Below, piece after piece: positions 1 through 63,425 of a DNA stretch of 63,425 nt. The translations under genes were made by a program, and so were the position numbers. The DNA is taken from positions 1 through 63,425 of the forward strand of contig CANRHD010000012.1 in NCBI GenBank assembly GCA_947630285.1, read 5' to 3'. Position 1 is the stretch's first letter, and each line of letters begins with the position of its first letter. Source of the stretch: an uncultured Clostridia bacterium (GTDB lineage Bacteria > Bacillota > Clostridia > Oscillospirales > Acutalibacteraceae). Under the pieces are notes generated by a model, which did no database searches, was not told the DNA's origin, and worked only from the letters and a program-made list of their open reading frames with translations.

Positions 1-2
1 CA

Positions 3-296
3 GCCGAAAAAGAACAGCCTATCGGTTTGTGGGGACAGCGACACTTGCGGTATCTGAAAGAATACCGCAGAAGTACCTACATAACGCTACTTTCAAGCGG
101 CAGACTGAACGCTTACCTTGCCGACATTGATAGACAGGCGCAGGAGCGTATGGAAAGGCTCACAGCGCAGATGAAACAGGCGCAGGGTATCACAGAGCAG
201 CTAAAGACGAAAAACGCTTTAGAATGGACACAGAGAATGAATAACATACGAGCGTGTGCAAAGGAGATTATAGAAAAGGAAATCATCTTTGCATAA
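3..296 (+). CDS. tnpV: TnpV-family transposon-encoded protein, 5' end cut by window
   Basis: The frame is open from the left edge, so the N-terminus lies outside the window; about 97 residues are visible. They include WGQRHLRYLKEYR, a YLADIDRQA stretch and a C-terminal QRMNNIRACAKEII segment, which are hallmarks of TnpV, a small protein of about 120 residues carried by transposons and integrative elements of Firmicutes. Its biochemical role is not known to me. An internal TTG at 27 is in frame, but the similarity continues upstream of it, so it is not the real start. The gene marks the edge of a mobile element; the next genes (LytTR, DUF3021, KTR protein) are typical cargo. Confidence 0.85.
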   Translation, partial: AEKEQPIGLWGQRHLRYLKEYRRSTYITLLSSGRLNAYLADIDRQAQERMERLTAQMKQAQGITEQLKTKNALEWTQRMNNIRACAKEIIEKEIIFA

Positions 297-464
297 TTAC
301 AGAAAGGCGGCAGAGAAAAATCTTTGCCGCTATTCCGATTAAGAACTCAGAACGGATTTTTGACCAGTTGTGTTTTGAAATCAACCAACTATCGCAAATT
401 CATTGAAACTATTATCTGCTTTCCTTATAATGGCATTGTAAGGAAAAAGAAAGAGGTGATTATC

Positions 465-905
465 ATGCAGGTCGAAATTAAAATTGACAGTTCATATATC
501 GACCCCAAAGTAATCATACTGACTGCTTCAATGACAGAAGATGTGAGCAACATTGTAAAAAAACTTTCAGAAGATGCCTCACAAATAATTTCTGGACATA
601 AAGATGAAAAAATTGAAATATTGGAACAGACAGATTTGATTCGTATTTATACAAATTCTGGAAAAGTCTTTGCAGTTACTAACAAAGGGGAATATATTCT
701 TCGGCTTAGGTTATATGAGATAGAAAATCGATTACCCTCTAATCAATTTATTCGTATATCAAATTCGGAAATTATTAACTTAAAAAAAGTCAATAATTTT
801 GACTTGAGTTTTACAGGTACAATTTGCGTTAAATTATCAAATGGAATAACAACATATGTATCCAGACGCTATGTTCCAAAACTAAAAAAGATATTAGGAA
901 TATGA
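465..905 (+). CDS. LytTR-domain DNA-binding transcriptional regulator
   Basis: A protein of 146 residues. The C-terminal half (from about residue 50) reads as a LytTR DNA-binding domain: a DLIRIYTNSGKVFAV strand pair, then the conserved RLRLYEIENRLPSNQFIRISNS region and a final SRRYVPKLKKIL segment. The N-terminal 45 residues are short and carry no receiver domain, so this is a stand-alone LytTR regulator. The start at 465 is chosen because AAGAGGTGAT lies just upstream; the frame is open further upstream to 324 but without a ribosome site. It sits 10 bases before a DUF3021 membrane protein, a recurring Firmicute pair in which the membrane protein probably modulates the regulator (inference). 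Confidence 0.85.
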   Translation: MQVEIKIDSSYIDPKVIILTASMTEDVSNIVKKLSEDASQIISGHKDEKIEILEQTDLIRIYTNSGKVFAVTNKGEYILRLRLYEIENRLPSNQFIRISNSEIINLKKVNNFDLSFTGTICVKLSNGITTYVSRRYVPKLKKILGI

Positions 906-915
906 GGTGAATGTT

Positions 916-1386
916 ATGAAAAAGAAAATTATTAAGCGTAGTCTTTTGGGTTTTCCACTCGGAATTACAATGGGCTATTTGATTACTATCTTGATTTCTC
1001 TTGGTTGGGCAAATGGATATTACTCGCCTTGTGTCCCCGAACTCATATCACTTATGGGAAATGAAATCAATGCTGTCATTTTTCAAACAATTCTTTGTGG
1101 AATATTAGGTGTGGGATTTGCGGCAAGTTCAGTAATATGGGAAATGGATAGTTGGAGTATTGTAAAGCAGACAGGAATTTACTTTTCAATTATTTCAGTA
1201 ATAATGCTGCCAATCGCTTATTTTGCATATTGGATGGAACATAGTGTAGTTGGATTTCTAATTTATTTTGGGATTTTCGCTTTAATTTTTGTAGTTATAT
1301 GGATAATACAGTTTGGTATAGGCAGATATAATGTAAGAAAAATGAATGAGAAATTGTCTCAAGCGAAGGATAATAGAAATGAGTAG
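916..1386 (+). CDS. DUF3021-family membrane protein, partner of the LytTR regulator
   Basis: A protein of 156 residues with four hydrophobic segments at roughly residues 10-30, 55-75, 85-108 and 115-138, matching the four-helix DUF3021 family usually encoded next to LytTR regulators. The start is set at the ATG at 916 because GAGGTGA lies six bases before it; a GTG at 907 is in frame but falls inside that ribosome site. The gene follows the regulator by 10 bases and its stop overlaps the start of the next small gene, so the three are probably co-transcribed. The function is unknown; a role in sensing or controlling LytTR activity is inferred from the pairing only. Confidence 0.8.
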   Translation: MKKKIIKRSLLGFPLGITMGYLITILISLGWANGYYSPCVPELISLMGNEINAVIFQTILCGILGVGFAASSVIWEMDSWSIVKQTGIYFSIISVIMLPIAYFAYWMEHSVVGFLIYFGIFALIFVVIWIIQFGIGRYNVRKMNEKLSQAKDNRNE

Positions 1387-1546
1387 GCAACAATGGATAC
1401 TGTGTCCTATCTGCGGCAATAAAACTCGGATAATGATACGGGAAGATACAGAATTAAGAAACTTTCCTCTATATTGTCAAAAGTGCAAAAAGGAAACAAT
1501 CATCAATGCTCAGGATATGAAAGTCACGCTTGCAGAACACAAATAA
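1379..1546 (+). CDS. Cysteine-rich KTR-domain small protein
   Basis: A protein of 55 residues with two CxxC pairs (CPIC near residue 9 and CQKC near residue 33), the KTR triplet after the first pair, and the FPLYCQKCKKE stretch typical of the cysteine-rich KTR family found on Firmicute mobile elements. The four cysteines probably bind one zinc ion. The ATG at 1379 overlaps the stop of the DUF3021 gene by 8 bases, which points to translational coupling. The molecular role is unknown. Confidence 0.75.
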   Translation: MSRQQWILCPICGNKTRIMIREDTELRNFPLYCQKCKKETIINAQDMKVTLAEHK

Positions 1547-1611
1547 AATTTTATGTATGCCGGCTTTGTCAAGAAAAGTGTGTAAGTTTTTTAATAAATC
1601 AGATAAGTTAT

Positions 1612-1668
1612 GTTTTTGTCCGCCTTTGGGGTGGGAGCGTAGCGGAACTAAAAAAGGCGGACAAAAAC
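1612..1668 (-). terminator. Perfect 15-bp hairpin downstream of the transposase remnant
   Basis: GTTTTTGTCCGCCTT (1612-1626) pairs perfectly with 1654-1668 around a 27-nt loop. It lies directly 3' of the IS256 transposase remnant and ends in T-rich sequence when read on the minus strand, so it fits the element's own terminator. The GGCGGAC core is also a module of the dispersed repeat family in this window. Confidence 0.5.
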
Positions 1669-1672
1669 GGCG

Positions 1673-1993
1673 TTAGATTAAGTGCTCGTATTTCTCGATA
1701 CGGGCCTTAATTTTATCGTCGGTTGAGAGTTGATTTCTGACCATTGCCCAGTTTTGAACCTTGCTGCCGTTCCATTTTTTGTAGAGTTCGGTAATTCGCA
1801 GATAGAGCAATTTAAGGAGCGCATTTTCGTTCGGGAAGGCGCCTTTTTTAGTCACCTTTCTGAAACTGGAATTGACACTCTCAACAGCATTTGTAGTGTA
1901 CATAACCCTACGGACTTCACTGCCGTAATCGAAAAGCTGCTCAACATAGCTGAAATTTCGTTTCCATACATCGACAGCGCCGGGATACGAGAA
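1673..1993 (-). pseudogene. IS256-family transposase, C-terminal remnant
   Basis: Read on the minus strand, the frame gives a segment beginning YPGAVDVWKRNFSYVEQL, then VMYTTNAVESVNSSFRK, then KKGAFPNENALLKLLYL. These match the C-terminal part of IS256/Mutator transposases, including the YTTNAIES signature and the last catalytic region. A full-length member is about 390-410 residues; here only about 105 codons survive and the upstream part is deleted, with the element's right end directly adjoining. The first in-frame ATG is at 1903, but homology extends to about 1990. Not functional. Confidence 0.85.
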
Positions 1994-2084
1994 TGTAAAC
2001 TAAAGTGTGTAAGTAAGAAAAACAGCTTGCACACTTTTTCATATTTGGAGAAGTGTGCTACAATGAAAGAAAGGACAAAAAGGA

Positions 2085-2345
2085 ATGAAGGAAATGGCAA
2101 AGAAAAAGGGAACCCCCGGCGAGGGTTCCCCACCGCAAAACAGTCCACCGGACTGTTTTGCGCCCCTCCTGCGCTTTTTTGAGTATAAGAATTTCGCAGT
2201 CTGCGGACTGCGACGGTGGCGTTGCCCCTCGACCATTACCCTTTTGTCCGCTTCGCAGACATTTCCCCTGACAAGGGAATCTCCTTTTGAAAAAGGCGGC
2301 CGAAAACTTTTGGATATTTTGCTATCACAAAACAGTTTATCGACA
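2085..2345 (+). repeat. Dispersed modular palindromic repeat, copy 1
   Basis: A roughly 260-base non-coding unit built from successive palindromes: GGAACCC/GGGTTCC, AAAACAGTC/GACTGTTTT, GCAGTC/GACTGC, a TTTTGAAAAAGGCGG arm, then a tail with TGCTATCACAAAACAGTTTA. Related units occur at 18165-18292 (inverted), 31540-31625 (inverted) and 61440-61735 (same orientation), with fragments near 38753 and 59578. Short reading frames inside it shift with the palindromes and look spurious. Confidence 0.75.
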
Positions 2346-2398
2346 GGCTGAAAAGCTCCCCTTTGCGGAGAGCTTTTTGTTTATCATTAACTTAATTT

Positions 2399-3001
2399 CT
2401 ACTGTTTATTTGTATCAATGTTATAGGTTTTTAAAATTCCCTCGGCTATTTCCCGTTTGGTAACGCACTTGTCCATGGCCTGCTTCTCAATATACCTGTG
2501 GGCGTCGGGCTCCGACATTTTAAGGCTGTCGATAAGCAGCCACTTTGCCCTGTTTATTATTCTTATTTCCTCCATTTTTTCCTCAATGGACAGAACCTTG
2601 CTTTCGGGAAGCCTTATGCGCTCCCTTGTGACCGCCATCCATTTAAGCGACTGCGACAGCACGGAGGGCGAGGTCGGCTTTGAAAGCGTAAATATACCGT
2701 AGCGCAAAACCTTTTCGTGTACCTCTTCGTGGAGCTCCGATTTAACTATAAAAAGGCAAATTGCCCTTTGGCTCTGCGAGGAGTCTATTACAAACTTAAT
2801 GCCGAATTCGTCGGTAAGCGGCGAATTGACTATTATAAAATCAAAGGAATTTTCAAGCACCGCCCTTTTTGCCGCCGCAATGTTTTTAACAAAGGTGACG
2901 GGCGAGCAATGGTTATCGGAAAGCAGAGGCTTCATTATAAGGTCAAATTTCTCCGAGGACGAAACTATAAGGGTTTTATATTCATTGCTGTCAAAGATCA
3001 T
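2399..3001 (-). CDS. ANTAR-domain response regulator, probable antiterminator for nitrogen genes
   Basis: A protein of 200 residues. Residues 9-120 fold as a receiver-like domain and residues about 137-191 (EEKMEEIRIINRAKWLLIDSL and onward) as an ANTAR RNA-binding domain. The receiver is atypical: the acidic pair after the first strand is replaced by SSS, and the position of the phospho-aspartate is Asn59 (FIIVNSP), although Lys108 of the KP motif remains. Phosphorylation at the usual site is therefore unlikely. The gene follows glnA by 39 bases in the same direction, with GGAGG before its ATG. ANTAR proteins bind paired hairpins in nascent mRNA to prevent termination, and clostridial members are linked to nitrogen genes, which fits the neighbours (inference). 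Confidence 0.85.
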   Translation of the reverse strand: MIFDSNEYKTLIVSSSEKFDLIMKPLLSDNHCSPVTFVKNIAAAKRAVLENSFDFIIVNSPLTDEFGIKFVIDSSQSQRAICLFIVKSELHEEVHEKVLRYGIFTLSKPTSPSVLSQSLKWMAVTRERIRLPESKVLSIEEKMEEIRIINRAKWLLIDSLKMSEPDAHRYIEKQAMDKCVTKREIAEGILKTYNIDTNKQ

Positions 3002-3040
3002 AAAGCTTCATCCTCCTTTCACAATTACGGTTAATTATAT

Positions 3041-4249
3041 TCAGCCGCAATAGGCGTTAATCATCATTTCGGGCAAATGCTCTTTAATAAATTCGCTGTT
3101 TTTGGCAAGCTTCCTCGCCTCTTCCCTGTTCGTTGGCAGCCGTTTAAACTGCGATAAAACAGCTTCGTCGGCTTTGTAGAGATTAATATCCGCCGCCTTG
3201 GGAAGCTCAAGCTTGTTTTCTATTCCGTAAAGGCCGGCGTATATGAGCAAGGCGTATGCAAGATAGGGGTTTGCGCTCGGGTCGGGAGAACGAAGCTCCG
3301 CACGCCTGTATTCGCCGTATGCCGCAGGTATGCGTACAAGCTGGGAACGGTTTTCGCTTGACCACGAAACATATCCCGGCGCTTTGTGGTTGCCGAGCCT
3401 GTCATAGGATTTTTCCTCGGGATTTAAGAACGCCGTCATTTCCGGAATTTTGTCAAGTATGCCGGCAATCATATTGTCCATGGGAGAGCTTCCGTCCCTG
3501 CCCTTTACGGACATATTAATATGCAGTCCGTTGCCGGGCGCAGCGTCGAGAGGCTTGGGCGAAAAATCGGCGCACAGCCCGTTGCCCGAAACGACAGCCT
3601 TTACAACATTTACAAACGCAACCGCATTGTCGGCGGCGGAAAGGGCGTCGGAATATCTGAAATCTATCTCGTTCTGCCCGGGTCCCTCCTCGTGGTGAGA
3701 GCCCTCGGGGCGAATACCCATTTGCTCAAGCGTGAGGCAAATTTCTCTCCTTACATTTTCGCCCTTGTCGTCGGGCGCTATATCCATATATCCGGCACGG
3801 TCGTAAGGCACCTTTGTAGCCTCGCCGTCCTCGTCGAGCTTAAACAGGTAAAATTCCATTTCGGAGCCGAAGTAGAAAGTATAGCCGGCTTTTTTGGCAG
3901 TCTCGACCGCATTTATGAGTATGCTTCTCGCATCGTTCTCAAAAACCGTTCCGTCAGGATAGGTCACGGTGCAGAACATTCTGACAACCCGTCCGTGCTC
4001 CGGCCGCCACGGCAAAATTGACAGGGTATCGGGTTCGGGGTGCAGGAACAAATCGGAATGGATTTCCCCTCCGAAGCCTGCGATGGCAGAGGCGTCTATC
4101 CCTATGCCGTATTCAAACACCCGTTGAAGCTCATCGGGCATTATTGAAATATTCTTCTGCCTGCCGAAAACATCGCAAAACGCAAGGCGGATGAACTTGA
4201 CATCCTCCTCGTTTACAAACTGTAAAACCTCTTGCTTGGTATATTTCAT
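3041..4249 (-). CDS. glnA: Glutamine synthetase, type I, short form
   Basis: Makes glutamine from glutamate, ammonia and ATP. The 402-residue protein shows the GSI beta-grasp N-terminus (FCDVFGRQKNI), the metal-ligand region FYFGSEMEFYLF, the EGPGQNEIDFRYSDAL segment, GNGLHINMS, and the C-terminal RSPDPSANPYLAYA segment. It is shorter than the usual 440-residue GSI-alpha enzymes. The start at 4249 is preferred (AAGGCGGG ribosome site, MKYTKQEV start); an in-frame ATG 13 codons upstream has no ribosome site. It is divergent from gdhA and co-directional with the ANTAR gene. A second, unrelated glutamine synthetase (type III) lies 1.8 kb away. Confidence 0.93.
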   Translation of the reverse strand: MKYTKQEVLQFVNEEDVKFIRLAFCDVFGRQKNISIMPDELQRVFEYGIGIDASAIAGFGGEIHSDLFLHPEPDTLSILPWRPEHGRVVRMFCTVTYPDGTVFENDARSILINAVETAKKAGYTFYFGSEMEFYLFKLDEDGEATKVPYDRAGYMDIAPDDKGENVRREICLTLEQMGIRPEGSHHEEGPGQNEIDFRYSDALSAADNAVAFVNVVKAVVSGNGLCADFSPKPLDAAPGNGLHINMSVKGRDGSSPMDNMIAGILDKIPEMTAFLNPEEKSYDRLGNHKAPGYVSWSSENRSQLVRIPAAYGEYRRAELRSPDPSANPYLAYALLIYAGLYGIENKLELPKAADINLYKADEAVLSQFKRLPTNREEARKLAKNSEFIKEHLPEMMINAYCG

Positions 4250-4299
4250 AACCGACCCGCCTTTCATATACATTAATATATACCGCAAAATAATAAACT

Positions 4300-4336
4300 A
4301 AAAAGGCACTCATTCCCGTACAGCCAACGCCGTACC
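4300..4336 (-). promoter_or_regulatory. Possible attenuator hairpin in the glnA leader
   Basis: On the minus strand, GGTAC (4336-4332) can pair with GTGCC (4309-4305, one G-U pair), followed by five T. It lies between the glnA promoter and the gene, where an ANTAR-controlled terminator would be expected. The stem is only 5 bp with a long loop, so the call is weak. Confidence 0.3.
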
Positions 4337-4364
4337 GAAAAATGAACACCCCCTGTTTTTTTAG

Positions 4365-4394
4365 ATTATACAATAATTGATATATTATTGTCAA
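4365..4394 (-). promoter_or_regulatory. SigA-type promoter of glnA
   Basis: Read on the minus strand: TTGACA (4394-4389), 18-nt spacer, TATAAT (4370-4365), both boxes perfect. It faces away from the gdhA promoter in the same intergenic region and leaves a leader of about 110 bases before the glnA start. Confidence 0.8.
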
Positions 4395-4453
4395 TAATTA
4401 CACTTGGTACAAAAAAACATCAAAATCGGCATATAATTTTGTAATATTTATGC

Positions 4454-4482
4454 TTGACATAATTTTTTGTCGGTTGTATAAT
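4454..4482 (+). promoter_or_regulatory. SigA-type promoter of gdhA
   Basis: TTGACA (4454-4459), 17-nt spacer, TATAAT (4477-4482), a perfect consensus. Transcription should begin near 4489, only about 13 bases before a terminator hairpin, so the promoter is paired with an attenuation site. Confidence 0.85.
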
Positions 4483-4501
4483 CATTCTCAATGAGGCAAT
4501 G

Positions 4502-5914
<1,413 letters not shown>

Positions 5915-5944
5915 TCCGCAGGGCTTAAATTGTTAATTTAATAA

Positions 5945-6000
5945 AAAGGCAATGGCGCTTTTAATTGATTTTAATAAGTGCCGTTGCCTTTAATTTTTTT
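5945..6000 (+). terminator. Terminator between gdhA and glnN, possible attenuator of glnN
   Basis: AAAGGCAATGGCGCTT (5945-5960) pairs with 5976-5991 as a 16-bp stem with two G-U pairs, followed by AATTTTTTT. It ends 18 bases before the glnN start. Its 5' arm contains AGGCAATGG, a 9-mer also present immediately upstream of the gdhA terminator (4494-4502), which suggests common control of the two genes. No separate promoter for glnN was recognised. Confidence 0.75.
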
Positions 6001-6018
6001 AAAAGAGGATGATAAATT

Positions 6019-8115
6019 ATGAAAAGCGTACCCGAAAGCTTCGCAAGCATGGTATTCGATGACAGAGTTATGAAAGCAACTCTCTCGGCCGAGGTTTACA
6101 GCTCATTGAGAAAGACTATCGACGAGGGCGCTAAGCTTGACATAAGCGTGGCAAATTCGGTTGCAACCGCAATGAAAGACTGGGCGGTAAGCAAGGGCGC
6201 AACTCATTATACGCACTGGTTTCAGCCTTTAACGGGAATTACCGCCGAAAAGCATGACAGCTTTATATCCCCATCGCCCGACGGCGGCGTAATTATGGAA
6301 TTTTCGGGCAAGGAGCTGATAAAGGGCGAACCCGACGCTTCCTCGTTCCCCTCAGGCGGACTGCGTGCAACATTTGAGGCGAGAGGCTATACAGCCTGGG
6401 ACCCCACTTCTTATGCCTTTATCAAAGGTAAAACTCTTTGTATTCCGACAGCCTTCTGCTCATACGGAAGCGAGGCTCTTGATAAAAAGACTCCCCTTCT
6501 GCGTTCTATGGAGGCGCTCAATGTTCAGGCGCTGAGAATACTCAGGCTCTTCGGCCACGACGATGTTAAATGCGTGCGTACTTCCGTAGGCCCGGAGCAG
6601 GAATACTTCCTCATCACCAAGGAAATGTACGACAAACGCCCCGATCTGCGCTTTACGGGCAGAACCCTTTTCGGCTCAAAGCCTCCCAAGGGTCAGGAAA
6701 TGGACGATCACTATTTCGGCGTTATAAAGCCGAAGGTTGAAGAATATATGGAAGACCTCAACGCAGAGCTTTGGAAGCTCGGCATACTCGCAAAGACCGA
6801 GCACAACGAGGTAGCCCCGGCTCAGCACGAATTGGCTCCCATATACACAACCACAAACATAGCTACGGATCACAACCAGCTTACCATGGAAATTATGCAG
6901 AAGGTTGCCGCAAGGCACGGTCTGGTCTGCCTGCTCCACGAAAAGCCCTTTGCCGGCGTAAACGGAAGCGGCAAGCACAACAACTGGTCGATTTCCACCG
7001 ATACGGGCATTAACCTGCTCTCTCCCGGCGAAACGCCCTATGACAACGCCCAGTTCCTAATTTTCCTGTGCGCCGTAATTAAGGCGGTTGACGATTATCA
7101 GGACCTTTTGAGAATTGCCGTTGCAACAGCGGGAAACGATCACAGGCTCGGCGCAAACGAAGCTCCTCCCGCCGTTGTTTCGATGTTCCTCGGCGACGAG
7201 CTCAATGCGGTGCTCGAAGCTATCGAGACAGACACGCCCTATAAAAACTCGGAGAAAACCCAGTTAAAGCTCGGCGTTGATGTGCTTCCCAAGTTCAACA
7301 GGGATACAACAGACCGTAACCGTACTTCTCCGTTTGCATTTACGGGCAACAAATTCGAATTCCGTATGCTCGGCTCTGCCAACAGCATAGCCTGCACCAA
7401 CATAATGCTTAACTCCGCCGTTGCCGAAAGCCTTAAAATTTATGCCGACAGGCTTGAACAGGCCGACGACTTTAAAGCAAAGCTTCACGAGATGATACGC
7501 AAGACTATCAAGGATCACAAGAGGATTATTTTCAACGGCAACGGATATGACGACGCCTGGATTAAAGAGGCAACCGAAAAAAGAGGGCTTCTCAACTACC
7601 GCACAACTCCCGATGCAATTCCGCATCTGCTTGATAAAAAGAATGTTGAAATGCTCACTTCTCACAAGGTATTTACCGAGGCAGAGCTTCATTCCCGTCA
7701 CGAAATAACCCTTGAAAACTACTGCAAGACGGTTGTTATCGAGGCAAACACCATGGTAACCATGGCAAAGACGGAAATTTCACCGGCTATAGCAAAATAC
7801 ACCTCAAAGCTTGCCGATGCGGTCAACAGCAAAAAGGCGGCGGACAGCGGTATTTCATACGGCTATGAAACAAGCGTTATCAAAAAGCTTTCAATGCTCA
7901 ACGACGGCATTTCAATAAAGACTTCGGAGCTTGAGGACGCCCTTATAAAGCTTCAGGACGCCGAGGACATTGAGCAGGAGGGCTATGCAATCCGTGACAA
8001 TCTTCTTACAAAGATGAGCGAACTGCGTACTCTCTGCGACCAGGCGGAAACCATGACGGCCAAGGAATACTGGCCCTATCCGTCATATGGAGATCTGCTT
8101 TTCGGCGTTAAATAA
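6019..8115 (+). CDS. glnN: Glutamine synthetase, type III
   Basis: An ATP-dependent glutamine synthetase of the large GSIII class. The 698-residue length is normal for this class (about 690-730). Recognisable are the N-terminal [12 protein letters not shown] block, [39 protein letters not shown], the [11 protein letters not shown] metal-binding segment, [26 protein letters not shown], and the [13 protein letters not shown] segment. A GAGG ribosome site precedes the ATG. GSIII is common in Bacteroides and anaerobic Clostridia and is structurally distinct from GlnA, so this locus encodes both glutamine synthetase classes within 5 kb, with gdhA between them. Confidence 0.95.
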
Positions 8116-8129
8116 ACAATTACAAAAGC

Positions 8130-8358
8130 GTTTGAGAAAAGACAAGTACCGGGATAAAACCGACCACAGAGAGTACTGTTGCTGAGAAAGTACGCCGGTC
8201 CCCCGGGAATAACACTTTTCGAGCTGCGAGCTGAAAGAATATATTTTAGTAAGCGAGCCGTAAGCCGCGCGTAAGACGGTAAAATCTAAATTTAGATTGA
8301 GTTAAAAAATAGGTGGCACAGCGAGAACAGCACTTGCCCTATTGAATGCTGATTTTTT
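8130..8358 (+). promoter_or_regulatory. T-box riboswitch, asparagine-specific, upstream of asnB
   Basis: The leader has the T-box layout. A Stem I region (about 8130-8240) contains AAC (8211-8213), the asparagine codon, in a specifier-loop position followed by A. The antiterminator at 8310-8343 contains the bulge TGGC (8314-8317), which pairs with the 3' GCCA end of a tRNA having discriminator G73, as tRNA-Asn has. Flanking arms ATAGG/CCTAT and GCGAG/CTTGC close the antiterminator. A competing hairpin CAGCA/TGCTG followed by TTTTTT (8353-8358) would be the terminator. Uncharged tRNA-Asn should raise expression of asnB and the purC-purF genes behind it. The precise 5' end was not determined. 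Confidence 0.85.
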
Positions 8359-8377
8359 ACCCAAGGAGGAAATTATT

Positions 8378-9958
8378 ATGTGTTCAATTATGGGCTACTG
8401 TAAAAGCGATGTCACCTTTGACACATTTAAAAAGGGCTTTGAAAAAACCGTTTCAAGAGGCCCGGACGACAGCAGAATTATAGATACGGGAAAGGGACTT
8501 TTGGGCTTTCACAGGCTTGCTATAATGGGCCTTACCGACGAGGGAATGCAGCCCTTTGAGTTTGAGGGCAGTTATGTTGTCTGCAACGGCGAAATATACG
8601 GCTTTCACAAATTAAAGCAGGAGCTTATCGAAAAGGGTTACAGCTTTTTAAGCGACAGCGACTGCGAAATTATCCTGCCGCTTTACAAAGAACTGGGAAC
8701 GGATATGTTTAAAATTCTTGACGCCGAGTTTGCCATGATAATCTACGACGGCAGGGAGGGCAAATACATAGCCGCAAGAGACCCCATAGGTATCCGTCCG
8801 CTTTACTACGGATATGACAAATCGGGGGCGGCTGTTTTTGCAAGCGAGGCCAAAAACCTTGTAGGGCTTGTAAATAAGGTTATGCCGTTTCCGCCCGGCT
8901 GTTACTATAAGGACGGGGAATTTGTCAGGTACTGCGACATAGCCGCCGTTGACGCCGTATGCACGGACAGCCTTGAAACCGTCTGCAAAAACATTCATGA
9001 CAAGCTTATTTCCGGCGTTAAAAAGAGAATGATCTCGGACGCAAAGATAGGCTATCTCCTTTCGGGAGGACTTGATTCTTCCCTTGTCTGCGCCATAGCC
9101 CAGCAAAACAGCAAAGAACCCATAAAAACCTTTGCGATAGGTATGAGCGAGGACGCAATAGACCTTAAATACGCAAAGCAGGTTGCCGATTACATAGGAA
9201 GCGACCACACGGAGGTTATAATCACAAGGGACGATGTCATCAACAGCCTTGAAACCGTTATCGCCCTGCTTGGCACATACGACATAACAACCATACGGGC
9301 AAGTATGGGTATGTATCTCGTGTGCAAATACATTCACGAAAATACGGATATAAGGGTTTTGCTCACCGGAGAAATATCAGATGAGCTTTTCGGATACAAA
9401 TATACCGACTTTGCCCCGAGCGCAGAGGCTTTCCAAAAGGAAGCGCAAAAGAGGGTCCGTGAGCTTCATATGTACGATGTGCTTCGTGCGGACCGCTGTA
9501 TTTCCGTAAACTCGCTCGAGGCGAGAGTTCCGTTCGGGGATTTGGATTTTGTAAAGTATGTTATGGCGGTTGACCCCGAAATGAAATTAAATAAATACAA
9601 CAAGGGCAAGTACCTTTTGCGTCACGCCTTTGAGGGCGATTATCTGCCCTACGATATACTGTACCGTGAAAAAGCGGCTTTTTCGGACGCAGTCGGACAT
9701 TCTATGGTTGACGACTTGAAATTATATGCACAACAGTGCTATAATGATGAAGAGTTTATAGCCATGTGCGACAAATATGCGTTTGCAAAACCGTTTACCA
9801 AAGAATCTCTGCTTTACAGAGAAATCTTTGAGAAGTACTACCCCGGTCAGGCAGAAATGGTTGTTGATTTTTGGATGCCCAACAAGGAATGGGAAGGCTG
9901 TGATGTAAATGACCCGTCTGCCCGTGTTTTGTCGAATTATGGCGAAAGCGGAAAATAA
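8378..9958 (+). CDS. asnB: Asparagine synthetase B, glutamine-hydrolysing
   Basis: Converts aspartate, glutamine and ATP to asparagine. The 526-residue protein begins MCSIMGYC; Cys2 becomes the N-terminal nucleophile of the class II glutaminase domain (residues 2 to about 190), so the start must be the ATG at 8378, which follows GGAGG. An in-frame ATG 12 codons upstream lies in the T-box terminator and is excluded. The synthetase domain has the PP-loop SGGLDSS (229-235) and the LTGEISDELFGYKY segment. The asparagine T-box upstream fits the product. purC follows after only 15 bases. Confidence 0.95.
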   Translation: MCSIMGYCKSDVTFDTFKKGFEKTVSRGPDDSRIIDTGKGLLGFHRLAIMGLTDEGMQPFEFEGSYVVCNGEIYGFHKLKQELIEKGYSFLSDSDCEIILPLYKELGTDMFKILDAEFAMIIYDGREGKYIAARDPIGIRPLYYGYDKSGAAVFASEAKNLVGLVNKVMPFPPGCYYKDGEFVRYCDIAAVDAVCTDSLETVCKNIHDKLISGVKKRMISDAKIGYLLSGGLDSSLVCAIAQQNSKEPIKTFAIGMSEDAIDLKYAKQVADYIGSDHTEVIITRDDVINSLETVIALLGTYDITTIRASMGMYLVCKYIHENTDIRVLLTGEISDELFGYKYTDFAPSAEAFQKEAQKRVRELHMYDVLRADRCISVNSLEARVPFGDLDFVKYVMAVDPEMKLNKYNKGKYLLRHAFEGDYLPYDILYREKAAFSDAVGHSMVDDLKLYAQQCYNDEEFIAMCDKYAFAKPFTKESLLYREIFEKYYPGQAEMVVDFWMPNKEWEGCDVNDPSARVLSNYGESGK

Positions 9959-9973
9959 AAAAGGAGATAAAAC

Positions 9974-10690
9974 ATGGACAAGAAAGAATTGGTTTACGAG
10001 GGAAAGGCAAAAAAGGTTTTTAAAACGGACGACCCCAATCTCTTAATCGTAGACTATAAGGACGACGCAACCGCATTTAACGGGCTAAAAAAAGGTACGA
10101 TCACAGGTAAGGGCGTTATCAATAATCAGATGAGCAATTTCCTTATGCAGATTATTGAAAAGGACGGCATACCTACACATTTTGTTAAGGAATTGAGCGA
10201 GAGGGAAACGCTTGTTAAGAGCGTTACCATAGTACCGCTCGAAGTAATTGTCAGGAATATTGCGGCAGGCTCTTTTGCCAAAAACTACGGCGTTGAAGAG
10301 GGCATAGTTTTCGACGAGCCCACCGTGGAGTTTTCATATAAGAACGACGACCTCGGCGACCCGTTGATGGCGCCGTCGCACGCAATAGCTCTGAAGCTTG
10401 TCACAAAGGACGAGCTAAACTTAATAACAGACTACGCTTTAAGGGTAAACGCCATACTCAAGGATTTCTGGAAGAGCAGAGGCGTTACGCTTGTAGATTT
10501 TAAAATTGAATTCGGCAAAACCGCCGACTCAACAATTATCCTTGCTGACGAGATAAGCCCCGACACCTGCCGTTTGTGGGATAGCGAGACGGGCGAAAAG
10601 CTTGACAAGGATCGCTTCCGCCGTGACTTGGGCGGCGTTGAGGAGGCTTACGCCGAAGTAATGAAAAGATTGAAGGAAAATGACAAATAA
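9974..10690 (+). CDS. purC: SAICAR synthetase (phosphoribosylaminoimidazole-succinocarboxamide synthase)
   Basis: Adds aspartate to CAIR in purine synthesis. The protein has 238 residues, the normal single-domain bacterial length. Motifs are YEGKAKKVF at the N-terminus, the VPLEVIVRNIAAGSFAKNYG block, and TLVDFKIEFG followed by LADEISPDTCRLWD near the C-terminus. The ATG follows AAAAAGGAG. It lies 15 bases after asnB and overlaps purF by 11 bases, so asnB-purC-purF look like one transcript under the asparagine T-box. It is the one gene in the nitrogen block that does not use glutamine. Confidence 0.95.
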   Translation: MDKKELVYEGKAKKVFKTDDPNLLIVDYKDDATAFNGLKKGTITGKGVINNQMSNFLMQIIEKDGIPTHFVKELSERETLVKSVTIVPLEVIVRNIAAGSFAKNYGVEEGIVFDEPTVEFSYKNDDLGDPLMAPSHAIALKLVTKDELNLITDYALRVNAILKDFWKSRGVTLVDFKIEFGKTADSTIILADEISPDTCRLWDSETGEKLDKDRFRRDLGGVEEAYAEVMKRLKENDK

Positions 10691-12113
10691 TATTCACGAA
10701 GAATGCGGCGTTTTCGGCATTTATTCCGCCGAGACCCGTGATGTGGCAAAAGAGGCTTATTACGCCCTTTACGCTTTACAGCACAGAGGGCAGGAAAGTG
10801 CCGGTATAGTGGTAAACGACGACGGGGTTTTTACCGTAAAAAAGGCGCTGGGACTTGTCAGCGACGCTTTTTCGCCCGATGATTTTGAAAAGCTCGGCAA
10901 GGGCAATATCTCCGTGGGTCATGTGCGGTACGCAACAACAGGCTCTGACAGTATGCAGAACATTCAGCCCATAGTCGTAAACCATAACAAAGGACGCATG
11001 GCATTGGCTCATAACGGAAATCTCACAAATTCCTATGAGCTTCGTGAAAAGCTTGAAGAAAGCGGCGCTATTTTTCACTCGACCACCGATTCCGAGGTAA
11101 TAGCGTATATAATAGTTCAGCAAAGACTTAAATACGGTTCTATTGAGGAAGCTGTTTCCGCTTCCATGGATATAATAAAGGGCGCATATTCGCTCGTTAT
11201 TTCTTCACCGTCAAAGCTTATAGCGGTACGGGATCCGAACGGGTTCCGTCCGCTTTGCTACGGAAAAACCGAGGACGGCTGTTTTGTTTTCGCCTCGGAA
11301 AGCTGTGCGCTTGACGCAATAAACGCCAAGCTTGTCAGGGATTTGCTCCCCGGCGAAATAGCGATAGTCGAAAACGGGGAAATACGCTTTGACGCTTCGC
11401 ATTGCAACACAGAGAAAAAAAGCACCTGCGTTTTTGAATATATTTACTTTGCCCGTCCCGACTCGGTAATTGACGGCAAAAGCGTAAGCCTTGCAAGACA
11501 GCAGGCAGGCAGGTTTCTCGCCATGGAGCACCCGGTTGAGGCCGATGTGGTTATAGGCGTTCCCGATTCCGGGCTTGAGGCCGCTTTGGGCTATTCGGCG
11601 CAGTCCTCAATTCCGTATTCTATAGGCTTTACAAAAAATAAATATATAGGCAGAACCTTTATCTCTCCCGAGCAGTCTTCGAGGGAGAAAGGCGTTAATA
11701 TCAAACTCAACCCGATAAAGGATATAGTCAGCGGAAAGCGCATAGTTTTGGTTGACGATTCCATAGTAAGAGGTACTACTTCAAGGAGAATAGTCGACCT
11801 TTTGTGGGAGGCCGGGGCAAAAGAAATACATATGAGGATAAGCGCCCCTGCGTTTATCGCCCCCTGCTACTACGGGACGGATATTGACGACGCAAACAAA
11901 CTTATTGCAAACAAACACAGTGTAGAGGAAATTGCACGCATAATCGGCGTTACTTCATTAGGTTATTTAAGCATGGAGCATATCTGTCTTCTCACGGGGG
12001 AGGACACGGGCTTTTGCACGGCGTGCTTTGACGGTAAATATCCCGTAAAGCCGTCCTCAAATGCCAAAAAATCCCGTTTTGAGCAGAAGATAAGTGAAAG
12101 GAAAAAAGAATAA
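10680..12113 (+). CDS. purF: Amidophosphoribosyltransferase (glutamine PRPP amidotransferase)
   Basis: First committed step of purine synthesis: PRPP plus glutamine gives phosphoribosylamine. The 477-residue protein starts with a short propeptide ending in HEE before Cys9 of CGVFGIYS, the glutaminase nucleophile exposed after processing. The PRPP motif is VLVDDSIVRGTTS near residue 360. Cysteines including CVFEYIYFARPDS and the C-terminal CTACFDG are those of Bacillus-type enzymes that carry a 4Fe-4S cluster. The ATG overlaps the purC stop by 11 bases. Feedback control by purine nucleotides is expected from the family. Confidence 0.95.
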   Translation: MTNNIHEECGVFGIYSAETRDVAKEAYYALYALQHRGQESAGIVVNDDGVFTVKKALGLVSDAFSPDDFEKLGKGNISVGHVRYATTGSDSMQNIQPIVVNHNKGRMALAHNGNLTNSYELREKLEESGAIFHSTTDSEVIAYIIVQQRLKYGSIEEAVSASMDIIKGAYSLVISSPSKLIAVRDPNGFRPLCYGKTEDGCFVFASESCALDAINAKLVRDLLPGEIAIVENGEIRFDASHCNTEKKSTCVFEYIYFARPDSVIDGKSVSLARQQAGRFLAMEHPVEADVVIGVPDSGLEAALGYSAQSSIPYSIGFTKNKYIGRTFISPEQSSREKGVNIKLNPIKDIVSGKRIVLVDDSIVRGTTSRRIVDLLWEAGAKEIHMRISAPAFIAPCYYGTDIDDANKLIANKHSVEEIARIIGVTSLGYLSMEHICLLTGEDTGFCTACFDGKYPVKPSSNAKKSRFEQKISERKKE

Positions 12114-12129
12114 TTTTTAAAATTCATCT

Positions 12130-13832
<1,703 letters not shown>

Positions 13833-13833
<1 letters not shown>

Positions 13834-14927
13834 TGATACCCCAAAGGAACAGAAAAATCGTTTTGGATAACGGCTCGGAGTATTACGGCACAGGCTTTGC
13901 CGATATGAGCCAAAAGGTGGTTGAAATAGTTTTCAACACCTCAATGGCAGGCTATCAGGAGATTATGTCCGACCCGTCTTATACGGACCAGGCGGTTGTT
14001 TTCACATATCCGCTTATAGGAAACTACGGTATGGCAGACGACGACTACGAAACGGAAACCCCGACCGTGAGTGCGCTGATAGTCCGTCAGTACAATCCCG
14101 AACCGTCGAACTTCAGATGCACAAAAACGCTTGAAGATGTAATGAAGCAATACGGCATAGCGGGCATAAGCGAAATCGACACAAGGAAGCTTACAAGGGA
14201 AATCAGGGAATACGGAAGCTGTAAGGCTTTGCTCACCGATTATGAAACGCCCCGTGATAAGGCGTTGGAAATTTTGAAAAATTCAGAGCTTCCGCACGAT
14301 GCGGTAAGCAGGGTCAGCCGCAAAAAGATATGCGAATATAAAATCGAAAGCCCTAAATTCCATGTGGCGGCAATAGACTGCGGAATGAAGCAGAATATAG
14401 TCCGTGAGCTTAACCGTGCAGGCTGTAATGTGACGGTTGTGCCGTGGAACACGGACGCCAAAACCATAAAGGCTTTAAATCCCGACGGCATATTCATTTC
14501 AAACGGCCCCGGCGACCCGACAGATGTTGCGCCCGTAATAGAAACCGTTAAAGAATTGAGGGGCGCCTGCCCCATCTTCGGCATATGCTTGGGCAATCAG
14601 CTTATCTCGCTTGCATACGGCGCAAAAACATATAAGCTTAAATTCGGCCACAGGGGAGGAAATCACCCCGTTAAAAATCTGCTTACGGACAGGATTGAGA
14701 TAACCTCGCAAAACCATTCATACGCAGTTGACGCCGAAAGCCTTAAAGGTACGGGGCTTAATATTACCCATATAAATCTGCTTGACAACACCGTTGAGGG
14801 CGTTGAGAGCAAAGAGGACAGGATTTTTGCGGTTCAGTACCACCCGGAGAGCGCTCCCGGGCCGCAGGACAGCACATATCTTTTTGACAGATTTATCTCT
14901 TTAATGGAGGAAAGCCGAAATGCCTAA
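13833..14927 (+). CDS. carA: Carbamoyl-phosphate synthase small (glutaminase) subunit
   Basis: Hydrolyses glutamine to supply ammonia to CarB for carbamoyl phosphate, the precursor of pyrimidines and arginine. The 364-residue protein has the N-terminal CPSase small domain ([30 protein letters not shown]) and a class I glutaminase domain with SNGPGDP, GICLGNQ (nucleophile cysteine), GHRGGNHPV and [10 protein letters not shown]. Its ATG overlaps the pyrG stop by one base, and its own stop overlaps carB by 8 bases, so subunit synthesis is translationally coupled. Confidence 0.95.
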
Positions 14928-17900
14928 GAGAACCGATATAAATAAAATACTTGTCATAGGCTCCGGCCCCATAGTAATAGGTCAGGCCGCCGAATTTGAC
15001 TATGCCGGCACTCAGGCCTGCCTTGCGCTTAAAGAAGAGGGTTATAAGGTAATACTCTGTAACTCTAACCCGGCGACGATTATGACGGATCCCTCCATAG
15101 CCGATAAGGTGTATATGGAGCCTCTCACCCTTGAATACATCGCAAAAATTGTACGCAAGGAACGCCCCGACGCAATTCTTCCGGGCATAGGCGGTCAGAC
15201 CGGCCTTAACCTTGCAATGCAGTTGGAGAAAAAGGGAATATTAAAAGAATGTAATGTGGAACTGCTCGGCACAAGGATTGAAAGCATTGAAAAGGCGGAG
15301 GACAGAGAGCTTTTCAAGGAGCTGTGCGTTGAGCTCGGAGAGCCGATTTTGCCCTCCGAGATAGCAAATTCCGAGGCCGAGGGCTTTGAGGTCGCCGAGA
15401 GAATCGGCTATCCCGTTGTACTGCGTCCTGCGTTCACCCTGGGCGGCACGGGCGGCGGCTTCGCCGAAAACAGGGAGGAGTTTGCGGAGCTTATCAAAAA
15501 CGCCATTGCTCTCTCCCCCGTTCATCAGGTTCTGATTGAAAAAAGCGTTAAGGGCTATAAGGAAATAGAATACGAGGTAATACGGGACTGCGCCGACACG
15601 GCTATTACGGTTTGCAATATGGAAAACCTTGACCCCGTAGGCATACATACGGGCGATTCGATAGTCGTCTGCCCGTCGCAAACGCTTACCAATAAGGAAT
15701 ACCATATGCTCCGTGACAGCGCACTGAAAATTATCCGCGCGCTTAAAATCGAGGGCGGCTGTAATGTTCAGTTTGCGCTTGACCCCAAGTCGTTCCAATA
15801 CTATTTGATTGAGGTAAACCCCCGTGTTTCCCGTTCGTCCGCACTTGCTTCAAAGGCGAGCGGCTATCCCATTGCCAGGGTTTCGGCAAAAATCAGCGTA
15901 GGGCTTCGGCTTGATGAAATTAAACTTGCCAACACACTCGCCTCCTTTGAGCCTGCGCTTGACTATGTAGTTACAAAAATGCCCCGTTTCCCGTTTGACA
16001 AATTTGCGGACGCCAACAACTCGTTAAGCACCCAGATGAAAGCCACGGGCGAGGTAATGAGCGTAGGCAGGACTATGGAGGAAAGCCTTTTAAAGGCCGT
16101 GCGTTCGCTTGAAATAGGCGTTTATCATCTTAGAATGAAAAAATTTGACCGTGAGCCGAACGATAAACTGCTCTCCTACATACAAATAGGTACGGACGAC
16201 AGGATTTTTGCCATAGCGGAGCTTATGCGCAGGGGCGTCGGAGCCGAGGAAATCTCCGCTTTAACGAGGATAGACGCATTTTTCCTCAGAAAAATCAAAG
16301 TGATAGTCGATATTGAAAAAGAGCTTAAGGAAAATGTAAACGATATTGAATATTTAAAATATGCAAAAAAATTCGGCTTTTCCGACAGGGAAATTGCGGA
16401 GCTTTGGGGAGTCGGCGCAAAGGATATTTTTGAGCTTAGAAAAGAAAAAGGCATTATGCCGGCGTATAAAATGATAGACACCTGCGCCTCCGAATTTAAG
16501 AGCTATGTCCCCTATTTTTACTCCACCTATGAGGAGGAGAACGAATCGCTTGTCTCCCGGCGCAAAAAGGTGATAGTTCTCGGCTCGGGGCCGATAAGGA
16601 TAGGTCAGGGCGTTGAGTTTGACTACTCAACCGTTCACGCCGTTAAGACCATTAAGCAGGCAGGCTACGAGGCCATTATCATCAACAACAACCCCGAAAC
16701 GGTTTCCACCGACTACACCACCTCCGACAAGCTCTATTTTGAGCCGCTGTGCGTTGAAGATGTTATGAACATAATCGCTTTGGAGGATCCGCAGGGAGTT
16801 ATTGTTTCACTCGGCGGACAGACGGCGGTAAACCTTGCCGAACCGCTTAACGAATACAATGTCAGGCTTATCGGAACGGACTGCGCCGCTATCGAAAAGG
16901 CGGAGAACCGAGACAGCTTTGAAAAACTGCTTGCGGAGCTTGAAATACCCCAGCCAAAGGGCTGTGCCGTTACAAATATTGAGGACGGAATTAAGGCCGC
17001 AGGGGAAATCGGCTATCCCGTGCTTGTCCGCCCGTCTTTTGTACTCGGCGGCAGGGCTATGCAGATAGTCGCAAAGGAGGAGGATTTAAGGCATTACCTT
17101 AAAACCGCCGTTGAGATTGACGAGGATAAGCCCGTACTTGTTGACAAGTACATAAAGGGCAAGGAGCTTGAGGTTGACGCCATATGCGACGGCCAAGATG
17201 TTTTCATTCCCGGAATTATGGAGCTTGTAGAGCGAACAGGCGTTCACTCCGGCGACTCGATGAGCGTTTACCCGACATTCAGCGTGTCGGACAGGGTCAA
17301 GGGGACTATACTCGAATATGCAAAGAAGCTCGGCTTAGGCATAGGCATTATAGGGCTTTACAATATTCAGTTTATCGTGGACGAAAACGAAAATGTATAT
17401 ATAATAGAGGTAAACCCCCGTTCTTCGAGAACCGTGCCTTTCCTGTCGAAATCTACAGGATATTCGCTTGCGGACATTGCAACCTATGTAATACTCGGCA
17501 AGAGCCTTAAAGAGCAGGGCATATTCAGGCTTTATCCCGATGAAAAGGAGCGCTGGTATGTTAAGACCCCGGCATTCTCGTTCTCGAAGCTTCACGGTAT
17601 GGACGCTTACCTTTCGCCGGAGATGAAATCGACCGGCGAGGCTATAGGCTACGACAAAACGCTTCACAGGGCTATGTATAAATCGCTTATAGCTTCGGGG
17701 CTTCAGCTTTTAAATTACGGCACGGTAATAGTTACGCTTGCCGACGAGGACAAGGAAGAGGCCCTGCCGCTTGTAAAGCGCTTTTACGATATGGGCTTTA
17801 ATATTGAGGCGACGGTCGGCACCTGTGATTTCTTAAAGGCGCACGGAATACGAACGCATTTGCTCAGGAAATTAAGCGAGGGCAGTACGGAAATACTTGA

Positions 17901-18099
17901 CGCAATCCGTGCCGGATATGTAAGCTATGTTATAAACACAAGGGCGATACTTTCGGGCGTGCATTACGAGGACGGCGTCGCCATAAGGAACTGCTCGGTC
18001 GAAAACGGAATTACGACCTTCACCTCGCTCGATACGGTAAAGGTACTGCTCGATGTTTTAGAGGAAATTACCATGGGCATTTCAACTATAGACGAGTAA
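14920..18099 (+). CDS. carB: Carbamoyl-phosphate synthase large subunit
   Basis: The 1059-residue synthetase uses ammonia tunnelled from CarA, bicarbonate and two ATP. It shows the expected internal duplication: two ATP-grasp halves, each opening with a GSGPI(V/R)IGQ motif (near residues 16 and 558) and containing IEVNPR(V/S)SR. The C-terminal region from about residue 930 is the allosteric MGS-like domain ([14 protein letters not shown]). The length is normal. A clear terminator follows at 18105-18133, closing the pyrG-carAB unit. Confidence 0.95.
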
Positions 18100-18104
18100 A
18101 AAGC

Positions 18105-18133
18105 AAAACGCAGGTTAAACGCCTGCGTTTTTT
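18105..18133 (+). terminator. Terminator of the pyrG-carAB unit
   Basis: AAACGCAGG (18106-18114) pairs perfectly with CCTGCGTTT around a 7-nt loop and runs into six T. It starts six bases after the carB stop. Confidence 0.9.
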
Positions 18134-18164
18134 CTGCCCGTAGCTGTTTCAGAGGTAAATTTTT

Positions 18165-18292
18165 AAGGTTTTCCGCCCCATTTTTCAAAAGGAGTTTCCC
18201 CTGTCGGGGGAAATGTCTGTGAAGCGGACAAAAGGTTCAATCTTTCACGGGGCGTAGCCCCGTGGCGCAGTCTGCGGACTGCAAAATGTCTT
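18165..18292 (-). repeat. Dispersed modular palindromic repeat, copy 2 (inverted)
   Basis: Matches the reverse complement of copy 1 over the TTTTCAAAAGGAG / GGGGAAATGTCTG / GAAGCGGACAAAAGG section, followed by a variant GGGGCGTAGCCCC palindrome and the GCAGTCTGCGGACTGC module. It fills the gap between the carB terminator and the next terminator; no reading frame is supported. Confidence 0.7.
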
Positions 18293-18299
18293 TAATTAC

Positions 18300-18345
18300 A
18301 AAAGCGGTCATACCGGGATAAGCTCGGTATAACCGCTTTTTGTTG
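18300..18345. terminator. Bidirectional terminator downstream of the LRR gene
   Basis: AAAAGCGGT (18300-18308) pairs with ACCGCTTTT (18332-18340), and inside it ATACCG (18310-18315) pairs with CGGTAT (18325-18330), giving one long stem. T-rich tracts occur on both sides, so it can stop the LRR transcript (minus strand) as well as any read-through from carB. Confidence 0.8.
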
Positions 18346-18401
18346 CTTTTTTGTTTTAAGATTTTTGTTTATGCTTTTTAAGAACTTTTTGCTTTTAAAA
18401 T

Positions 18402-20393
18402 TTATTTCTTAATGGGCTTAAGAGTTTGAGCGTCTCTGAGGCCTACGACTATTTGAAGCACCCATTTTGCGTCAACGATTGTAATTTTACCGTCCTTGTT
18501 GAGGTCGGCGGCCTTTGCCTGCGCCTCGGTAAAGGTTCTTGATTTTACGGTATTTTGTAAAATCCACTTGGCGTCGGTAATTGTAATATTAGCGTTGCCG
18601 TCTATATCGCCTATTGCGTTCTGCTTGTCGGGGTCGGGGGTTACAGGCTCGCCGTTTATGACAGCGAACTTGTTGCCGTTTTCTTTTGCGTATTTCTCGG
18701 CGGTTGAACCTGCGTAACCGTGAATTGTGGTTTCAGTAGGTATTGTATAATAATCTTCTGATGAAACAATATTACAATCCTTATTTAATATGTAAATATC
18801 GGTTAAGCTGTAGCAACTATTAAATGCACTATCGCCTATGATTGTAACGCTGTCGGGTATTGTTACACCTGTTAAGCAGTCGCAAAACCAAAATGCACCC
18901 TCACCTATGCTTGTAACGCTATCGGGTATTGTTACGCTTGTTAAGCTTCTGCAAAAATCAAATGCATAGTCTGCAATAACTCTTGTTCCTTCATTTATTT
19001 CACAATTTTCGAGGATTTCATCATTATTTGCTTTTATTAAACAGTTGTCTATATAGAGAACACCGTTTTTCCAATTTGAGGGGTTATTGTAATATCCGGT
19101 ATCATCAAACGCACTACTACCTATGCTTGTAACGCTTTCCGGTATTGTTATGCTTGTTAAGCTACTACAATATGCAAATGCATCATAGCCTATGCTTGTA
19201 ACGCTGTCGGGAATTGTTACGCTTGCTAAGCTGTTGCACCCGTCAAATGCATAATCGCCTATGCTTGTAACGCCGTTGGGAATTGTTACGCTTGCTAAGC
19301 TGTTGCACCCGTCAAATGCATAATCGCCTATGGTTGTAACGCCGTTGGGAATGGTTATGCTTGTTAAGCCGTTGCAATTAACAAATGCCCAATCGCCTAT
19401 GCTTGTCACACTTTCTGGTATTGTTACGCTTGTCAACTTGGAGCAATATGCAAATGCATCATCGCCTATGCTTGTTACACCTTTGGGAATATCATATGTT
19501 TTTCTTTCATTTCCTATAGGATATTGTATAAGCTCTGTTTTATTCTTGTCAAATAATACTCCGTCCTGTGAAGAAAAGTTTTCATTGTTTGTATCAACCT
19601 TTATTTCCGTCAAGCTGTCGCAATATGCAAATGCACTCTCGCCTATGCTTGTAACGCTTTCGGGTATTGTTACGCTTGTTAAGCTGTCGCAATATCTAAA
19701 TGCACGCTCACCTATGCTTATAACGCTGTTCGGTATTGTTACGCTTGTTAACTTGGGGCAATCTTCAAATGCACCCCCACCTATGCTTGTAACGCCGTTG
19801 CCGATTGTTACGCTTGCTAAGCTGTCACAAGATGAAAATGCATCCTCACCTATACTTGTAACGCTTTCGGGGATTGTTACGCTTGTTAAGTTTTCGCAAT
19901 CTTCAAATGCCCAAGCGCCTATGCTTATAACGCTGTTTGGAATATCATATGATGTTCTTGTACTTCCTATAGGATATTGTATAAGCTCTGTTTTATTCTT
20001 ATTAAACAATACTCCGTCCTGTGAAGAATAGTTTTTATTGTTTGCGTCAACCTTTATTTCTGTTAAGCTATAGCATAAATCAAATGCCGAATTGTCTATG
20101 TTTGTAACACCATTGGGTATTGTTACACTTGTTAAGCTGTTGTTATAGGCAAATGCACTATCACCTATACTTGTAACAGTATATGTGTCGAGCTTTGAGG
20201 GAATATCAAGTGTTTCCGCACTACCCATATAATTCGTAATCTCTGCCGTGCCGTCTTCGAGTACCACATACTCAAAATCTCCGTCTTTTTCTGCAAAAGC
20301 CGTGAACCCTGCCAGGGGCAGAGCGGTCAGTATCATTGCAAGTGACAACAGCAATGATACTATTTTTCGCTGTCTGTTAAATGATTTAATCAT
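18402..20393 (-). CDS. Secreted BspA-like leucine-rich-repeat protein with C-terminal dockerin-like domain
   Basis: A 663-residue exported protein. Residues 1-35 are a signal peptide (RQRK, hydrophobic core, AFA cleavage area). About residues 70-560 are tandem LRR_5 units of about 23 residues with the pattern [23 protein letters not shown], as in BspA-type surface proteins that bind host or bacterial ligands. Residues about 590-650 carry two DxDGNxxITxxDAKWxLQ segments separated by 20-odd residues, a type I dockerin-like pair with calcium-ligand Asp/Asn positions. A dockerin would tether the protein to a cohesin scaffold rather than anchor it itself (inference); no LPXTG or membrane anchor is present. 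The ATG follows AGGTAGG. The promoter upstream contains a nine-G tract. Confidence 0.88.
18780..20200 (-). repeat. Tandem 69-bp coding repeats inside the LRR gene
   Basis: The LRR units are visible as repeated DNA with a 69-bp period. Two neighbouring units (about 19217-19285 and 19286-19354) differ at only a few positions. Such high local identity allows unit gain or loss by recombination or slippage. Confidence 0.75.
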
Positions 20394-20486
20394 TTCCTAC
20401 CTACCTGCTTTCTGTTATTTGTTGATTTTCCTGCAACTAAGGTAATCATTATTCTTTTTACCTCATATTACAAAAATACCAATAAC

Positions 20487-20513
20487 ATTCTACCCCCCCC
20501 CGCATTTTGTCAA
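20487..20513 (-). promoter_or_regulatory. Promoter of the LRR gene with poly-G spacer
   Basis: Read on the minus strand: TTGACA (20513-20508), a 15-nt spacer made of AAATGC plus nine G, and TAGAAT (20492-20487). The -35 box is perfect and the -10 box has one mismatch, but a 15-nt spacer is two short of the optimum. Slippage in the G tract would change spacer length and promoter strength. Confidence 0.65.
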
Positions 20514-20657
20514 GGCTAATTTTCCAAATTCTTTTCAATGTCGGTACGAACAAATTTGCGTTTTATTTTACCGTTATTTCGGTTGTAACCAAAACCGCAT
20601 ACTTACATAAAATATAGTGAAGTTTTTAAAACTTAAATAACATAAGGAGGATTATTT

Positions 20658-21491
20658 ATGAGCGACAACAAAGCTTGTCCCAATTCAGGAATACCCAATA
20701 AAATACGGGAAGCCGTCTGCATTGATACTAACCGTGTTTACGATTCCTGCGCCGACAAGGACTGCCTTGCGGATTTGAGAGTATATTTCTCACCGTCGGC
20801 GCAAAACATAATCGACAATACAATCAATGTAAAACTACGCAGAGCAGAGGTTGTAAACTGCATTATCGATGTTGAAAAAGTTCCCTTTAACCAGGGCTGT
20901 TATTCGGTTGACATTACATTTTTCTTTAAAGTCACGGTTGAGGCATATACTAACGCCTGCCTTGCGCCGACAACGCTCTGCGGCCTTTCGACATTCTCTA
21001 AAAAATGCGTGCTTTACGGAAGCGACGGCAATGTAAAAGTGTTCTCTTCCGAATACACGGCGGACGCCAACGACGATCAGCTTATTTCCACAAACACCAA
21101 TCCGAGGGCAAAAGTACAGGTAGCAGAACCCATCGCCCTGAGCGCAAAGGTCTGCCGTCCGTGCGACTGCTGCTGCAATTTCGGCAACTCAAGCCTCACT
21201 CTCCCCAAGTGCATAAGAAAATGCTTTAACGAGGAATTTGACGACGAATTTTTTGCCCTGCCCCAGGAAAAGGCGGTAGCCGTCACGATAGGTCTTTTCT
21301 CCATTGTTCAGCTTGAGAGAGATGTTCAAATGCTTGTGCCTGCATATGATTTCTGCATACCCTCAAAAGAATGTTCGTGCGACACGGAAGACCCCTGCGA
21401 CACATTCCGCAGAATTAAATTCCCCGTCAACGAGTTTTTCCCGCCTAAAAGGGAAAACAGCGGAAATTGTAACTGCGACTGCAAAAATTAA
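20658..21491 (+). CDS. Cysteine-rich conserved protein of unknown function
   Basis: A 277-residue soluble protein with no signal peptide or membrane segment and about 25 cysteines. Clusters include CRPCDCCCNF near residue 168 and the CNCDCKN tail. The N-terminal region VCIDTNRVYDSCADKDCLADLRVYFS is, as far as I recall, a conserved signature of a clostridial family without assigned function. The cysteine clusters and lack of export signal would fit a spore-coat or metal-binding protein, but nothing proves this. AAGGAGG precedes the ATG. It stands alone between divergent promoters and a strong terminator. Confidence 0.7.
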   Translation: MSDNKACPNSGIPNKIREAVCIDTNRVYDSCADKDCLADLRVYFSPSAQNIIDNTINVKLRRAEVVNCIIDVEKVPFNQGCYSVDITFFFKVTVEAYTNACLAPTTLCGLSTFSKKCVLYGSDGNVKVFSSEYTADANDDQLISTNTNPRAKVQVAEPIALSAKVCRPCDCCCNFGNSSLTLPKCIRKCFNEEFDDEFFALPQEKAVAVTIGLFSIVQLERDVQMLVPAYDFCIPSKECSCDTEDPCDTFRRIKFPVNEFFPPKRENSGNCNCDCKN

Positions 21492-21518
21492 AAATTTTCT
21501 CCCTATAAGCAGTGATAG

Positions 21519-21555
21519 CAAAAACGGACAGGTCACCCTGTCCGTTTCGTTTTTT
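21519..21555 (+). terminator. Terminator after the cysteine-rich gene; identical to the one at 27568
   Basis: An 11-bp stem (AAACGGACAGG with CCTGTCCGTTT around a short loop) is followed by CGTTTTTT. The 36 bases from 21519 to 21554 are identical to 27568-27603, so this terminator forms a perfect direct repeat around the ligase island. Confidence 0.9.
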
Positions 21556-21752
21556 ACAGCTTTGAAGCTGACAAAAATTGCCGTTTTTGGAAGCCGCTTT
21601 AAGTTTTTTACCCTGATTACTCGGTCATTCACCCTGAATGGGTTTACAAGCCGTTTTCAATGGTATATTATAGGCTTTGCAAAAATAACTCCTATATTTT
21701 TTAAAATTTTACAGACAAAAAGCGGCCTTTAAAAGGCGGATTATGTGAGCAA

Positions 21753-21959
21753 TTAATTATCATCGGCAATGTATTCCGCAATGTCCTCTAACCTGCAATC
21801 CAGTACACGGCAGAGCTTATCGAGAGTTTTTGTCTCAATATTATCGTTGCTTTTTAATCGCCTGACAGTTTTGCTGTCTATGCCGCTTTTTTCTCTTAAA
21901 TAATATGTGGTAATATTTTTCTTTTTCATCGTTTCCCAAAGTCTGTCAAATTTTATCAT
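21753..21959 (-). CDS. XRE-family helix-turn-helix regulator
   Basis: A protein of 68 residues that is almost entirely one Cro/C1-type helix-turn-helix domain: LWETMKKKNITTYYLREKSG, recognition helix SGIDSKTVRRLKSND, and the terminal LDKLCRVLDCRLEDIAEY typical of small XRE regulators. Ribosome site AAGGGGG precedes the ATG. It is transcribed away from the three ligase genes, and the intergenic region carries G/C-rich inverted repeats over the ligase promoter. It is the likely regulator of that cluster (inference). Confidence 0.85.
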   Translation of the reverse strand: MIKFDRLWETMKKKNITTYYLREKSGIDSKTVRRLKSNDNIETKTLDKLCRVLDCRLEDIAEYIADDN

Positions 21960-21966
21960 ACAAATT

Positions 21967-22028
21967 ACCCCCTTGACATTTAATATTATGGGGGTTATAA
22001 TCTCTGAGTATAAGGGGATATAATCCCC
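21967..22028 (+). promoter_or_regulatory. Promoter and probable operators of the ligase cluster
   Basis: TTGACA (21973-21978), 17-nt spacer, TATAAT (21996-22001), both perfect. An inverted repeat, ACCCCC (21967-21972) with GGGGGT (21990-21995), brackets the -35 box. A second palindrome, GGGGATATAATCCCC (22014-22028), lies just downstream of the expected start site. The arms resemble each other and fit two binding sites of the divergent XRE protein (inference). Confidence 0.7.
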
Positions 22029-22093
22029 ATACGGCTATTTTTTAATATCGCACCCGTCCTGTAAGGATAATATATATAAGTGAGGAAAAGGAA

Positions 22094-23848
22094 ATGACAG
22101 AAGATTTTAAAAAACTTCGTGAGACAGTTTTAAAAATAGAAAGAGCCGGTGATATAGAAAAAATTTTAAAACACGATACTGTTTATAATAGATTTAAAGA
22201 AACAGCAGAAGAAAATCCGAATTTAATTGCAATTAATTATTTTGGAAACAAAATGTCTTATAGACGCATATTATCCTTAATCGATACCGCTGCAAATGGT
22301 TTTGCTTGTTTGGGTGTAAAGAAAAACGATGTTGTGGTAATGAGCATGCTATCTGTTCCCTATGGAATTGTAACATTTTATGCCTTGGATAAAATAGGTG
22401 CAACCATACATTTGGTGAATTGCGCTGCAAATAAAGATGAATTAATTAGAGAACTTAAAAACTTTAAATCGGATATATTTGTGGGAAACGATATTTTTTG
22501 CAATAACGACACAATGAGTGCGTTTAAAAAATTAAACATTTCAAAAATAGTAACAGTTTCATTGACAGATACCATGCCAAATAAGTTAAACGCCGATAGA
22601 GCAAAATATTTATTAGTTGAGAAATTAAAAGGACTGCCAAAGAAAAATTATAACGGAAATAATATAATAAATTATGAACAGTTATTGGAATTAGGAAGAA
22701 AAAGCAATATTGATGTGCCAATGTGCGAATATGAAAAAAATCATATGGCAACAGTCGCATATACATCTGGATCTACCGGCTCTGCAAAAGCCTGCGTTGC
22801 AAATTGGGAAGCGATTGACTCAATGGTTCAAGTTATGGCAATGACAGAGCAAGGGCGATTTGAAAAAGGCGATGTTATGTTCACAATGACACCGCTTTGG
22901 ATTTATTATTCTCTGCTTAATATGGTGCATGAACCTTTATGCTTGGGTGTAACTCTTGGACTTGATCCGTTATACAATCCAAAAGATATGGTTAAAAGAA
23001 ATGAACAGTATCATTTCAATCATTGGCTAACCGCACCTTTTTATATAGAAAAATCAATAAATAACGCAAAAGATACCGATTGTTCAAAATGGAAAATAAT
23101 TCTAACAGGCGCAGAACCTTTAAAAAATGAATTAAAGTTCAAAACAGATGAATACATAAAAAGGAATGGCGGAACTACGGAATTAGTTCAAGGATACGGT
23201 GCAACGGAAGGCCTCGGTTCTCTTCTTTATTGCTATTATAAAAATCCGAGTTTGGGATCGGTTGGGAAACCGTGTGTAGGTAATTTTATTAAAATTGTAA
23301 ATCCCGAAACAAATAAAGAGGCCGCCCCATATGAATCCGGTATTGCATATATATACAGTCCCACTTTAATGAAAGAATATTACAACGATATACAGTCTAC
23401 AAAGGAAGCATTAGTAAAGGACGAAAATGGCGCAATTTGGTATAAATCGGGCGACTATGCTTGGCTCAACGAGAGGGGCGAAATGTTTTTTGATGACAGA
23501 GAAAAAAGATTGGTGCTTACCTTAGACTCTCAAAACAATCCTACAAAGATAAGTCCTATGCGTGTTAAAACAACAATGGAAAATATGGATATAATCGAAA
23601 AAGGAGAACTTATTACAATTCCCGATGAAAAAATAATCAATAAACCCATTGCTGTAATTAAAGTAAAAAAAGGGATTGGGGAAAATGTTCAAACAAAAAA
23701 TTCCATATTAGATTATTTAAGAAGCAGAGTCCCCGAATATATGCTCCCGAAAGAAATTATTTTTATTAATAGCTTCCCTTTGACCTCTTCATCAAAGGTA
23801 GATACAAAGAGGTTAGAGGAAATGTATGAAAATAACAAGTTAAAGTAA
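22094..23848 (+). CDS. AMP-binding acyl/aryl ligase (ANL superfamily), ligase 1 of 3
   Basis: A 584-residue adenylate-forming enzyme. ATP-binding motif YTSGSTGSAKA (223-233), GYGATEG near residue 368, SGDYAW near 457 and a C-terminal lysine region TSSSKVDTK mark an intact two-domain ligase that activates a carboxylate as its adenylate, usually for transfer to CoA or a carrier protein. The substrate cannot be read from the sequence. Base composition is very AT-rich compared with the host genes. The leader AAGTGAGGAAAAGGAA and ATGACAG start are shared with ligases 2 and 3, supporting this start and a duplication origin. No carrier protein, thioesterase or condensing enzyme lies nearby. Confidence 0.85.
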   Translation: MTEDFKKLRETVLKIERAGDIEKILKHDTVYNRFKETAEENPNLIAINYFGNKMSYRRILSLIDTAANGFACLGVKKNDVVVMSMLSVPYGIVTFYALDKIGATIHLVNCAANKDELIRELKNFKSDIFVGNDIFCNNDTMSAFKKLNISKIVTVSLTDTMPNKLNADRAKYLLVEKLKGLPKKNYNGNNIINYEQLLELGRKSNIDVPMCEYEKNHMATVAYTSGSTGSAKACVANWEAIDSMVQVMAMTEQGRFEKGDVMFTMTPLWIYYSLLNMVHEPLCLGVTLGLDPLYNPKDMVKRNEQYHFNHWLTAPFYIEKSINNAKDTDCSKWKIILTGAEPLKNELKFKTDEYIKRNGGTTELVQGYGATEGLGSLLYCYYKNPSLGSVGKPCVGNFIKIVNPETNKEAAPYESGIAYIYSPTLMKEYYNDIQSTKEALVKDENGAIWYKSGDYAWLNERGEMFFDDREKRLVLTLDSQNNPTKISPMRVKTTMENMDIIEKGELITIPDEKIINKPIAVIKVKKGIGENVQTKNSILDYLRSRVPEYMLPKEIIFINSFPLTSSSKVDTKRLEEMYENNKLK

Positions 23849-23886
23849 GATGTGATTTTTCACAAAAACAAAGTGAGGAAAAGGAA

Positions 23887-25587
23887 ATGACAGGATATCC
23901 CTCTATAGATAAACCATGGCTTAAATATTACAGCGAAGAGGTAATTAATGCTAAACTGCCTAAAAAAACATTGTACCGATGTTTAAAAGACAATAATGCA
24001 GATTTCCCGAATAATACAGCTCTAAATTATTTTAACAATAAAATCGACTACAAAACGCTCATTGAAAAAACAGATATTACAGCCGCCGCATTATCTCAAC
24101 TCGGTATTAAAAACGGCGATATAATAACCTTTTTAATGCCTACGCTTCCCGAAACGGTATATTTACTTTATGCCATAAGCAAAATCGGTGCTATTGCAAA
24201 CATGGTAGACCCGAGAACGAGTGCCGACGGAATAAAAAAATATATTTGCGAAGTTAAGTCTAAGGTCATCGTTACCGTTGACGCCGCATATGAAAAGCTA
24301 AGCGAAATAACGAACGAGCTTGAATTTATAAACAAAATTATTGTTGTCTCACCTGCCGATTCTCTTCCCCTGCCGATAAAAATACTCTTTAAGCTGCGTA
24401 ATCGTTCAAAAATAAAGTATAAACAAAATTGTATCAAATGGGAAAATTTTTATTCTTTAGGGGACAAAAGGGCAAGTGTTGAAGAAAAATATATTGAAAA
24501 CCGTCCTGTTGTTATTGTGCATACAGGAGGGACAACAGGCTTTCCCAAGGGCGTTGTATTAACAAATGATAACTTAAATGCGGCAGCATATCAATGTTTA
24601 ATTTCCGGCATAGATATGAGGCGAGAACATACTTGGCTTAATATAATGCCTCCGTTTATCGCATACGGCGTCGGAAACGGTCTGCATTTACCTCTTATAA
24701 TAGGCATGGAGGTTTATCTGATACCTCAATTTGATCCAAATAAATTTGACCGACTGATAATAAAATATAAACCAAACCATATGGTAGGGGTTCCATCTCA
24801 TTACGGGAATTTAATAAAAAGCAAAAATCTTGTCAAAGCTGATTTATCCTATATAATAGCTCCGACTGTCGGCGGAGACACTATGGATAAAAACTTGGAA
24901 ATTGCAACCAATAGCTTTTTAAAAGAACATAACTGCGAATATGCAATAACAAAGGGATACGGTATGACAGAGGTGTGCGCCGCTGTAAGCGTATGTATTT
25001 CAAACGAGTGTAATAAATTGGGAAGTGTGGGTATTCCGTTTTCCCACACTTTAATTTCAATTTTTGACCCTGATACCGATAAAGAACTCAAATACGGTGA
25101 ACCCGGAGAAATTTGCATATCCGGACCGAATACAATGCTTGGCTACTTTAATAACGAAAAAGAAACCAATCATATCATAAAAAGACATTCCGACGGTGAG
25201 CTTTGGGTGCATTCGGGGGATATAGGATATATGACAGAAGAAGGCTTTCTGTATATACTTGACAGATTGAAAAGGATCATAATCCGCCATGACGGATTTA
25301 AAATTTTTCCGTCCGAAATTGAAAAGTGCATACTTTCCACGGGCCTCGTAAAAAATGTTGCCGCAGTAAAAATTCCTGACAATGAACATGTGCAAGGATA
25401 TCTTCCGGCAGTTTTTATTGTGCCAAACGAGGAAAATATAAATAATGATGAAATAGAAGAAAAAATTAAAAATGCTTGTAAACAGCGGTTGCCTGAATAC
25501 AGCTTACCTAAGGAATATTATTTTATTGACAGCTTACCGTTAACGCCAATAGGCAAGGTCGATTATTTAAAGCTTGAAAACCTATGA
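23887..25587 (+). CDS. AMP-binding acyl/aryl ligase (ANL superfamily), ligase 2 of 3
   Basis: A 566-residue adenylate-forming enzyme with a textbook set of motifs: VHTGGTTGFPKGV near residue 213, GYGMTE near 358, HSGDIGYMTEEGFLYILDRLKRII near 440, and the catalytic lysine in LPLTPIGKVDYLKLE near the C-terminus. It resembles acyl-CoA synthetases more closely than ligase 1 does. The gene starts 38 bases after ligase 1 behind the same AAGTGAGGAAAAGGAA leader. It overlaps the open frame that precedes ligase 3, with only 40 bases between the stop and the preferred ligase 3 start. Substrate unknown; a fatty, aromatic or amino-acid carboxylate is possible. Confidence 0.85.
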   Translation: MTGYPSIDKPWLKYYSEEVINAKLPKKTLYRCLKDNNADFPNNTALNYFNNKIDYKTLIEKTDITAAALSQLGIKNGDIITFLMPTLPETVYLLYAISKIGAIANMVDPRTSADGIKKYICEVKSKVIVTVDAAYEKLSEITNELEFINKIIVVSPADSLPLPIKILFKLRNRSKIKYKQNCIKWENFYSLGDKRASVEEKYIENRPVVIVHTGGTTGFPKGVVLTNDNLNAAAYQCLISGIDMRREHTWLNIMPPFIAYGVGNGLHLPLIIGMEVYLIPQFDPNKFDRLIIKYKPNHMVGVPSHYGNLIKSKNLVKADLSYIIAPTVGGDTMDKNLEIATNSFLKEHNCEYAITKGYGMTEVCAAVSVCISNECNKLGSVGIPFSHTLISIFDPDTDKELKYGEPGEICISGPNTMLGYFNNEKETNHIIKRHSDGELWVHSGDIGYMTEEGFLYILDRLKRIIIRHDGFKIFPSEIEKCILSTGLVKNVAAVKIPDNEHVQGYLPAVFIVPNEENINNDEIEEKIKNACKQRLPEYSLPKEYYFIDSLPLTPIGKVDYLKLENL

Positions 25588-25627
25588 ATACATAAAAGCA
25601 AGAAATTATATAAGTGAGGAAAAGGAA

Positions 25628-27538
25628 ATGACAGAAAACCTATTAAATATCAAAAAGACAAAGTACCGTTATTTTATGGAAAATGTTGATTTATCAAAAA
25701 AACGGACAGCTATAATTTATACGATACCCGTTGACAAAGAGCCTTTGCCTGATTCCGACGAGCTTAACAGAGATTACCCGACGGTTGAAATATCCAACAA
25801 AAAGCTGGTTGAAATGATAGAAAAAACAGCTAAGGCGCTTATTGCTTTTGGCATAAAGAAAGGTGATGTTGTAACGATATGTCAGACCAACACGCCCGAA
25901 ATACTGTATATGGATTATGCTTTAAATAAAATAGGCGCTATCGCCAATTACATATATCCGAATGTGACGGCCGAAGAGATGCGTTACTATTTGGACGAAA
26001 TGGATTCGCAGTATATGTTTATACTTGACGATGCACCGATAAAAGCAAATGTTAAAAAGGCTGTTGAGGGAACGGGTATAAAGCTCATTTCATCATCGGT
26101 TATAGAATCATTTCCGAAAATTTTCAAAACGATTGCCTCTAAAAAAGCTCCTGTAAGCACCGAAACACTTAAAAACGAGACAAAATGGGCAGAGTTTATC
26201 AAAAACGGTAAGTCGGTTGACGAAGCGAAAGAAGCACCGTATTCACCTAACGCCACTTGCAGTTATGTCCACACAAGCGGCACATCGAGTACGCCTAAAG
26301 CCGTTATTGAAACAAATGAAAATGTAAATAGCGTAGTAATGAATAATAGAAAAAGTGGAATGATTTTTGAGGTGGGAAGTGTTTGCGTACAGACAATACC
26401 ACAATTTGTTGAATATGGAAAAACAACTAATCATATTTGCCTTTCTAATAGTTTATGCTTAATAATTATACCTGAAATGAATCCTAAAAACTATTATGAT
26501 TTGATAAACAAATTTAAACCTCAATTCAGTTATTCGACACCTTCACACGCCCGTGAATTAATAAAAAGGCCAACCGATATGAGTAATACTATTGGTTTAT
26601 GCTTCGGTGGTGACGGATTTGATGATATTGAAGAAAAGTTAAATAAATACCTTAAAGATAACGGTTCAACTTTTCCGGCTATTCAAGGCTATGGTTCAAC
26701 TGAAATTAGCGCAGCGGCAATATCAAATGCTCCCCATTGTAATAAATTTGGTTCTATCGGCAAGCCCTTAGGCGAAACAAAAGCAATAATCGTAAATCCG
26801 GGCACTTTTGATATTATTGACGAGCCTGATACAATAGGCGAGCTGTGCCTTACAGGGCCCGGCGTTACAATGGGATATGCCGGCAACAGCAAGGAGGAAA
26901 CCGACAAGGTATTTATACGCCACCCGGACGGGCTTATCTATGTTCACATGGGCGACCTTGCAAGGCGTGACAAAGACGGATTTTACTATTACGAGGGCAG
27001 AATAAAAAATGTTATCGCCCGTAAATCATTTAAATTTGCTCCGAAAGAGATTGAGGACGCTATTATGTCCCACCCAAAATGCACGCAATGCGTTGTTGTC
27101 GGAAAATACGACAGCGAGGAGGGACAGGTTCCGAGCGCACACATAGTACTGAACGATAATTCGCAGGCCGAAAAAACTCTTGACGAAATAGTTGAAATTG
27201 TAAACCGAAGCGTTCAGGAATTTCACAGGCCGACAGTTTATAAAATTAAATCCGAAATAGTCAGAACAAGGAACAATAAGACGAACATTAACGCACTTAA
27301 AATTGAGGATATAGCAACCATACCGTCGGAAATAACCGACGCCGTTATAAGTTTAGCCGATAATAAAGATTATGACTATAGGCTGACCTTATTTTCCGAT
27401 TTGGAAATATCCGATAAAAACAGTATAATAGATTTTATCGAAACAACCGCAAAAAATGAAAAAGTGCTGAACGGAAAAATTGAATATTCATTTACTCTCG
27501 GCAGAAGCGACAGAACAATAAGACAGATAACCGATTGA
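25628..27538 (+). CDS. AMP-binding acyl/aryl ligase (ANL superfamily), ligase 3 of 3
   Basis: A 636-residue adenylate-forming enzyme: VHTSGTSSTPKAV near residue 214, GYGSTEIS near 355, HMGDLARRDKDGFYYYEGR near 440, and a C-terminal domain with a TRNNKTNINALK segment at the expected lysine position. About 60 residues extend beyond that as a tail absent from ligase 2. The ATG at 25628 is chosen because it follows the same AAGTGAGGAAAAGGAA leader as the sister genes; the frame is open upstream to 25574. The middle of the gene (about 26300-26780) looks more AT-rich than both ends, suggesting mosaic ancestry. Substrate unknown. A terminator follows at 27568. Confidence 0.85.
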   Translation: MTENLLNIKKTKYRYFMENVDLSKKRTAIIYTIPVDKEPLPDSDELNRDYPTVEISNKKLVEMIEKTAKALIAFGIKKGDVVTICQTNTPEILYMDYALNKIGAIANYIYPNVTAEEMRYYLDEMDSQYMFILDDAPIKANVKKAVEGTGIKLISSSVIESFPKIFKTIASKKAPVSTETLKNETKWAEFIKNGKSVDEAKEAPYSPNATCSYVHTSGTSSTPKAVIETNENVNSVVMNNRKSGMIFEVGSVCVQTIPQFVEYGKTTNHICLSNSLCLIIIPEMNPKNYYDLINKFKPQFSYSTPSHARELIKRPTDMSNTIGLCFGGDGFDDIEEKLNKYLKDNGSTFPAIQGYGSTEISAAAISNAPHCNKFGSIGKPLGETKAIIVNPGTFDIIDEPDTIGELCLTGPGVTMGYAGNSKEETDKVFIRHPDGLIYVHMGDLARRDKDGFYYYEGRIKNVIARKSFKFAPKEIEDAIMSHPKCTQCVVVGKYDSEEGQVPSAHIVLNDNSQAEKTLDEIVEIVNRSVQEFHRPTVYKIKSEIVRTRNNKTNINALKIEDIATIPSEITDAVISLADNKDYDYRLTLFSDLEISDKNSIIDFIETTAKNEKVLNGKIEYSFTLGRSDRTIRQITD

Positions 27539-27567
27539 TTTTAGCAAAAGAACAGTTTACGGACAAT

Positions 27568-27603
27568 CAAAAACGGACAGGTCACCCTGTCCGTTTCGTT
27601 TTT
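27568..27603 (+). terminator. Terminator of the ligase cluster; identical to the one at 21519
   Basis: Same hairpin and T-run as 21519-21554 with all 36 bases identical. It closes the three-ligase transcript 29 bases after the last stop codon. Confidence 0.9.
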
Positions 27604-27643
27604 AATATGTTGATTCTTTGGCTATTAAAATTTTTGAATGTTT

Positions 27644-27682
27644 AAATCAATAATTAAAATCAATAATTAAAATCAATAATTT
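27644..27682. repeat. Three tandem copies of a 13-bp AT-rich unit
   Basis: AAATCAATAATTA occurs at 27644-27656 and 27657-27669, with a third copy (last base changed) at 27670-27682, in the gap between the ligase terminator and the convergent GH3 gene. No function is evident. Confidence 0.7.
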
Positions 27683-27709
27683 AAAATTAAGATTTAAAAT
27701 TTCGGCTTA

Positions 27710-30157
27710 TTATATCTGTTTAAGTCTGCCGAGCTTCTTAATTCCGCCGCCGAAGAGGAAGCCGCCTATCATTTTGCCAAGGCCTCTCCAGAATTTGCCC
27801 TCATTGAGCATAATCAGCAAGCCCTCCGCCATTTTGGGGCTGAAAATTCCAAAGCTCATTGAAATGAAATTCTTTATCGGAGTTTGCAAGGCAACGGCGC
27901 CCATCATCGTTTCCGCACCGAGGAATTTTGTAAGAAGTCTGCAAAGCCTGCCGCCCCATTTTGTATCCGCCGAATCCTCAAGAGTATTGAGTATGGTAAG
28001 GGGCTGACTCTTATCCCTCGTATTTGTGGGAATTTCGTGACCCAATACCGCCGTATATTCGCTGTCGGAAACATTTTTGATATTCGCAGTATAGTACGAG
28101 GGGGCAAGGGTTTTGTAATCGGGTATCGGATAATTTGAAGTGGACTCAACATTAACCGAAGCCTCCATTTTTATATCCCTGCTCGAAGCGCCTACGAGGA
28201 TTTTAAATTCGCCGCTTTCAACCTGCCAGTCGTGAGCGTCAACATTGTAAAACGCAAACGCCCTCTTGCCAAGCTCTATTGAAACCTCTTTTTCCTCGCC
28301 TACCTTTAAAAATACCTTTTTGAAGCCTTTAAGCTCCTTTACGGGTCTGTAAATGGTGCTTTCAACATCGGAAACATAGAGCTGTGCAATCTCTGCACCG
28401 TCGCAGCTACCGGTATTCTTTATCTTAAATGTAACGGTAAGGGTATCGGTATCCTTAATCCTGTCAGCCGAAAGCTTTAAGTCGCTGTATTCAAAGCTGG
28501 TATATGAAAGGCCGTGGCCGAACGGGAAACGAACCGGAATATTTGCCGAGTCGTAATATCTGTAGCCTACATAAACGCCCTCTCTGTACTCAACGGAAAC
28601 GGAAGTGCCGGGGAAATAATTTGCGCTTGAATTGTCCTCGAGCGCCATAGGATAGGTTTCCGCAAGCTTGCCGGAGGGGTTGACCTCGCCGTAAAGTATA
28701 TCGCAAACGGCGCTGCCTGCCGCCTGACCCGTAAGGAACTGGTTTAGGATTGCCGGTACGCTGTCCGCCCATGGCATTTCAACCGAAGCGCCGCCCGAAA
28801 GCACAACAACCACATTCCTGTTGACCTTTAAAACCTCCTCAACAAGCTTGTTGTGAAGCGGAGGAATACCGAGATGCTTTCTGTCGTTACCCTCTGTTTC
28901 AAACTCATCGGTAAGGCCGATAAAGAGCAACGCAACCTCGGCGTTTTTAGCCTTTTCAACGGCCTCGGCAATAAAGCTTTCGTCCGTAATTTTGTTTTTC
29001 TTTTCGGTTGAATAGCCCTGTGCATATTCAAAATTTACGCCCATAGTCTTAAGAGTGTCATAGGCGTTGTCAAGCTTAATGGGGTTGATAAGCGAAGAAC
29101 CTGCGCCCTGATAACGGGGCTTTTTCGCCATTTCGCCGATAACCGCAATTTTCTGCTCCTTTTTAAGGGGAAGAATATTGCCGTCATTCTTCATCAATAC
29201 CATACACTGCGTTGCGATTTTCTTTGAAATCTCATGATGGGCGTCGGGGTCGTATGTATATTCGCCGAGAGTTTTAACGGACTTGTCAACCATATCGAGT
29301 ATAAGGTCAACCGCATGGTCCAAAACAGCCTCTTCAAGCTCGCCGCTGTTCACAGCCTCAACGATAAGCCTTGTACCCTCGCCGGAGGAGGTGGGCATTT
29401 CAAGCTCGTTGCCCGCCTTAAGGCCGGGAACTCTCTCGTTCTCTGCGCCCCAGTCCGTTACAACAAGGTTTTCGTAGCCGAAATCGTTACGCAAAACATC
29501 GGTGAGAAGCCATTTGTTTTCGGCGCAGTAATATCCGTTAAGCCTTTCGTAAGCGCACATTATAGTCCAGGGCTGAGCCTTTTTAACGGCTATTTCAAAA
29601 GGACGAAGATAAATTTCACGCAATGTTCTCTCGTCAACAACGGTATTAACGGTCATTCTGCGAGTTTCCTGGTTATTGGCGGCATAGTGCTTTAACGAAG
29701 TGCCTATACCCTTTGACTGAACGCCGTTTATGAACGCCGCAGACATTTCGCCGGCAAGCTCGGGATCTTCCGAAAAATACTCAAAATTTCTGCCGCAAAG
29801 GGGTGAACGCTTAATGTTTGTGCCGGGGCCCAAAAGTACGGAAACCCTTTCCTTTCTGCACTCGTCGCCAAGCGCCTCGCCCATTTCCCTGATAAGGTCA
29901 ACATCCCACGAACAGGCAGTAGCCGACGCTGTCGGGAAGCAAATAGCCGGTACGCCCTTGAGAAGGTCGGTTTCGCCCTTTTTGGCGGCGTCGGGATCGC
30001 CTTTTTTACGAATTCCGTGAGGGCCGTCGTTAAGGCCGACCGATTTAATGCCCAGGCGGTCGATAGGCTGGCTGTGCCAAAAGTCAAGTCCGTCGCACAT
30101 ACTCGCCTTTTCCTCAAGCGTCATTTTAGCTATAAGGTCTGCATGCTTTAATTCCAT
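27710..30157 (-). CDS. Glycoside hydrolase family 3, probable beta-glucosidase
   Basis: An 815-residue protein. Residues 1-300 form the GH3 barrel with KHYAANNQE and the nucleophile Asp235 in LVVTDWGA. Residues about 330-560 are the GH3 C-terminal alpha/beta domain (GLTDEFETEGNDR, FLTGQAAGSAVCDILYGEVNPSGKLAETYP). A fibronectin III-like domain follows (VEYREGVYVGYRYYD, FGHGLSYTSFEYS, KELKGFKKV). The last 100 residues are a hydrophobic, glycine-rich tail seen in some clostridial homologues. No signal peptide, so it probably acts in the cytoplasm on imported beta-linked oligosaccharides or glycosides; GGAGG precedes the ATG. The exact substrate is not predictable from sequence alone. Confidence 0.9.
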   Translation of the reverse strand: MELKHADLIAKMTLEEKASMCDGLDFWHSQPIDRLGIKSVGLNDGPHGIRKKGDPDAAKKGETDLLKGVPAICFPTASATACSWDVDLIREMGEALGDECRKERVSVLLGPGTNIKRSPLCGRNFEYFSEDPELAGEMSAAFINGVQSKGIGTSLKHYAANNQETRRMTVNTVVDERTLREIYLRPFEIAVKKAQPWTIMCAYERLNGYYCAENKWLLTDVLRNDFGYENLVVTDWGAENERVPGLKAGNELEMPTSSGEGTRLIVEAVNSGELEEAVLDHAVDLILDMVDKSVKTLGEYTYDPDAHHEISKKIATQCMVLMKNDGNILPLKKEQKIAVIGEMAKKPRYQGAGSSLINPIKLDNAYDTLKTMGVNFEYAQGYSTEKKNKITDESFIAEAVEKAKNAEVALLFIGLTDEFETEGNDRKHLGIPPLHNKLVEEVLKVNRNVVVVLSGGASVEMPWADSVPAILNQFLTGQAAGSAVCDILYGEVNPSGKLAETYPMALEDNSSANYFPGTSVSVEYREGVYVGYRYYDSANIPVRFPFGHGLSYTSFEYSDLKLSADRIKDTDTLTVTFKIKNTGSCDGAEIAQLYVSDVESTIYRPVKELKGFKKVFLKVGEEKEVSIELGKRAFAFYNVDAHDWQVESGEFKILVGASSRDIKMEASVNVESTSNYPIPDYKTLAPSYYTANIKNVSDSEYTAVLGHEIPTNTRDKSQPLTILNTLEDSADTKWGGRLCRLLTKFLGAETMMGAVALQTPIKNFISMSFGIFSPKMAEGLLIMLNEGKFWRGLGKMIGGFLFGGGIKKLGRLKQI

Positions 30158-30298
30158 AAAATTCTCCTCCTAAAAATCGGGACACAATCCGTCATTCTAA
30201 TATTAATACCATTATATAATATAATAATTTTGTTCATCTTTCAAGTATTTTGACAAATTTAATAGTAATTTTTGTAAAGATTTACGATAACAAATACC

Positions 30299-30325
30299 CC
30301 TGCTGAAAAACAGCAGGAGCGTTTT
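30299..30325. terminator. Hairpin between the DUF2804 and GH3 genes
   Basis: CCTGCTG (30299-30305) pairs with CAGCAGG (30311-30317) around five A. The T-run (GTTTTTTG) lies on the plus-strand side, while both neighbours are read on the minus strand, so its use as a terminator there is uncertain. Confidence 0.45.
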
Positions 30326-30333
30326 TTGAATTT

Positions 30334-31365
30334 TTAATATTTATTGTGTACCCTTTCGGCAAAGCAGGTTAAATCCTTAATTTCAAGCACCGTGCCGTCG
30401 TCAAGCACCGCTTTTCCGTTCATTTTGCCGAAAACCTGATGCTGGTCGGTGACTATAGCCTTGACATCAATTTTTGCACTGCGGTCGATAATCGGCGTAA
30501 AGTTCATTTCAAACCTGCCGTCCGAGGACGAGAAGGTCCACGGCTTCATATAGCTGTCACGGGGGATATGGAAATGAATATCGTCAAGCTTGTGCGCAAC
30601 GCCGTCATAAAAGAGTATGTTTTCCGTTGCGGAGCTTCTGTCGCTGAAGCCGTAGCCGATATTAAAGCCGAACGGCTTGCCGTTTATCACGGCGTTTCCG
30701 CTTCCCCAGTTCCAGGTGTTGTCGTAGGTCCAAACTCCCCTGCCCCAGTCGAGCGTGCCGAAATCCGTTTCGGGGTTAAAATTGTATTCCTTTCCGCCGT
30801 AAATAACCTTTCCGCTTGCACGCATACAGTTTATCTTTTGATTGTAATAGAAGCATTTGGGATTTTCCTTAAACGGCGTTGCGATAACCATAGTATCCAT
30901 TTCCGGCTGTTCGAGGCTGATGTCGCAGAACAGGTCCTTGTCGCCGTCAAACTCCCTAAAATCGCATTTTATATGCCGCTTCCCTTTGGAAACGGTAAAC
31001 TGCATATCGAGCCTGTTTTTCTTGCGGTAAGCGGTCGTGCCCGACGAGGAGTCCGACGGAAGCCTGAGCTTGCCCATCGGGAACGGATTGAGTATCGTTT
31101 GCGTATGCTCAAACGGCTTTTTAAAATCAATAAACGATGCGCTTTGAAGACCTATGTATCCGTCGTCCGATATTGTAAAGGCAACGGCAAAATCATCGGT
31201 CAGAACAATGTAGTAATCCCACTCTTTAATTCTGAATTTGGGCATTTTGATGTCTTTCCTGTCATACTTCCAGACAAGCTTTTTTGCCCAGCCCGGCTCG
31301 ATGATATGACCCTTTTTGTCGAGCAGTTTATGGACCTCGGTTACCTCATGATTTCTTTCATACAT
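30334..31365 (-). CDS. DUF2804-family protein
   Basis: A 343-residue soluble protein matching the DUF2804 family along its length: the early NPFPMGKLRLPSDSSSG block, ATPFKENPKCFYYNQKINCMRASGKV, FGTLDWGRGVWTYDNTWNWGSG and the GFNIGYGFSDRSSATENILFYDG segment. The family is reminiscent of beta-sandwich proteins and has no established activity that I know of. It sits between a GH3 glycosidase and a GH39-like secreted protein on the same strand, but gaps of 176 and 280 bases argue against a single operon. Confidence 0.85.
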   Translation of the reverse strand: MYERNHEVTEVHKLLDKKGHIIEPGWAKKLVWKYDRKDIKMPKFRIKEWDYYIVLTDDFAVAFTISDDGYIGLQSASFIDFKKPFEHTQTILNPFPMGKLRLPSDSSSGTTAYRKKNRLDMQFTVSKGKRHIKCDFREFDGDKDLFCDISLEQPEMDTMVIATPFKENPKCFYYNQKINCMRASGKVIYGGKEYNFNPETDFGTLDWGRGVWTYDNTWNWGSGNAVINGKPFGFNIGYGFSDRSSATENILFYDGVAHKLDDIHFHIPRDSYMKPWTFSSSDGRFEMNFTPIIDRSAKIDVKAIVTDQHQVFGKMNGKAVLDDGTVLEIKDLTCFAERVHNKY

Positions 31366-31539
31366 GAAAATTCCCCCTATACTGTGCTTTTATATTATAT
31401 TACTATTTTAAATAAAAATAAAGGGGTTTTCTAAAATTTTTTATATGTTTTGCATAAGCGCAAAAAATCGGACGGAAAGAAAAAACTGTCCGTCCGATTA
31501 AATCTGCCGATAAACTGCCCTGGAATTTTTTTAATATTA

Positions 31540-31625
31540 AAAGTTTTCGGCCGCCTTTTTCAAAAGTGCGGTGGGGTCGAGGGGCAAAGCCCCCGTCGCA
31601 GTCCGCAGACTGCGAAATTATTATG
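31540..31625 (-). repeat. Dispersed modular palindromic repeat, copy 3 (inverted)
   Basis: This segment runs AAAAGTTTTCGGCCGCC, TTTTTCAAAAG, GGTGGGGTCGAGGGGCAA and GCAGTCCGCAGACTGCGAAA. It is the reverse complement of the central part of copy 4 (61440-61735) with few changes. It lies just downstream of the GH39-like gene and includes palindromes that could terminate it. Confidence 0.75.
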
Positions 31626-31645
31626 CTTAAAGCTCGCTCGCCAAA

Positions 31646-34177
31646 TTATTTACCGTATGCCGGAGAAAAGCTTATTTCCGAAACATTGGGCGCAAACGCC
31701 GTCATACCGTTAAATATAAATTCCCCGTTATTGCTTAGAGTTATTGTGTTTTCGCCGGCCTTTAGCTTAACATTTGCGGTAACCGTATTAAAGTTCTCCT
31801 CGCTTAAAGTGTTTCTGCACCAAACATTAACGCTGTCGCCGTTTACCCCGACTGTCAAATAACATTCTATGAGATCAACATTGTAATCGTGTACTCCGCC
31901 CTCAAGGTTGTTTGAATATTTGACGGTCATTCTGTAATCGCCGCCCTTGTTTGCGTTTACTTTAAACTCCGCCTTTCCCGATTTTGAGGATATGCCGTCA
32001 ACGCACGGAATATTGCCGATTTTCCTGAGCGCCGCACCGTCGGCAAGCTGCATATCAAACGCCCTTACGGTGACGCTTTCGGGGGCGTGCTTAACCTCGG
32101 TCTTTATAACGCAGGAATTGCAGTTTTTGTCCTTTACTTCGATATAATTCAGCCCTCTGCGAAGATATACGGCGGCATTGGCATCGGAGTTTGTCTCCGA
32201 TTTAATGCCGTCAAGCAAAAATTCGGTATCGGGCGTAATATTAATTTCATAATACCCGTCGTTCGGAGCAATCGCCAAAAACGCAGATACATTTTCGCCG
32301 CTTCTGTCAAAATCCTTTAAAACGCAAATCTCGGTCTGCTTTTTTTCGGGATAAACCAGCATACTGTCAAGCACATAGGTTTCATTTCCGTGCTTAAAGC
32401 TAATTTTGTGTTCACCCTTTTTCAGCTTTACGGTAAGCGTTATACAGCTTGTAAATTCGCTTTTAACCGTGTTGGGAAGCGATATTGTCTTTTCGCTTCC
32501 GTCAACCGAGAAAAGCGCCTTTGCGCTCACCCTGTCGGACGGCTTTTGCCCGTCGTTGTTCTTGCCGTAGATAACATCAAATTTATATGTTGCGTCCTTC
32601 GGAACATTAATTTTAACGCTTACGCCGTCGCCCTTGTTTTCAATTCCGCCTACCATGCCCTCTTTAAGACCCGTTGTAGCGTATGCGCTGTCATACACAT
32701 AGGCGTTGCCAAGGAGCTCGCCGTCCTCAAACTCGTATCTTACAGGCAGTTCCTCATTAACAAAGTCCGCATTTTCCGATTTGTCCGCCTTTGTTATGCT
32801 AACCTTGTATACAGATGATTTGTCGTCACATTCAAGCTTTATTTTAAGGGAATTTTTAACCTTATCGGTATATTCCTTTACCGTTACGGGTGCGGTAACC
32901 GCTCCGCTCAAGCCCTTGTAGCGGACACATTCTGCCTTTACCCTTACATTGCCGTTCCCGAGCTCGGTATCCCCGAGATTTTTGAGCACAATACTGCTGT
33001 TGTAGTCACAGCCGCCGAGTATTACCGTAATTTCGTCACGGCTTTCGTTTAGGGCGGAGATGCTGTTTAGCGGCACATAGTGAAAGCTGTCCCGATTGTA
33101 CTTAACTACATTGGCAACATCGGAGTGCATAATGTCGATTACCCTTGAGGCAAGCCTGTCGCCCTCCAAATCGGCATACCATCTGTAAAGCCACCAGTTG
33201 GCGTTCGGCATATTGCCGTCCGCCGCAGTATCGCACAGATTGTTTGCAAGGCGCCAAAACGCCACATTTCCGTAGACCTCGCTTTCTTCCATAGCACAGA
33301 TGTACGCAAGCATAGCGCCCGGGTTTCCGCACTCCTCCATACAGCCGTATTCCGTCACCATTATCGGAAGCTTAACGCCGTAATCCTTTTCAAATTCCCT
33401 GTACTCCCTGACATGGTCGCTGAAAAAAGCGGAAGAAGCGCCGTTTAATTCATGATATATCATAATGTCGGGAATACAATTATTTTTACTGCAATAGTCC
33501 AAAAATGAAGTCAGCTTTTCCCTGTCGTAATCGCAGTATCCGGGGCCTCCGATACGGGCGTTCGGGTTTATCGACTTTACAAGCTCGTAGGTCTTTTTCC
33601 AGGCGGAATAAAAATTCTGCCGTCCCCCGTCGTTAAACTGCGGATTGCCGTTTTCGTCCTCCTCGCCGAACCATACCGCATTGTCACATTCGTTATAAAT
33701 GCAATATACAAGCTTGTCGGCGTATTCCTTTTTTGACAGCTCCTTTACCTGCTTTTCGACCTTTGGCAGATAATTCTCATCAACAAATTTTTCGCAGTCA
33801 TATGAGCCTGATTTTCTTAAATTTTCGATTTCCTCATGGCAGTAATACCAGCTGTCAAAGCAGTCCTGAAGATAAACCGCTATGTAATCGCATGAACCGA
33901 GGTTTTTATAAACGCTGTCAACATCGCCCACGGGGTGCTGTAAACCGCCCAAGGTTTTCTGAGAGGCGGAGGAAATATCTATGCTCTCCGCCATTTCCTT
34001 TGACGGAACGCCCTGCGTGGCAAGGCCGTAAAGGAAACCCGAGGCGTAATTGCGGACTTCCCCCTCGCTTACAGAGCAGTCAATTTCAACCGTCGGCTTA
34101 AAGGCATATTTCACCCCCGGAAGCATAAGCCCCAAAAGTGTGATAACGCTCATTATAAAGCTTGAAATTTTCAGCAT
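31646..34177 (-). CDS. Secreted clan GH-A (GH39-like) glycosidase with C-terminal carbohydrate-binding-type domains
   Basis: An 843-residue exported protein. A hydrophobic N-terminus (residues 5-27) acts as signal peptide or anchor. Residues about 30-370 resemble a TIM-barrel GH39-type domain: KLVYCIYNECDNAVWFGEE (general acid/base Glu candidate after Asn), ARIGGPGYCDYD, and LPIMVTEYGCMEE (nucleophile Glu candidate). From about residue 480 two beta-sandwich segments resemble CBM6/35-type modules (RYEFEDGELLGNAYVYDSAY; GGDYRMTVKYSNN). Known GH39 enzymes act on beta-xylosides, iduronides and related links; the substrate here is unknown and the similarity is distant. No dockerin is visible. Confidence 0.65.
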   Translation of the reverse strand: MLKISSFIMSVITLLGLMLPGVKYAFKPTVEIDCSVSEGEVRNYASGFLYGLATQGVPSKEMAESIDISSASQKTLGGLQHPVGDVDSVYKNLGSCDYIAVYLQDCFDSWYYCHEEIENLRKSGSYDCEKFVDENYLPKVEKQVKELSKKEYADKLVYCIYNECDNAVWFGEEDENGNPQFNDGGRQNFYSAWKKTYELVKSINPNARIGGPGYCDYDREKLTSFLDYCSKNNCIPDIMIYHELNGASSAFFSDHVREYREFEKDYGVKLPIMVTEYGCMEECGNPGAMLAYICAMEESEVYGNVAFWRLANNLCDTAADGNMPNANWWLYRWYADLEGDRLASRVIDIMHSDVANVVKYNRDSFHYVPLNSISALNESRDEITVILGGCDYNSSIVLKNLGDTELGNGNVRVKAECVRYKGLSGAVTAPVTVKEYTDKVKNSLKIKLECDDKSSVYKVSITKADKSENADFVNEELPVRYEFEDGELLGNAYVYDSAYATTGLKEGMVGGIENKGDGVSVKINVPKDATYKFDVIYGKNNDGQKPSDRVSAKALFSVDGSEKTISLPNTVKSEFTSCITLTVKLKKGEHKISFKHGNETYVLDSMLVYPEKKQTEICVLKDFDRSGENVSAFLAIAPNDGYYEINITPDTEFLLDGIKSETNSDANAAVYLRRGLNYIEVKDKNCNSCVIKTEVKHAPESVTVRAFDMQLADGAALRKIGNIPCVDGISSKSGKAEFKVNANKGGDYRMTVKYSNNLEGGVHDYNVDLIECYLTVGVNGDSVNVWCRNTLSEENFNTVTANVKLKAGENTITLSNNGEFIFNGMTAFAPNVSEISFSPAYGK

Positions 34178-34366
34178 AATTATACCCCTTAAAAAACATA
34201 ATTAAAATAAATTTTAAGCCTTTTTTCCCTATATGAATTATACAAAGTTTAGCTGTGCAAGTCAAATTAAAAAATATTTCTATTAAGATTTTCAAAAAGC
34301 TCATTTTTATGAAAATTGCAAAATTTATATTTTCGGTATATTTTTATGCGAGCTAATGTTATTTTT
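34178..34366. other. AT-rich non-coding stretch
   Basis: The intergenic region upstream of the GH39-like gene (34178-34780, about 600 bases) holds no convincing gene. Its first part is very AT-rich and should contain that gene's promoter, though I could not single out boxes. The remainder contains the hairpin series and terminator listed separately, then about 160 bases with nothing recognisable before the fic stop codon. Confidence 0.5.
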
Positions 34367-34527
34367 GCAAGTTTTACTACCGATTTTGTAAATCTTATTG
34401 AAATAGTAACTATTTTTTGGTAACCTGTTTTTAAGCAGGGAAAATGGGCTAAGGATTTTCCCAGCTTGCAGATTTCTTCTCGGAGCTTGTCTCCTTTTAC
34501 TATTTCAGGACAAGCTCCTTTTGTTTT
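34367..34527 (+). ncRNA. Candidate structured small RNA with its own terminator
   Basis: Three hairpins follow one another: CCTG/CAGG around 34424-34439, GGGAAAAT (34438-34445) with ATTTTCCC (34455-34462), and GGAGCTTGTC (34482-34491) with GACAAGCTCC (34509-34518) followed by TTTTGTTTT. GCAAG (34367-34371) can also pair with CTTGC (34465-34469) to close the first part. No reading frame explains this. It does not match an RNA family I recognise, and the promoter is unclear. Confidence 0.3.
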
Positions 34528-34579
34528 AATCCCAATCACGGCAACAAATACGGCTGTTTTGGACCGTATCATCTTAAAG

Positions 34580-34617
34580 AAAAAGCCCTAAATCTCAAAC
34601 GAGGTTTAGGGCTTTTT
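34580..34617. terminator. Bidirectional terminator downstream of fic
   Basis: A perfect stem of 13 bp (AAAAAGCCCTAAA with TTTAGGGCTTTTT), extended by CTC/GAG inside, with A-run and T-run on either side. It lies about 160 bases past the fic stop codon. Confidence 0.85.
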
Positions 34618-34780
34618 GTAATGAAAGAAATAAAAATGAGAAAAATAAGAATAATTGAGTATATGCGGTGGGATTTCAAGCCTTTTTCCGCTCAATTAAA
34701 TTCATATTGTTCGGCATGGGAACGCAGTCGAGGTCAAGCAATAGCGCATCAAGCGGCATTTCTATTCCTCTGTGCCTCTT

Positions 34781-35638
34781 TTATTCCTCAGTCTCATAGT
34801 AATACGAATAATCAATGCCCTTCATAATGATCTCACGATTGTAGATGTCATCGGTCAAGGCATTCTTTATCAATCCGTATATTTTCGTCGGATCGGTTAC
34901 GCTTTCACGCATGGCAGAGAGATAATCTTTTTTATCAATCAGGCTACAGTCAACACATTTTTTCAAATTCTTTTTCAGAATCAGGTCGAGCCAAATGCGT
35001 GCGCTTCTGCCGTTACCTTCCATAAACGGGTGTGCGACATTTATTTCAACATATTTTTTGACGATTTCTTTAAGCGTACTTTCAGGCATTTTTTCAATAT
35101 GTGCAAGAGCCCCGTCCAAATAAATTGCAGGTGCAAAGGCAAAACCGTCCTTTGCAATATTGACCGTCCGTATCTGCCCTGCAAAATCAAATATCCCACC
35201 GAAAATGTATCCGTGAATCTGTTGCAGTCCCTTCGCCGTTCCGACTTCAATGTTGTCGATGAAGCCGCTTTCAAAAAGCTCATACGCCTTCTGCTTGCTT
35301 TTTTCGTCAAGCGAGGTCTCCATATTCTTCATCCATTTGGCGAACACTTCGGCCTTTTTGCTCGGTATCAGTGCAATGACCGTATTCAATCCGGATTCGT
35401 CAACAACATCGGTGTTGTAAAACTTGCCGTCTCTCGCTTTTAATTTCAGTTGTCGACAAATTGTCGACAACTCATTTTTTCGATTTTTGATTTTATTCCA
35501 GTACGAACGGGGATTTTTGCTTTTGGTCAGCGCCTCGGCAATATCCGCAGCGCAAAACCACCATTTGGAGCTTTCATCGTCCCAAACGGCACGCACCGGT
35601 ACATCTTCAAAAAATCGGATAGATGTTTTTTGCATCAT
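34781..35638 (-). CDS. Bro-N/Fic fusion protein, probable nucleotidyl-transferase (AMPylase-type)
   Basis: A 285-residue protein with two domains. Residues 1-110 resemble the BRO N-terminal DNA-binding domain of phage antirepressors ([47 protein letters not shown]). Residues about 120-270 are a Fic domain with the full active-site loop [12 protein letters not shown] (catalytic His203, Glu207, Asn209, Arg211). Fic enzymes transfer AMP or other phosphate-containing groups to protein side chains. The tail contains SYYYET (278-283), close to the inhibitory S/T-x-x-x-E-G/N motif but with Thr at the last position. There is no separate antitoxin gene adjacent, so self-inhibition or phage-defence use are possibilities only. 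Confidence 0.88.
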
Positions 35639-35754
35639 AATCTCTCCATTTTATGATAATAAAATTAAAAGTTTATCGGTGGAAAACCCTCGCCGGAGGC
35701 TCTGTAATCTTCCCATATGTGCAAATCTGATTAAAGCCTGTTTTTTCTACGCAA

Positions 35755-35788
35755 TAAGACCTCTCAGAAATTCATCTGCGAGGTCTTA
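35755..35788. terminator. Hairpin downstream of ppdK
   Basis: TAAGACCTC (35755-35763) pairs perfectly with GAGGTCTTA (35780-35788) around 16 bases. It lies between convergently spaced minus-strand genes, 64 bases past the ppdK stop; the T-rich side is on the plus strand, so its efficiency for ppdK is uncertain. Confidence 0.45.
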
Positions 35789-35851
35789 ATTTATATTTTT
35801 ATTCGCCTTTTGCCTGCTATAGGGCTTCGCCCTTTAACACAAGGTCGATTA

Positions 35852-38491
35852 TTATTTCATCTCAGCGATGGCTGCCTGTGCTGCTGCAAGGCGGGCAATC
35901 GGAACTCTGAAGGGTGAGCATGAAACATAATCAAGGCCGATCTTATGGCAGAACTCAACAGATGAGGGGTCGCCGCCGTGCTCGCCGCAGATACCGCAGT
36001 GGAGTGTGGGACGGGTTGCCTTACCGTTCTTAACCGCCATTTCCATAAGCTGGCCAACGCCTGTCTGGTCAAGCTTTGCAAACGGATCGTTTTCAAAAAT
36101 CTTGTTGTCATAGTAAGCGTTAAGGAACTTGCCGGCGTCGTCACGGCTGAAGCCGAATGTCATCTGCGTAAGGTCGTTGGTACCGAAGCAGAAGAACTCC
36201 GCCTGTGTTGCAATATCGCCTGCTGTGAGAGCCGCTCTCGGGATTTCAATCATAGTACCTACTTCGTACTTCATTGAAGAACCTGCCGCCGCAATTTCAG
36301 CATCGGCTGTAGCAACAACTATATCCTTAACGAACTTTAACTCTTTTGTATCGCATGAGAGCGGAATCATAATTTCAGGGCATACTGTCCAATCGGGATG
36401 CGCTTTCTGAACATTGATAGCCGCACGGATAACAGCCTTTGTCTGCATCTTTGCGATTTCGGGATAAGTTACCGCAAGACGGAGTCCGCGGTGACCCATC
36501 ATCGGGTTAAACTCGTGAAGAGAAGCTATGATAGCCTTTATATCCTCAACGGATTTGCCCTGTGCGTCGGCAAGCTTCTTGATGTCTGCCTCCTCTGTGG
36601 GAACAAATTCGTGGAGAGGCGGATCGAGGAACCTGATAGTAACGGGACAGCCTTCAAGAGCTTCATAGAGCTTCTCAAAGTCTGACTGCTGATAAGGAAG
36701 AATCTTATCAAGAGCCGCTTCTCTCTCCTCAACAGTATCGGAGCAAATCATTTCACGGAAAGCCGCAATTCTGTCTGCCTCAAAGAACATATGCTCTGTA
36801 CGGCAAAGACCGATGCCCTCTGCGCCGAGCTCTCTCGCCTTCTTGGCGTCCGCAGGAGTGTCCGCATTAGTACGAACCTTGAGCTTTCTGTATTTGTCTG
36901 CCCAAGCCATAATTCTGCCGAATTCGCCTGCTATCTTAGCGTCAACCGTATCAATAATACCCTCATAGATATTACCTGTTGAACCGTCGATTGAAATGTA
37001 ATCGCCCTCGGTAAATACTTTACCTGCGAGTGTGAACTTCTTGTTTTCCTCGTCCATGATGATGTCGCCGCAACCGGATACACAGCAAGTACCCATACCG
37101 CGGGCAACAACCGCCGCATGTGAAGTCATACCGCCGCGTACCGTAAGAATACCCTGCGAAGCCTTCATACCCGTAATGTCTTCGGGTGATGTTTCAAGAC
37201 GGACAAGAACAACCTTTTCGCCCTTAGCGTTCCAATTTTCCGCATCTTCGGCAGTAAATACTACCTTGCCGCATGCGGCGCCGGGAGAAGCTCCGAGACC
37301 CTTGCCGATAGGTGTGGCGGATTTAAGAGCCTTAGCGTCAAACTGCGGATGAAGAAGCGTGTCAAGGTTACGGGGATCGATCATCGCAACAGCCTCAGCC
37401 TCTGTCTTGTGGCCCTCGTCAACGAGGTCGCAGGCAATTTTAAGAGCGGCCTGAGCCGTTCTCTTACCGTTACGGCACTGAAGCATATAAAGCTTTCTGT
37501 TTTCAACGGTAAACTCCATATCCTGCATATCATGATAGTGGTTTTCAAGTATATCGCATACTTTGATGAAGTCTGCATATGCCTCGGGGAATTCTTTTTC
37601 CATCTGAGCGATGGGCATGGGAGTACGAACGCCTGCAACAACATCTTCGCCCTGTGCGTTGATAAGGAACTCGCCCATAAGCTTGTTTTCGCCGGTAGCG
37701 GGATCACGGGTGAAGGCAACGCCTGTGCCCGATTCGTCGTTCAAGTTACCGAATACCATGGGCATTACATTTACGGCTGTGCCCCATGAATAAGGAATGT
37801 CGTTGTCACGGCGGTAAACATTTGCACGGGGATTATCCCATGAACGGAAAACAGCCTCAATAGCAAGCTTTAACTGAACAACGGGATCCGAGGGGAAGTC
37901 CTGACCGAGCTGGTTTTTATACTCGGCCTTGAACTGCTCTGCAAGCTCTTTAAGGTCGGCGGCGGTAAGCTCTATATCATACTTAACGCCCTTTTTCTCC
38001 TTCATCTCGTCGATAAGCTGTTCAAAATACTTCTTGCCGACTTCCATAACAACATCGGAGAACATCTGGATAAATCTTCTGTAAGAGTCGTAAACAAATC
38101 TCTCAAATTTAGGATCGGGGTTGCCTGCTATCATAGCGGCAACAACCTCATCATTAAGGCCGAGGTTAAGAATAGTGTCCATCATACCGGGCATTGAAGC
38201 ACGGGCGCCCGAACGAACGGAAACAAGAAGAGGATTTTTGAGATCGCCGAACTTTTTGCCGTTGATCTCTTCCATCTTTTTAACGCCTTCCATAGCCTGA
38301 GCCATAATTTCGTCGTTAATCTGTCTGCCGTCCTCATAATACTGTGTGCAGGCTTCCGTAGTGATTGTAAAGCCCTGAGGAACAGGAAGACCTATAGCGG
38401 TCATCTCAGCAAGGTTAGCGCCCTTGCCGCCGAGCAAGTTACGCATGGTCATATCGCCTTCGCTGAACATATAGACCCATTTGTTTGCCAT
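35852..38491 (-). CDS. ppdK: Pyruvate, phosphate dikinase
   Basis: Interconverts pyruvate, ATP and phosphate with phosphoenolpyruvate, AMP and pyrophosphate, a central step in PPi-dependent glycolysis and gluconeogenesis of anaerobes. The 879-residue protein has the N-terminal ATP-grasp domain (LLGGKGANLAEM, VRSGARASMPGMMDTILNLG), the swivelling phosphohistidine domain (LTVRGGMTSHAAVVARGMG, with the carrier His), and the PEP/pyruvate barrel (GAEGIGLCRTEHMF, FCFGTNDLTQMTFGFSRDD, and CGICGEHGGDP). The ATG at 38491 follows GGAGG with 8-base spacing; a start five codons upstream is less likely. Single gene with its own promoter region (-10 TATAAT at 38584-38579, -35 not clear). Confidence 0.96.
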   Translation of the reverse strand: MANKWVYMFSEGDMTMRNLLGGKGANLAEMTAIGLPVPQGFTITTEACTQYYEDGRQINDEIMAQAMEGVKKMEEINGKKFGDLKNPLLVSVRSGARASMPGMMDTILNLGLNDEVVAAMIAGNPDPKFERFVYDSYRRFIQMFSDVVMEVGKKYFEQLIDEMKEKKGVKYDIELTAADLKELAEQFKAEYKNQLGQDFPSDPVVQLKLAIEAVFRSWDNPRANVYRRDNDIPYSWGTAVNVMPMVFGNLNDESGTGVAFTRDPATGENKLMGEFLINAQGEDVVAGVRTPMPIAQMEKEFPEAYADFIKVCDILENHYHDMQDMEFTVENRKLYMLQCRNGKRTAQAALKIACDLVDEGHKTEAEAVAMIDPRNLDTLLHPQFDAKALKSATPIGKGLGASPGAACGKVVFTAEDAENWNAKGEKVVLVRLETSPEDITGMKASQGILTVRGGMTSHAAVVARGMGTCCVSGCGDIIMDEENKKFTLAGKVFTEGDYISIDGSTGNIYEGIIDTVDAKIAGEFGRIMAWADKYRKLKVRTNADTPADAKKARELGAEGIGLCRTEHMFFEADRIAAFREMICSDTVEEREAALDKILPYQQSDFEKLYEALEGCPVTIRFLDPPLHEFVPTEEADIKKLADAQGKSVEDIKAIIASLHEFNPMMGHRGLRLAVTYPEIAKMQTKAVIRAAINVQKAHPDWTVCPEIMIPLSCDTKELKFVKDIVVATADAEIAAAGSSMKYEVGTMIEIPRAALTAGDIATQAEFFCFGTNDLTQMTFGFSRDDAGKFLNAYYDNKIFENDPFAKLDQTGVGQLMEMAVKNGKATRPTLHCGICGEHGGDPSSVEFCHKIGLDYVSCSPFRVPIARLAAAQAAIAEMK

Positions 38492-38711
38492 TTTACATAC
38501 CTCCAAAAATTATTAACTTAAATTAAATGGTTGTCCCAAAACGGCGCAAAACACCCAAGGACAGTATTAACCTTTAGTATTATAGCAGAAACAAAAGTAT
38601 ATTTCTATATATTTTTGAAATTTTTTCATAAAGCAAAATATAATGTTTTAGTTTTTAAAAGCGCTTATTTTATTTATTTTGCACAAATTAAAGTTTAAAG
38701 GCGGAAAAAGG

Positions 38712-38750
38712 CATAAAAATACGGCACATTGTCATAAAGACCGTGTGCCG
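38712..38750 (-). terminator. Terminator of the pheA-aro operon
   Basis: CGGCACA (38722-38728) pairs with TGTGCCG (38744-38750). Read on the minus strand the stem is followed by TATTTTTATG. It lies about 100 bases beyond the last aro gene; a repeat fragment fills the gap. Confidence 0.6.
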
Positions 38751-38752
38751 CC

Positions 38753-38815
38753 AGTGTGTAAGTATGTGTAGCTTGGCAATAAGCACAAAAGGAATAAGAT
38801 TATGGGAAACCGCAT
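38753..38815 (+). repeat. Fragment of the dispersed palindromic repeat (5' module)
   Basis: GTGTGTAAGTATGTGT, CTTGGCAATAAGCACAAAAG and GAATAAGATTATGGG match the opening 60 bases of copy 4 at 61460 with few changes. The palindromic modules that follow in copy 4 are missing here. Nothing else was recognised in the 38492-38847 gap besides the terminator and the ppdK -10 box. Confidence 0.65.
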
Positions 38816-38847
38816 TATGGGGTACGGATATTTCCCGACAGTAAATT

Positions 38848-39876
38848 TTAAAGCATATCGGCCAAGTCCAGTATGAGCTTTTCGGACTTTTCCCAACCGA
38901 GGCAGGCGTCGGTTATTGATTTTCCGTAAACGCCGCCGCCTATCTTTTGACTGCCGTCCTCGATATAGCTTTCTATCATAATTCCCTTGACAAGCTTGTC
39001 TATATCGTCGCTGTAACGCTTGCTTACGATTATTTCCTTTGAAATTCTTATCTGCTGAATAGGGTCTTTGCCCGAATTTGAATGGTTTGCGTCGATTATA
39101 ACGGCCGGGTTTTGAAGTCCGCTTTCCTCATAGACCTCGTAAAGGCGGCGTATATCCTCGTAATGGTAATTGGGTATTGCTCTTCCGCTCTTGCTGACAT
39201 AGCCCCTTAAAATGGCGTGGGCGTAGGGGTTGCCCTCGGAATGAACCTCCCACCCCCTGTAAATAAAGGTGTGCTTATGCTGAGCGGCAGTTATGGAATT
39301 CATCATAACCGAAATATCGCCGCTTGTGGGGTTTTTCATACCTACCGGCACTTCTATGCCGCTTGAAGTAAGCCTGTGCTGTTGGTTTTCAACGCTCCTT
39401 GCGCCTATCGCAACATAGCCCAAAACATCGTCAAGATACCTGTAATTTTCGGGGTAAAGCATCTCGTCGGCGCAGGCAAAGCCCGTTTCCTCCACCGCCT
39501 TCATATGAAGCTCCCTTATTGCGACTATTCCCTTGAACATATCCGGCTTTTGATTGGGATCGGGCTGGTGGAGCATACCCTTGTAGCCGTCGCCGGTGGT
39601 TCTGGGCTTATTGGTATAAATTCTGGGGACAATAAAAATCTTATCCTTTACCTTTTCCTGAACCTCTCTGAGCCTTAATATGTAATCAAGCACGCTGTCG
39701 TCACGGTCGGCGGAGCACGGGCCTATAATAAGCAGAAATTTATCGCTCTCGCCTTTAAAAATCTTTTTAAGCTCCGCCCTTCTGCCGTCTATTGACTGCT
39801 TTGAGGCGGAGGTGAGCGGATACATCTGCTTTACCTCCTGCGGAATGGCAAGCTTCCTTTCAAAAATCATATTCAT
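38848..39876 (-). CDS. aroG: 3-deoxy-7-phosphoheptulonate synthase (DAHP synthase), class I AroG type
   Basis: First step of the shikimate pathway: phosphoenolpyruvate plus erythrose 4-phosphate gives DAHP. The 342-residue protein follows the AroG/AroF/AroH type: LLIIGPCSADRDDSVLDY, PRIYTNKPRTTGDGYKGMLHQPDPN, GARSVENQQHRLTSSG, PVGMKNPTSGD, and VIIDANHSNSGKDP. It lacks any fused chorismate mutase or ACT domain, so feedback control depends on the catalytic domain. The ATG at 39876 is chosen because GGAGG lies 8 bases before it; an upstream TTG overlaps that site. It is the last gene of the operon and follows aroA by 21 bases. The isozyme letter is not certain. Confidence 0.93.
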   Translation of the reverse strand: MNMIFERKLAIPQEVKQMYPLTSASKQSIDGRRAELKKIFKGESDKFLLIIGPCSADRDDSVLDYILRLREVQEKVKDKIFIVPRIYTNKPRTTGDGYKGMLHQPDPNQKPDMFKGIVAIRELHMKAVEETGFACADEMLYPENYRYLDDVLGYVAIGARSVENQQHRLTSSGIEVPVGMKNPTSGDISVMMNSITAAQHKHTFIYRGWEVHSEGNPYAHAILRGYVSKSGRAIPNYHYEDIRRLYEVYEESGLQNPAVIIDANHSNSGKDPIQQIRISKEIIVSKRYSDDIDKLVKGIMIESYIEDGSQKIGGGVYGKSITDACLGWEKSEKLILDLADML

Positions 39877-39897
39877 ATTATTTTCCTCCAAGCCGTT

Positions 39898-41109
39898 TTA
39901 ATCGTTTAAATAATCTATTTTTACTCCGGATTTAATCATCTGTTCAAAAAAATCGGGGTAGCTTTTTCTTACCGCCTCGGCGCCGTCAAGCTCTCCGCCC
40001 GTGAGCATCAGCAAAAACGCCGTCGCCATTACTATCCTGTGGTCGTTATGGCCGTATATCGTCCGCTCTGGCTTACGCAGACCGCAGGAGCTTATGCGCA
40101 CCTTGTTTTCGCCCTCAAAAAGCTCCGCTCCGAATTTTTCAAGCTCTTCCTTCATACAGGCTATTCTGTCGCTCTCCTTTAGCCTGAGCCTGTCCGTCCC
40201 CGTAAACTCGGCTCCGTAATTTGCCGCACCGAATGCAAAAAGTACGGGCGCAAGATCCGGGCAGTCGGTAACATCAAGCGTACAAAAGCCCTGTTTAAGC
40301 TTTTTAAAATATTCCGTGCAGACCTTATCGCCCTGCCTGCTGTTTTTATCGACTCCGTGAATTTCCAGATTATCGGAGTACTCCTTTAAAGCGTACAGGA
40401 ACGCCGCATTCGACCAGTCTCCCTCAACCGTCAAATTGCAGGGTCTGTATTTCTGCGAGCCCCTGATTTTTATTTCGTTTTCGTTTATTTCCGCTTCGAC
40501 GCCGAATTTATTTATCATATCGGCCGTCATATAGACATAGGGTCTGCTCTCAAACGGCGGTATAATTTTAATTACGCTGTCGCCCTCAAGCTGTGGGAGC
40601 GCAAACATAAGTCCGCTGATAAACTGACTGCTTATGTTGCCCTTTACCTCGAAAGTATCCGCCCTGAGCTTACCGTTTAATTCAACCGTATCTCTGCCGA
40701 CGGCCATTTCAACGCCCTGTTTTCGGCAAATTTCGCTGTAAACGCCCAACGGCCTTGAAATCAGCTTTTCGCTTCCCCTCAAGATCGCACGGCTGTCTGC
40801 AAGCAGGCATATGGGGATAAAAAACCTCAGCGTGCTTCCGCTTTCGCTACAGTAAAGCTCCTCTTTCCCTATCCGTTCAAAATTCTTTATTCCCCTTATT
40901 TTTACCGTGCCGCCCCGAATTTCAACATTACAGCCTATCGCTTTAAGGCAGTTAAGCGTAGCTTCAATATCCTGCGAAAGAGAAATATTTTCAATAACGC
41001 TCTCCCCGTCGCAGAGCCCTGCGCATATAAGCGCCCTGTGAGCCGCACTCTTGGAGGACGGGGCGTATAAATCCCCTTTCGGCAGTGATTTTTCAATTCT
41101 AAGTTTCAT
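39898..41109 (-). CDS. aroA: 3-phosphoshikimate 1-carboxyvinyltransferase (EPSP synthase)
   Basis: Adds the enolpyruvyl group of PEP to shikimate 3-phosphate. The 403-residue protein shows two inverse alpha-beta domains with SSKSAAHRALICAGL near the N-terminus, CSESGSTLRFFIPI, GNISSQFISGLMFALP, GDWSNAAFLYAL, TDCPDLAPVLFAFGA and RLKESDRI, then NDHRIVMATAFL. The Ser-Ala pair in CSESGSTLRF differs from the common NAGT(A/T) of class I, so the glyphosate-sensitivity class is unclear. The ATG at 41109 overlaps the aroQ stop by 11 bases. Confidence 0.94.
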   Translation of the reverse strand: MKLRIEKSLPKGDLYAPSSKSAAHRALICAGLCDGESVIENISLSQDIEATLNCLKAIGCNVEIRGGTVKIRGIKNFERIGKEELYCSESGSTLRFFIPICLLADSRAILRGSEKLISRPLGVYSEICRKQGVEMAVGRDTVELNGKLRADTFEVKGNISSQFISGLMFALPQLEGDSVIKIIPPFESRPYVYMTADMINKFGVEAEINENEIKIRGSQKYRPCNLTVEGDWSNAAFLYALKEYSDNLEIHGVDKNSRQGDKVCTEYFKKLKQGFCTLDVTDCPDLAPVLFAFGAANYGAEFTGTDRLRLKESDRIACMKEELEKFGAELFEGENKVRISSCGLRKPERTIYGHNDHRIVMATAFLLMLTGGELDGAEAVRKSYPDFFEQMIKSGVKIDYLND

Positions 41110-41539
41110 TAGCTTTTTTCTCCGCAAGTAAATCTACCGCTCTCAAATACCCGTCAAAGCCGAGTCCCTTAAAGGTGCCGATGCAGCCGAGGCGTATGTA
41201 GCTTGTTTTTCTGAAATCTTCCCTTTTGTCGGGGTCGGAAATATGCACCTCAACCGTCGGGATACCGACAGCCTTTACTGCGTCGAGCAACGCCACCGAG
41301 GTGTGCGTATATGCCCCGGGGTTGATTACTATGCCGTCAACCTCGCCGTAAGCACGCTGTATACTGTCCACAAGCGCACCCTCGTGATTTGACTGGTAAA
41401 AATCAACCGAAATACCCTTTTCTTCGCAGTATGACCTTATCATACCGCATAAATCGTCATATGTTTCAAAGCCGTAAATCTGCGGTTCTCTTACGCCGAG
41501 CATATTGAGATTGGGGCCGTTAATAACCAAGATTTTCAT
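41099..41539 (-). CDS. aroQ: 3-dehydroquinate dehydratase, type II
   Basis: Dehydrates 3-dehydroquinate to 3-dehydroshikimate. A 146-residue flavodoxin-like protein, the normal type II length: INGPNLNMLGVREPQIYG, YQSNHEGALVDSIQRA, GIVINPGAYTHTSVALLDA, and VEVHISDPDKREDFRKTSYI. It overlaps the end of the aroE-aroK fusion gene by 20 bases and the start of aroA by 11 bases, which indicates tight translational coupling. Confidence 0.95.
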   Translation of the reverse strand: MKILVINGPNLNMLGVREPQIYGFETYDDLCGMIRSYCEEKGISVDFYQSNHEGALVDSIQRAYGEVDGIVINPGAYTHTSVALLDAVKAVGIPTVEVHISDPDKREDFRKTSYIRLGCIGTFKGLGFDGYLRAVDLLAEKKANET

Positions 41540-42776
41540 TTAAAAAATGCTCCTTTTCTATCTGCTTTACAGCGTCGCCGCATATGCCGTTTACCTTAAT
41601 TTTTTTATCCGCCGCGGCAAGATATATGCCTATTCTTTCATCGTACCTTTTTATGATTGCCTCTTTTGTGGAGGCAAGCGGCCTGTCGGAGGTGGGAATT
41701 AGCTGCTGTAACGGCCTGTCCATATAATAAATCGTTCCGTTCATTTTTAGCGCAAGCACATTTTCCTCTCTTAACACCGCTCCGCCGCCCGTTGCGATAA
41801 CCGCTCCCGAAAGCAGGCTGATTTTTTTAATGACCTGCGTTTCCTTATCCCTGAAAGCCGTCTCGCCGAAGCGTTCAAAATAATCGGATATTTCCATACC
41901 CGTCTCTTTTTTTATTTCCTCGTCGGTATCTATAAAAACCCGTCCCGTTTTCTCCGCTGCGGCTTTGCCTATAGTGGTTTTTCCGCTCCCCGGCATACCC
42001 GTCAGGACTATGTTTTTCTTTGAGCTTAGAACGGACGCAAAGATGCTGTCAAGCAAGCCGTCCCGAGCCTTTGTATCCATAAAAATCTCATACGCCTTTA
42101 TCGCCTGCGCCGTAAGCATATAAAGTCCGCCCTGAGCCGGAATACCCATGCGCTCCGCCTCCAGGACAAGCTGTGTAGAAAGCGGATTGTAAACGGCGTC
42201 CGCAACGCCCGAAAGGTTTTTAAAGCGTGAGAGCTCGACGGGGCTTGCAAAAATATCGGGGTACATTCCCACAGGCGTTGTGTTTATTATAACGCCGACG
42301 TCGCCGTGCTTTTCATAGAGCTCGCCGTAAAGCACGGAGTTTTCCTTTCCGCTTCTCGAAGCCCTTAAAATCTCGGCCGCACCAAGACTTTTTGCAACGG
42401 CGGCGGAGGTCTTTGAGGTTCCGCCCGAACCGAGTATTGCGACCTTTTTATTTTTAAGCTCTATATTGTTTTTGTTTAAAAGCGAGGTCATACCGTAAAA
42501 ATCCGTATTGTAGCCGTAAAGCCTGCCCCCACGGTTTACCACCGTGTTGACTGCGCCTATCGCCTTTGCCGTAGGGCTTATTTCATACAAAAACGGTATA
42601 ACCGCCTGTTTATACGGGATTGTAACATTTATTGCCTTAAACTCATGCTTTTCCATAAAGGGACCCAGCTCCTGCTCGCCGAGTTCCTTTAGCTCATACG
42701 AATAAGAACCTATTTTTTCGTGTATTATTTTTGAAAAAGAATGAGGCAGTTTTTTGCCTATGCAACCGTATTCCAT
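41520..42776 (-). CDS. aroE/aroK: Shikimate dehydrogenase/shikimate kinase fusion
   Basis: One 418-residue chain carries two successive shikimate-pathway enzymes. Residues 1 to about 245 are AroE: LPHSFSKIIHEK, NVTIPYK (catalytic Lys56), YGYNTDFYGM (Asp92) and the nucleotide motif LGSGGTSKTSA. Residues about 250-418 are AroK: P-loop GMPGSGKTT (260-268), FIDTDEEIKKETG, FRDKETQVI, and ATGGGAVLREE. The joint lies near residue 248 with a short linker, so reduction of dehydroshikimate and phosphorylation of shikimate are physically linked. Separate genes are more usual. aroB lies 12 bases upstream. Confidence 0.95.
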   Translation of the reverse strand: MEYGCIGKKLPHSFSKIIHEKIGSYSYELKELGEQELGPFMEKHEFKAINVTIPYKQAVIPFLYEISPTAKAIGAVNTVVNRGGRLYGYNTDFYGMTSLLNKNNIELKNKKVAILGSGGTSKTSAAVAKSLGAAEILRASRSGKENSVLYGELYEKHGDVGVIINTTPVGMYPDIFASPVELSRFKNLSGVADAVYNPLSTQLVLEAERMGIPAQGGLYMLTAQAIKAYEIFMDTKARDGLLDSIFASVLSSKKNIVLTGMPGSGKTTIGKAAAEKTGRVFIDTDEEIKKETGMEISDYFERFGETAFRDKETQVIKKISLLSGAVIATGGGAVLREENVLALKMNGTIYYMDRPLQQLIPTSDRPLASTKEAIIKRYDERIGIYLAAADKKIKVNGICGDAVKQIEKEHFLNENLGY

Positions 42777-42788
42777 AATTTTCTCCGT

Positions 42789-43802
42789 TTATTTTTCGGC
42801 AATAACAGACATAAGATTTTTTATTTCGTCCAAGGGAAGCTTTTTAATTTCATAGCTTCCGATTTCTTTTACAAATACAGCGTTGATATAATCTTTTCTC
42901 ATCTTTTTGTCGTGAACTGCGGCGGAAAAGGCGGAATTGACATCAAGCGGAATTTCGGTTTTCAAATTTAGCTTTTTAAGCACGGGGACAAGCCTTTCCC
43001 TGACGCTTTGACTGCACATGGGGATCATTCCCAGCGCAACACATTCCCCGTGAAAAAGCCCGTTTAGCTCCTCCTCGCTCTCAACCGCATGGCCTATTGT
43101 ATGGCCGAAGTTAAGAACCATACGAAGCCCGGCTTCCTTTTCGTCCTGCTCAACTACTTTCCTCTTAATTTCTATCGCCCTGAACAGAATTTCCTCTATA
43201 TTTTCAACTGCGTCCTCTTTTTCAAAAAGCTCAAACAGCTCCCTGTCAAAGGTCAGGCTCATTTTTACCGCCTCGGCAAGGCCGTTTGAAAATTGCCTTT
43301 CGGGTAAAGTCTTTAAAACATCGGGGTCGATGATAACCGCTTTCGGCTGGTGAAAAGCGCCGACCGTATTCTTTATGCCGTCAAGGTCAACGGCGGTTTT
43401 TCCGCCAATGGAAGAGTCAACCTGCGAAAGTACTGTGGTGGGGAAATTGTAAAAGTCAATTCCCCTCATATAGCAGGCGGAAACAAAGCCTGCAAGATCT
43501 CCGGGCACTCCGCCGCCGCAGGCGACAACGCAGTCGTTCCTCGTAAAATTATTTTTAAGCATAAACGAGAGTATTTCGCCGAAGCAGGTAAGATTTTTAC
43601 TCGCTTCGCCCTCTTTTACGGTATAAATCAGCGCATTCTCAAACTGCGAGGCTATACGCTCGGCGTACTGCCTCGGAACTCCGCTGTCCGTAACTATCAA
43701 AAGCCTTGAATTGATACCGCTCAGCTCTCTGAATTTGTTTATTGCACTGCGCTCTATAATAATATCGTAGCTGTCTGCGCCCAAATTAACATGAGTTTTC
43801 AT
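42789..43802 (-). CDS. aroB: 3-dehydroquinate synthase
   Basis: Cyclises DAHP to 3-dehydroquinate with NAD as catalytic cofactor and a divalent metal. The 337-residue protein contains VACGGGVPGDLAGFVSACYMRGIDF, PTTVLSQVDSSIGGKTAVDL, the KNTVGAFHQPKAVIIDPDVLKTLP block, GLAEAVKMSL, and LNFGHTIGHAVE with a metal-binding His. The C-terminal part is slightly shorter than in Escherichia coli. It follows pheA by 11 bases. Confidence 0.95.
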   Translation of the reverse strand: MKTHVNLGADSYDIIIERSAINKFRELSGINSRLLIVTDSGVPRQYAERIASQFENALIYTVKEGEASKNLTCFGEILSFMLKNNFTRNDCVVACGGGVPGDLAGFVSACYMRGIDFYNFPTTVLSQVDSSIGGKTAVDLDGIKNTVGAFHQPKAVIIDPDVLKTLPERQFSNGLAEAVKMSLTFDRELFELFEKEDAVENIEEILFRAIEIKRKVVEQDEKEAGLRMVLNFGHTIGHAVESEEELNGLFHGECVALGMIPMCSQSVRERLVPVLKKLNLKTEIPLDVNSAFSAAVHDKKMRKDYINAVFVKEIGSYEIKKLPLDEIKNLMSVIAEK

Positions 43803-43813
43803 ATTTTCACCCG

Positions 43814-44902
43814 TCAGATAGTTTTTTTAGCCGAATAGTGGCCTGCAATTTTGAGCTTTTCACAGCAGACGGAAAGCTCCTTCATCATACGCTGCCCCTC
43901 CTCGGAATTTCTGTCGCCGTCGGCCTCCACATAAAAATAGTACTGCCACGGAACATTTTTGACGGGGCGGCTTCTCAAAATTCTCATATTAAAGCCGTGA
44001 GCGCAGATTATATTTACCGCCTTTGCAAGCGCTCCGACCTCATCATTTACCGTAAACAGGAGAATAAACCTCTCGTTATCGGGCGAATTTTGTGCGGACG
44101 AACGGGAGAATACCGCAAACCTTGTGGTGTTGACTGCGCTCTCGTTTATATCGTGGTCGATTACCTCAAGCCCGTAAAGCTCCGCCGTCTCTTTGCTGGC
44201 GATTGCGGCAACCGATTTTTCATTGAGCGACGCAACCTTTTTTGCCGCAAATGCCGTATTTGCCGCCTGCTCTTTGAAAAATCCGTGTTCGTTAATATAC
44301 ACATTGCATTGCGAAAGCGCCTGCGGATGGCTGATTACCGTTTTAACATCTTTTATGCCGGCGCCCCTTATGCCGATAAGGTTCTGCTTTACCTGCATAT
44401 CGTACACGCCGTTTACTGAAAGGTCGCCCTCGAACATAAGGTCGATTACCTGACCCACTTCCCCGGCATAGCTGTTTTCTATAGGCAGTACACAGCAGTC
44501 GCAGTCGCCCTCAAGCACGGCGTTGTATGCGCCCGAAAAGTCGCCGAACGCAACCGTCCTGCCGTAGGGAAAAATTTTCTTTGAGGCAATTTCGGCAAAT
44601 GCGCCCTCCGTTCCGCAAAAGGCTATTTTCAGACCCTTTAAAAGGCTCTCCTGATATTTTTTTGAAACGCCGATAAACGAGCGCAAAAAAGTATCGTAAT
44701 ACCCTTTAAGGCTGTCGTTTTTAAGCGACGCCACATTTTTTGATATTATCTTTTTTTCTCTTTCCTCATCGAATATGGGCAGACCGTTTTTCGCCTTATA
44801 CTCCGCAACGAGCTTAACGGCGTCCATTCTTTTTTCAAAAAGCCCGGCAATTTCCCTGTCGGTTTCGTCAATAATCTGCCTCGCCTTTTCAAGCTCTGTC
44901 AT
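43814..44902 (-). CDS. pheA: Bifunctional chorismate mutase/prephenate dehydratase (P-protein)
   Basis: Takes chorismate to prephenate and then phenylpyruvate for phenylalanine. Residues 1 to about 85 are an AroQ-type chorismate mutase (ARQIIDETDREIAGLFEKRMDAVKLVAEYK). Residues about 105-280 are prephenate dehydratase (FCGTEGAFAEIASKKIFP, VLPIENSYAGEVGQVIDLM, and NTTRFAVFSR with the catalytic Thr). Residues about 290-362 are an ACT domain (ILLFTVNDEVGALAKAV, MRILRSRPVK) that normally binds phenylalanine for feedback control. The ATG at 44902 follows AAAGGTG. The gene is first in the aromatic operon and lies behind a leader peptide and terminator. The operon contains no tyrA. Confidence 0.95.
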   Translation of the reverse strand: MTELEKARQIIDETDREIAGLFEKRMDAVKLVAEYKAKNGLPIFDEEREKKIISKNVASLKNDSLKGYYDTFLRSFIGVSKKYQESLLKGLKIAFCGTEGAFAEIASKKIFPYGRTVAFGDFSGAYNAVLEGDCDCCVLPIENSYAGEVGQVIDLMFEGDLSVNGVYDMQVKQNLIGIRGAGIKDVKTVISHPQALSQCNVYINEHGFFKEQAANTAFAAKKVASLNEKSVAAIASKETAELYGLEVIDHDINESAVNTTRFAVFSRSSAQNSPDNERFILLFTVNDEVGALAKAVNIICAHGFNMRILRSRPVKNVPWQYYFYVEADGDRNSEEGQRMMKELSVCCEKLKIAGHYSAKKTI

Positions 44903-44923
44903 AATCAACACCTTTACTTTCAC

Positions 44924-44959
44924 AAAAAAACACCACTTAAACATAACGAATAAGTGGTG
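44924..44959 (-). terminator. Intrinsic terminator in the pheA leader (attenuator)
   Basis: On the minus strand CACCACTTA (44959-44951) pairs with TAAGTGGTG (44939-44931) around an 11-nt loop, followed by seven T (44930-44924). It lies between a Phe/Tyr-rich leader peptide and pheA. A competing pairing exists: GTGATGG in leader codons 13-15 matches CCACCAC in the 5' arm of the terminator at six of seven positions, so a ribosome stalled earlier would favour antitermination. Confidence 0.8.
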
Positions 44960-44994
44960 GAGTAATCATTAAAGCCGAAAAATGCAAATAATGT

Positions 44995-45042
44995 TTATTC
45001 CATCACGCTACTAAAGATAAAGTAATAACGCTTTTTAAACAT
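44995..45042 (-). CDS. pheL: Phe/Tyr-rich attenuator leader peptide
   Basis: A 15-codon frame reads MFKKRYYFIFSSVME, with three Phe and two Tyr in the first ten residues. AAAGGAG lies 8 bases before its ATG, the operon promoter lies 30-58 bases upstream, and a terminator follows 36 bases after its stop codon. All elements needed for ribosome-mediated attenuation are therefore present in the correct order. Stalling at codons 6-10 when charged tRNA-Phe (or Tyr) is scarce should leave codons 13-15 free to block the terminator stem. The symbol is by functional analogy to enterobacterial pheL; there is no sequence homology. Confidence 0.75.
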   Translation of the reverse strand: MFKKRYYFIFSSVME

Positions 45043-45071
45043 TATAAGCACTCCTTTCAAAACTTTTTAAC

Positions 45072-45100
45072 ATTTTACTACCGATTTAAAGTATTGTCAA
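45072..45100 (-). promoter_or_regulatory. Promoter of the pheA-aro operon
   Basis: Read on the minus strand: TTGACA (45100-45095), 17-nt spacer, TAAAAT (45077-45072). Transcription should begin near 45065, about 23 bases before the leader-peptide ATG. Confidence 0.8.
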
Positions 45101-45156
45101 GTAAAAGTGCGTTAAAAAGAACCAAATGTCACGGCTTGTGTAAATTTATCGGGTTT

Positions 45157-45426
45157 TCAAAGACTTTTGCCCATAAATCTTTTTGAGGCCTTACCGAAGT
45201 TTACCGAGCTTACAGCCTCAACGATTTCCTCTTTGCGGCCTTCCGCATTTTGCATATCGCAGACAATGTCGTTTATATCATACGCTCCGTTACGGAAATG
45301 ACCGACTGCCGCACCACGGAACTCGCCGTAAAACGGGTGTCCGTTTGTTTCGATACAACCTCCGCAACCGCAAGTCCCCTTGTATTCACATTCGGTACAA
45401 TGCAAACCGCATCTTGGCTCAAGCAT
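45157..45426 (-). CDS. DUF3795-type cysteine-rich protein
   Basis: An 89-residue protein with a dense cysteine block at residues 5-25 (CGLHCTECEYKGTCGCGGC), followed by NGHPFYGE, as in small DUF3795 proteins of anaerobes thought to bind metal or an iron-sulfur centre. Function unknown. The ATG at 45426 follows GGAGG at 8 bases; longer frames upstream lack a ribosome site. It lies 32 bases after the Nudix gene on the same strand. Confidence 0.75.
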   Translation of the reverse strand: MLEPRCGLHCTECEYKGTCGCGGCIETNGHPFYGEFRGAAVGHFRNGAYDINDIVCDMQNAEGRKEEIVEAVSSVNFGKASKRFMGKSL

Positions 45427-45458
45427 ATGTATATCCTCCCCGTTTTTATTAAATATCG

Positions 45459-45908
45459 CTATTTTATTACAATCTTCCACTCGTCATTTTCCGGGATATA
45501 TTGGAATTCGGTCAGGCTGTCGTCAAGCATAACACGGATTAGCGTTTCTAAATCATCAACGGCATTTATGAACGGTAAATCCGTTTTTTTCACCCAGTGC
45601 ATTGTACCCTCCTCGGAAGAAACCGTTTCGCCCTCGAATTGATTTGTCCTGAAAAGGAAAACAATATATCTGCCGTTCTCGGTCGGGAATTGCTTTATGC
45701 CGCACAGCTCGGGATTTACAATCGTAAGCCCTGTCTCCTCTTTCATCTCACGGATTACGGCGTCTACGACAGACTCTCCCTTTTCAATATGTCCGCCGGG
45801 CAGAGTAAACTCTTTCCAATCCTTTTTAACTCTGTTTTGCAGCAAATATTCATCACCGTTTTGTATCAAACACAGTACGGTTAATTCAACATTTTCGGTT
45901 CGGCCCAT
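45459..45908 (-). CDS. Nudix hydrolase, MutT/8-oxo-dGTPase type
   Basis: A 149-residue protein with a complete Nudix box, GGHIEKGESVVDAVIREMKEETGL read in three parts: GGHIEKGE, VVDAVIRE and MKEETGL (residues about 37-60). It coordinates the metal for hydrolysis of a nucleoside diphosphate linkage. The substrate is not predictable; 8-oxo-dGTP sanitation is a common role. It directly abuts rlmD (no gap), so both are probably co-transcribed. Confidence 0.88.
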   Translation of the reverse strand: MGRTENVELTVLCLIQNGDEYLLQNRVKKDWKEFTLPGGHIEKGESVVDAVIREMKEETGLTIVNPELCGIKQFPTENGRYIVFLFRTNQFEGETVSSEEGTMHWVKKTDLPFINAVDDLETLIRVMLDDSLTEFQYIPENDEWKIVIK

Positions 45909-47270
45909 TTAAAATTCCCCCGTTTCCGCCTTCGCCAGCAAAGCCACGCTCTCAACATGCACCGTTCTCGGGAAGAGGTCTGCTACCGTGAGCTTTTTGA
46001 CTTTATAATTTTTCGCTTCAAAAATTTTGCAGTCCCTTGCGAGCGTTGCCGGGTCGCACGAAACATATACTATCCTCTCGGGCGACATTTCGCAGACTGC
46101 GTCTATCAATTCCCTGCCGCAGCCCTTTCTCGGAGGGTCAAGCACAACCGCATCGGGTCTGACGCCGTCATTTTTGAACATATTTGCCGCATTGGAGGCG
46201 TCCGAGCAATAAAACCGAGCGTTTTTTATGCCGTTGAGCTCTGCGTTGAACCTTGCGTCCTCCACAGCTTCGGGAACTATCTCAACGCCTATTACCTGTT
46301 TGCATTTGTCCGCCATGGACAGCCCTATTGTGCCTGCGCCGCAGTACATATCAATGAGCGTTTCTCTGCCTGTCAGGGCGGCGTATTCCTTTGCCCTTGA
46401 GTACAGTCTCTGTGCCTGTTCTCGGTTCACCTGATAAAACGACAGCGGCGAGAGCCTTATTTTAACGCCGCACAGCTCATCGTAAATACAGTCGTCTCCC
46501 CAAAGCGTTTTGCACTCCCTGCCGAGTATAACATTCGTTTTCTGCGTATTTACATTGAGTACTATGCTCTTAACGCCGTCCGTTTTTGCAAGCTCGTTTA
46601 TAAGCGCTTCGCCGTGGGGCAGTTTTTCGCCGTTTGCAACAAGGCAAACCATTATCTGCTTTGTGGCAAAGCCCTGCCTTATGTAAATATGCCTTAAAAG
46701 TCCGCTGTGCTTTTCGCCGTCATACACGCTTATGCCGTACTCTGTTATCCATTTTCTCACGATTTTAACTATGTCGGAAAAGAGCTCCGGTTGCAGGGCG
46801 CAGCTTTCGCAATCGACTACCCTGTGCGTGTGCAGGGCATAAAAGCCGATATTAAGCTCCCTGCCGAAGCTGACGGGATATTCCGCCTTGTTCCTGTAGG
46901 CGCAAACGCTTCCGCCTATAATCTCCTCCGCCTCAATATCTACCGAGCCGAGTCTTTTCATGGCGTCCTCAACCTTTTGCTTTTTAATTTTAAGCTCGGT
47001 TTCATAGTCGATGTGCCTGAAAGCACAGCCGCCGCAGGAGGGAAAAGACGGGCAGTCCGGCTCGATCCTCGCCTTTGACTTTTTAAGTATTTTAACCGCC
47101 TTGCCGACCGCATAGCTTTTTTTGACCTTGATTATATGTGCAAGCACGGTATCTCCGGGCGCAGTTCCGCTTACAAAAACAGCGAAGCCGTCTATATGCC
47201 CCACGCCGCTCCCCTCGGAGGTAAAGCCGTCTATGTAAAGTTCCGTTTCATCGTTTTTATTTAAGGTCAT
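45909..47270 (-). CDS. rlmD: 23S rRNA (uracil-C5)-methyltransferase, RlmD/RumA family
   Basis: Methylates a uracil of 23S rRNA with S-adenosylmethionine. The 453-residue protein has an N-terminal TRAM domain (residues about 5-60), the iron-sulfur cysteines CPSFPSCGGCAFRH plus Cys in DCESCALQ, the SAM-binding LIDMYCGAGTIGLSMA motif, DPPRKGCG, and the catalytic cysteine in YVSCDPATLARD. Which uracil is modified (position 747 or 1939) cannot be told from sequence; Firmicute members can modify both. The ATG overlaps a small upstream gene by 14 bases. Confidence 0.88.
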   Translation of the reverse strand: MTLNKNDETELYIDGFTSEGSGVGHIDGFAVFVSGTAPGDTVLAHIIKVKKSYAVGKAVKILKKSKARIEPDCPSFPSCGGCAFRHIDYETELKIKKQKVEDAMKRLGSVDIEAEEIIGGSVCAYRNKAEYPVSFGRELNIGFYALHTHRVVDCESCALQPELFSDIVKIVRKWITEYGISVYDGEKHSGLLRHIYIRQGFATKQIMVCLVANGEKLPHGEALINELAKTDGVKSIVLNVNTQKTNVILGRECKTLWGDDCIYDELCGVKIRLSPLSFYQVNREQAQRLYSRAKEYAALTGRETLIDMYCGAGTIGLSMADKCKQVIGVEIVPEAVEDARFNAELNGIKNARFYCSDASNAANMFKNDGVRPDAVVLDPPRKGCGRELIDAVCEMSPERIVYVSCDPATLARDCKIFEAKNYKVKKLTVADLFPRTVHVESVALLAKAETGEF

Positions 47271-47523
47271 TTTCCGTTTTCCTGTTCTTTAGAATATTTT
47301 TAACTATAATAAAAACAGTTATGCCGAGGCTCACCGCACAGACGAGCGACACGCCTATAAGCTCATATTTTCTCTGCTCGTCCGTAAGCTCCGCTTCCGA
47401 AAAGAAATTAAAAATCCGAAAAAAATTAAAAAGCATATTTTCACCGTTCAAAACCGACGGAATTTCTCCTGTCTGTATTAATGTAAGGGGAGCCGAAAAG
47501 AGCCCGAAAAGGCGTGTTTTCAA
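47257..47523 (-). CDS. Small single-span membrane protein, unknown
   Basis: The frame encodes up to 88 residues with one membrane helix near the C-terminus (LIGVSLVCAVSLGITVFIIV) followed by a basic tail. The start is unsure: a TTG at 47523 sits directly after AAGGGAG, too close for ideal use, while an ATG at 47436 would give 59 residues but has no clear ribosome site. Its stop overlaps the rlmD start by 14 bases and it begins 10 bases after the M23 gene, so it is probably a real operon member. No family recognised. Confidence 0.5.
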   Translation of the reverse strand: MKTRLFGLFSAPLTLIQTGEIPSVLNGENMLFNFFRIFNFFSEAELTDEQRKYELIGVSLVCAVSLGITVFIIVKNILKNRKTENDLK

Positions 47524-47533
47524 CTCCCTTAAA

Positions 47534-49270
47534 TTATCTTCCCAAATACGGCATGGGATTAACCCTGTTGCCGTTTACCATTACCTCAAAGTGCAGGTGC
47601 GGACCGGTTACATTGCCGCTTGAGCCGACATTGCCTATAGGCTGTCCTGCGTAAACATGCTGACCGGGGGACACCTTAAACGAACCCCTCAGCATATGGG
47701 CGTACCTTGTCGAAAGGCCGTTGCCGTGATTTATTACCACATTGTAGCCCCAACTGTAATGATAGCCTGCCGAAACGACCGTTCCGTCGCCTGCGGCCAC
47801 TATGGGAGTACCCGTGCTTCTGCCGCCCGATTTAATTATATCCACGCCGCCGTGCCAGCCCATCGAACGGTAGCCGAAGTACGAAGAAATGTTATATGCG
47901 CCGATTGCCGGCCATAAAAACCTGCCGCCGTAGCTTGTAGCCGTGCCGTACGGGTTTTTCTTAGTACCGACCTGAACCTTTTTATCGACGGCCTGTACCA
48001 AAGTTTTTCTTGATACCTCTTTTGCCGAAACCCTTTTGCCGTCAATATAGGTTACAAGCTCCGTAATTTCCTGCTTGCCCTTTTGACCCTCGGTTACGGT
48101 TTTTTTAATGCCCTTGTAAAGGCTCGAAGTCTCAATTTCAATGGTCTTGTACGCAATATCGACCGTTCTGGTTTCCGTCCTTGTGTACTGCACCCTGACA
48201 TAGTCCTGCGCCTGTGAAATAAGAACCCTGTCGCCCTCCTTGAGATATGCGCTCAAATCGGGATTGAGTTTTTTTAATTCGCCTACGCTTACATTGTACT
48301 GCCCTGCGACCCCTGCAAAGGTGTCGCCGCTGTGGGCGATATAATAAACTGCGTCCTTTTGATTGTTTACAAGCTTTTTACTAAGCTGTGCCGCATCAAG
48401 TATTGTATTCTTGTCGTCGGGATAAAGCCCTTGGATATACTCTATCTTTTCCGCAAAGCTGTAAGTGGCGGAGTTGTTGTCGCTCTCTTTACTCTGATGC
48501 GGCTGAGCGCCGCCGTTACCGCTGTTTTTCTGCGATTTATCCCTATAATCCGAAAGCATATTGTCAAAGACGGTCTGGGCGTCTGTCTCGTTCTTAACGG
48601 CGCACAAAAAATCCCCGTCAATATATATTCCGCAGGCATTGGTAATGTTGTTGCCCGAACGCTCTATAATACTGTTGCAAACGGTATCGGAATCTTTAAG
48701 CTCCGTAAGCTTGGCGGGCACAATGGCGTATTCGGAGCTTTTAAGCTTAACAGCACCCTCGCCTGCAACTGCGGCGGTTTCAAGCCTCTGCTGTGCCTTT
48801 TTCTGCGCCTCGATATAAACCGACTCCGAAACAACACAGCCGACATCGGCGTTATTGTAAGTGACCTTTAGGGCAAGGTTCCTGCCGCTCCAATAATTAA
48901 TTGTAATTATGAGTACCGCAAACGCAAGCACGGGGGCTATTACTTCCGTAATAAGGGTGAGCGCAATGCCGTGCTTTGAAAAGGCCCTTTTAATATAATA
49001 GCCGATTTTTCCAAAGCCCTTTTTGCCGCCGGAATTTTGAGAGGAAAACATGACCCTGTTTGCGTTTTTCACATCTTCGGCAAGCTCTTTCATATCCTGC
49101 GTGCGCTCTGATAACGACTGCCTGAGCATTGCAAAGCCGGCAACAAAAAAAGCGCCCAACGCCTTAAAGGGCTTGAGCAGTAAGCCCGAAGCCCTCTTAA
49201 AAAATCTTCCCACATACCTTGCGGTATAAAGGCCGAGGATATAAAGCTTTTTGTAAATATAATCAAACAT
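47534..49270 (-). CDS. Membrane-anchored M23 peptidase with LysM and G5 domains
   Basis: A 578-residue cell-wall protein. A membrane helix at about residues 103-122 follows a long basic cytoplasmic N-terminus. Residues about 310-355 are a LysM repeat (YYIAHSGDTFAGVAGQYNVSVG) and residues about 360-430 a G5 domain (KTIEIETSSLYKGIKKTVTEG). The C-terminal 130 residues are an M23 (LytM) endopeptidase with HGGVD and HLHFEV, the zinc-binding residues of active members. It should cleave peptidoglycan cross-links outside the cell, in growth, division or sporulation. The architecture is common in Clostridia. Confidence 0.9.
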   Translation of the reverse strand: MFDYIYKKLYILGLYTARYVGRFFKRASGLLLKPFKALGAFFVAGFAMLRQSLSERTQDMKELAEDVKNANRVMFSSQNSGGKKGFGKIGYYIKRAFSKHGIALTLITEVIAPVLAFAVLIITINYWSGRNLALKVTYNNADVGCVVSESVYIEAQKKAQQRLETAAVAGEGAVKLKSSEYAIVPAKLTELKDSDTVCNSIIERSGNNITNACGIYIDGDFLCAVKNETDAQTVFDNMLSDYRDKSQKNSGNGGAQPHQSKESDNNSATYSFAEKIEYIQGLYPDDKNTILDAAQLSKKLVNNQKDAVYYIAHSGDTFAGVAGQYNVSVGELKKLNPDLSAYLKEGDRVLISQAQDYVRVQYTRTETRTVDIAYKTIEIETSSLYKGIKKTVTEGQKGKQEITELVTYIDGKRVSAKEVSRKTLVQAVDKKVQVGTKKNPYGTATSYGGRFLWPAIGAYNISSYFGYRSMGWHGGVDIIKSGGRSTGTPIVAAGDGTVVSAGYHYSWGYNVVINHGNGLSTRYAHMLRGSFKVSPGQHVYAGQPIGNVGSSGNVTGPHLHFEVMVNGNRVNPMPYLGR

Positions 49271-49387
49271 AATTTCCCGTTAGCCTTAATAATTTATTGA
49301 CAATATATTCTACCACAGGCAGGCATTTTTTTCAAGTAAGAGAACCTTTGCTTGAAAATCCCGAATTTCGGTACTTAATCTGCCGCT

Positions 49388-49689
49388 TCAAATCGCAGTA
49401 TTTCCGCCGTTCGTTATCGGATATGACTGCACACACAGATAATATTCGTCATTGTGTTTTATAACATTGCCCGGAGAAGAATAATTCTTTGCGATATTTT
49501 TTTCCGTCAATATTTTCGGAGGCGTCCAATTAATAAAGTCGGCGCTTTCGCTCATTGCAACAGTAAAAAACTGTCCGTCTTCGGTATTTTCAACAAGGGT
49601 GAAAAAAGACAGACCCTGCCGTTTTCGTAAAAAGCCGCAGGGTTGCGGTATGAATATATTTGTGATTGTTTAAATATGGGATTGAGCAT
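49388..49689 (-). pseudogene. Decayed fragment of a five-bladed propeller glycosidase (GH43/GH32/GH130-like)
   Basis: From an ATG at 49689 the first frame reads MLNPIFKQSQIYSYRNPAAF and continues to a T-run, then the same protein resumes in another frame as ENTEDGQFFTVAMSESADF, INWTPPKILTEKN and YYLCVQSYPITNGGN before a TGA at 49388. The RNPAAFYENG and NxxxWT pattern is that of the N-terminal blade of propeller glycosidases. One frameshift at a T5 run and loss of the remaining two-thirds of the gene leave it non-functional. This explains the otherwise gene-free interval 49271-49707. Confidence 0.6.
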
Positions 49690-49707
49690 TTTTACCGCCT
49701 TTTTATT

Positions 49708-51738
49708 TTATGTGCCGTAATTTTTTCTGAAAGCGCTGTCCACCTGTTTCCTGAGCCTGCGGTTTTCCGGCTTTGAAAGGGTCTTGTCGCCCTCGATAAC
49801 CTTTGCCGCCGCATTTTGGGAGCGCATAAGCATTTCGGTATCTGTAAGTATATCGGCAACCCTCAGGCTCGGTAGCCCGTGCTGTCGGGTACCGAAGAAA
49901 TCGCCCGGCCCTCTCATCTCAAGGTCGGCGTTTGCTATCTTAAAGCCGTCGTTCGTTTCGCACAAAATTCTAAAGCGTGAAACGGCTTCGTCGTTTCGGG
50001 CGTCGGAAACAAGAATACAGCTCGATTTTTCGCTCCCCCTGCCTATTCTGCCCCTTAGCTGGTGAAGCTGCGAAAGCCCGAAGCGCTCGGCATTTTCAAT
50101 TACCATGATAACGGCATTGGGAACATCGACGCCGACCTCTATAACCACCGTCGAAACGAGAAGCTGAATATCGCCCGAAGCAAAGCGCCGCATAATTTCT
50201 TCCTTTTCGGAGGGCTTCATTCTTCCGTGAAGCAGACCCAAACGGTAGTCCTTAAAAACGCCGTTTGAAAGCTTCTCATAGTATTCCTGCGCAGGTATCA
50301 AATCATTTTCGCCCTCCTCCACAAGAGGACAGACAATGTAGCCCTGCAAGCCCCTGTCCAAATGCTTTTTGATATATCCGTATATTCTTTCGTGGTAATC
50401 GCTTGTAACGCTGTAGGTTTCTATTTTCTGTCTGCCCGGCGGAAGCTCGTCAAGAATTGACACGCTTAAATCGCCGTACATTATCATGGCGAGAGTTCTG
50501 GGTATAGGCGTTGCGGACATAACATAAATATGCGGATTGTTGCCCTTTACGGCGAACGACGCCCTCTGATTAACGCCGAACCTGTGCTGTTCGTCGGTAA
50601 TTACAAGGCCGAGCTTTTTAAACTCGACATCTTCCTGAATAAGCGCATGTGTTCCTATTGCAAGGTCAACAGAGCCGTCCTTTAACTCTTGCTTGATTTT
50701 TTTCTTCTGTGCGGCGGAGGTACTGCCCGTGATAAGGCAAATTTTAATACCGCTTTTTTCAAAAAGTCGGTTAAATGTTCTCTCGTGCTGCTGTGCCAGC
50801 ACCTCGGTAGGCGACATCAAAGCGCATTGGAAGCCGTTTTTCACCGCATTATACATAATTGCCGCCGCAACCGCAGTTTTGCCCGAGCCTACATCTCCCT
50901 GCAAAAGCCTGTTCATAGGCTCGCTTTTTTTCATATCCGCAAGTGCCTCCGCCACGGCTTTTTTCTGTGCGCCGGTCAATTCAAACGGAAGCCTTGAGAT
51001 GAACTCATCGGTATAATTTTTTTCCATAACACATTCGGTTACGGCTTTTTTATTTATGTTTTTGATTGACAAAAGACCGAGCTGTAAAATAAACAGCTCG
51101 TCAAAAATGAGCCTGTTTCTCGCCTTTTCAAGGTCGGAACAGCTTTTGGGAAAATGAATGTTCCGTATTGCGAAGTCAAGGGAGCACAGCGAATTTTCCC
51201 CGATAATCTCCTCAGGCAAAAAGTCGGATATTTCGTCTGTTTCGTCGAGCACATTTTTTACGCATTTTGAGATGAATTTTGAGTTGAGATCGGCGCTCTG
51301 CGGATAAACGGGCTTTATCCCGGCCGCTTCGGCGCTTTTTTGAAAAATCGGCGAGGTCATTTCCTTTGCACCGTACCTGTTTACAAAAGGCTTGCCGAAG
51401 AAATAGTACTCCTCGCCCTCCTTTAGCATATTCGATATGTATTTATTGTTAAAGAAAGTCAGGTTCATAAGCCCCAAGCCGTCGGTAATGCTTGATTTTG
51501 CAATCAGTTTTCCGCCGGGTATTCTTATTTTTGACGGCGTATTGCAAACCGTTGCCCTGATACAGCAGGTTTCCCCGACGGGCGCTTCCCTTATGCCGTA
51601 AACCTTGCTCCAGTCCTCATAAGTCCTCGGATAATAACGCAAAAGGGCACCGACAGTGTCAACACCGAGCCTGTAAAAGGCCTCCGCCCTGACGCTGCCA
51701 ACGCCCTTTAAAAATTTTATATCAGTTGAAAAATTCAT
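49708..51738 (-). CDS. recG: ATP-dependent DNA helicase RecG
   Basis: Branch-migrating helicase that remodels stalled forks and Holliday junctions. The 676-residue protein has the N-terminal wedge domain (FLKGVGSVRAEAFYRLG, YYPRTYED), motif I LLQGDVGSGKTAVAAA, motif II VITDEQHRFGVNQR, VMSATPIPRTLAM, and the C-terminal helicase motifs VEVGVDVPNA and QLRGRIGRG, then the GPGDFFGTRQHG segment. Length and motifs are complete. It follows the yloV-like gene by 23 bases, a gene order conserved in Firmicutes. Confidence 0.95.
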   Translation of the reverse strand: MNFSTDIKFLKGVGSVRAEAFYRLGVDTVGALLRYYPRTYEDWSKVYGIREAPVGETCCIRATVCNTPSKIRIPGGKLIAKSSITDGLGLMNLTFFNNKYISNMLKEGEEYYFFGKPFVNRYGAKEMTSPIFQKSAEAAGIKPVYPQSADLNSKFISKCVKNVLDETDEISDFLPEEIIGENSLCSLDFAIRNIHFPKSCSDLEKARNRLIFDELFILQLGLLSIKNINKKAVTECVMEKNYTDEFISRLPFELTGAQKKAVAEALADMKKSEPMNRLLQGDVGSGKTAVAAAIMYNAVKNGFQCALMSPTEVLAQQHERTFNRLFEKSGIKICLITGSTSAAQKKKIKQELKDGSVDLAIGTHALIQEDVEFKKLGLVITDEQHRFGVNQRASFAVKGNNPHIYVMSATPIPRTLAMIMYGDLSVSILDELPPGRQKIETYSVTSDYHERIYGYIKKHLDRGLQGYIVCPLVEEGENDLIPAQEYYEKLSNGVFKDYRLGLLHGRMKPSEKEEIMRRFASGDIQLLVSTVVIEVGVDVPNAVIMVIENAERFGLSQLHQLRGRIGRGSEKSSCILVSDARNDEAVSRFRILCETNDGFKIANADLEMRGPGDFFGTRQHGLPSLRVADILTDTEMLMRSQNAAAKVIEGDKTLSKPENRRLRKQVDSAFRKNYGT

Positions 51739-51761
51739 AAATTAACACCGTAAGCTTAGCC

Positions 51762-53408
51762 CTATTCAACCGAAACGATGAAATAATATACGGGCTGTCC
51801 GCCGCTGATGACATTTACCTCAATATCGGGGAAGCGCTGGGACAGCTTTTCGCACAGCAAATTCGCCATAATCTCGCTTGTATCTTTGCCGTAATAAATC
51901 GTTACAAGAGAGCCGTTAAACTTTTTAACAAGCCTGCGTGTCACACGGTAAGCGGCGGTTACGACATCATCGTCTACAAGCGTAATATTGCCGTCCTCCA
52001 TACCGAGCGTCTGACCCTTTAATATCTTCTGCCCGAAAGACTCGCTGTCCCTTGCGGCAAATGTAACCTGAGCCGTGTGGACGCCCTCGGCCGCCTTTTT
52101 CATATTCATAAGGTTTTTCTCAACGCTGTCCGTTTCGCAGAAATTCAGCACGGCGGTAATACCCTGGGTAAGGGTTTTCGTGGGCACTACGGAAACGCCC
52201 CTGTCGGCAAGGTTAATACATTGCTCGGCCGCCATAATTATATTTTTATTGTTGGGCAGAACAAAAACATGCTTTGCGGCAGTAGCCTCTACGGCGTGAA
52301 GTATATCGTCCGTACTCGGGTTCATGGTTTGGCCGCCCATAACTATATTGTCAACGCCGATTTCCTTAAACAGCTCGACGAAGCCCTCGCCGGCCGCAAC
52401 CGCAACAAAGCCGTATTCCTTTTCGGGCTCGACTCTCTGCACGGCGGCATCCTGCGCCCGGTTTTCCTCAACTCCGAGCTCGGCGTTCTGATGCTGAAAT
52501 CTCATATTGTCGATTTTTATATTTGTGAGCGCACCGCATTTTAAAGCCGCCTGGATTACATTTCCCGGCTCGTTTGAGTGAACATGGACCTTGATTATAT
52601 CGTCGTCCTCAACCACGACTACGCAGTCGCCTATCGACTCAAGGTAAGCCTTCAGAGTCTTTGCGTTGCTCTTTGCGTTCTTTTCACGGTTGATTAAAAA
52701 CTCACTGCAATAGCCGAATTTAATATCCCCCGAAGCGTTTGCGACTGCGCTCTTGCCCTGCGGCTTTTGAGAGCCTGCGGTCTGCGCCTCGTTTGACTTT
52801 ATTATCTCGCCCTTATTTACGGCGCTGAGCATACCCTCAAGTATATAAACAAGCCCCTGTCCGCCTGCATCGACAACGCCTGCCTGCTTTAATACGGGAA
52901 GCATTTCCGGCGTTTGGCTCAGAGCCTCGCAGGCCGCCTCATAAGCCGTTTCAAGCACCTCTTCGGCGGACTGCTCCCCGGTGTTTTCAACCGCCTCGGA
53001 CGCCTTCCTGATTACGGTAAGTATTGTTCCCTCCGTAGGCTTCATAACAGCCTTATAGGCGGACTCCGTACCCATTTTAAGCGCCTTTGCAAGCGTTTTG
53101 CCGTCTGCCTCGTCTATGCCCTTAAGGCCGTTTGAAATGCCCCTGAAAATAAGCGAAAGTATAACTCCGGAATTGCCCCTCGCACCTCTTAAAAGTGCGG
53201 CGGCCGCCCGGCTTGAAACCTCCGAAATACTCTTGTCGTCATTGACCTGAAGCTCCCTGACGGAAGCGGTTATGGTCATCGACATATTTGTTCCCGTGTC
53301 GCCGTCGGGAACGGGAAAAACATTCAGAGCGTCAACATCTTTTTTGTGGTTTACGATATTATTTGCACCCGAAATAAGCGCATTTTTAAACATTTCACCG
53401 TTAATCAA
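51762..53408 (-). CDS. DAK2/DegV-domain protein YloV/FakA-like
   Basis: A 548-residue protein. Residues 1-200 form a DAK2 (DhaL-like) nucleotide-binding domain with NVFPVPDGDTGTNMSMT and RGARGNSGVILSLIFRGI. The middle and C-terminal part correspond to the YloV family (EDDDIIKVHVHSNEPGNVI; the GGQTMNPST segment of DegV-like folds). FakA of Staphylococcus aureus, the ATP-binding half of fatty acid kinase, is a family member, so a role in phosphorylating exogenous fatty acids with a FakB partner is plausible but not shown. It lies between yloU-like and recG genes, as in Bacillus. Confidence 0.85.
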   Translation of the reverse strand: MINGEMFKNALISGANNIVNHKKDVDALNVFPVPDGDTGTNMSMTITASVRELQVNDDKSISEVSSRAAAALLRGARGNSGVILSLIFRGISNGLKGIDEADGKTLAKALKMGTESAYKAVMKPTEGTILTVIRKASEAVENTGEQSAEEVLETAYEAACEALSQTPEMLPVLKQAGVVDAGGQGLVYILEGMLSAVNKGEIIKSNEAQTAGSQKPQGKSAVANASGDIKFGYCSEFLINREKNAKSNAKTLKAYLESIGDCVVVVEDDDIIKVHVHSNEPGNVIQAALKCGALTNIKIDNMRFQHQNAELGVEENRAQDAAVQRVEPEKEYGFVAVAAGEGFVELFKEIGVDNIVMGGQTMNPSTDDILHAVEATAAKHVFVLPNNKNIIMAAEQCINLADRGVSVVPTKTLTQGITAVLNFCETDSVEKNLMNMKKAAEGVHTAQVTFAARDSESFGQKILKGQTLGMEDGNITLVDDDVVTAAYRVTRRLVKKFNGSLVTIYYGKDTSEIMANLLCEKLSQRFPDIEVNVISGGQPVYYFIVSVE

Positions 53409-53423
53409 TTTTAAATTCTCCTG

Positions 53424-53777
53424 TCATTCTTTTATATCATCAACATAAACATTTACGCTTTTGATTTTAAAGCCCGTAGCCTGTTCTACCGTATATCTTA
53501 CCTTGTTGGTGATAGAATCGACTATCGCTTTTATATTGACGCCGTAGCTTACAATGATATGAATATCTACCGAGAATTCCTCTCCCTGGACATATACCGC
53601 AACGCCCCTGTCGGTGTGTGAGCCGTGCTTAAATACCTTTTGGCGGATATTTTGGACGGGGCCGCTGTTTGACATTCCCACTACGCCGAAACAAGATGTG
53701 ACGGTGTGTCCTATAAGGTCAGAAAAAAAGTGCTGATGAAGTTCAATAACGCCAAGATGGTTTTCGGTTTTTATCAT
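53424..53777 (-). CDS. Asp23/Gls24-family protein (YloU-like)
   Basis: A 117-residue protein of the Asp23/Gls24 envelope-stress family: N-terminal HLGVIELHQHFFSDLIGHTVTSCFGVVGMS, a VYVQGEEFSVDIHIIVSYGVNI strand pair and KVRYTVEQATGFKIKSVNVYV. The family is cytoplasmic or membrane-associated with no firm biochemical role. It is first in the yloU-yloV-recG unit, 15 bases before the YloV-like gene. Confidence 0.88.
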   Translation of the reverse strand: MIKTENHLGVIELHQHFFSDLIGHTVTSCFGVVGMSNSGPVQNIRQKVFKHGSHTDRGVAVYVQGEEFSVDIHIIVSYGVNIKAIVDSITNKVRYTVEQATGFKIKSVNVYVDDIKE

Positions 53778-53897
53778 AAAAATTCCATAGCCTTTCCGAC
53801 TACAATTTAATAGCTGTGTTCCCCGTTGTAGTCCTACAGGGTATTATGAACCGACTGCGGCGCAGTAAACATCCGCCTGCCGCAAAGCCTATTTTAT

Positions 53898-53926
53898 ATT
53901 ATAACACAAAAAATTAATTTTTGCCA
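53898..53926 (-). promoter_or_regulatory. Promoter of the yloU-yloV-recG unit
   Basis: On the minus strand TGGCAA (53926-53921), 17-nt spacer, TATAAT (53903-53898). The -10 box is perfect, the -35 moderate. The leader of about 115 bases contains a GCGGC/GCCGC hairpin. Confidence 0.55.
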
Positions 53927-53930
53927 CTTA

Positions 53931-55439
53931 TTATTGACTTTCCTGCGAAGCCTCCCAATTTTCGATATTTCCGTATATATCGAACGGGGCGTAAGTGAAG
54001 TCGGGGGAATAGAGCTTCGTGTACGCCGCAACGCCTACCCTGTAGCATATGGGTATGAACGGGGCGTCGTTTAAAAAGCTGTTTATAACCGTGTTTATAT
54101 CTTTTTTGCCTGCCTTGTAGTTTTCATAGTCCTTAAAGAAATTTACATTACCTGCAAGGCATTTTTTATAAAACCCGTCGCTGAAAGCGCTCAAATCCAT
54201 ATTTTCGGTAAGCTTTATCTCGCCTATGCAAAGCTGATAATTGCCCTCGTTTACCCTCTTTTTGTACTCCTCCGTGCCGAGCTTAATAACGCTGATTTTA
54301 AATCCGCATTCGGACAGCTCGTCCGCAATTTTATTTGCCGCCGCAAGCCTGAACGCATTGTCCTTATTAACCGTAAGGCTGAGATTGAGTCTGTTGTCGG
54401 AAACCGACTTGACGCCGTTTTTTGTACCGCTCGAATAGCCCAGCTTTTCGATTATGGAGCGTGCCTTGTCCTTATCGCCCTTAACATCGGGCAAACTGAT
54501 ATTTTGCAGCTCATAGAAATCGGGATTAAACGGAGTTGCCGCCGCAACCGCATAGCCCTGATACGGGGCGGCGCTTGCGTTTTCCTTATCGATCGCATAA
54601 TAGATTGCGGTTCTCAGAGCCTGAGAAGAGAGAGCGCCGTCCTTGGCGTTTATGCCGAGAAAAACAAGATTGTTGAGCGTTACATTCTTACTTTGCGAGA
54701 CGATGGCCTTGAATTTCCCCTCCGAGAAATCCTCAAAAAGGTAATTGATATTGCCTATTTCAAGCTCGCTTACGGCAAGCTCCGGCGTTTTTATATCGCT
54801 TAGCTTAACCGTGTTTATAGAGCTTATCTTCTGGCTGTACTGGTTAATTACCAGCTCTTCTTTGCCGTTGAATTTAAACACTCCCGAACCTATGGGTACG
54901 CTGTCTTTATTATCGGCCGTGCCCGACTTTACTATCGGAAAGGTAAGCGCATTTGCCGCAAGCTTGTCCTGCGCTTTCAGATTAAATGTCACAGACGAAC
55001 CGGAGGCGGAAACGCTGTCCACATTTTTAAGCCTCTGTGAAAACGCAAAGGATTTTTTTGCAAGCGAAAAAGAATATGCTATATCCTGCGCCGATACAAC
55101 GGAGCCGTCGCTGAACATAACCTCGTTTAACGAAACCACCGCCCTTTTATCATTGACGGAAATATCGGACGCAATAACAGGTTCGCACTCATAATTTGAT
55201 TTTACGGTAAAAAGCGGCTGGCAGTAAATATAAGAGAGCGCAAGGTTTTCGCTGCTGTTTGCAAAATAGGGGTTAAACGAATCTCCGCTTGAATAGGGCA
55301 AGGATATTTCAACCGTCTTTGCGTTGCCCTTATCCTTATATACGGCGTCCTTTTCCTCCTCGTTTTGCTTGCCGCAGGAGCAGAAAATCATAATAACCGC
55401 CGTAAGCGCAAGAAAAACAGAAATTATTTTTTTATTCAC
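53931..55439 (-). CDS. Solute-binding lipoprotein of a peptide/nickel-type ABC transporter (SBP family 5)
   Basis: A 502-residue exported lipoprotein: hydrophobic signal (residues 4-19) ending in a lipobox-like IFCSC, with lipidation expected at the second Cys. The rest follows the family 5 oligopeptide-binding fold: VEISLPYSSGDSFNPYF, QDIAYSFSLAKK, the ALRTAIYYAIDKE segment and a long C-terminal lobe. No permease or ATPase genes are adjacent, so it must work with components encoded elsewhere, or have another role. It lies 22 bases after the ymdB-like gene. Confidence 0.82.
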   Translation of the reverse strand: MNKKIISVFLALTAVIMIFCSCGKQNEEEKDAVYKDKGNAKTVEISLPYSSGDSFNPYFANSSENLALSYIYCQPLFTVKSNYECEPVIASDISVNDKRAVVSLNEVMFSDGSVVSAQDIAYSFSLAKKSFAFSQRLKNVDSVSASGSSVTFNLKAQDKLAANALTFPIVKSGTADNKDSVPIGSGVFKFNGKEELVINQYSQKISSINTVKLSDIKTPELAVSELEIGNINYLFEDFSEGKFKAIVSQSKNVTLNNLVFLGINAKDGALSSQALRTAIYYAIDKENASAAPYQGYAVAAATPFNPDFYELQNISLPDVKGDKDKARSIIEKLGYSSGTKNGVKSVSDNRLNLSLTVNKDNAFRLAAANKIADELSECGFKISVIKLGTEEYKKRVNEGNYQLCIGEIKLTENMDLSAFSDGFYKKCLAGNVNFFKDYENYKAGKKDINTVINSFLNDAPFIPICYRVGVAAYTKLYSPDFTYAPFDIYGNIENWEASQESQ

Positions 55440-55461
55440 GGCAGTTCGCTCCCTTCAAAAT

Positions 55462-56244
55462 TTATAGTTTTATTCTTTCAACGGACAATGTTTTTCCGCT
55501 TTTTTTGTCAATTTCAAAAATAACGCCGCAAAGCTCGCACTCGCAGTCCGGATTTTCAAAACGAACGGGCAAATTGGTTTTCATCTTTTCAATGGCGAGC
55601 TCCGGCTTTACGCCGATTACGGAATACTTAGGCCCGGTCATACCGACATCGGTAATATATCCCGTGCCGTTTGATAAAATTTGTTCGTCGGCGGTCTGCA
55701 CATGGGTATGCGTTCCGAAGACGGCCGAAACCCTGCCGTCAACATAAAAGCCCATGGCTCTTTTTTCGGCGGTGGACTCCGCATGAAAATCCACAATGAT
55801 TATCTTAACCTCGTTTTTCAGTATATCCACAGCCTCGTCGATACACTCGAACGGATTTCTGAGATTTTCCATAAACGCCGTACCCAGCAGGCTTATAACG
55901 CCTATTTTAAAGAAGCCCTTATCTATAACGGCACAGCCCGAACCCGGGGCGTTGCCCCCGTAATTGTACGGGCGCACAATAGAAAAGGAATTGTCAAGCG
56001 CGTCGTAAAACTCCCTGCGCCTGAATGTGTGGTTTCCCCCCGTAATGACATCTGCGCCGCTTGAAAAAATATGCTCGCAGGAAAAAGCGGTCATACCGTT
56101 GCCGACCGCAGAATTTTCGCCGTTTACTATGCACACATCTATTTCTTTGCTTTTTTTAAGAGAGGGCAGAGTCTTTCTCAGCTTTTCACAGCCGCAGGAG
56201 GAGACTACATCGCCCACCGCCAAAACCTTAACGGTATTATCCAT
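55462..56244 (-). CDS. ymdB: YmdB-family metallophosphoesterase
   Basis: A 260-residue calcineurin-like phosphoesterase of the YmdB family (Bacillus enzyme hydrolyses 2',3'-cyclic nucleotides and affects biofilm formation). Metal-ligand segments are visible: GDVVSSCG, NGENSAVGNG, GGNHTFRRREF, DFHAESTAEKRAMG and GTHTHVQTADEQ. Length is normal (about 260). It follows rny by 76 bases with a hairpin between them; the rny-ymdB order is conserved in Firmicutes. Confidence 0.9.
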   Translation of the reverse strand: MDNTVKVLAVGDVVSSCGCEKLRKTLPSLKKSKEIDVCIVNGENSAVGNGMTAFSCEHIFSSGADVITGGNHTFRRREFYDALDNSFSIVRPYNYGGNAPGSGCAVIDKGFFKIGVISLLGTAFMENLRNPFECIDEAVDILKNEVKIIIVDFHAESTAEKRAMGFYVDGRVSAVFGTHTHVQTADEQILSNGTGYITDVGMTGPKYSVIGVKPELAIEKMKTNLPVRFENPDCECELCGVIFEIDKKSGKTLSVERIKL

Positions 56245-56285
56245 AATACACCGATTTCCGTATATTTTTTGTCATATTACATAAA

Positions 56286-56320
56286 GCCCTGACTGTGGTT
56301 AAGTCAGGGCCTAACTTTTT
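56286..56320. terminator. Hairpin between rny and ymdB
   Basis: GCCCTGACT (56286-56294) pairs with AGTCAGGGC (56302-56310) around 7 bases, with a T-run beyond it on the plus-strand side. It may act as a partial terminator or mRNA end for rny. Confidence 0.55.
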
Positions 56321-57877
56321 TTATTTCGCGTAATCGACTATGCGGTTTTCACGAACTATATTTACCTTTATCTGCCCGGGATAATCAAGCTCTTCTTCAA
56401 TCTTCTTGACTACCTGACGGGCTATAAGTACCATCTTATCGTCGCTTACAACATCGGGCTTAACCATTATGCGAACCTCACGGCCTGCCTGAATTGCGAA
56501 CGATTTTTCAACGCCGTCAAACGAGGAGGCGATTTCCTCAAGCTTTTCAAGACGCTTGATGTAATTCTGGACATTCTCACGCCTTGCGCCGGGTCTTGAA
56601 GCCGAAACTGCGTCCGCCGCCTGAACAAGGCAGGCAACTACCGTTTTCGCCTCAATATCCCCATGGTGTGCGGCAATAGCGTGGATAACGCTCTCGTTTT
56701 CCTTATATTTCTTTGCCGCCTCAACGCCGAGCTCAATATGCGTGCCGTCAACCTCATGGTCGAGCGCCTTGCCTATATCGTGCAAAAGGCCGGCTCTTTT
56801 TGCCGTTTTAACATCGGCGCCCAGCTCGGCGGCCATAAGCCCTGCAATATAAGAGACTTCAAGGGAGTGGTTAAGTACATTCTGACCGTAGCTTGTGCGG
56901 TATTTAAGCTTACCGAGAAGCTTGACAAGCTCGGGGGAAATGCCGTTTACGCCGGCGTCGATAACCGCCCTTTCGCCTGTCTGACGGATAGTCTGCTCAA
57001 CCTCACGCTTGGCCTTTTCATACATCTCCTCAATCCGTGCCGGGTGTATTCTTCCGTCGGCAATGAGTTTTTCAAGAGTAATCCTTGCAATTTCACGGCG
57101 CACGGGGTCAAAGCTTGAAACGGTGATGGCCTCCGGCGTGTCGTCGATAATAAGGTCAACGCCCGTAATGGTTTCAAGCGTTCTGACATTGCGCCCCTCA
57201 CGGCCTATAATGCGGCCCTTCATATCATCGTTGGGCAGTGTTACAACGGAAACTGTCGCCTCCGCCGTATGGTCTGCGGCACAGCGCTGGATTGCGGTTG
57301 AGATTATCTCCCTTGCAAGCGAATCAGCCTCGTCCTTGGTTCTCTGCTGATACTCCATAATCTTGACGGCCTTTTCGTGAACAAGCTCCTCGTCAAGGTT
57401 TTGCAAAAGTACGGTTTTCGCCTGCTCTCTTGTGTATCCCGATACCTTTTCGAGCATTTCAAACTGACTTTTCTTTATGGACTCGGCTTCCTGCAATCTG
57501 TCTTCGACTTCTTTAAGCTTTTGGCTTAAAGTTTCTTCTTTTTTCTCGATATTTTCCGTCTTTTTATCGAGCGATTCTTCTTTTTGAATTAATCTTCTTT
57601 CCTGTCTTTGAATCTCCGCACGCCGTTCTTTAATATCCTTGTCCGCTTCGCTTCTCAAGGTATGGATTTCGTCCTTTGCCTCAAGTATGGACTCCCTTTT
57701 TTTATTCTCGGCGGTCTGAACAGCCTGGTTTACTATTCTTGTGGCCTCCTCCGTAGCGGAACCTATGGCCGCCTCAGCGACCTTTTTGCGGTGTATTCCG
57801 CCGAGGATAAAGCCGACTACGCCGAAAACGACTGCGGTTATAACAACAGCAATTACTGTAATAATAGCAGAATTCAA
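56321..57877 (-). CDS. rny: Ribonuclease Y
   Basis: Membrane-anchored endoribonuclease that starts mRNA decay. About 518 residues: an N-terminal membrane helix ([18 protein letters not shown]), a long charged coiled coil (about residues 25-200), a KH domain with [13 protein letters not shown], and an HD domain with [14 protein letters not shown]. The start is unusual. The best-placed ATG after GGAGG is in a different frame, so the in-frame choices are a TTG at 57877 (11-base spacing, gives MNSAII like homologues) or a GTG at 57889 inside the ribosome site. TTG is preferred here. Confidence 0.93.
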
Positions 57878-58079
57878 AAAACATTGCACCTCCTTGTTTA
57901 AAATTAACCTATTTTCAAATAAATGTTAAATTATTTGCAACCGACAATATACACTTTTTCGCATAATTGTACATTATCTTAGATATTTTATAACTTTTCG
58001 CTTGTTATGTCAAGTGCAAGCGCCCAATATTGAGTAAAATATCGGCTGATTTTTTTGGCGCACGGATATAAACCGGGTC

Positions 58080-59474
58080 TTAATTTACGGCCTCGCCGCT
58101 GACTATATTTTTAAGCCAATCGCCCCGTTTAACGAATATAAAGCCCAAAACACATTTGAGCAAATTGACAGTCTGGACTATAGCGAACATAGGCAAAACA
58201 GGTATTGAGGTAAATCTGCTTATAATAAACGCCGTGGGTACGCTTACGCACCAGACGAACACGCTGTCGAACAGCAGAGTTATAAACACCTTTCCTCCCG
58301 AACGCAGGGTAAAATACGAGGCGTTTGCAAAGGCGTCTATGGGCATCGCTACCGCAATTATCTGCATAAGCCTTGTCGCAAGGAGCTTCACCTGATCGGT
58401 TGTGTTGTATATTTCGGGTATAAACTCGGCGCACAGGGCAAATGCGGCGCCTATTACCACGCTTATCATTAAAGACAGCGCAATAAGCTTTATACTGCTC
58501 TGCTTGGCCTGCCTGTGTTCGTTTGCACCGAGCATCTGGCCTATTATAATGCCTATTGAAACGCCCACCGACATAAACGAAACGGAAAAGACATTGTAAA
58601 AGGTCTGCGCTATGTTGTTTGCGGCGACGACATCGAGACTTCTCACGGAATAGCATTGGCTCAGCGCCGCCATTCCAGCCGACCAAAGCGTTTCGTTTAC
58701 CATAAGGGGCATACCTTTTATTATTATCTGCTTCACAAGCTTTAAGGGGACCTTCAGGCTTGCGTATGCTCCGTTTATGAACGGAGCTTCCCTCTTGTGC
58801 AGGTGGACAAACGCCGCAACTATTATAAGCTCTGCAAATCTTGAAATCACCGTGGCTATGGCGGCGCCGTCTACGCCGAGTCTCGGTGCGCCGAAGTGTC
58901 CGAAAATCAGTATATAATTGAGCGAAAAATTAACCGCTACCGCCGAAATGCCTGCAACCATGGGAATAACGGGCCGTTCGATTTCCCTCATGGTGCTTGA
59001 ATAGCATTGGGAAAGCGCATACGGCCAAAATCCGAGCATCATAAGCCTTATGTATTTGAGCGCAAATTCAAGCGAAGCGGCGGCGTCGTTCACATCGCCC
59101 TCGCCCTGCAAATAAAGGTTTACAAGTCCCCTGCCGAACACGGCAAAAATAAAAATTCCGACAGCGCAGATAAAAGTGCAGAAAATTATTTTGAACCTGA
59201 ATGTATTTCTTACGCCCTCGTTATCCCTGTTGCCGTAAAACTGCGAAGAAAATATGCCTGCGCCCGAAATAGCGCCGAAAAGGCACAGGTTAAAGACAAA
59301 AATGAGCTGATTTGAAATAGCCACGCCCGTCATTTCTACCGTGCCTATCCTGCCTACCATAACATTGTCAAGCATATTTACAAAATTTGTAATGCCCGTC
59401 TGTAACATAATGGGCAGCATCAGCTTAAATACTCTTTTATAAAAATCCTTTGTTCCTATAAACTTATTTAACAA
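58080..59474 (-). CDS. MATE-family multidrug/metabolite exporter
   Basis: A 464-residue protein with twelve hydrophobic segments and the MATE pattern: LMLPIMLQTGITNFVNMLDNVMVGRIG at the first helix and an internal repeat beginning LIIKGMPLMVNETLWSAGMAALSQ near the middle. It should export organic cations or other small molecules by sodium or proton antiport; the substrate is not predictable. A TTG at 59474, 8 bases after AAAGAGG, is preferred over the more distant ATG at 59534, which has no ribosome site. Confidence 0.9.
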   Translation of the reverse strand: MLNKFIGTKDFYKRVFKLMLPIMLQTGITNFVNMLDNVMVGRIGTVEMTGVAISNQLIFVFNLCLFGAISGAGIFSSQFYGNRDNEGVRNTFRFKIIFCTFICAVGIFIFAVFGRGLVNLYLQGEGDVNDAAASLEFALKYIRLMMLGFWPYALSQCYSSTMREIERPVIPMVAGISAVAVNFSLNYILIFGHFGAPRLGVDGAAIATVISRFAELIIVAAFVHLHKREAPFINGAYASLKVPLKLVKQIIIKGMPLMVNETLWSAGMAALSQCYSVRSLDVVAANNIAQTFYNVFSVSFMSVGVSIGIIIGQMLGANEHRQAKQSSIKLIALSLMISVVIGAAFALCAEFIPEIYNTTDQVKLLATRLMQIIAVAMPIDAFANASYFTLRSGGKVFITLLFDSVFVWCVSVPTAFIISRFTSIPVLPMFAIVQTVNLLKCVLGFIFVKRGDWLKNIVSGEAVN

Positions 59475-59577
59475 GTTGACAACCTCTTTATACAAAATCC
59501 CGTCTATTTTAACATACAACGGCGGTGTGTTCAAGGAATTTGTTTAATTGCCCATAAAATTTACTTTGAAAATTAAG

Positions 59578-59606
59578 GTGAACCCCATGCGTGGGTTCCC
59601 CTCCGA
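59578..59606 (+). repeat. Isolated palindromic module of the dispersed repeat
   Basis: GAACCCC-ATGCG-TGGGTTC followed by CCC is the same first palindrome that opens copy 4 of the repeat (61515-61540); the other modules are absent here. Confidence 0.5.
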
Positions 59607-59626
59607 AAAAAAGTTTACAACAAATT

Positions 59627-59661
59627 ACGGCGGCAGGAAAAATCCTGCCGCCGTAGCCGTT
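59627..59661. terminator. Terminator of the nifS-nifU unit
   Basis: ACGGCGGCAGGA (59627-59638) pairs perfectly with TCCTGCCGCCGT (59643-59654) around a 4-nt loop. T-rich sequence follows on the plus strand (GTTTTTTC) and, more weakly, on the minus strand. It lies 15 bases past the nifU stop. Confidence 0.75.
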
Positions 59662-59668
59662 TTTTCTT

Positions 59669-60103
59669 TTATTCTGCGTGGTGATGCTCGTAATTACAGC
59701 AGTCCTCAACAAAAAGGCTCTTGTCGTACTCAATGCCGTGCTTTTCATAGTAATCCTTAATTGCCGCCTTGATTGCCTCCTCGGCAAGCACCGAGCAGTG
59801 GATTTTAACGGCAGGGAGCCCGTCAAGCGCCTCTACAACCGCCTTGTTTGTAAGCTTGAGCGCCTCTGAAATGGGCTTGCCCTTGATCATATCGGTTGCC
59901 ATTGACGAGGTTGCTATTGCGGAGGCACAGCCGTAGGTGTTGAATTTGACATCGGTTATTATATCGTTTTCAACCTTGATATACATTTTCATAATATCGC
60001 CGCACTTTGCGTTGCCGACCTCGCCTACGCCGTCGGCGTCGTCAATTTTTCCGACATTGTGAGGGGTTGCAAAATGCTCCATTACCTTTTCCGAATATTC
60101 CAT
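59669..60103 (-). CDS. nifU: Iron-sulfur cluster scaffold protein, NifU/IscU-like
   Basis: A 144-residue scaffold on which 2Fe-2S or 4Fe-4S clusters are assembled. Conserved cysteines Cys34 (AKCGD), Cys59 (TYGCASA) and Cys103 (IHCSVLAEE) are present, as in clostridial NifU-like proteins. The tail ends in a CCNYEHHHAE segment rich in Cys and His. Its ATG shares one base with the nifS stop, so the pair is translationally coupled. Confidence 0.93.
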   Translation of the reverse strand: MEYSEKVMEHFATPHNVGKIDDADGVGEVGNAKCGDIMKMYIKVENDIITDVKFNTYGCASAIATSSMATDMIKGKPISEALKLTNKAVVEALDGLPAVKIHCSVLAEEAIKAAIKDYYEKHGIEYDKSLFVEDCCNYEHHHAE

Positions 60104-61287
60104 TATACATTACCTCTTTCTTTCTGTATTCTCTCCCAAAGCGGAGACATAGAGCGCAGTCTTTCTATAATTTCCGGCACGCAGTCAATTATATAATCAA
60201 TTTCCTCCTGCGTGTTGTCCTCGCACAGCGTAAGCCTTAACGAGCCGTGTGCGACCTCATGCTTCAAACCTATTGCGAGCAAAACATGGCTCGGGTCGAG
60301 CGAACCGGAGGTGCAGGCCGAGCCTGATGAAGCGGAAACGCCTTTCATATCAAGATATAGCAAAAGCGATTCTCCCTCAACGCCCTCAAAGCTTATGTTT
60401 ACATTGCCGGGCAGTCTGTTTTCCCTGTCGCCGTTTAATCTGCTTGACTCTATTTTAAGAAGTCCGTCTATGAGCCTGTTTCTCAGAGCGGTCATCTTTT
60501 TCATACTGCTTTCAAGGTTCTCGTTCGCCTCTTTCAAAGCGGCCGCCATACCTGCCATGGCGTACACGGCCTCCGTACCTGCTCTCCTGCCGCTTTCCTG
60601 CGCTCCGCCCTCAATAAGATTAGGTATTCTTATTCCCTTTCTTATATAGAGCGCTCCTATTCCCTTGGGCCCGTGGAACTTGTGGCTTGACATTGAAAGC
60701 ATATCAATATTCTGCGCCTTTACATCTATGGGCAGATGTCCCACCGCCTGAACTGCGTCCGTATGGAAAATAACGCCCTTTTCGCGGCAAATTGCGCCTA
60801 TTTCCGAAATGGGCTGAATTGTGCCTATTTCATTGTTTGCGTACATTATTGTGACAAGGGCCGTGTCGTCCCTTATTGCATTTTTAACATCATCGGGCCT
60901 TACAATGCCGTTTTCATAAACGGGCAGATAGGTGATTTCACAGCCGAACAGCTCCTCAAGCCTTTTTACGGTATGCAAAACCGCATGGTGTTCAAAGGCG
61001 GAAGTGATTATGTGCTTCTTCCCCTTTTTCGCCATCATTTCCGCAACGCCCTTAATTGCCCAGTTGTCGGCCTCACTGCCGCCGGAGGTAAAATAGACCT
61101 CGTCCGCACGGGCGTTAATTACCTCGGCCACCGTCTCCCGTGCCGCCTTAACGCCTCGGTGAGCCTGCTGACCTATATCGTAAAGGCTTGAAGCGTTACC
61201 GAAAGTGTCGGTAAGGTAAGGCATCATTGCGTCAAGCGCAGTTTTTGACAGCTTGGTGGTAGCCGCATTATCCGCATAAACTTTCAT
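60103..61287 (-). CDS. nifS: Cysteine desulfurase, NifS-like
   Basis: PLP enzyme that removes sulfur from cysteine for Fe-S assembly. The 394-residue protein has [40 protein letters not shown], the PLP-lysine segment [19 protein letters not shown], and the mobile-loop cysteine in [13 protein letters not shown]. All catalytic residues are present. The gene precedes nifU in one unit. No iscR gene is adjacent, yet a strong palindrome overlaps its promoter. Confidence 0.94.
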
Positions 61288-61336
61288 ATTAACAACTCTT
61301 TTCCAAAATTCATACTTTTTTTATCGGAATTAAAAT

Positions 61337-61367
61337 ATATCATACAGCAATAGTATGATATTGTCAA
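61337..61367 (-). promoter_or_regulatory. nifS promoter with overlapping palindromic operator
   Basis: On the minus strand: TTGACA (61367-61362), 17-nt spacer, TATGAT (61344-61339). A palindrome with perfect 9-bp arms, ATATCATAC (61337-61345) and GTATGATAT (61353-61361), separated by 7 bases, covers the -10 box and spacer. A repressor bound here would block RNA polymerase. IscR- or other Rrf2-type control is an inference from the gene's function. Confidence 0.75.
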
Positions 61368-61439
61368 TATAATTTTATTACATATTTTAACTGCGGATTA
61401 AAAATTTTCTTGTCACTTGTGTTAAATAAAAAAAGAAAA

Positions 61440-61735
61440 AGCCCCCGTAGGAGCTTTCGGTGTGTAGAAAAAGTATGTGTTACTTGGCAATATGTACAAA
61501 AGGAATAAGATTATGGGGAACCCCAATGCGTGGGTTCCCCACCGCAAAACAGTCCCCCGGACTGTTTTGCGCCCCTCCTGCGCTCTTTGAAGCACAGGTG
61601 TTTCGCAGTCTGCGGACTGCGCCGAGGGCGTTGCCCCTCGACCCCACCGCCTTTTGAAAAAGGCGGACGAAAACTTTTAGACATTTTGCTATCACAAAAC
61701 AGTTTATTTACAGGCTAAAATTCCCCGTAGGAGCT
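61440..61735 (+). repeat. Dispersed modular palindromic repeat, copy 4 (most complete)
   Basis: Begins with GTATGTGTTACTTGG and CACAAAAGGAATAAG-like sequence. It then carries the palindromes GGGGAACCCC.../GGGTTCCCC, AAAACAGTC/GACTGTTTT, GCAGTC/GACTGC and the GAGGG/CCCTC arm. It ends with GGCGGACGAAAACTTTTAG and TGCTATCACAAAACAGTTTA. It fills most of the gap between nifS and queH; the nifS promoter occupies 61337-61367. Short frames inside are not supported. Confidence 0.8.
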
Positions 61736-61752
61736 TTAATTTTAAATAAATA

Positions 61753-62364
61753 TCAATCGAACCAAATTGAATATTTACAGCCGCAGTAATTTTGGCGGTA
61801 CAGGCCGAACTCGTTTGAAAGCTCTATCGAGCGCTTATATCCCTCTTTTTTCTTGAAATCGGAAAAGAGATATTTCACGCCGTATTCTTCCTGAAGCTGT
61901 GCGCCTATTTCATTTAAAAGCTCGGCATTTTTGTGCGGACTCACGGAAAGGGTCGTGCAGAAATAGTCTGCGCCCGTCTCCCTCGCCTTTTTAGCCGTCT
62001 CTTCAAGCCTCAGGCGGTAGCACTCGGTACAGCGTCTGCCGCCCTCTCTCTCGTTTTCAAGACCCTTTACACGGCTGAAAAACTCTTCCTGATCATATTC
62101 AGCTTTTATAAAATCCGTTTCATTGGGAAAGGTCATATTTTTTAAAAGCTTGTCAAACTGTCCGAGCCTTTTTTCGTATTCCTCTTTAGGATAAATATTG
62201 GGGTTGTAGAAATAAAGCCTCAGCCTGAAATGATCCTTAAGCCGTTCCAAAACTGCGCTTGAACACGGCGCACAACAGCATTGAAGCAAAAGCACAGGCT
62301 TTTCCCCTGTGCTTTCTAACCTCGCTATTTCCTCTTCCATTTTAAGCTGGAAATTTGTTTTCAT
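61753..62364 (-). CDS. queH: Epoxyqueuosine reductase QueH
   Basis: Reduces epoxyqueuosine to queuosine in tRNA; the non-orthologous alternative to QueG. The 203-residue protein has LLQCCCAPCSSAVLERLKDHF with the cysteine cluster near residue 29, YFYNPNIYPKEEYEKR, CTECYRLRLEETAKKA near residue 123, and YCGCKYSIWF at the C-terminus, covering the conserved cysteines that bind the 4Fe-4S cluster and metal. Its ATG overlaps the stop of the upstream membrane-protein gene by 4 bases. Confidence 0.92.
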   Translation of the reverse strand: MKTNFQLKMEEEIARLESTGEKPVLLLQCCCAPCSSAVLERLKDHFRLRLYFYNPNIYPKEEYEKRLGQFDKLLKNMTFPNETDFIKAEYDQEEFFSRVKGLENEREGGRRCTECYRLRLEETAKKARETGADYFCTTLSVSPHKNAELLNEIGAQLQEEYGVKYLFSDFKKKEGYKRSIELSNEFGLYRQNYCGCKYSIWFD

Positions 62365-63137
62365 ACATTTACCGTTTCTTCCGCTTTGCTTTCGGCAATT
62401 ATTTTGTTGACGCTGTTTTTGCCCTTATGGCGATAGGGAACTATTCTCAGGAAAATAATCGCAACCAGCGCTCCGCAGGTGTTGAGCACAATATCCGCCA
62501 TAGTGTCCATAAGCGGCCAGCGGTCGGGCCACCACGGGTTAAAGAGCGTAAGCTCCTTGGGAGTACCCTGTGCAAGCGCAAGCGACCAGTGCTGAGCGTC
62601 CCCTGCGGCCTGTATGTTGTTTGCCAAAAATGAACTGCGGCAGGCTATCTGGTCAAAGGTGAACTCAAAAAGCTCCCACCCCGTCGAAGCGAGGAAAGAA
62701 AAGCCCATAGCGCAGAGCAAAACTATTGAAAGCGGTATGGCGGACTTTTCCTTTTTCTGCATGGCCGTAACAATTTCATAGCCGAAGAATACGCATGCGC
62801 CGCCGCCTATGAAGTGGAGCATTACATCCCACCATCTGAAATCGTAATACCAGTTAAGATACTTGCCGCAGAAAGAGCCGCAGAAAATTCCTATAATCAG
62901 GAAGGTCTGAACCCTGGGGTCAACATACCTTAGGGAGTTTGACTTGGGCAAAAGCATAAACACTTCCCAAACGAAGGTGCAAAGGAAATTGGCGCCCACC
63001 TGAAGAGGGTCGGTAATATCGAACGGCACTCTGAAAAATCCCCTGACAAACGCATATAACAGAAGCGCCCTGAACACCCACCAAATTATAAGATCGATTT
63101 TCTTGGGAGTGTTTACAATTCTCTTAAAATATTCCAT
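62361..63137 (-). CDS. Multi-span membrane protein, unknown function
   Basis: A 258-residue protein with six or so hydrophobic segments (about residues 17-35, 45-62, 78-92, 105-122, 135-155, 215-235). Notable are FRWWDVMLHFIGGGACVFFGYE, STGWELFEFTFDQI and DRWPLMDTMADIVLNTCGALV, with conserved-looking charged residues inside helices (Asp, His, Glu). This recalls the DUF2238/YjdF-type families with an MLHF and a DT-D pattern, but I am not certain of the family. It is coupled to queH by a 4-base overlap. No role in queuosine metabolism is implied by its sequence. Confidence 0.7.
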   Translation of the reverse strand: MEYFKRIVNTPKKIDLIIWWVFRALLLYAFVRGFFRVPFDITDPLQVGANFLCTFVWEVFMLLPKSNSLRYVDPRVQTFLIIGIFCGSFCGKYLNWYYDFRWWDVMLHFIGGGACVFFGYEIVTAMQKKEKSAIPLSIVLLCAMGFSFLASTGWELFEFTFDQIACRSSFLANNIQAAGDAQHWSLALAQGTPKELTLFNPWWPDRWPLMDTMADIVLNTCGALVAIIFLRIVPYRHKGKNSVNKIIAESKAEETVNV

Positions 63138-63425
63138 AAAATACCCGATACCTTTCCTGCCACAAAGTTTTAATTACGGCAATGCGCCGTGGCTCTCATC
63201 TTGCCGCAAGCCCGTATTTTATGTAAACCGGCAAATAAAATAAAACAAAAAATTTGTTTTCCCGATATTCAAAACAGGCTGTCCTTAATTAGAATAACAT
63301 AAATATTTTAAATAGTAAAGCAAAAAAATAACCGAACCCCGTCCGCAGGTCTGCGTTGTAAATAGATATGAACCATTTAGAGTAAAAATAAAAGCAACAA
63401 TATGGTATAATGATTTTCCCGCCTT
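63138..63425. other. Intergenic end of the window
   Basis: About 290 bases without a supported gene. It contains a TTGCGGCA/TGCCGTAA hairpin (about 63175-63213) in the leader of the membrane-protein gene, AT-rich sequence beyond it, and a TATAAT (63405-63410) pointing rightward out of the window that may belong to the next gene. Confidence 0.5.

Follow-up and report, generated by a model that had tools for sequence, protein, structure and literature searches.

Ahead of pheA, on the minus strand of the window (by which we mean the whole stretch of 63,425 nt analysed here), a short ORF rich in Phe and Tyr codons is followed by an intrinsic terminator, and the question is whether a ribosome translating this ORF decides on the transcription of the aromatic genes downstream. 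In the usual picture, the amino-acid operons of Firmicutes are controlled by T-boxes and by TRAP, a protein that binds repeated GAG/UAG triplets in the leaders under its control, and ribosome stalling is left to the enterobacteria. The features considered were the following.

45095..45100, minus strand: -35 hexamer TTGACA (read from the sequence; promoter scan)
45072..45077, minus strand: -10 hexamer TAAAAT, with a spacer of 17 nt (read from the sequence; promoter scan)
45051..45057, minus strand: Shine-Dalgarno (SD) sequence AAAGGAG, belonging to the leader ORF (read from the sequence)
44995..45042, minus strand: leader ORF MFKKRYYFIFSSVME, 15 codons from the ATG at 45042 to the TAA at 44995 (from the sequence; one of 27 type A leaders)
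45033..45064, minus strand: 5′ strand of helix P1, i.e. the SD and start-codon region, with its partner at 44978-44997 (fold and comparison)
44978..44997, minus strand: 3′ strand of P1, TAAACATTATTTGCATTTTT, its first base at the leader stop codon (fold and comparison)
44998..45006, minus strand: putative antiterminator element GTGATGGAA, 6 nt past the last Phe codon (comparison and covariation)
44954..44965, minus strand: TTACTCCACCAC, the partner of the element, overlapping the 5′ arm of the terminator (covariation)
44924..44959, minus strand: intrinsic terminator, stem of 9 bp, loop of 11 nt, T7 (sequence and fold)
43814..44902, minus strand: pheA, chorismate mutase-prephenate dehydratase, ATG at 44902 (NCBIfam match)
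42789..43802, minus strand: aroB (NCBIfam match)
41520..42776, minus strand: aroE-aroK fusion, shikimate dehydrogenase and shikimate kinase in one ORF (NCBIfam match)
41099..41539, minus strand: aroQ, type II dehydroquinate dehydratase (NCBIfam match)
39898..41109, minus strand: aroA, start uncertain (NCBIfam match)
38848..39876, minus strand: aroG, an aroFGH-type DAHP synthase, start uncertain (NCBIfam match)

The leader in the window and its level above chance

The sequence-only reading had described a promoter, an SD site, a 15-codon ORF, a 9-bp terminator with its T7 and pheA, in this order, and re-reading the sequence confirmed this layout to the base. The Phe/Tyr codons of the ORF are codons 2, 6, 7, 8 and 10, and in the order of the minus strand ATGTTTAAAAAGCGTTATTACTTTATCTTTAGTAGCGTGATGGAATAA stands between AAAGGAG and the 9-bp stem. 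The terminator arms are CACCACTTA (44959-44951) and TAAGTGGTG (44939-44931), with the T7 at 44930-44924. The pairing proposed earlier between GTGATGG and CCACCAC does hold at 6 of 7 positions, and the match between element and arm is in fact longer, GTGATGGAATAA with TTACTCCACCAC, at 10 of 12. The leader has a short, SD-led ORF rich in codons for the products of the pathway, an intrinsic terminator between this ORF and the first structural gene, and a predicted antiterminator that uses the 5′ arm of the terminator.

The consensus promoter scan returned 2 promoter-like sites versus 1.9 expected, i.e. chance level, and omitted the pheA-leader terminator from its list, probably because the loop of 11 nt exceeds the 8-nt limit of the scan. 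The leader folds at -36.5 kcal/mol (z -4.0), a value as good being found in 0/200 shuffles. It is by its fold, and above all by its relatives, that the leader stands above chance, the consensus scan alone being unimpressive.

For the relatives we used 80 named PheA loci. Most come from metagenome assemblies, and their labels include Oscillospiraceae, Ruminococcaceae, Lachnospiraceae and Clostridia; three are labelled Treponema or Spirochaetaceae. A strict detector, requiring an SD and at least 5 F/Y within 8 codons, found an aromatic leader before pheA in 28/80 of these loci, versus 2/227 of their other intergenic regions and 6/1600 shuffles; one of the two control regions so flagged holds a true leader, before aroB. 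The leader of the window, with 4 F/Y in 8 codons, and its near-twin L041 both lie below the threshold of this detector.

A T-box or another Rfam RNA at the pheA leader was considered as well and rejected, since the Rfam 15 scan of this site gave no covariance-model match at E ≤1, T-box RF00230 and Leu/phe leader RF01743 included; at gathering score, no family matched in the window. The gathering-score scan of 16 and 6 leader loci returned only tRNA and HEARO, the HEARO match (L064:4779-5021) being cut by the end of its stretch.

Distribution and anatomy of the type A leader

Seven further genus genomes have full-length PheA orthologues of ≥75% identity, and the leader precedes pheA in 7/7, with promoter-like hexamers, SD and terminator all visible and with leader peptides such as MFKKRYYFIFSNVME, MFFNCYFYYYFISAID, MFFYRYYYFFISAID and MFFYCYYFYFFKNAID. 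Among these genus relatives Phe and Tyr interchange freely and the aromatic class is kept. Relatives with the terminator still in place but with the ORF, or the aromatic codons in it, gone would speak against control by leader translation; the check showed the opposite, the codons and the pairing between element and terminator being kept while peptide and sequence have changed.

A model of the leader (R1) matched in 8/39 genomes of the genus, each time in single copy and at pheA, and gave no match in the other 31/39. Over the order it was found in 5/394 genomes, a lower bound because this search used strict filters. Among the 80 PheA loci it matched 26, of which 25 before pheA and one, L096 (922-1060), before an aroB-like gene; 21 of these matches belong to the model, four are near-duplicates that had been dropped, and L066 carries the same leader peptide as L057. 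The idea that the leader is a general feature of pheA was rejected, the strict detector being positive in 0/12 pheA genes within tight operons. Directly upstream of pheA, a leader was found in 0/20 relatives with divergent PheA, three flagged ORFs lying ~1.2 kb upstream. The leader may head the operon instead, as in G030 and G048 (before aroF-pheA) and in L096 (before aroB).

The type A set consists of 27 leaders, including that of the window, gathered by having the element. After near-duplicates (L041, L044, L052, L054) were dropped, 23/27 were kept for permutations, covariation, P1 and codon counts. In these 23 leaders, F/Y codons make up 154/221 codons in frame versus 35 and 47 of 221 off frame, 23 of the 154 being anchor codons counted by construction, as the run was anchored on its last aromatic codon. 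From Met to the last aromatic codon 163/243 codons are F/Y (82 Y, 81 F) and none is Trp; after the run, F/Y codons are 8/263. The residues A-M-D/E recur after the run among type A leaders.

Precisely, the run ends with the Phe codon TTT in 27/27 leaders, and the element, GCGATGGA or a variant of it, begins exactly 6 nt after this codon in 25/27, the exceptions being L053 (7 nt) and L056 (12 nt). An independent match found later, L125, also breaks this ruler, its run ending with TAT and its spacer being of 9 nt. The element of L053 stands in a different reading frame, which points to selection on the RNA and not on the peptide.

The element and the 5′ arm of the terminator change together: the window has the pair GTGATGG/CCACCAC, six leaders of its genus have GCGATTGA/TCAACCGC, and many others have GCGATGGA/TCCACCGC. 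Over the 23 leaders, cognate partners pair at -13.2 kcal/mol versus -9.6 for swapped ones (0/20000 permutations), in a comparison that removes the relatedness among leaders only in part, as is the case for all the swapped-partner tests. Element and arm are paired in 83.6% of cells versus 28-51% when slid, and both the number of cells changed on both sides (13) and the covariation score were reached by 0/500 shuffles. Two weaker measures were ordinary, namely the number of pairs with two-sided changes (29/500 shuffles got as far) and that of further pair types (221/500). One internal mismatch, A.C, is kept in 22/23.

P1, which joins the SD and start-codon region to the 3′ end of the ORF, showed the largest gain of cognate over swapped partners (-17.8 versus -12.5; 0/20000 permutations, 23 leaders); it beats shuffled partners at p<0.05 in 16/23 leaders, and in 18/23 two or more nt of the start codon are part of the helix. 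Five control segment pairings showed no cognate preference in the same test on the 23 leaders. The fold of the window also contains a textbook-like 1:2 hairpin, in which Tyr codons pair with GTGATG. It is without covariation in type A, and as a conserved 1:2 stem of this type it was rejected (FY codons with element, 14948/20000 permutations). P1 may take the place of the 1:2 hairpin of control codons with region 2.

Proposed mechanism and rival explanations

The in-frame codons and the covarying pairing between element and arm support, by comparison of sequences, the earlier reading of a Phe/Tyr attenuator mediated by the ribosome, and we hold it very probable that the leader acts in this way, reading charged tRNA-Phe and tRNA-Tyr. 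A ribosome stalled at a Phe or Tyr codon would leave the element free, the free element would pair with the 5′ arm of the terminator, and RNA polymerase would read through. With the last Phe codon in the A site, the 6-nt spacer would set the first base of the element approximately at the leading edge of the ribosome, given its usual footprint. A ribosome that decodes the whole run would move onto the element, and the terminator would form. When the leader is untranslated, P1 would pen the element in its loop, and it would also block further initiation.

The sequence-only reading had assigned the covering of the element to a ribosome at the stop codon. This part stands for the window and its nearest relatives (8/27), in which the stop lies 9 nt after the start of the element, so that the terminator would form. 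It does not stand for 16/27 type A leaders, whose stop is at least 30 nt beyond the element; a terminating ribosome would not cover the element there, and this is the weak point of the mechanism. In these leaders a ribosome that has reached the stop would occupy the stretch between element and arm or, alternatively, P1 would pen the element once the ribosome is released.

We considered three other explanations. The ORF could be incidental, pheA having a constitutive attenuator, or an antiterminator that binds a factor, behind a tract that only mimics Phe/Tyr codons; the tract is indeed T/A-rich and the inner 1:2 helix of the window is not conserved, but F/Y codons are concentrated in frame (154/221 versus 35 and 47), SD-led aromatic ORFs precede pheA in 28/80 loci versus 2/227 controls, and F and Y swap freely with the aromatic class kept. 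We regard this explanation as very improbable. Slightly less credit still is given to an erm-type signal, i.e. arrest by the nascent aromatic peptide or a general slowing of translation instead of amino-acid starvation: the peptide varies and only the codon class is constant, L053 carries the same RNA in a different reading frame, and the genes downstream are those of aromatic biosynthesis, all of which has to be set against the density of the run and the recurrence of A-M-D/E after it.

The strength of P1, with the largest cognate gain and with two or more nt of the start codon in the helix in 18/23 leaders, would suit an explanation in which translation of the leader acts mainly through P1, on translation initiation or on RNA stability, and the terminator is background. 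However, the pairing of element and arm covaries too and excludes the terminator, and we judge this explanation as improbable as peptide arrest. If the attenuator reading is right, the spacing of 6 nt makes it possible to test cleanly whether the ribosome footprint serves as a ruler in regulation.

Other leaders in the order and known systems

A second leader, which we call type D, is present in the same genome (L164:120-500, contig G000:C13). It is Tyr-rich (MSKRRLTAVYYYYRFIVHSVR), has promoter-like hexamers and an SD, and precedes aroF-tyrA-aroC, this aroF being a DAHP synthase of B. subtilis type. Its fold (z -3.9) contains a hairpin of the Tyr codons plus a terminator, and the antiterminator pairing, read by eye, is AGTGAATTTC with GAAATTCACT. 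This aroF is present in 27/39 genomes of the genus; an aromatic ORF with a strong terminator precedes it in 26/27 when no SD rule is applied (the relatives are L167-L193, and G035 has none), and an aromatic ORF in 23/27 with the SD rule.

For the pairing tests, 22/26 type D leaders were kept, L172, L180, L181 and L184 being dropped. Element and arm are paired in 99.4% of cells versus 20-54% when slid. The swap test of this pairing was weak within the genus (1229/20000), because element and arm are both conserved; for 14 non-genus leaders the result was 0/20000, either alone or together with 9 of the 22 genus leaders, in a set whose elements were selected with a rule based on a short motif. The segment that precedes the run also pairs with the element (region 2), in 84.7% of cells versus 21-51% when slid and at -11.0 for cognate versus -8.9 for swapped partners (0/20000 permutations). 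Column covariation of this helix is modest: 33/500 shuffles reached its score, and two of six slid versions scored higher.

A type D model (R2) matched 98/394 genomes of the order at E ≤0.01, six of them genus genomes, with rough E-values and with some weak matches that resemble plain hairpins matched on both strands. The best-scoring 14 loci outside the genus have an aromatic ORF in 14/14 and an SD-like site in 13/14; the next gene, judged by eye, is a DAHP synthase in 11 and tyrA in one, and one locus ends at the contig edge.

Among the genus genomes, 23 have pheA 4.2-4.4 kb downstream of aroF, both genes sharing contig and strand; 22 of these have a leader, with a mixed Phe/Tyr run in 21 and YYYY in G026. 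The aroF leader reads YYYY, one other codon, F in G000 and G001, whose pheA sits on a different contig and has a leader of its own, and likewise in G036, which is incomplete. A mixed Phe/Tyr run is found in G028, with pheA on another contig. The codons of the leader track the content of the operon, and as G000, G001 and G036 are close by their aroF (87-90%), their YYYY leader is probably a single evolutionary event.

Type C is represented by four loci, G020, G030, G048 and G073 (L010, L011, L013, L018), with the element GCTGCCCG or GCTGCTCG and the partner CG[G/A]ACAGTCC, unrelated to the type A element. Here the first base of the shared motif GCTG comes 7 nt after the last TTT in 4/4, or the element starts at 6 nt if the preceding G or C is counted in it. 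Type B comprises 17 loci (L067, L069-L072, L076-L078, L081, L085, L086, L094, L095, L097, L098, L107, L111) with a common terminator motif, CGGTTCT[A/G]TT, and with aromatic leaders seen by eye. This motif is common to Clostridia and to three loci labelled Treponema/Spirochaetaceae, between which the leader possibly moved together with pheA.

Like the pheA, trp and his attenuators of enterobacteria, the type A leader has a short ORF that contains codons for the end product, an antiterminator and a terminator that exclude each other, and a biosynthetic operon downstream. It differs from them in the place of its element, which falls within the ORF or at its end and in most cases 6 nt after the last Phe codon, and in its locking helix, which joins the SD and start codon to the 3′ end of the ORF. 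Attenuation of the classical kind depends on a ribosome closely coupled to RNA polymerase, and whether such coupling exists in Firmicutes is disputed; an attenuator system across an order, if true, would be indirect evidence of coupling there.

That such a leader is unexpected in Firmicutes, as the sequence-only reading had it, is too strong, since his and ilv leaders are reported, one before aroF has been suggested in Acholeplasma, and leaders of this kind look common in this order. Ribosome-mediated attenuation is described for the His leader before hisZ/hisS* in bacilli (PMC2965389), and leader attenuators for his operons of Firmicutes (PMC9413887) and for ilv-leu of S. aureus (PMC5794164). 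By these descriptions they resemble the present leaders in using ribosome-mediated attenuation, replacing or beside T-boxes, and differ in the amino acids and genes concerned. uORFC-13-1, before aroF in Acholeplasma, is a Phe-coding uORF with a terminator for which an attenuator was suggested (PMC8632094); by description it is alike in having uORF and terminator ahead of an aromatic gene, and differs in its host, Acholeplasma, and in a content given as at least one Phe codon. The Leu/phe leader RF01743 of Lactococcus lactis is a named Firmicute leader motif (PMC2864571), which differs from the window site in that the latter does not match it at E ≤1. A literature search, mostly among papers free of subscription, returned no report of Phe/Tyr leaders ahead of the pheA or aroF genes of Clostridia, which does not prove that there is none. 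Leader attenuation is known in Firmicutes, and the Phe/Tyr leaders of pheA and aroF in Clostridia appear to be a further form of it.

Over the whole order we propose, tentatively and with slightly less than even confidence, that ribosome-mediated attenuation may be the regular way of controlling the shikimate and Phe/Tyr pathway, and no exception. It would be built on unrelated RNA designs (A, C, D and perhaps B), with the leading edge of the ribosome as the ruler in A and C (TTT plus 6-7 nt), with codons retuned with the operon (Phe and Tyr if aroF is followed by pheA, mostly Tyr if pheA is separate), and with the leader turned by P1 into a one-shot sensor that the pioneering ribosome reads, trp genes and synthetases being left to T-boxes. 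Two RNA sensors appear to split one pathway within one genome, and the choice between them becomes testable.

As regards the other amino-acid genes of this genome, hisG follows another ORF with an overlap, and an ilvB-like match lies far below its cut-off. T-box matches are 12, of which 7 over the cut-off and none at the pheA leader. Among the genes downstream of T-boxes, NCBIfam identifies tyrS and one that resembles 2-isopropylmalate synthase, and trpE, asnS and cysE were judged by eye from translations; below the cut-off, again by eye, they are pheS, valS, thrS and asnB. The T-box-like match before asnB, an asparagine-synthase-like gene, is in the window itself, at 8122-8344 on the plus strand, and scores 81.6 bits versus a cut-off of 93.
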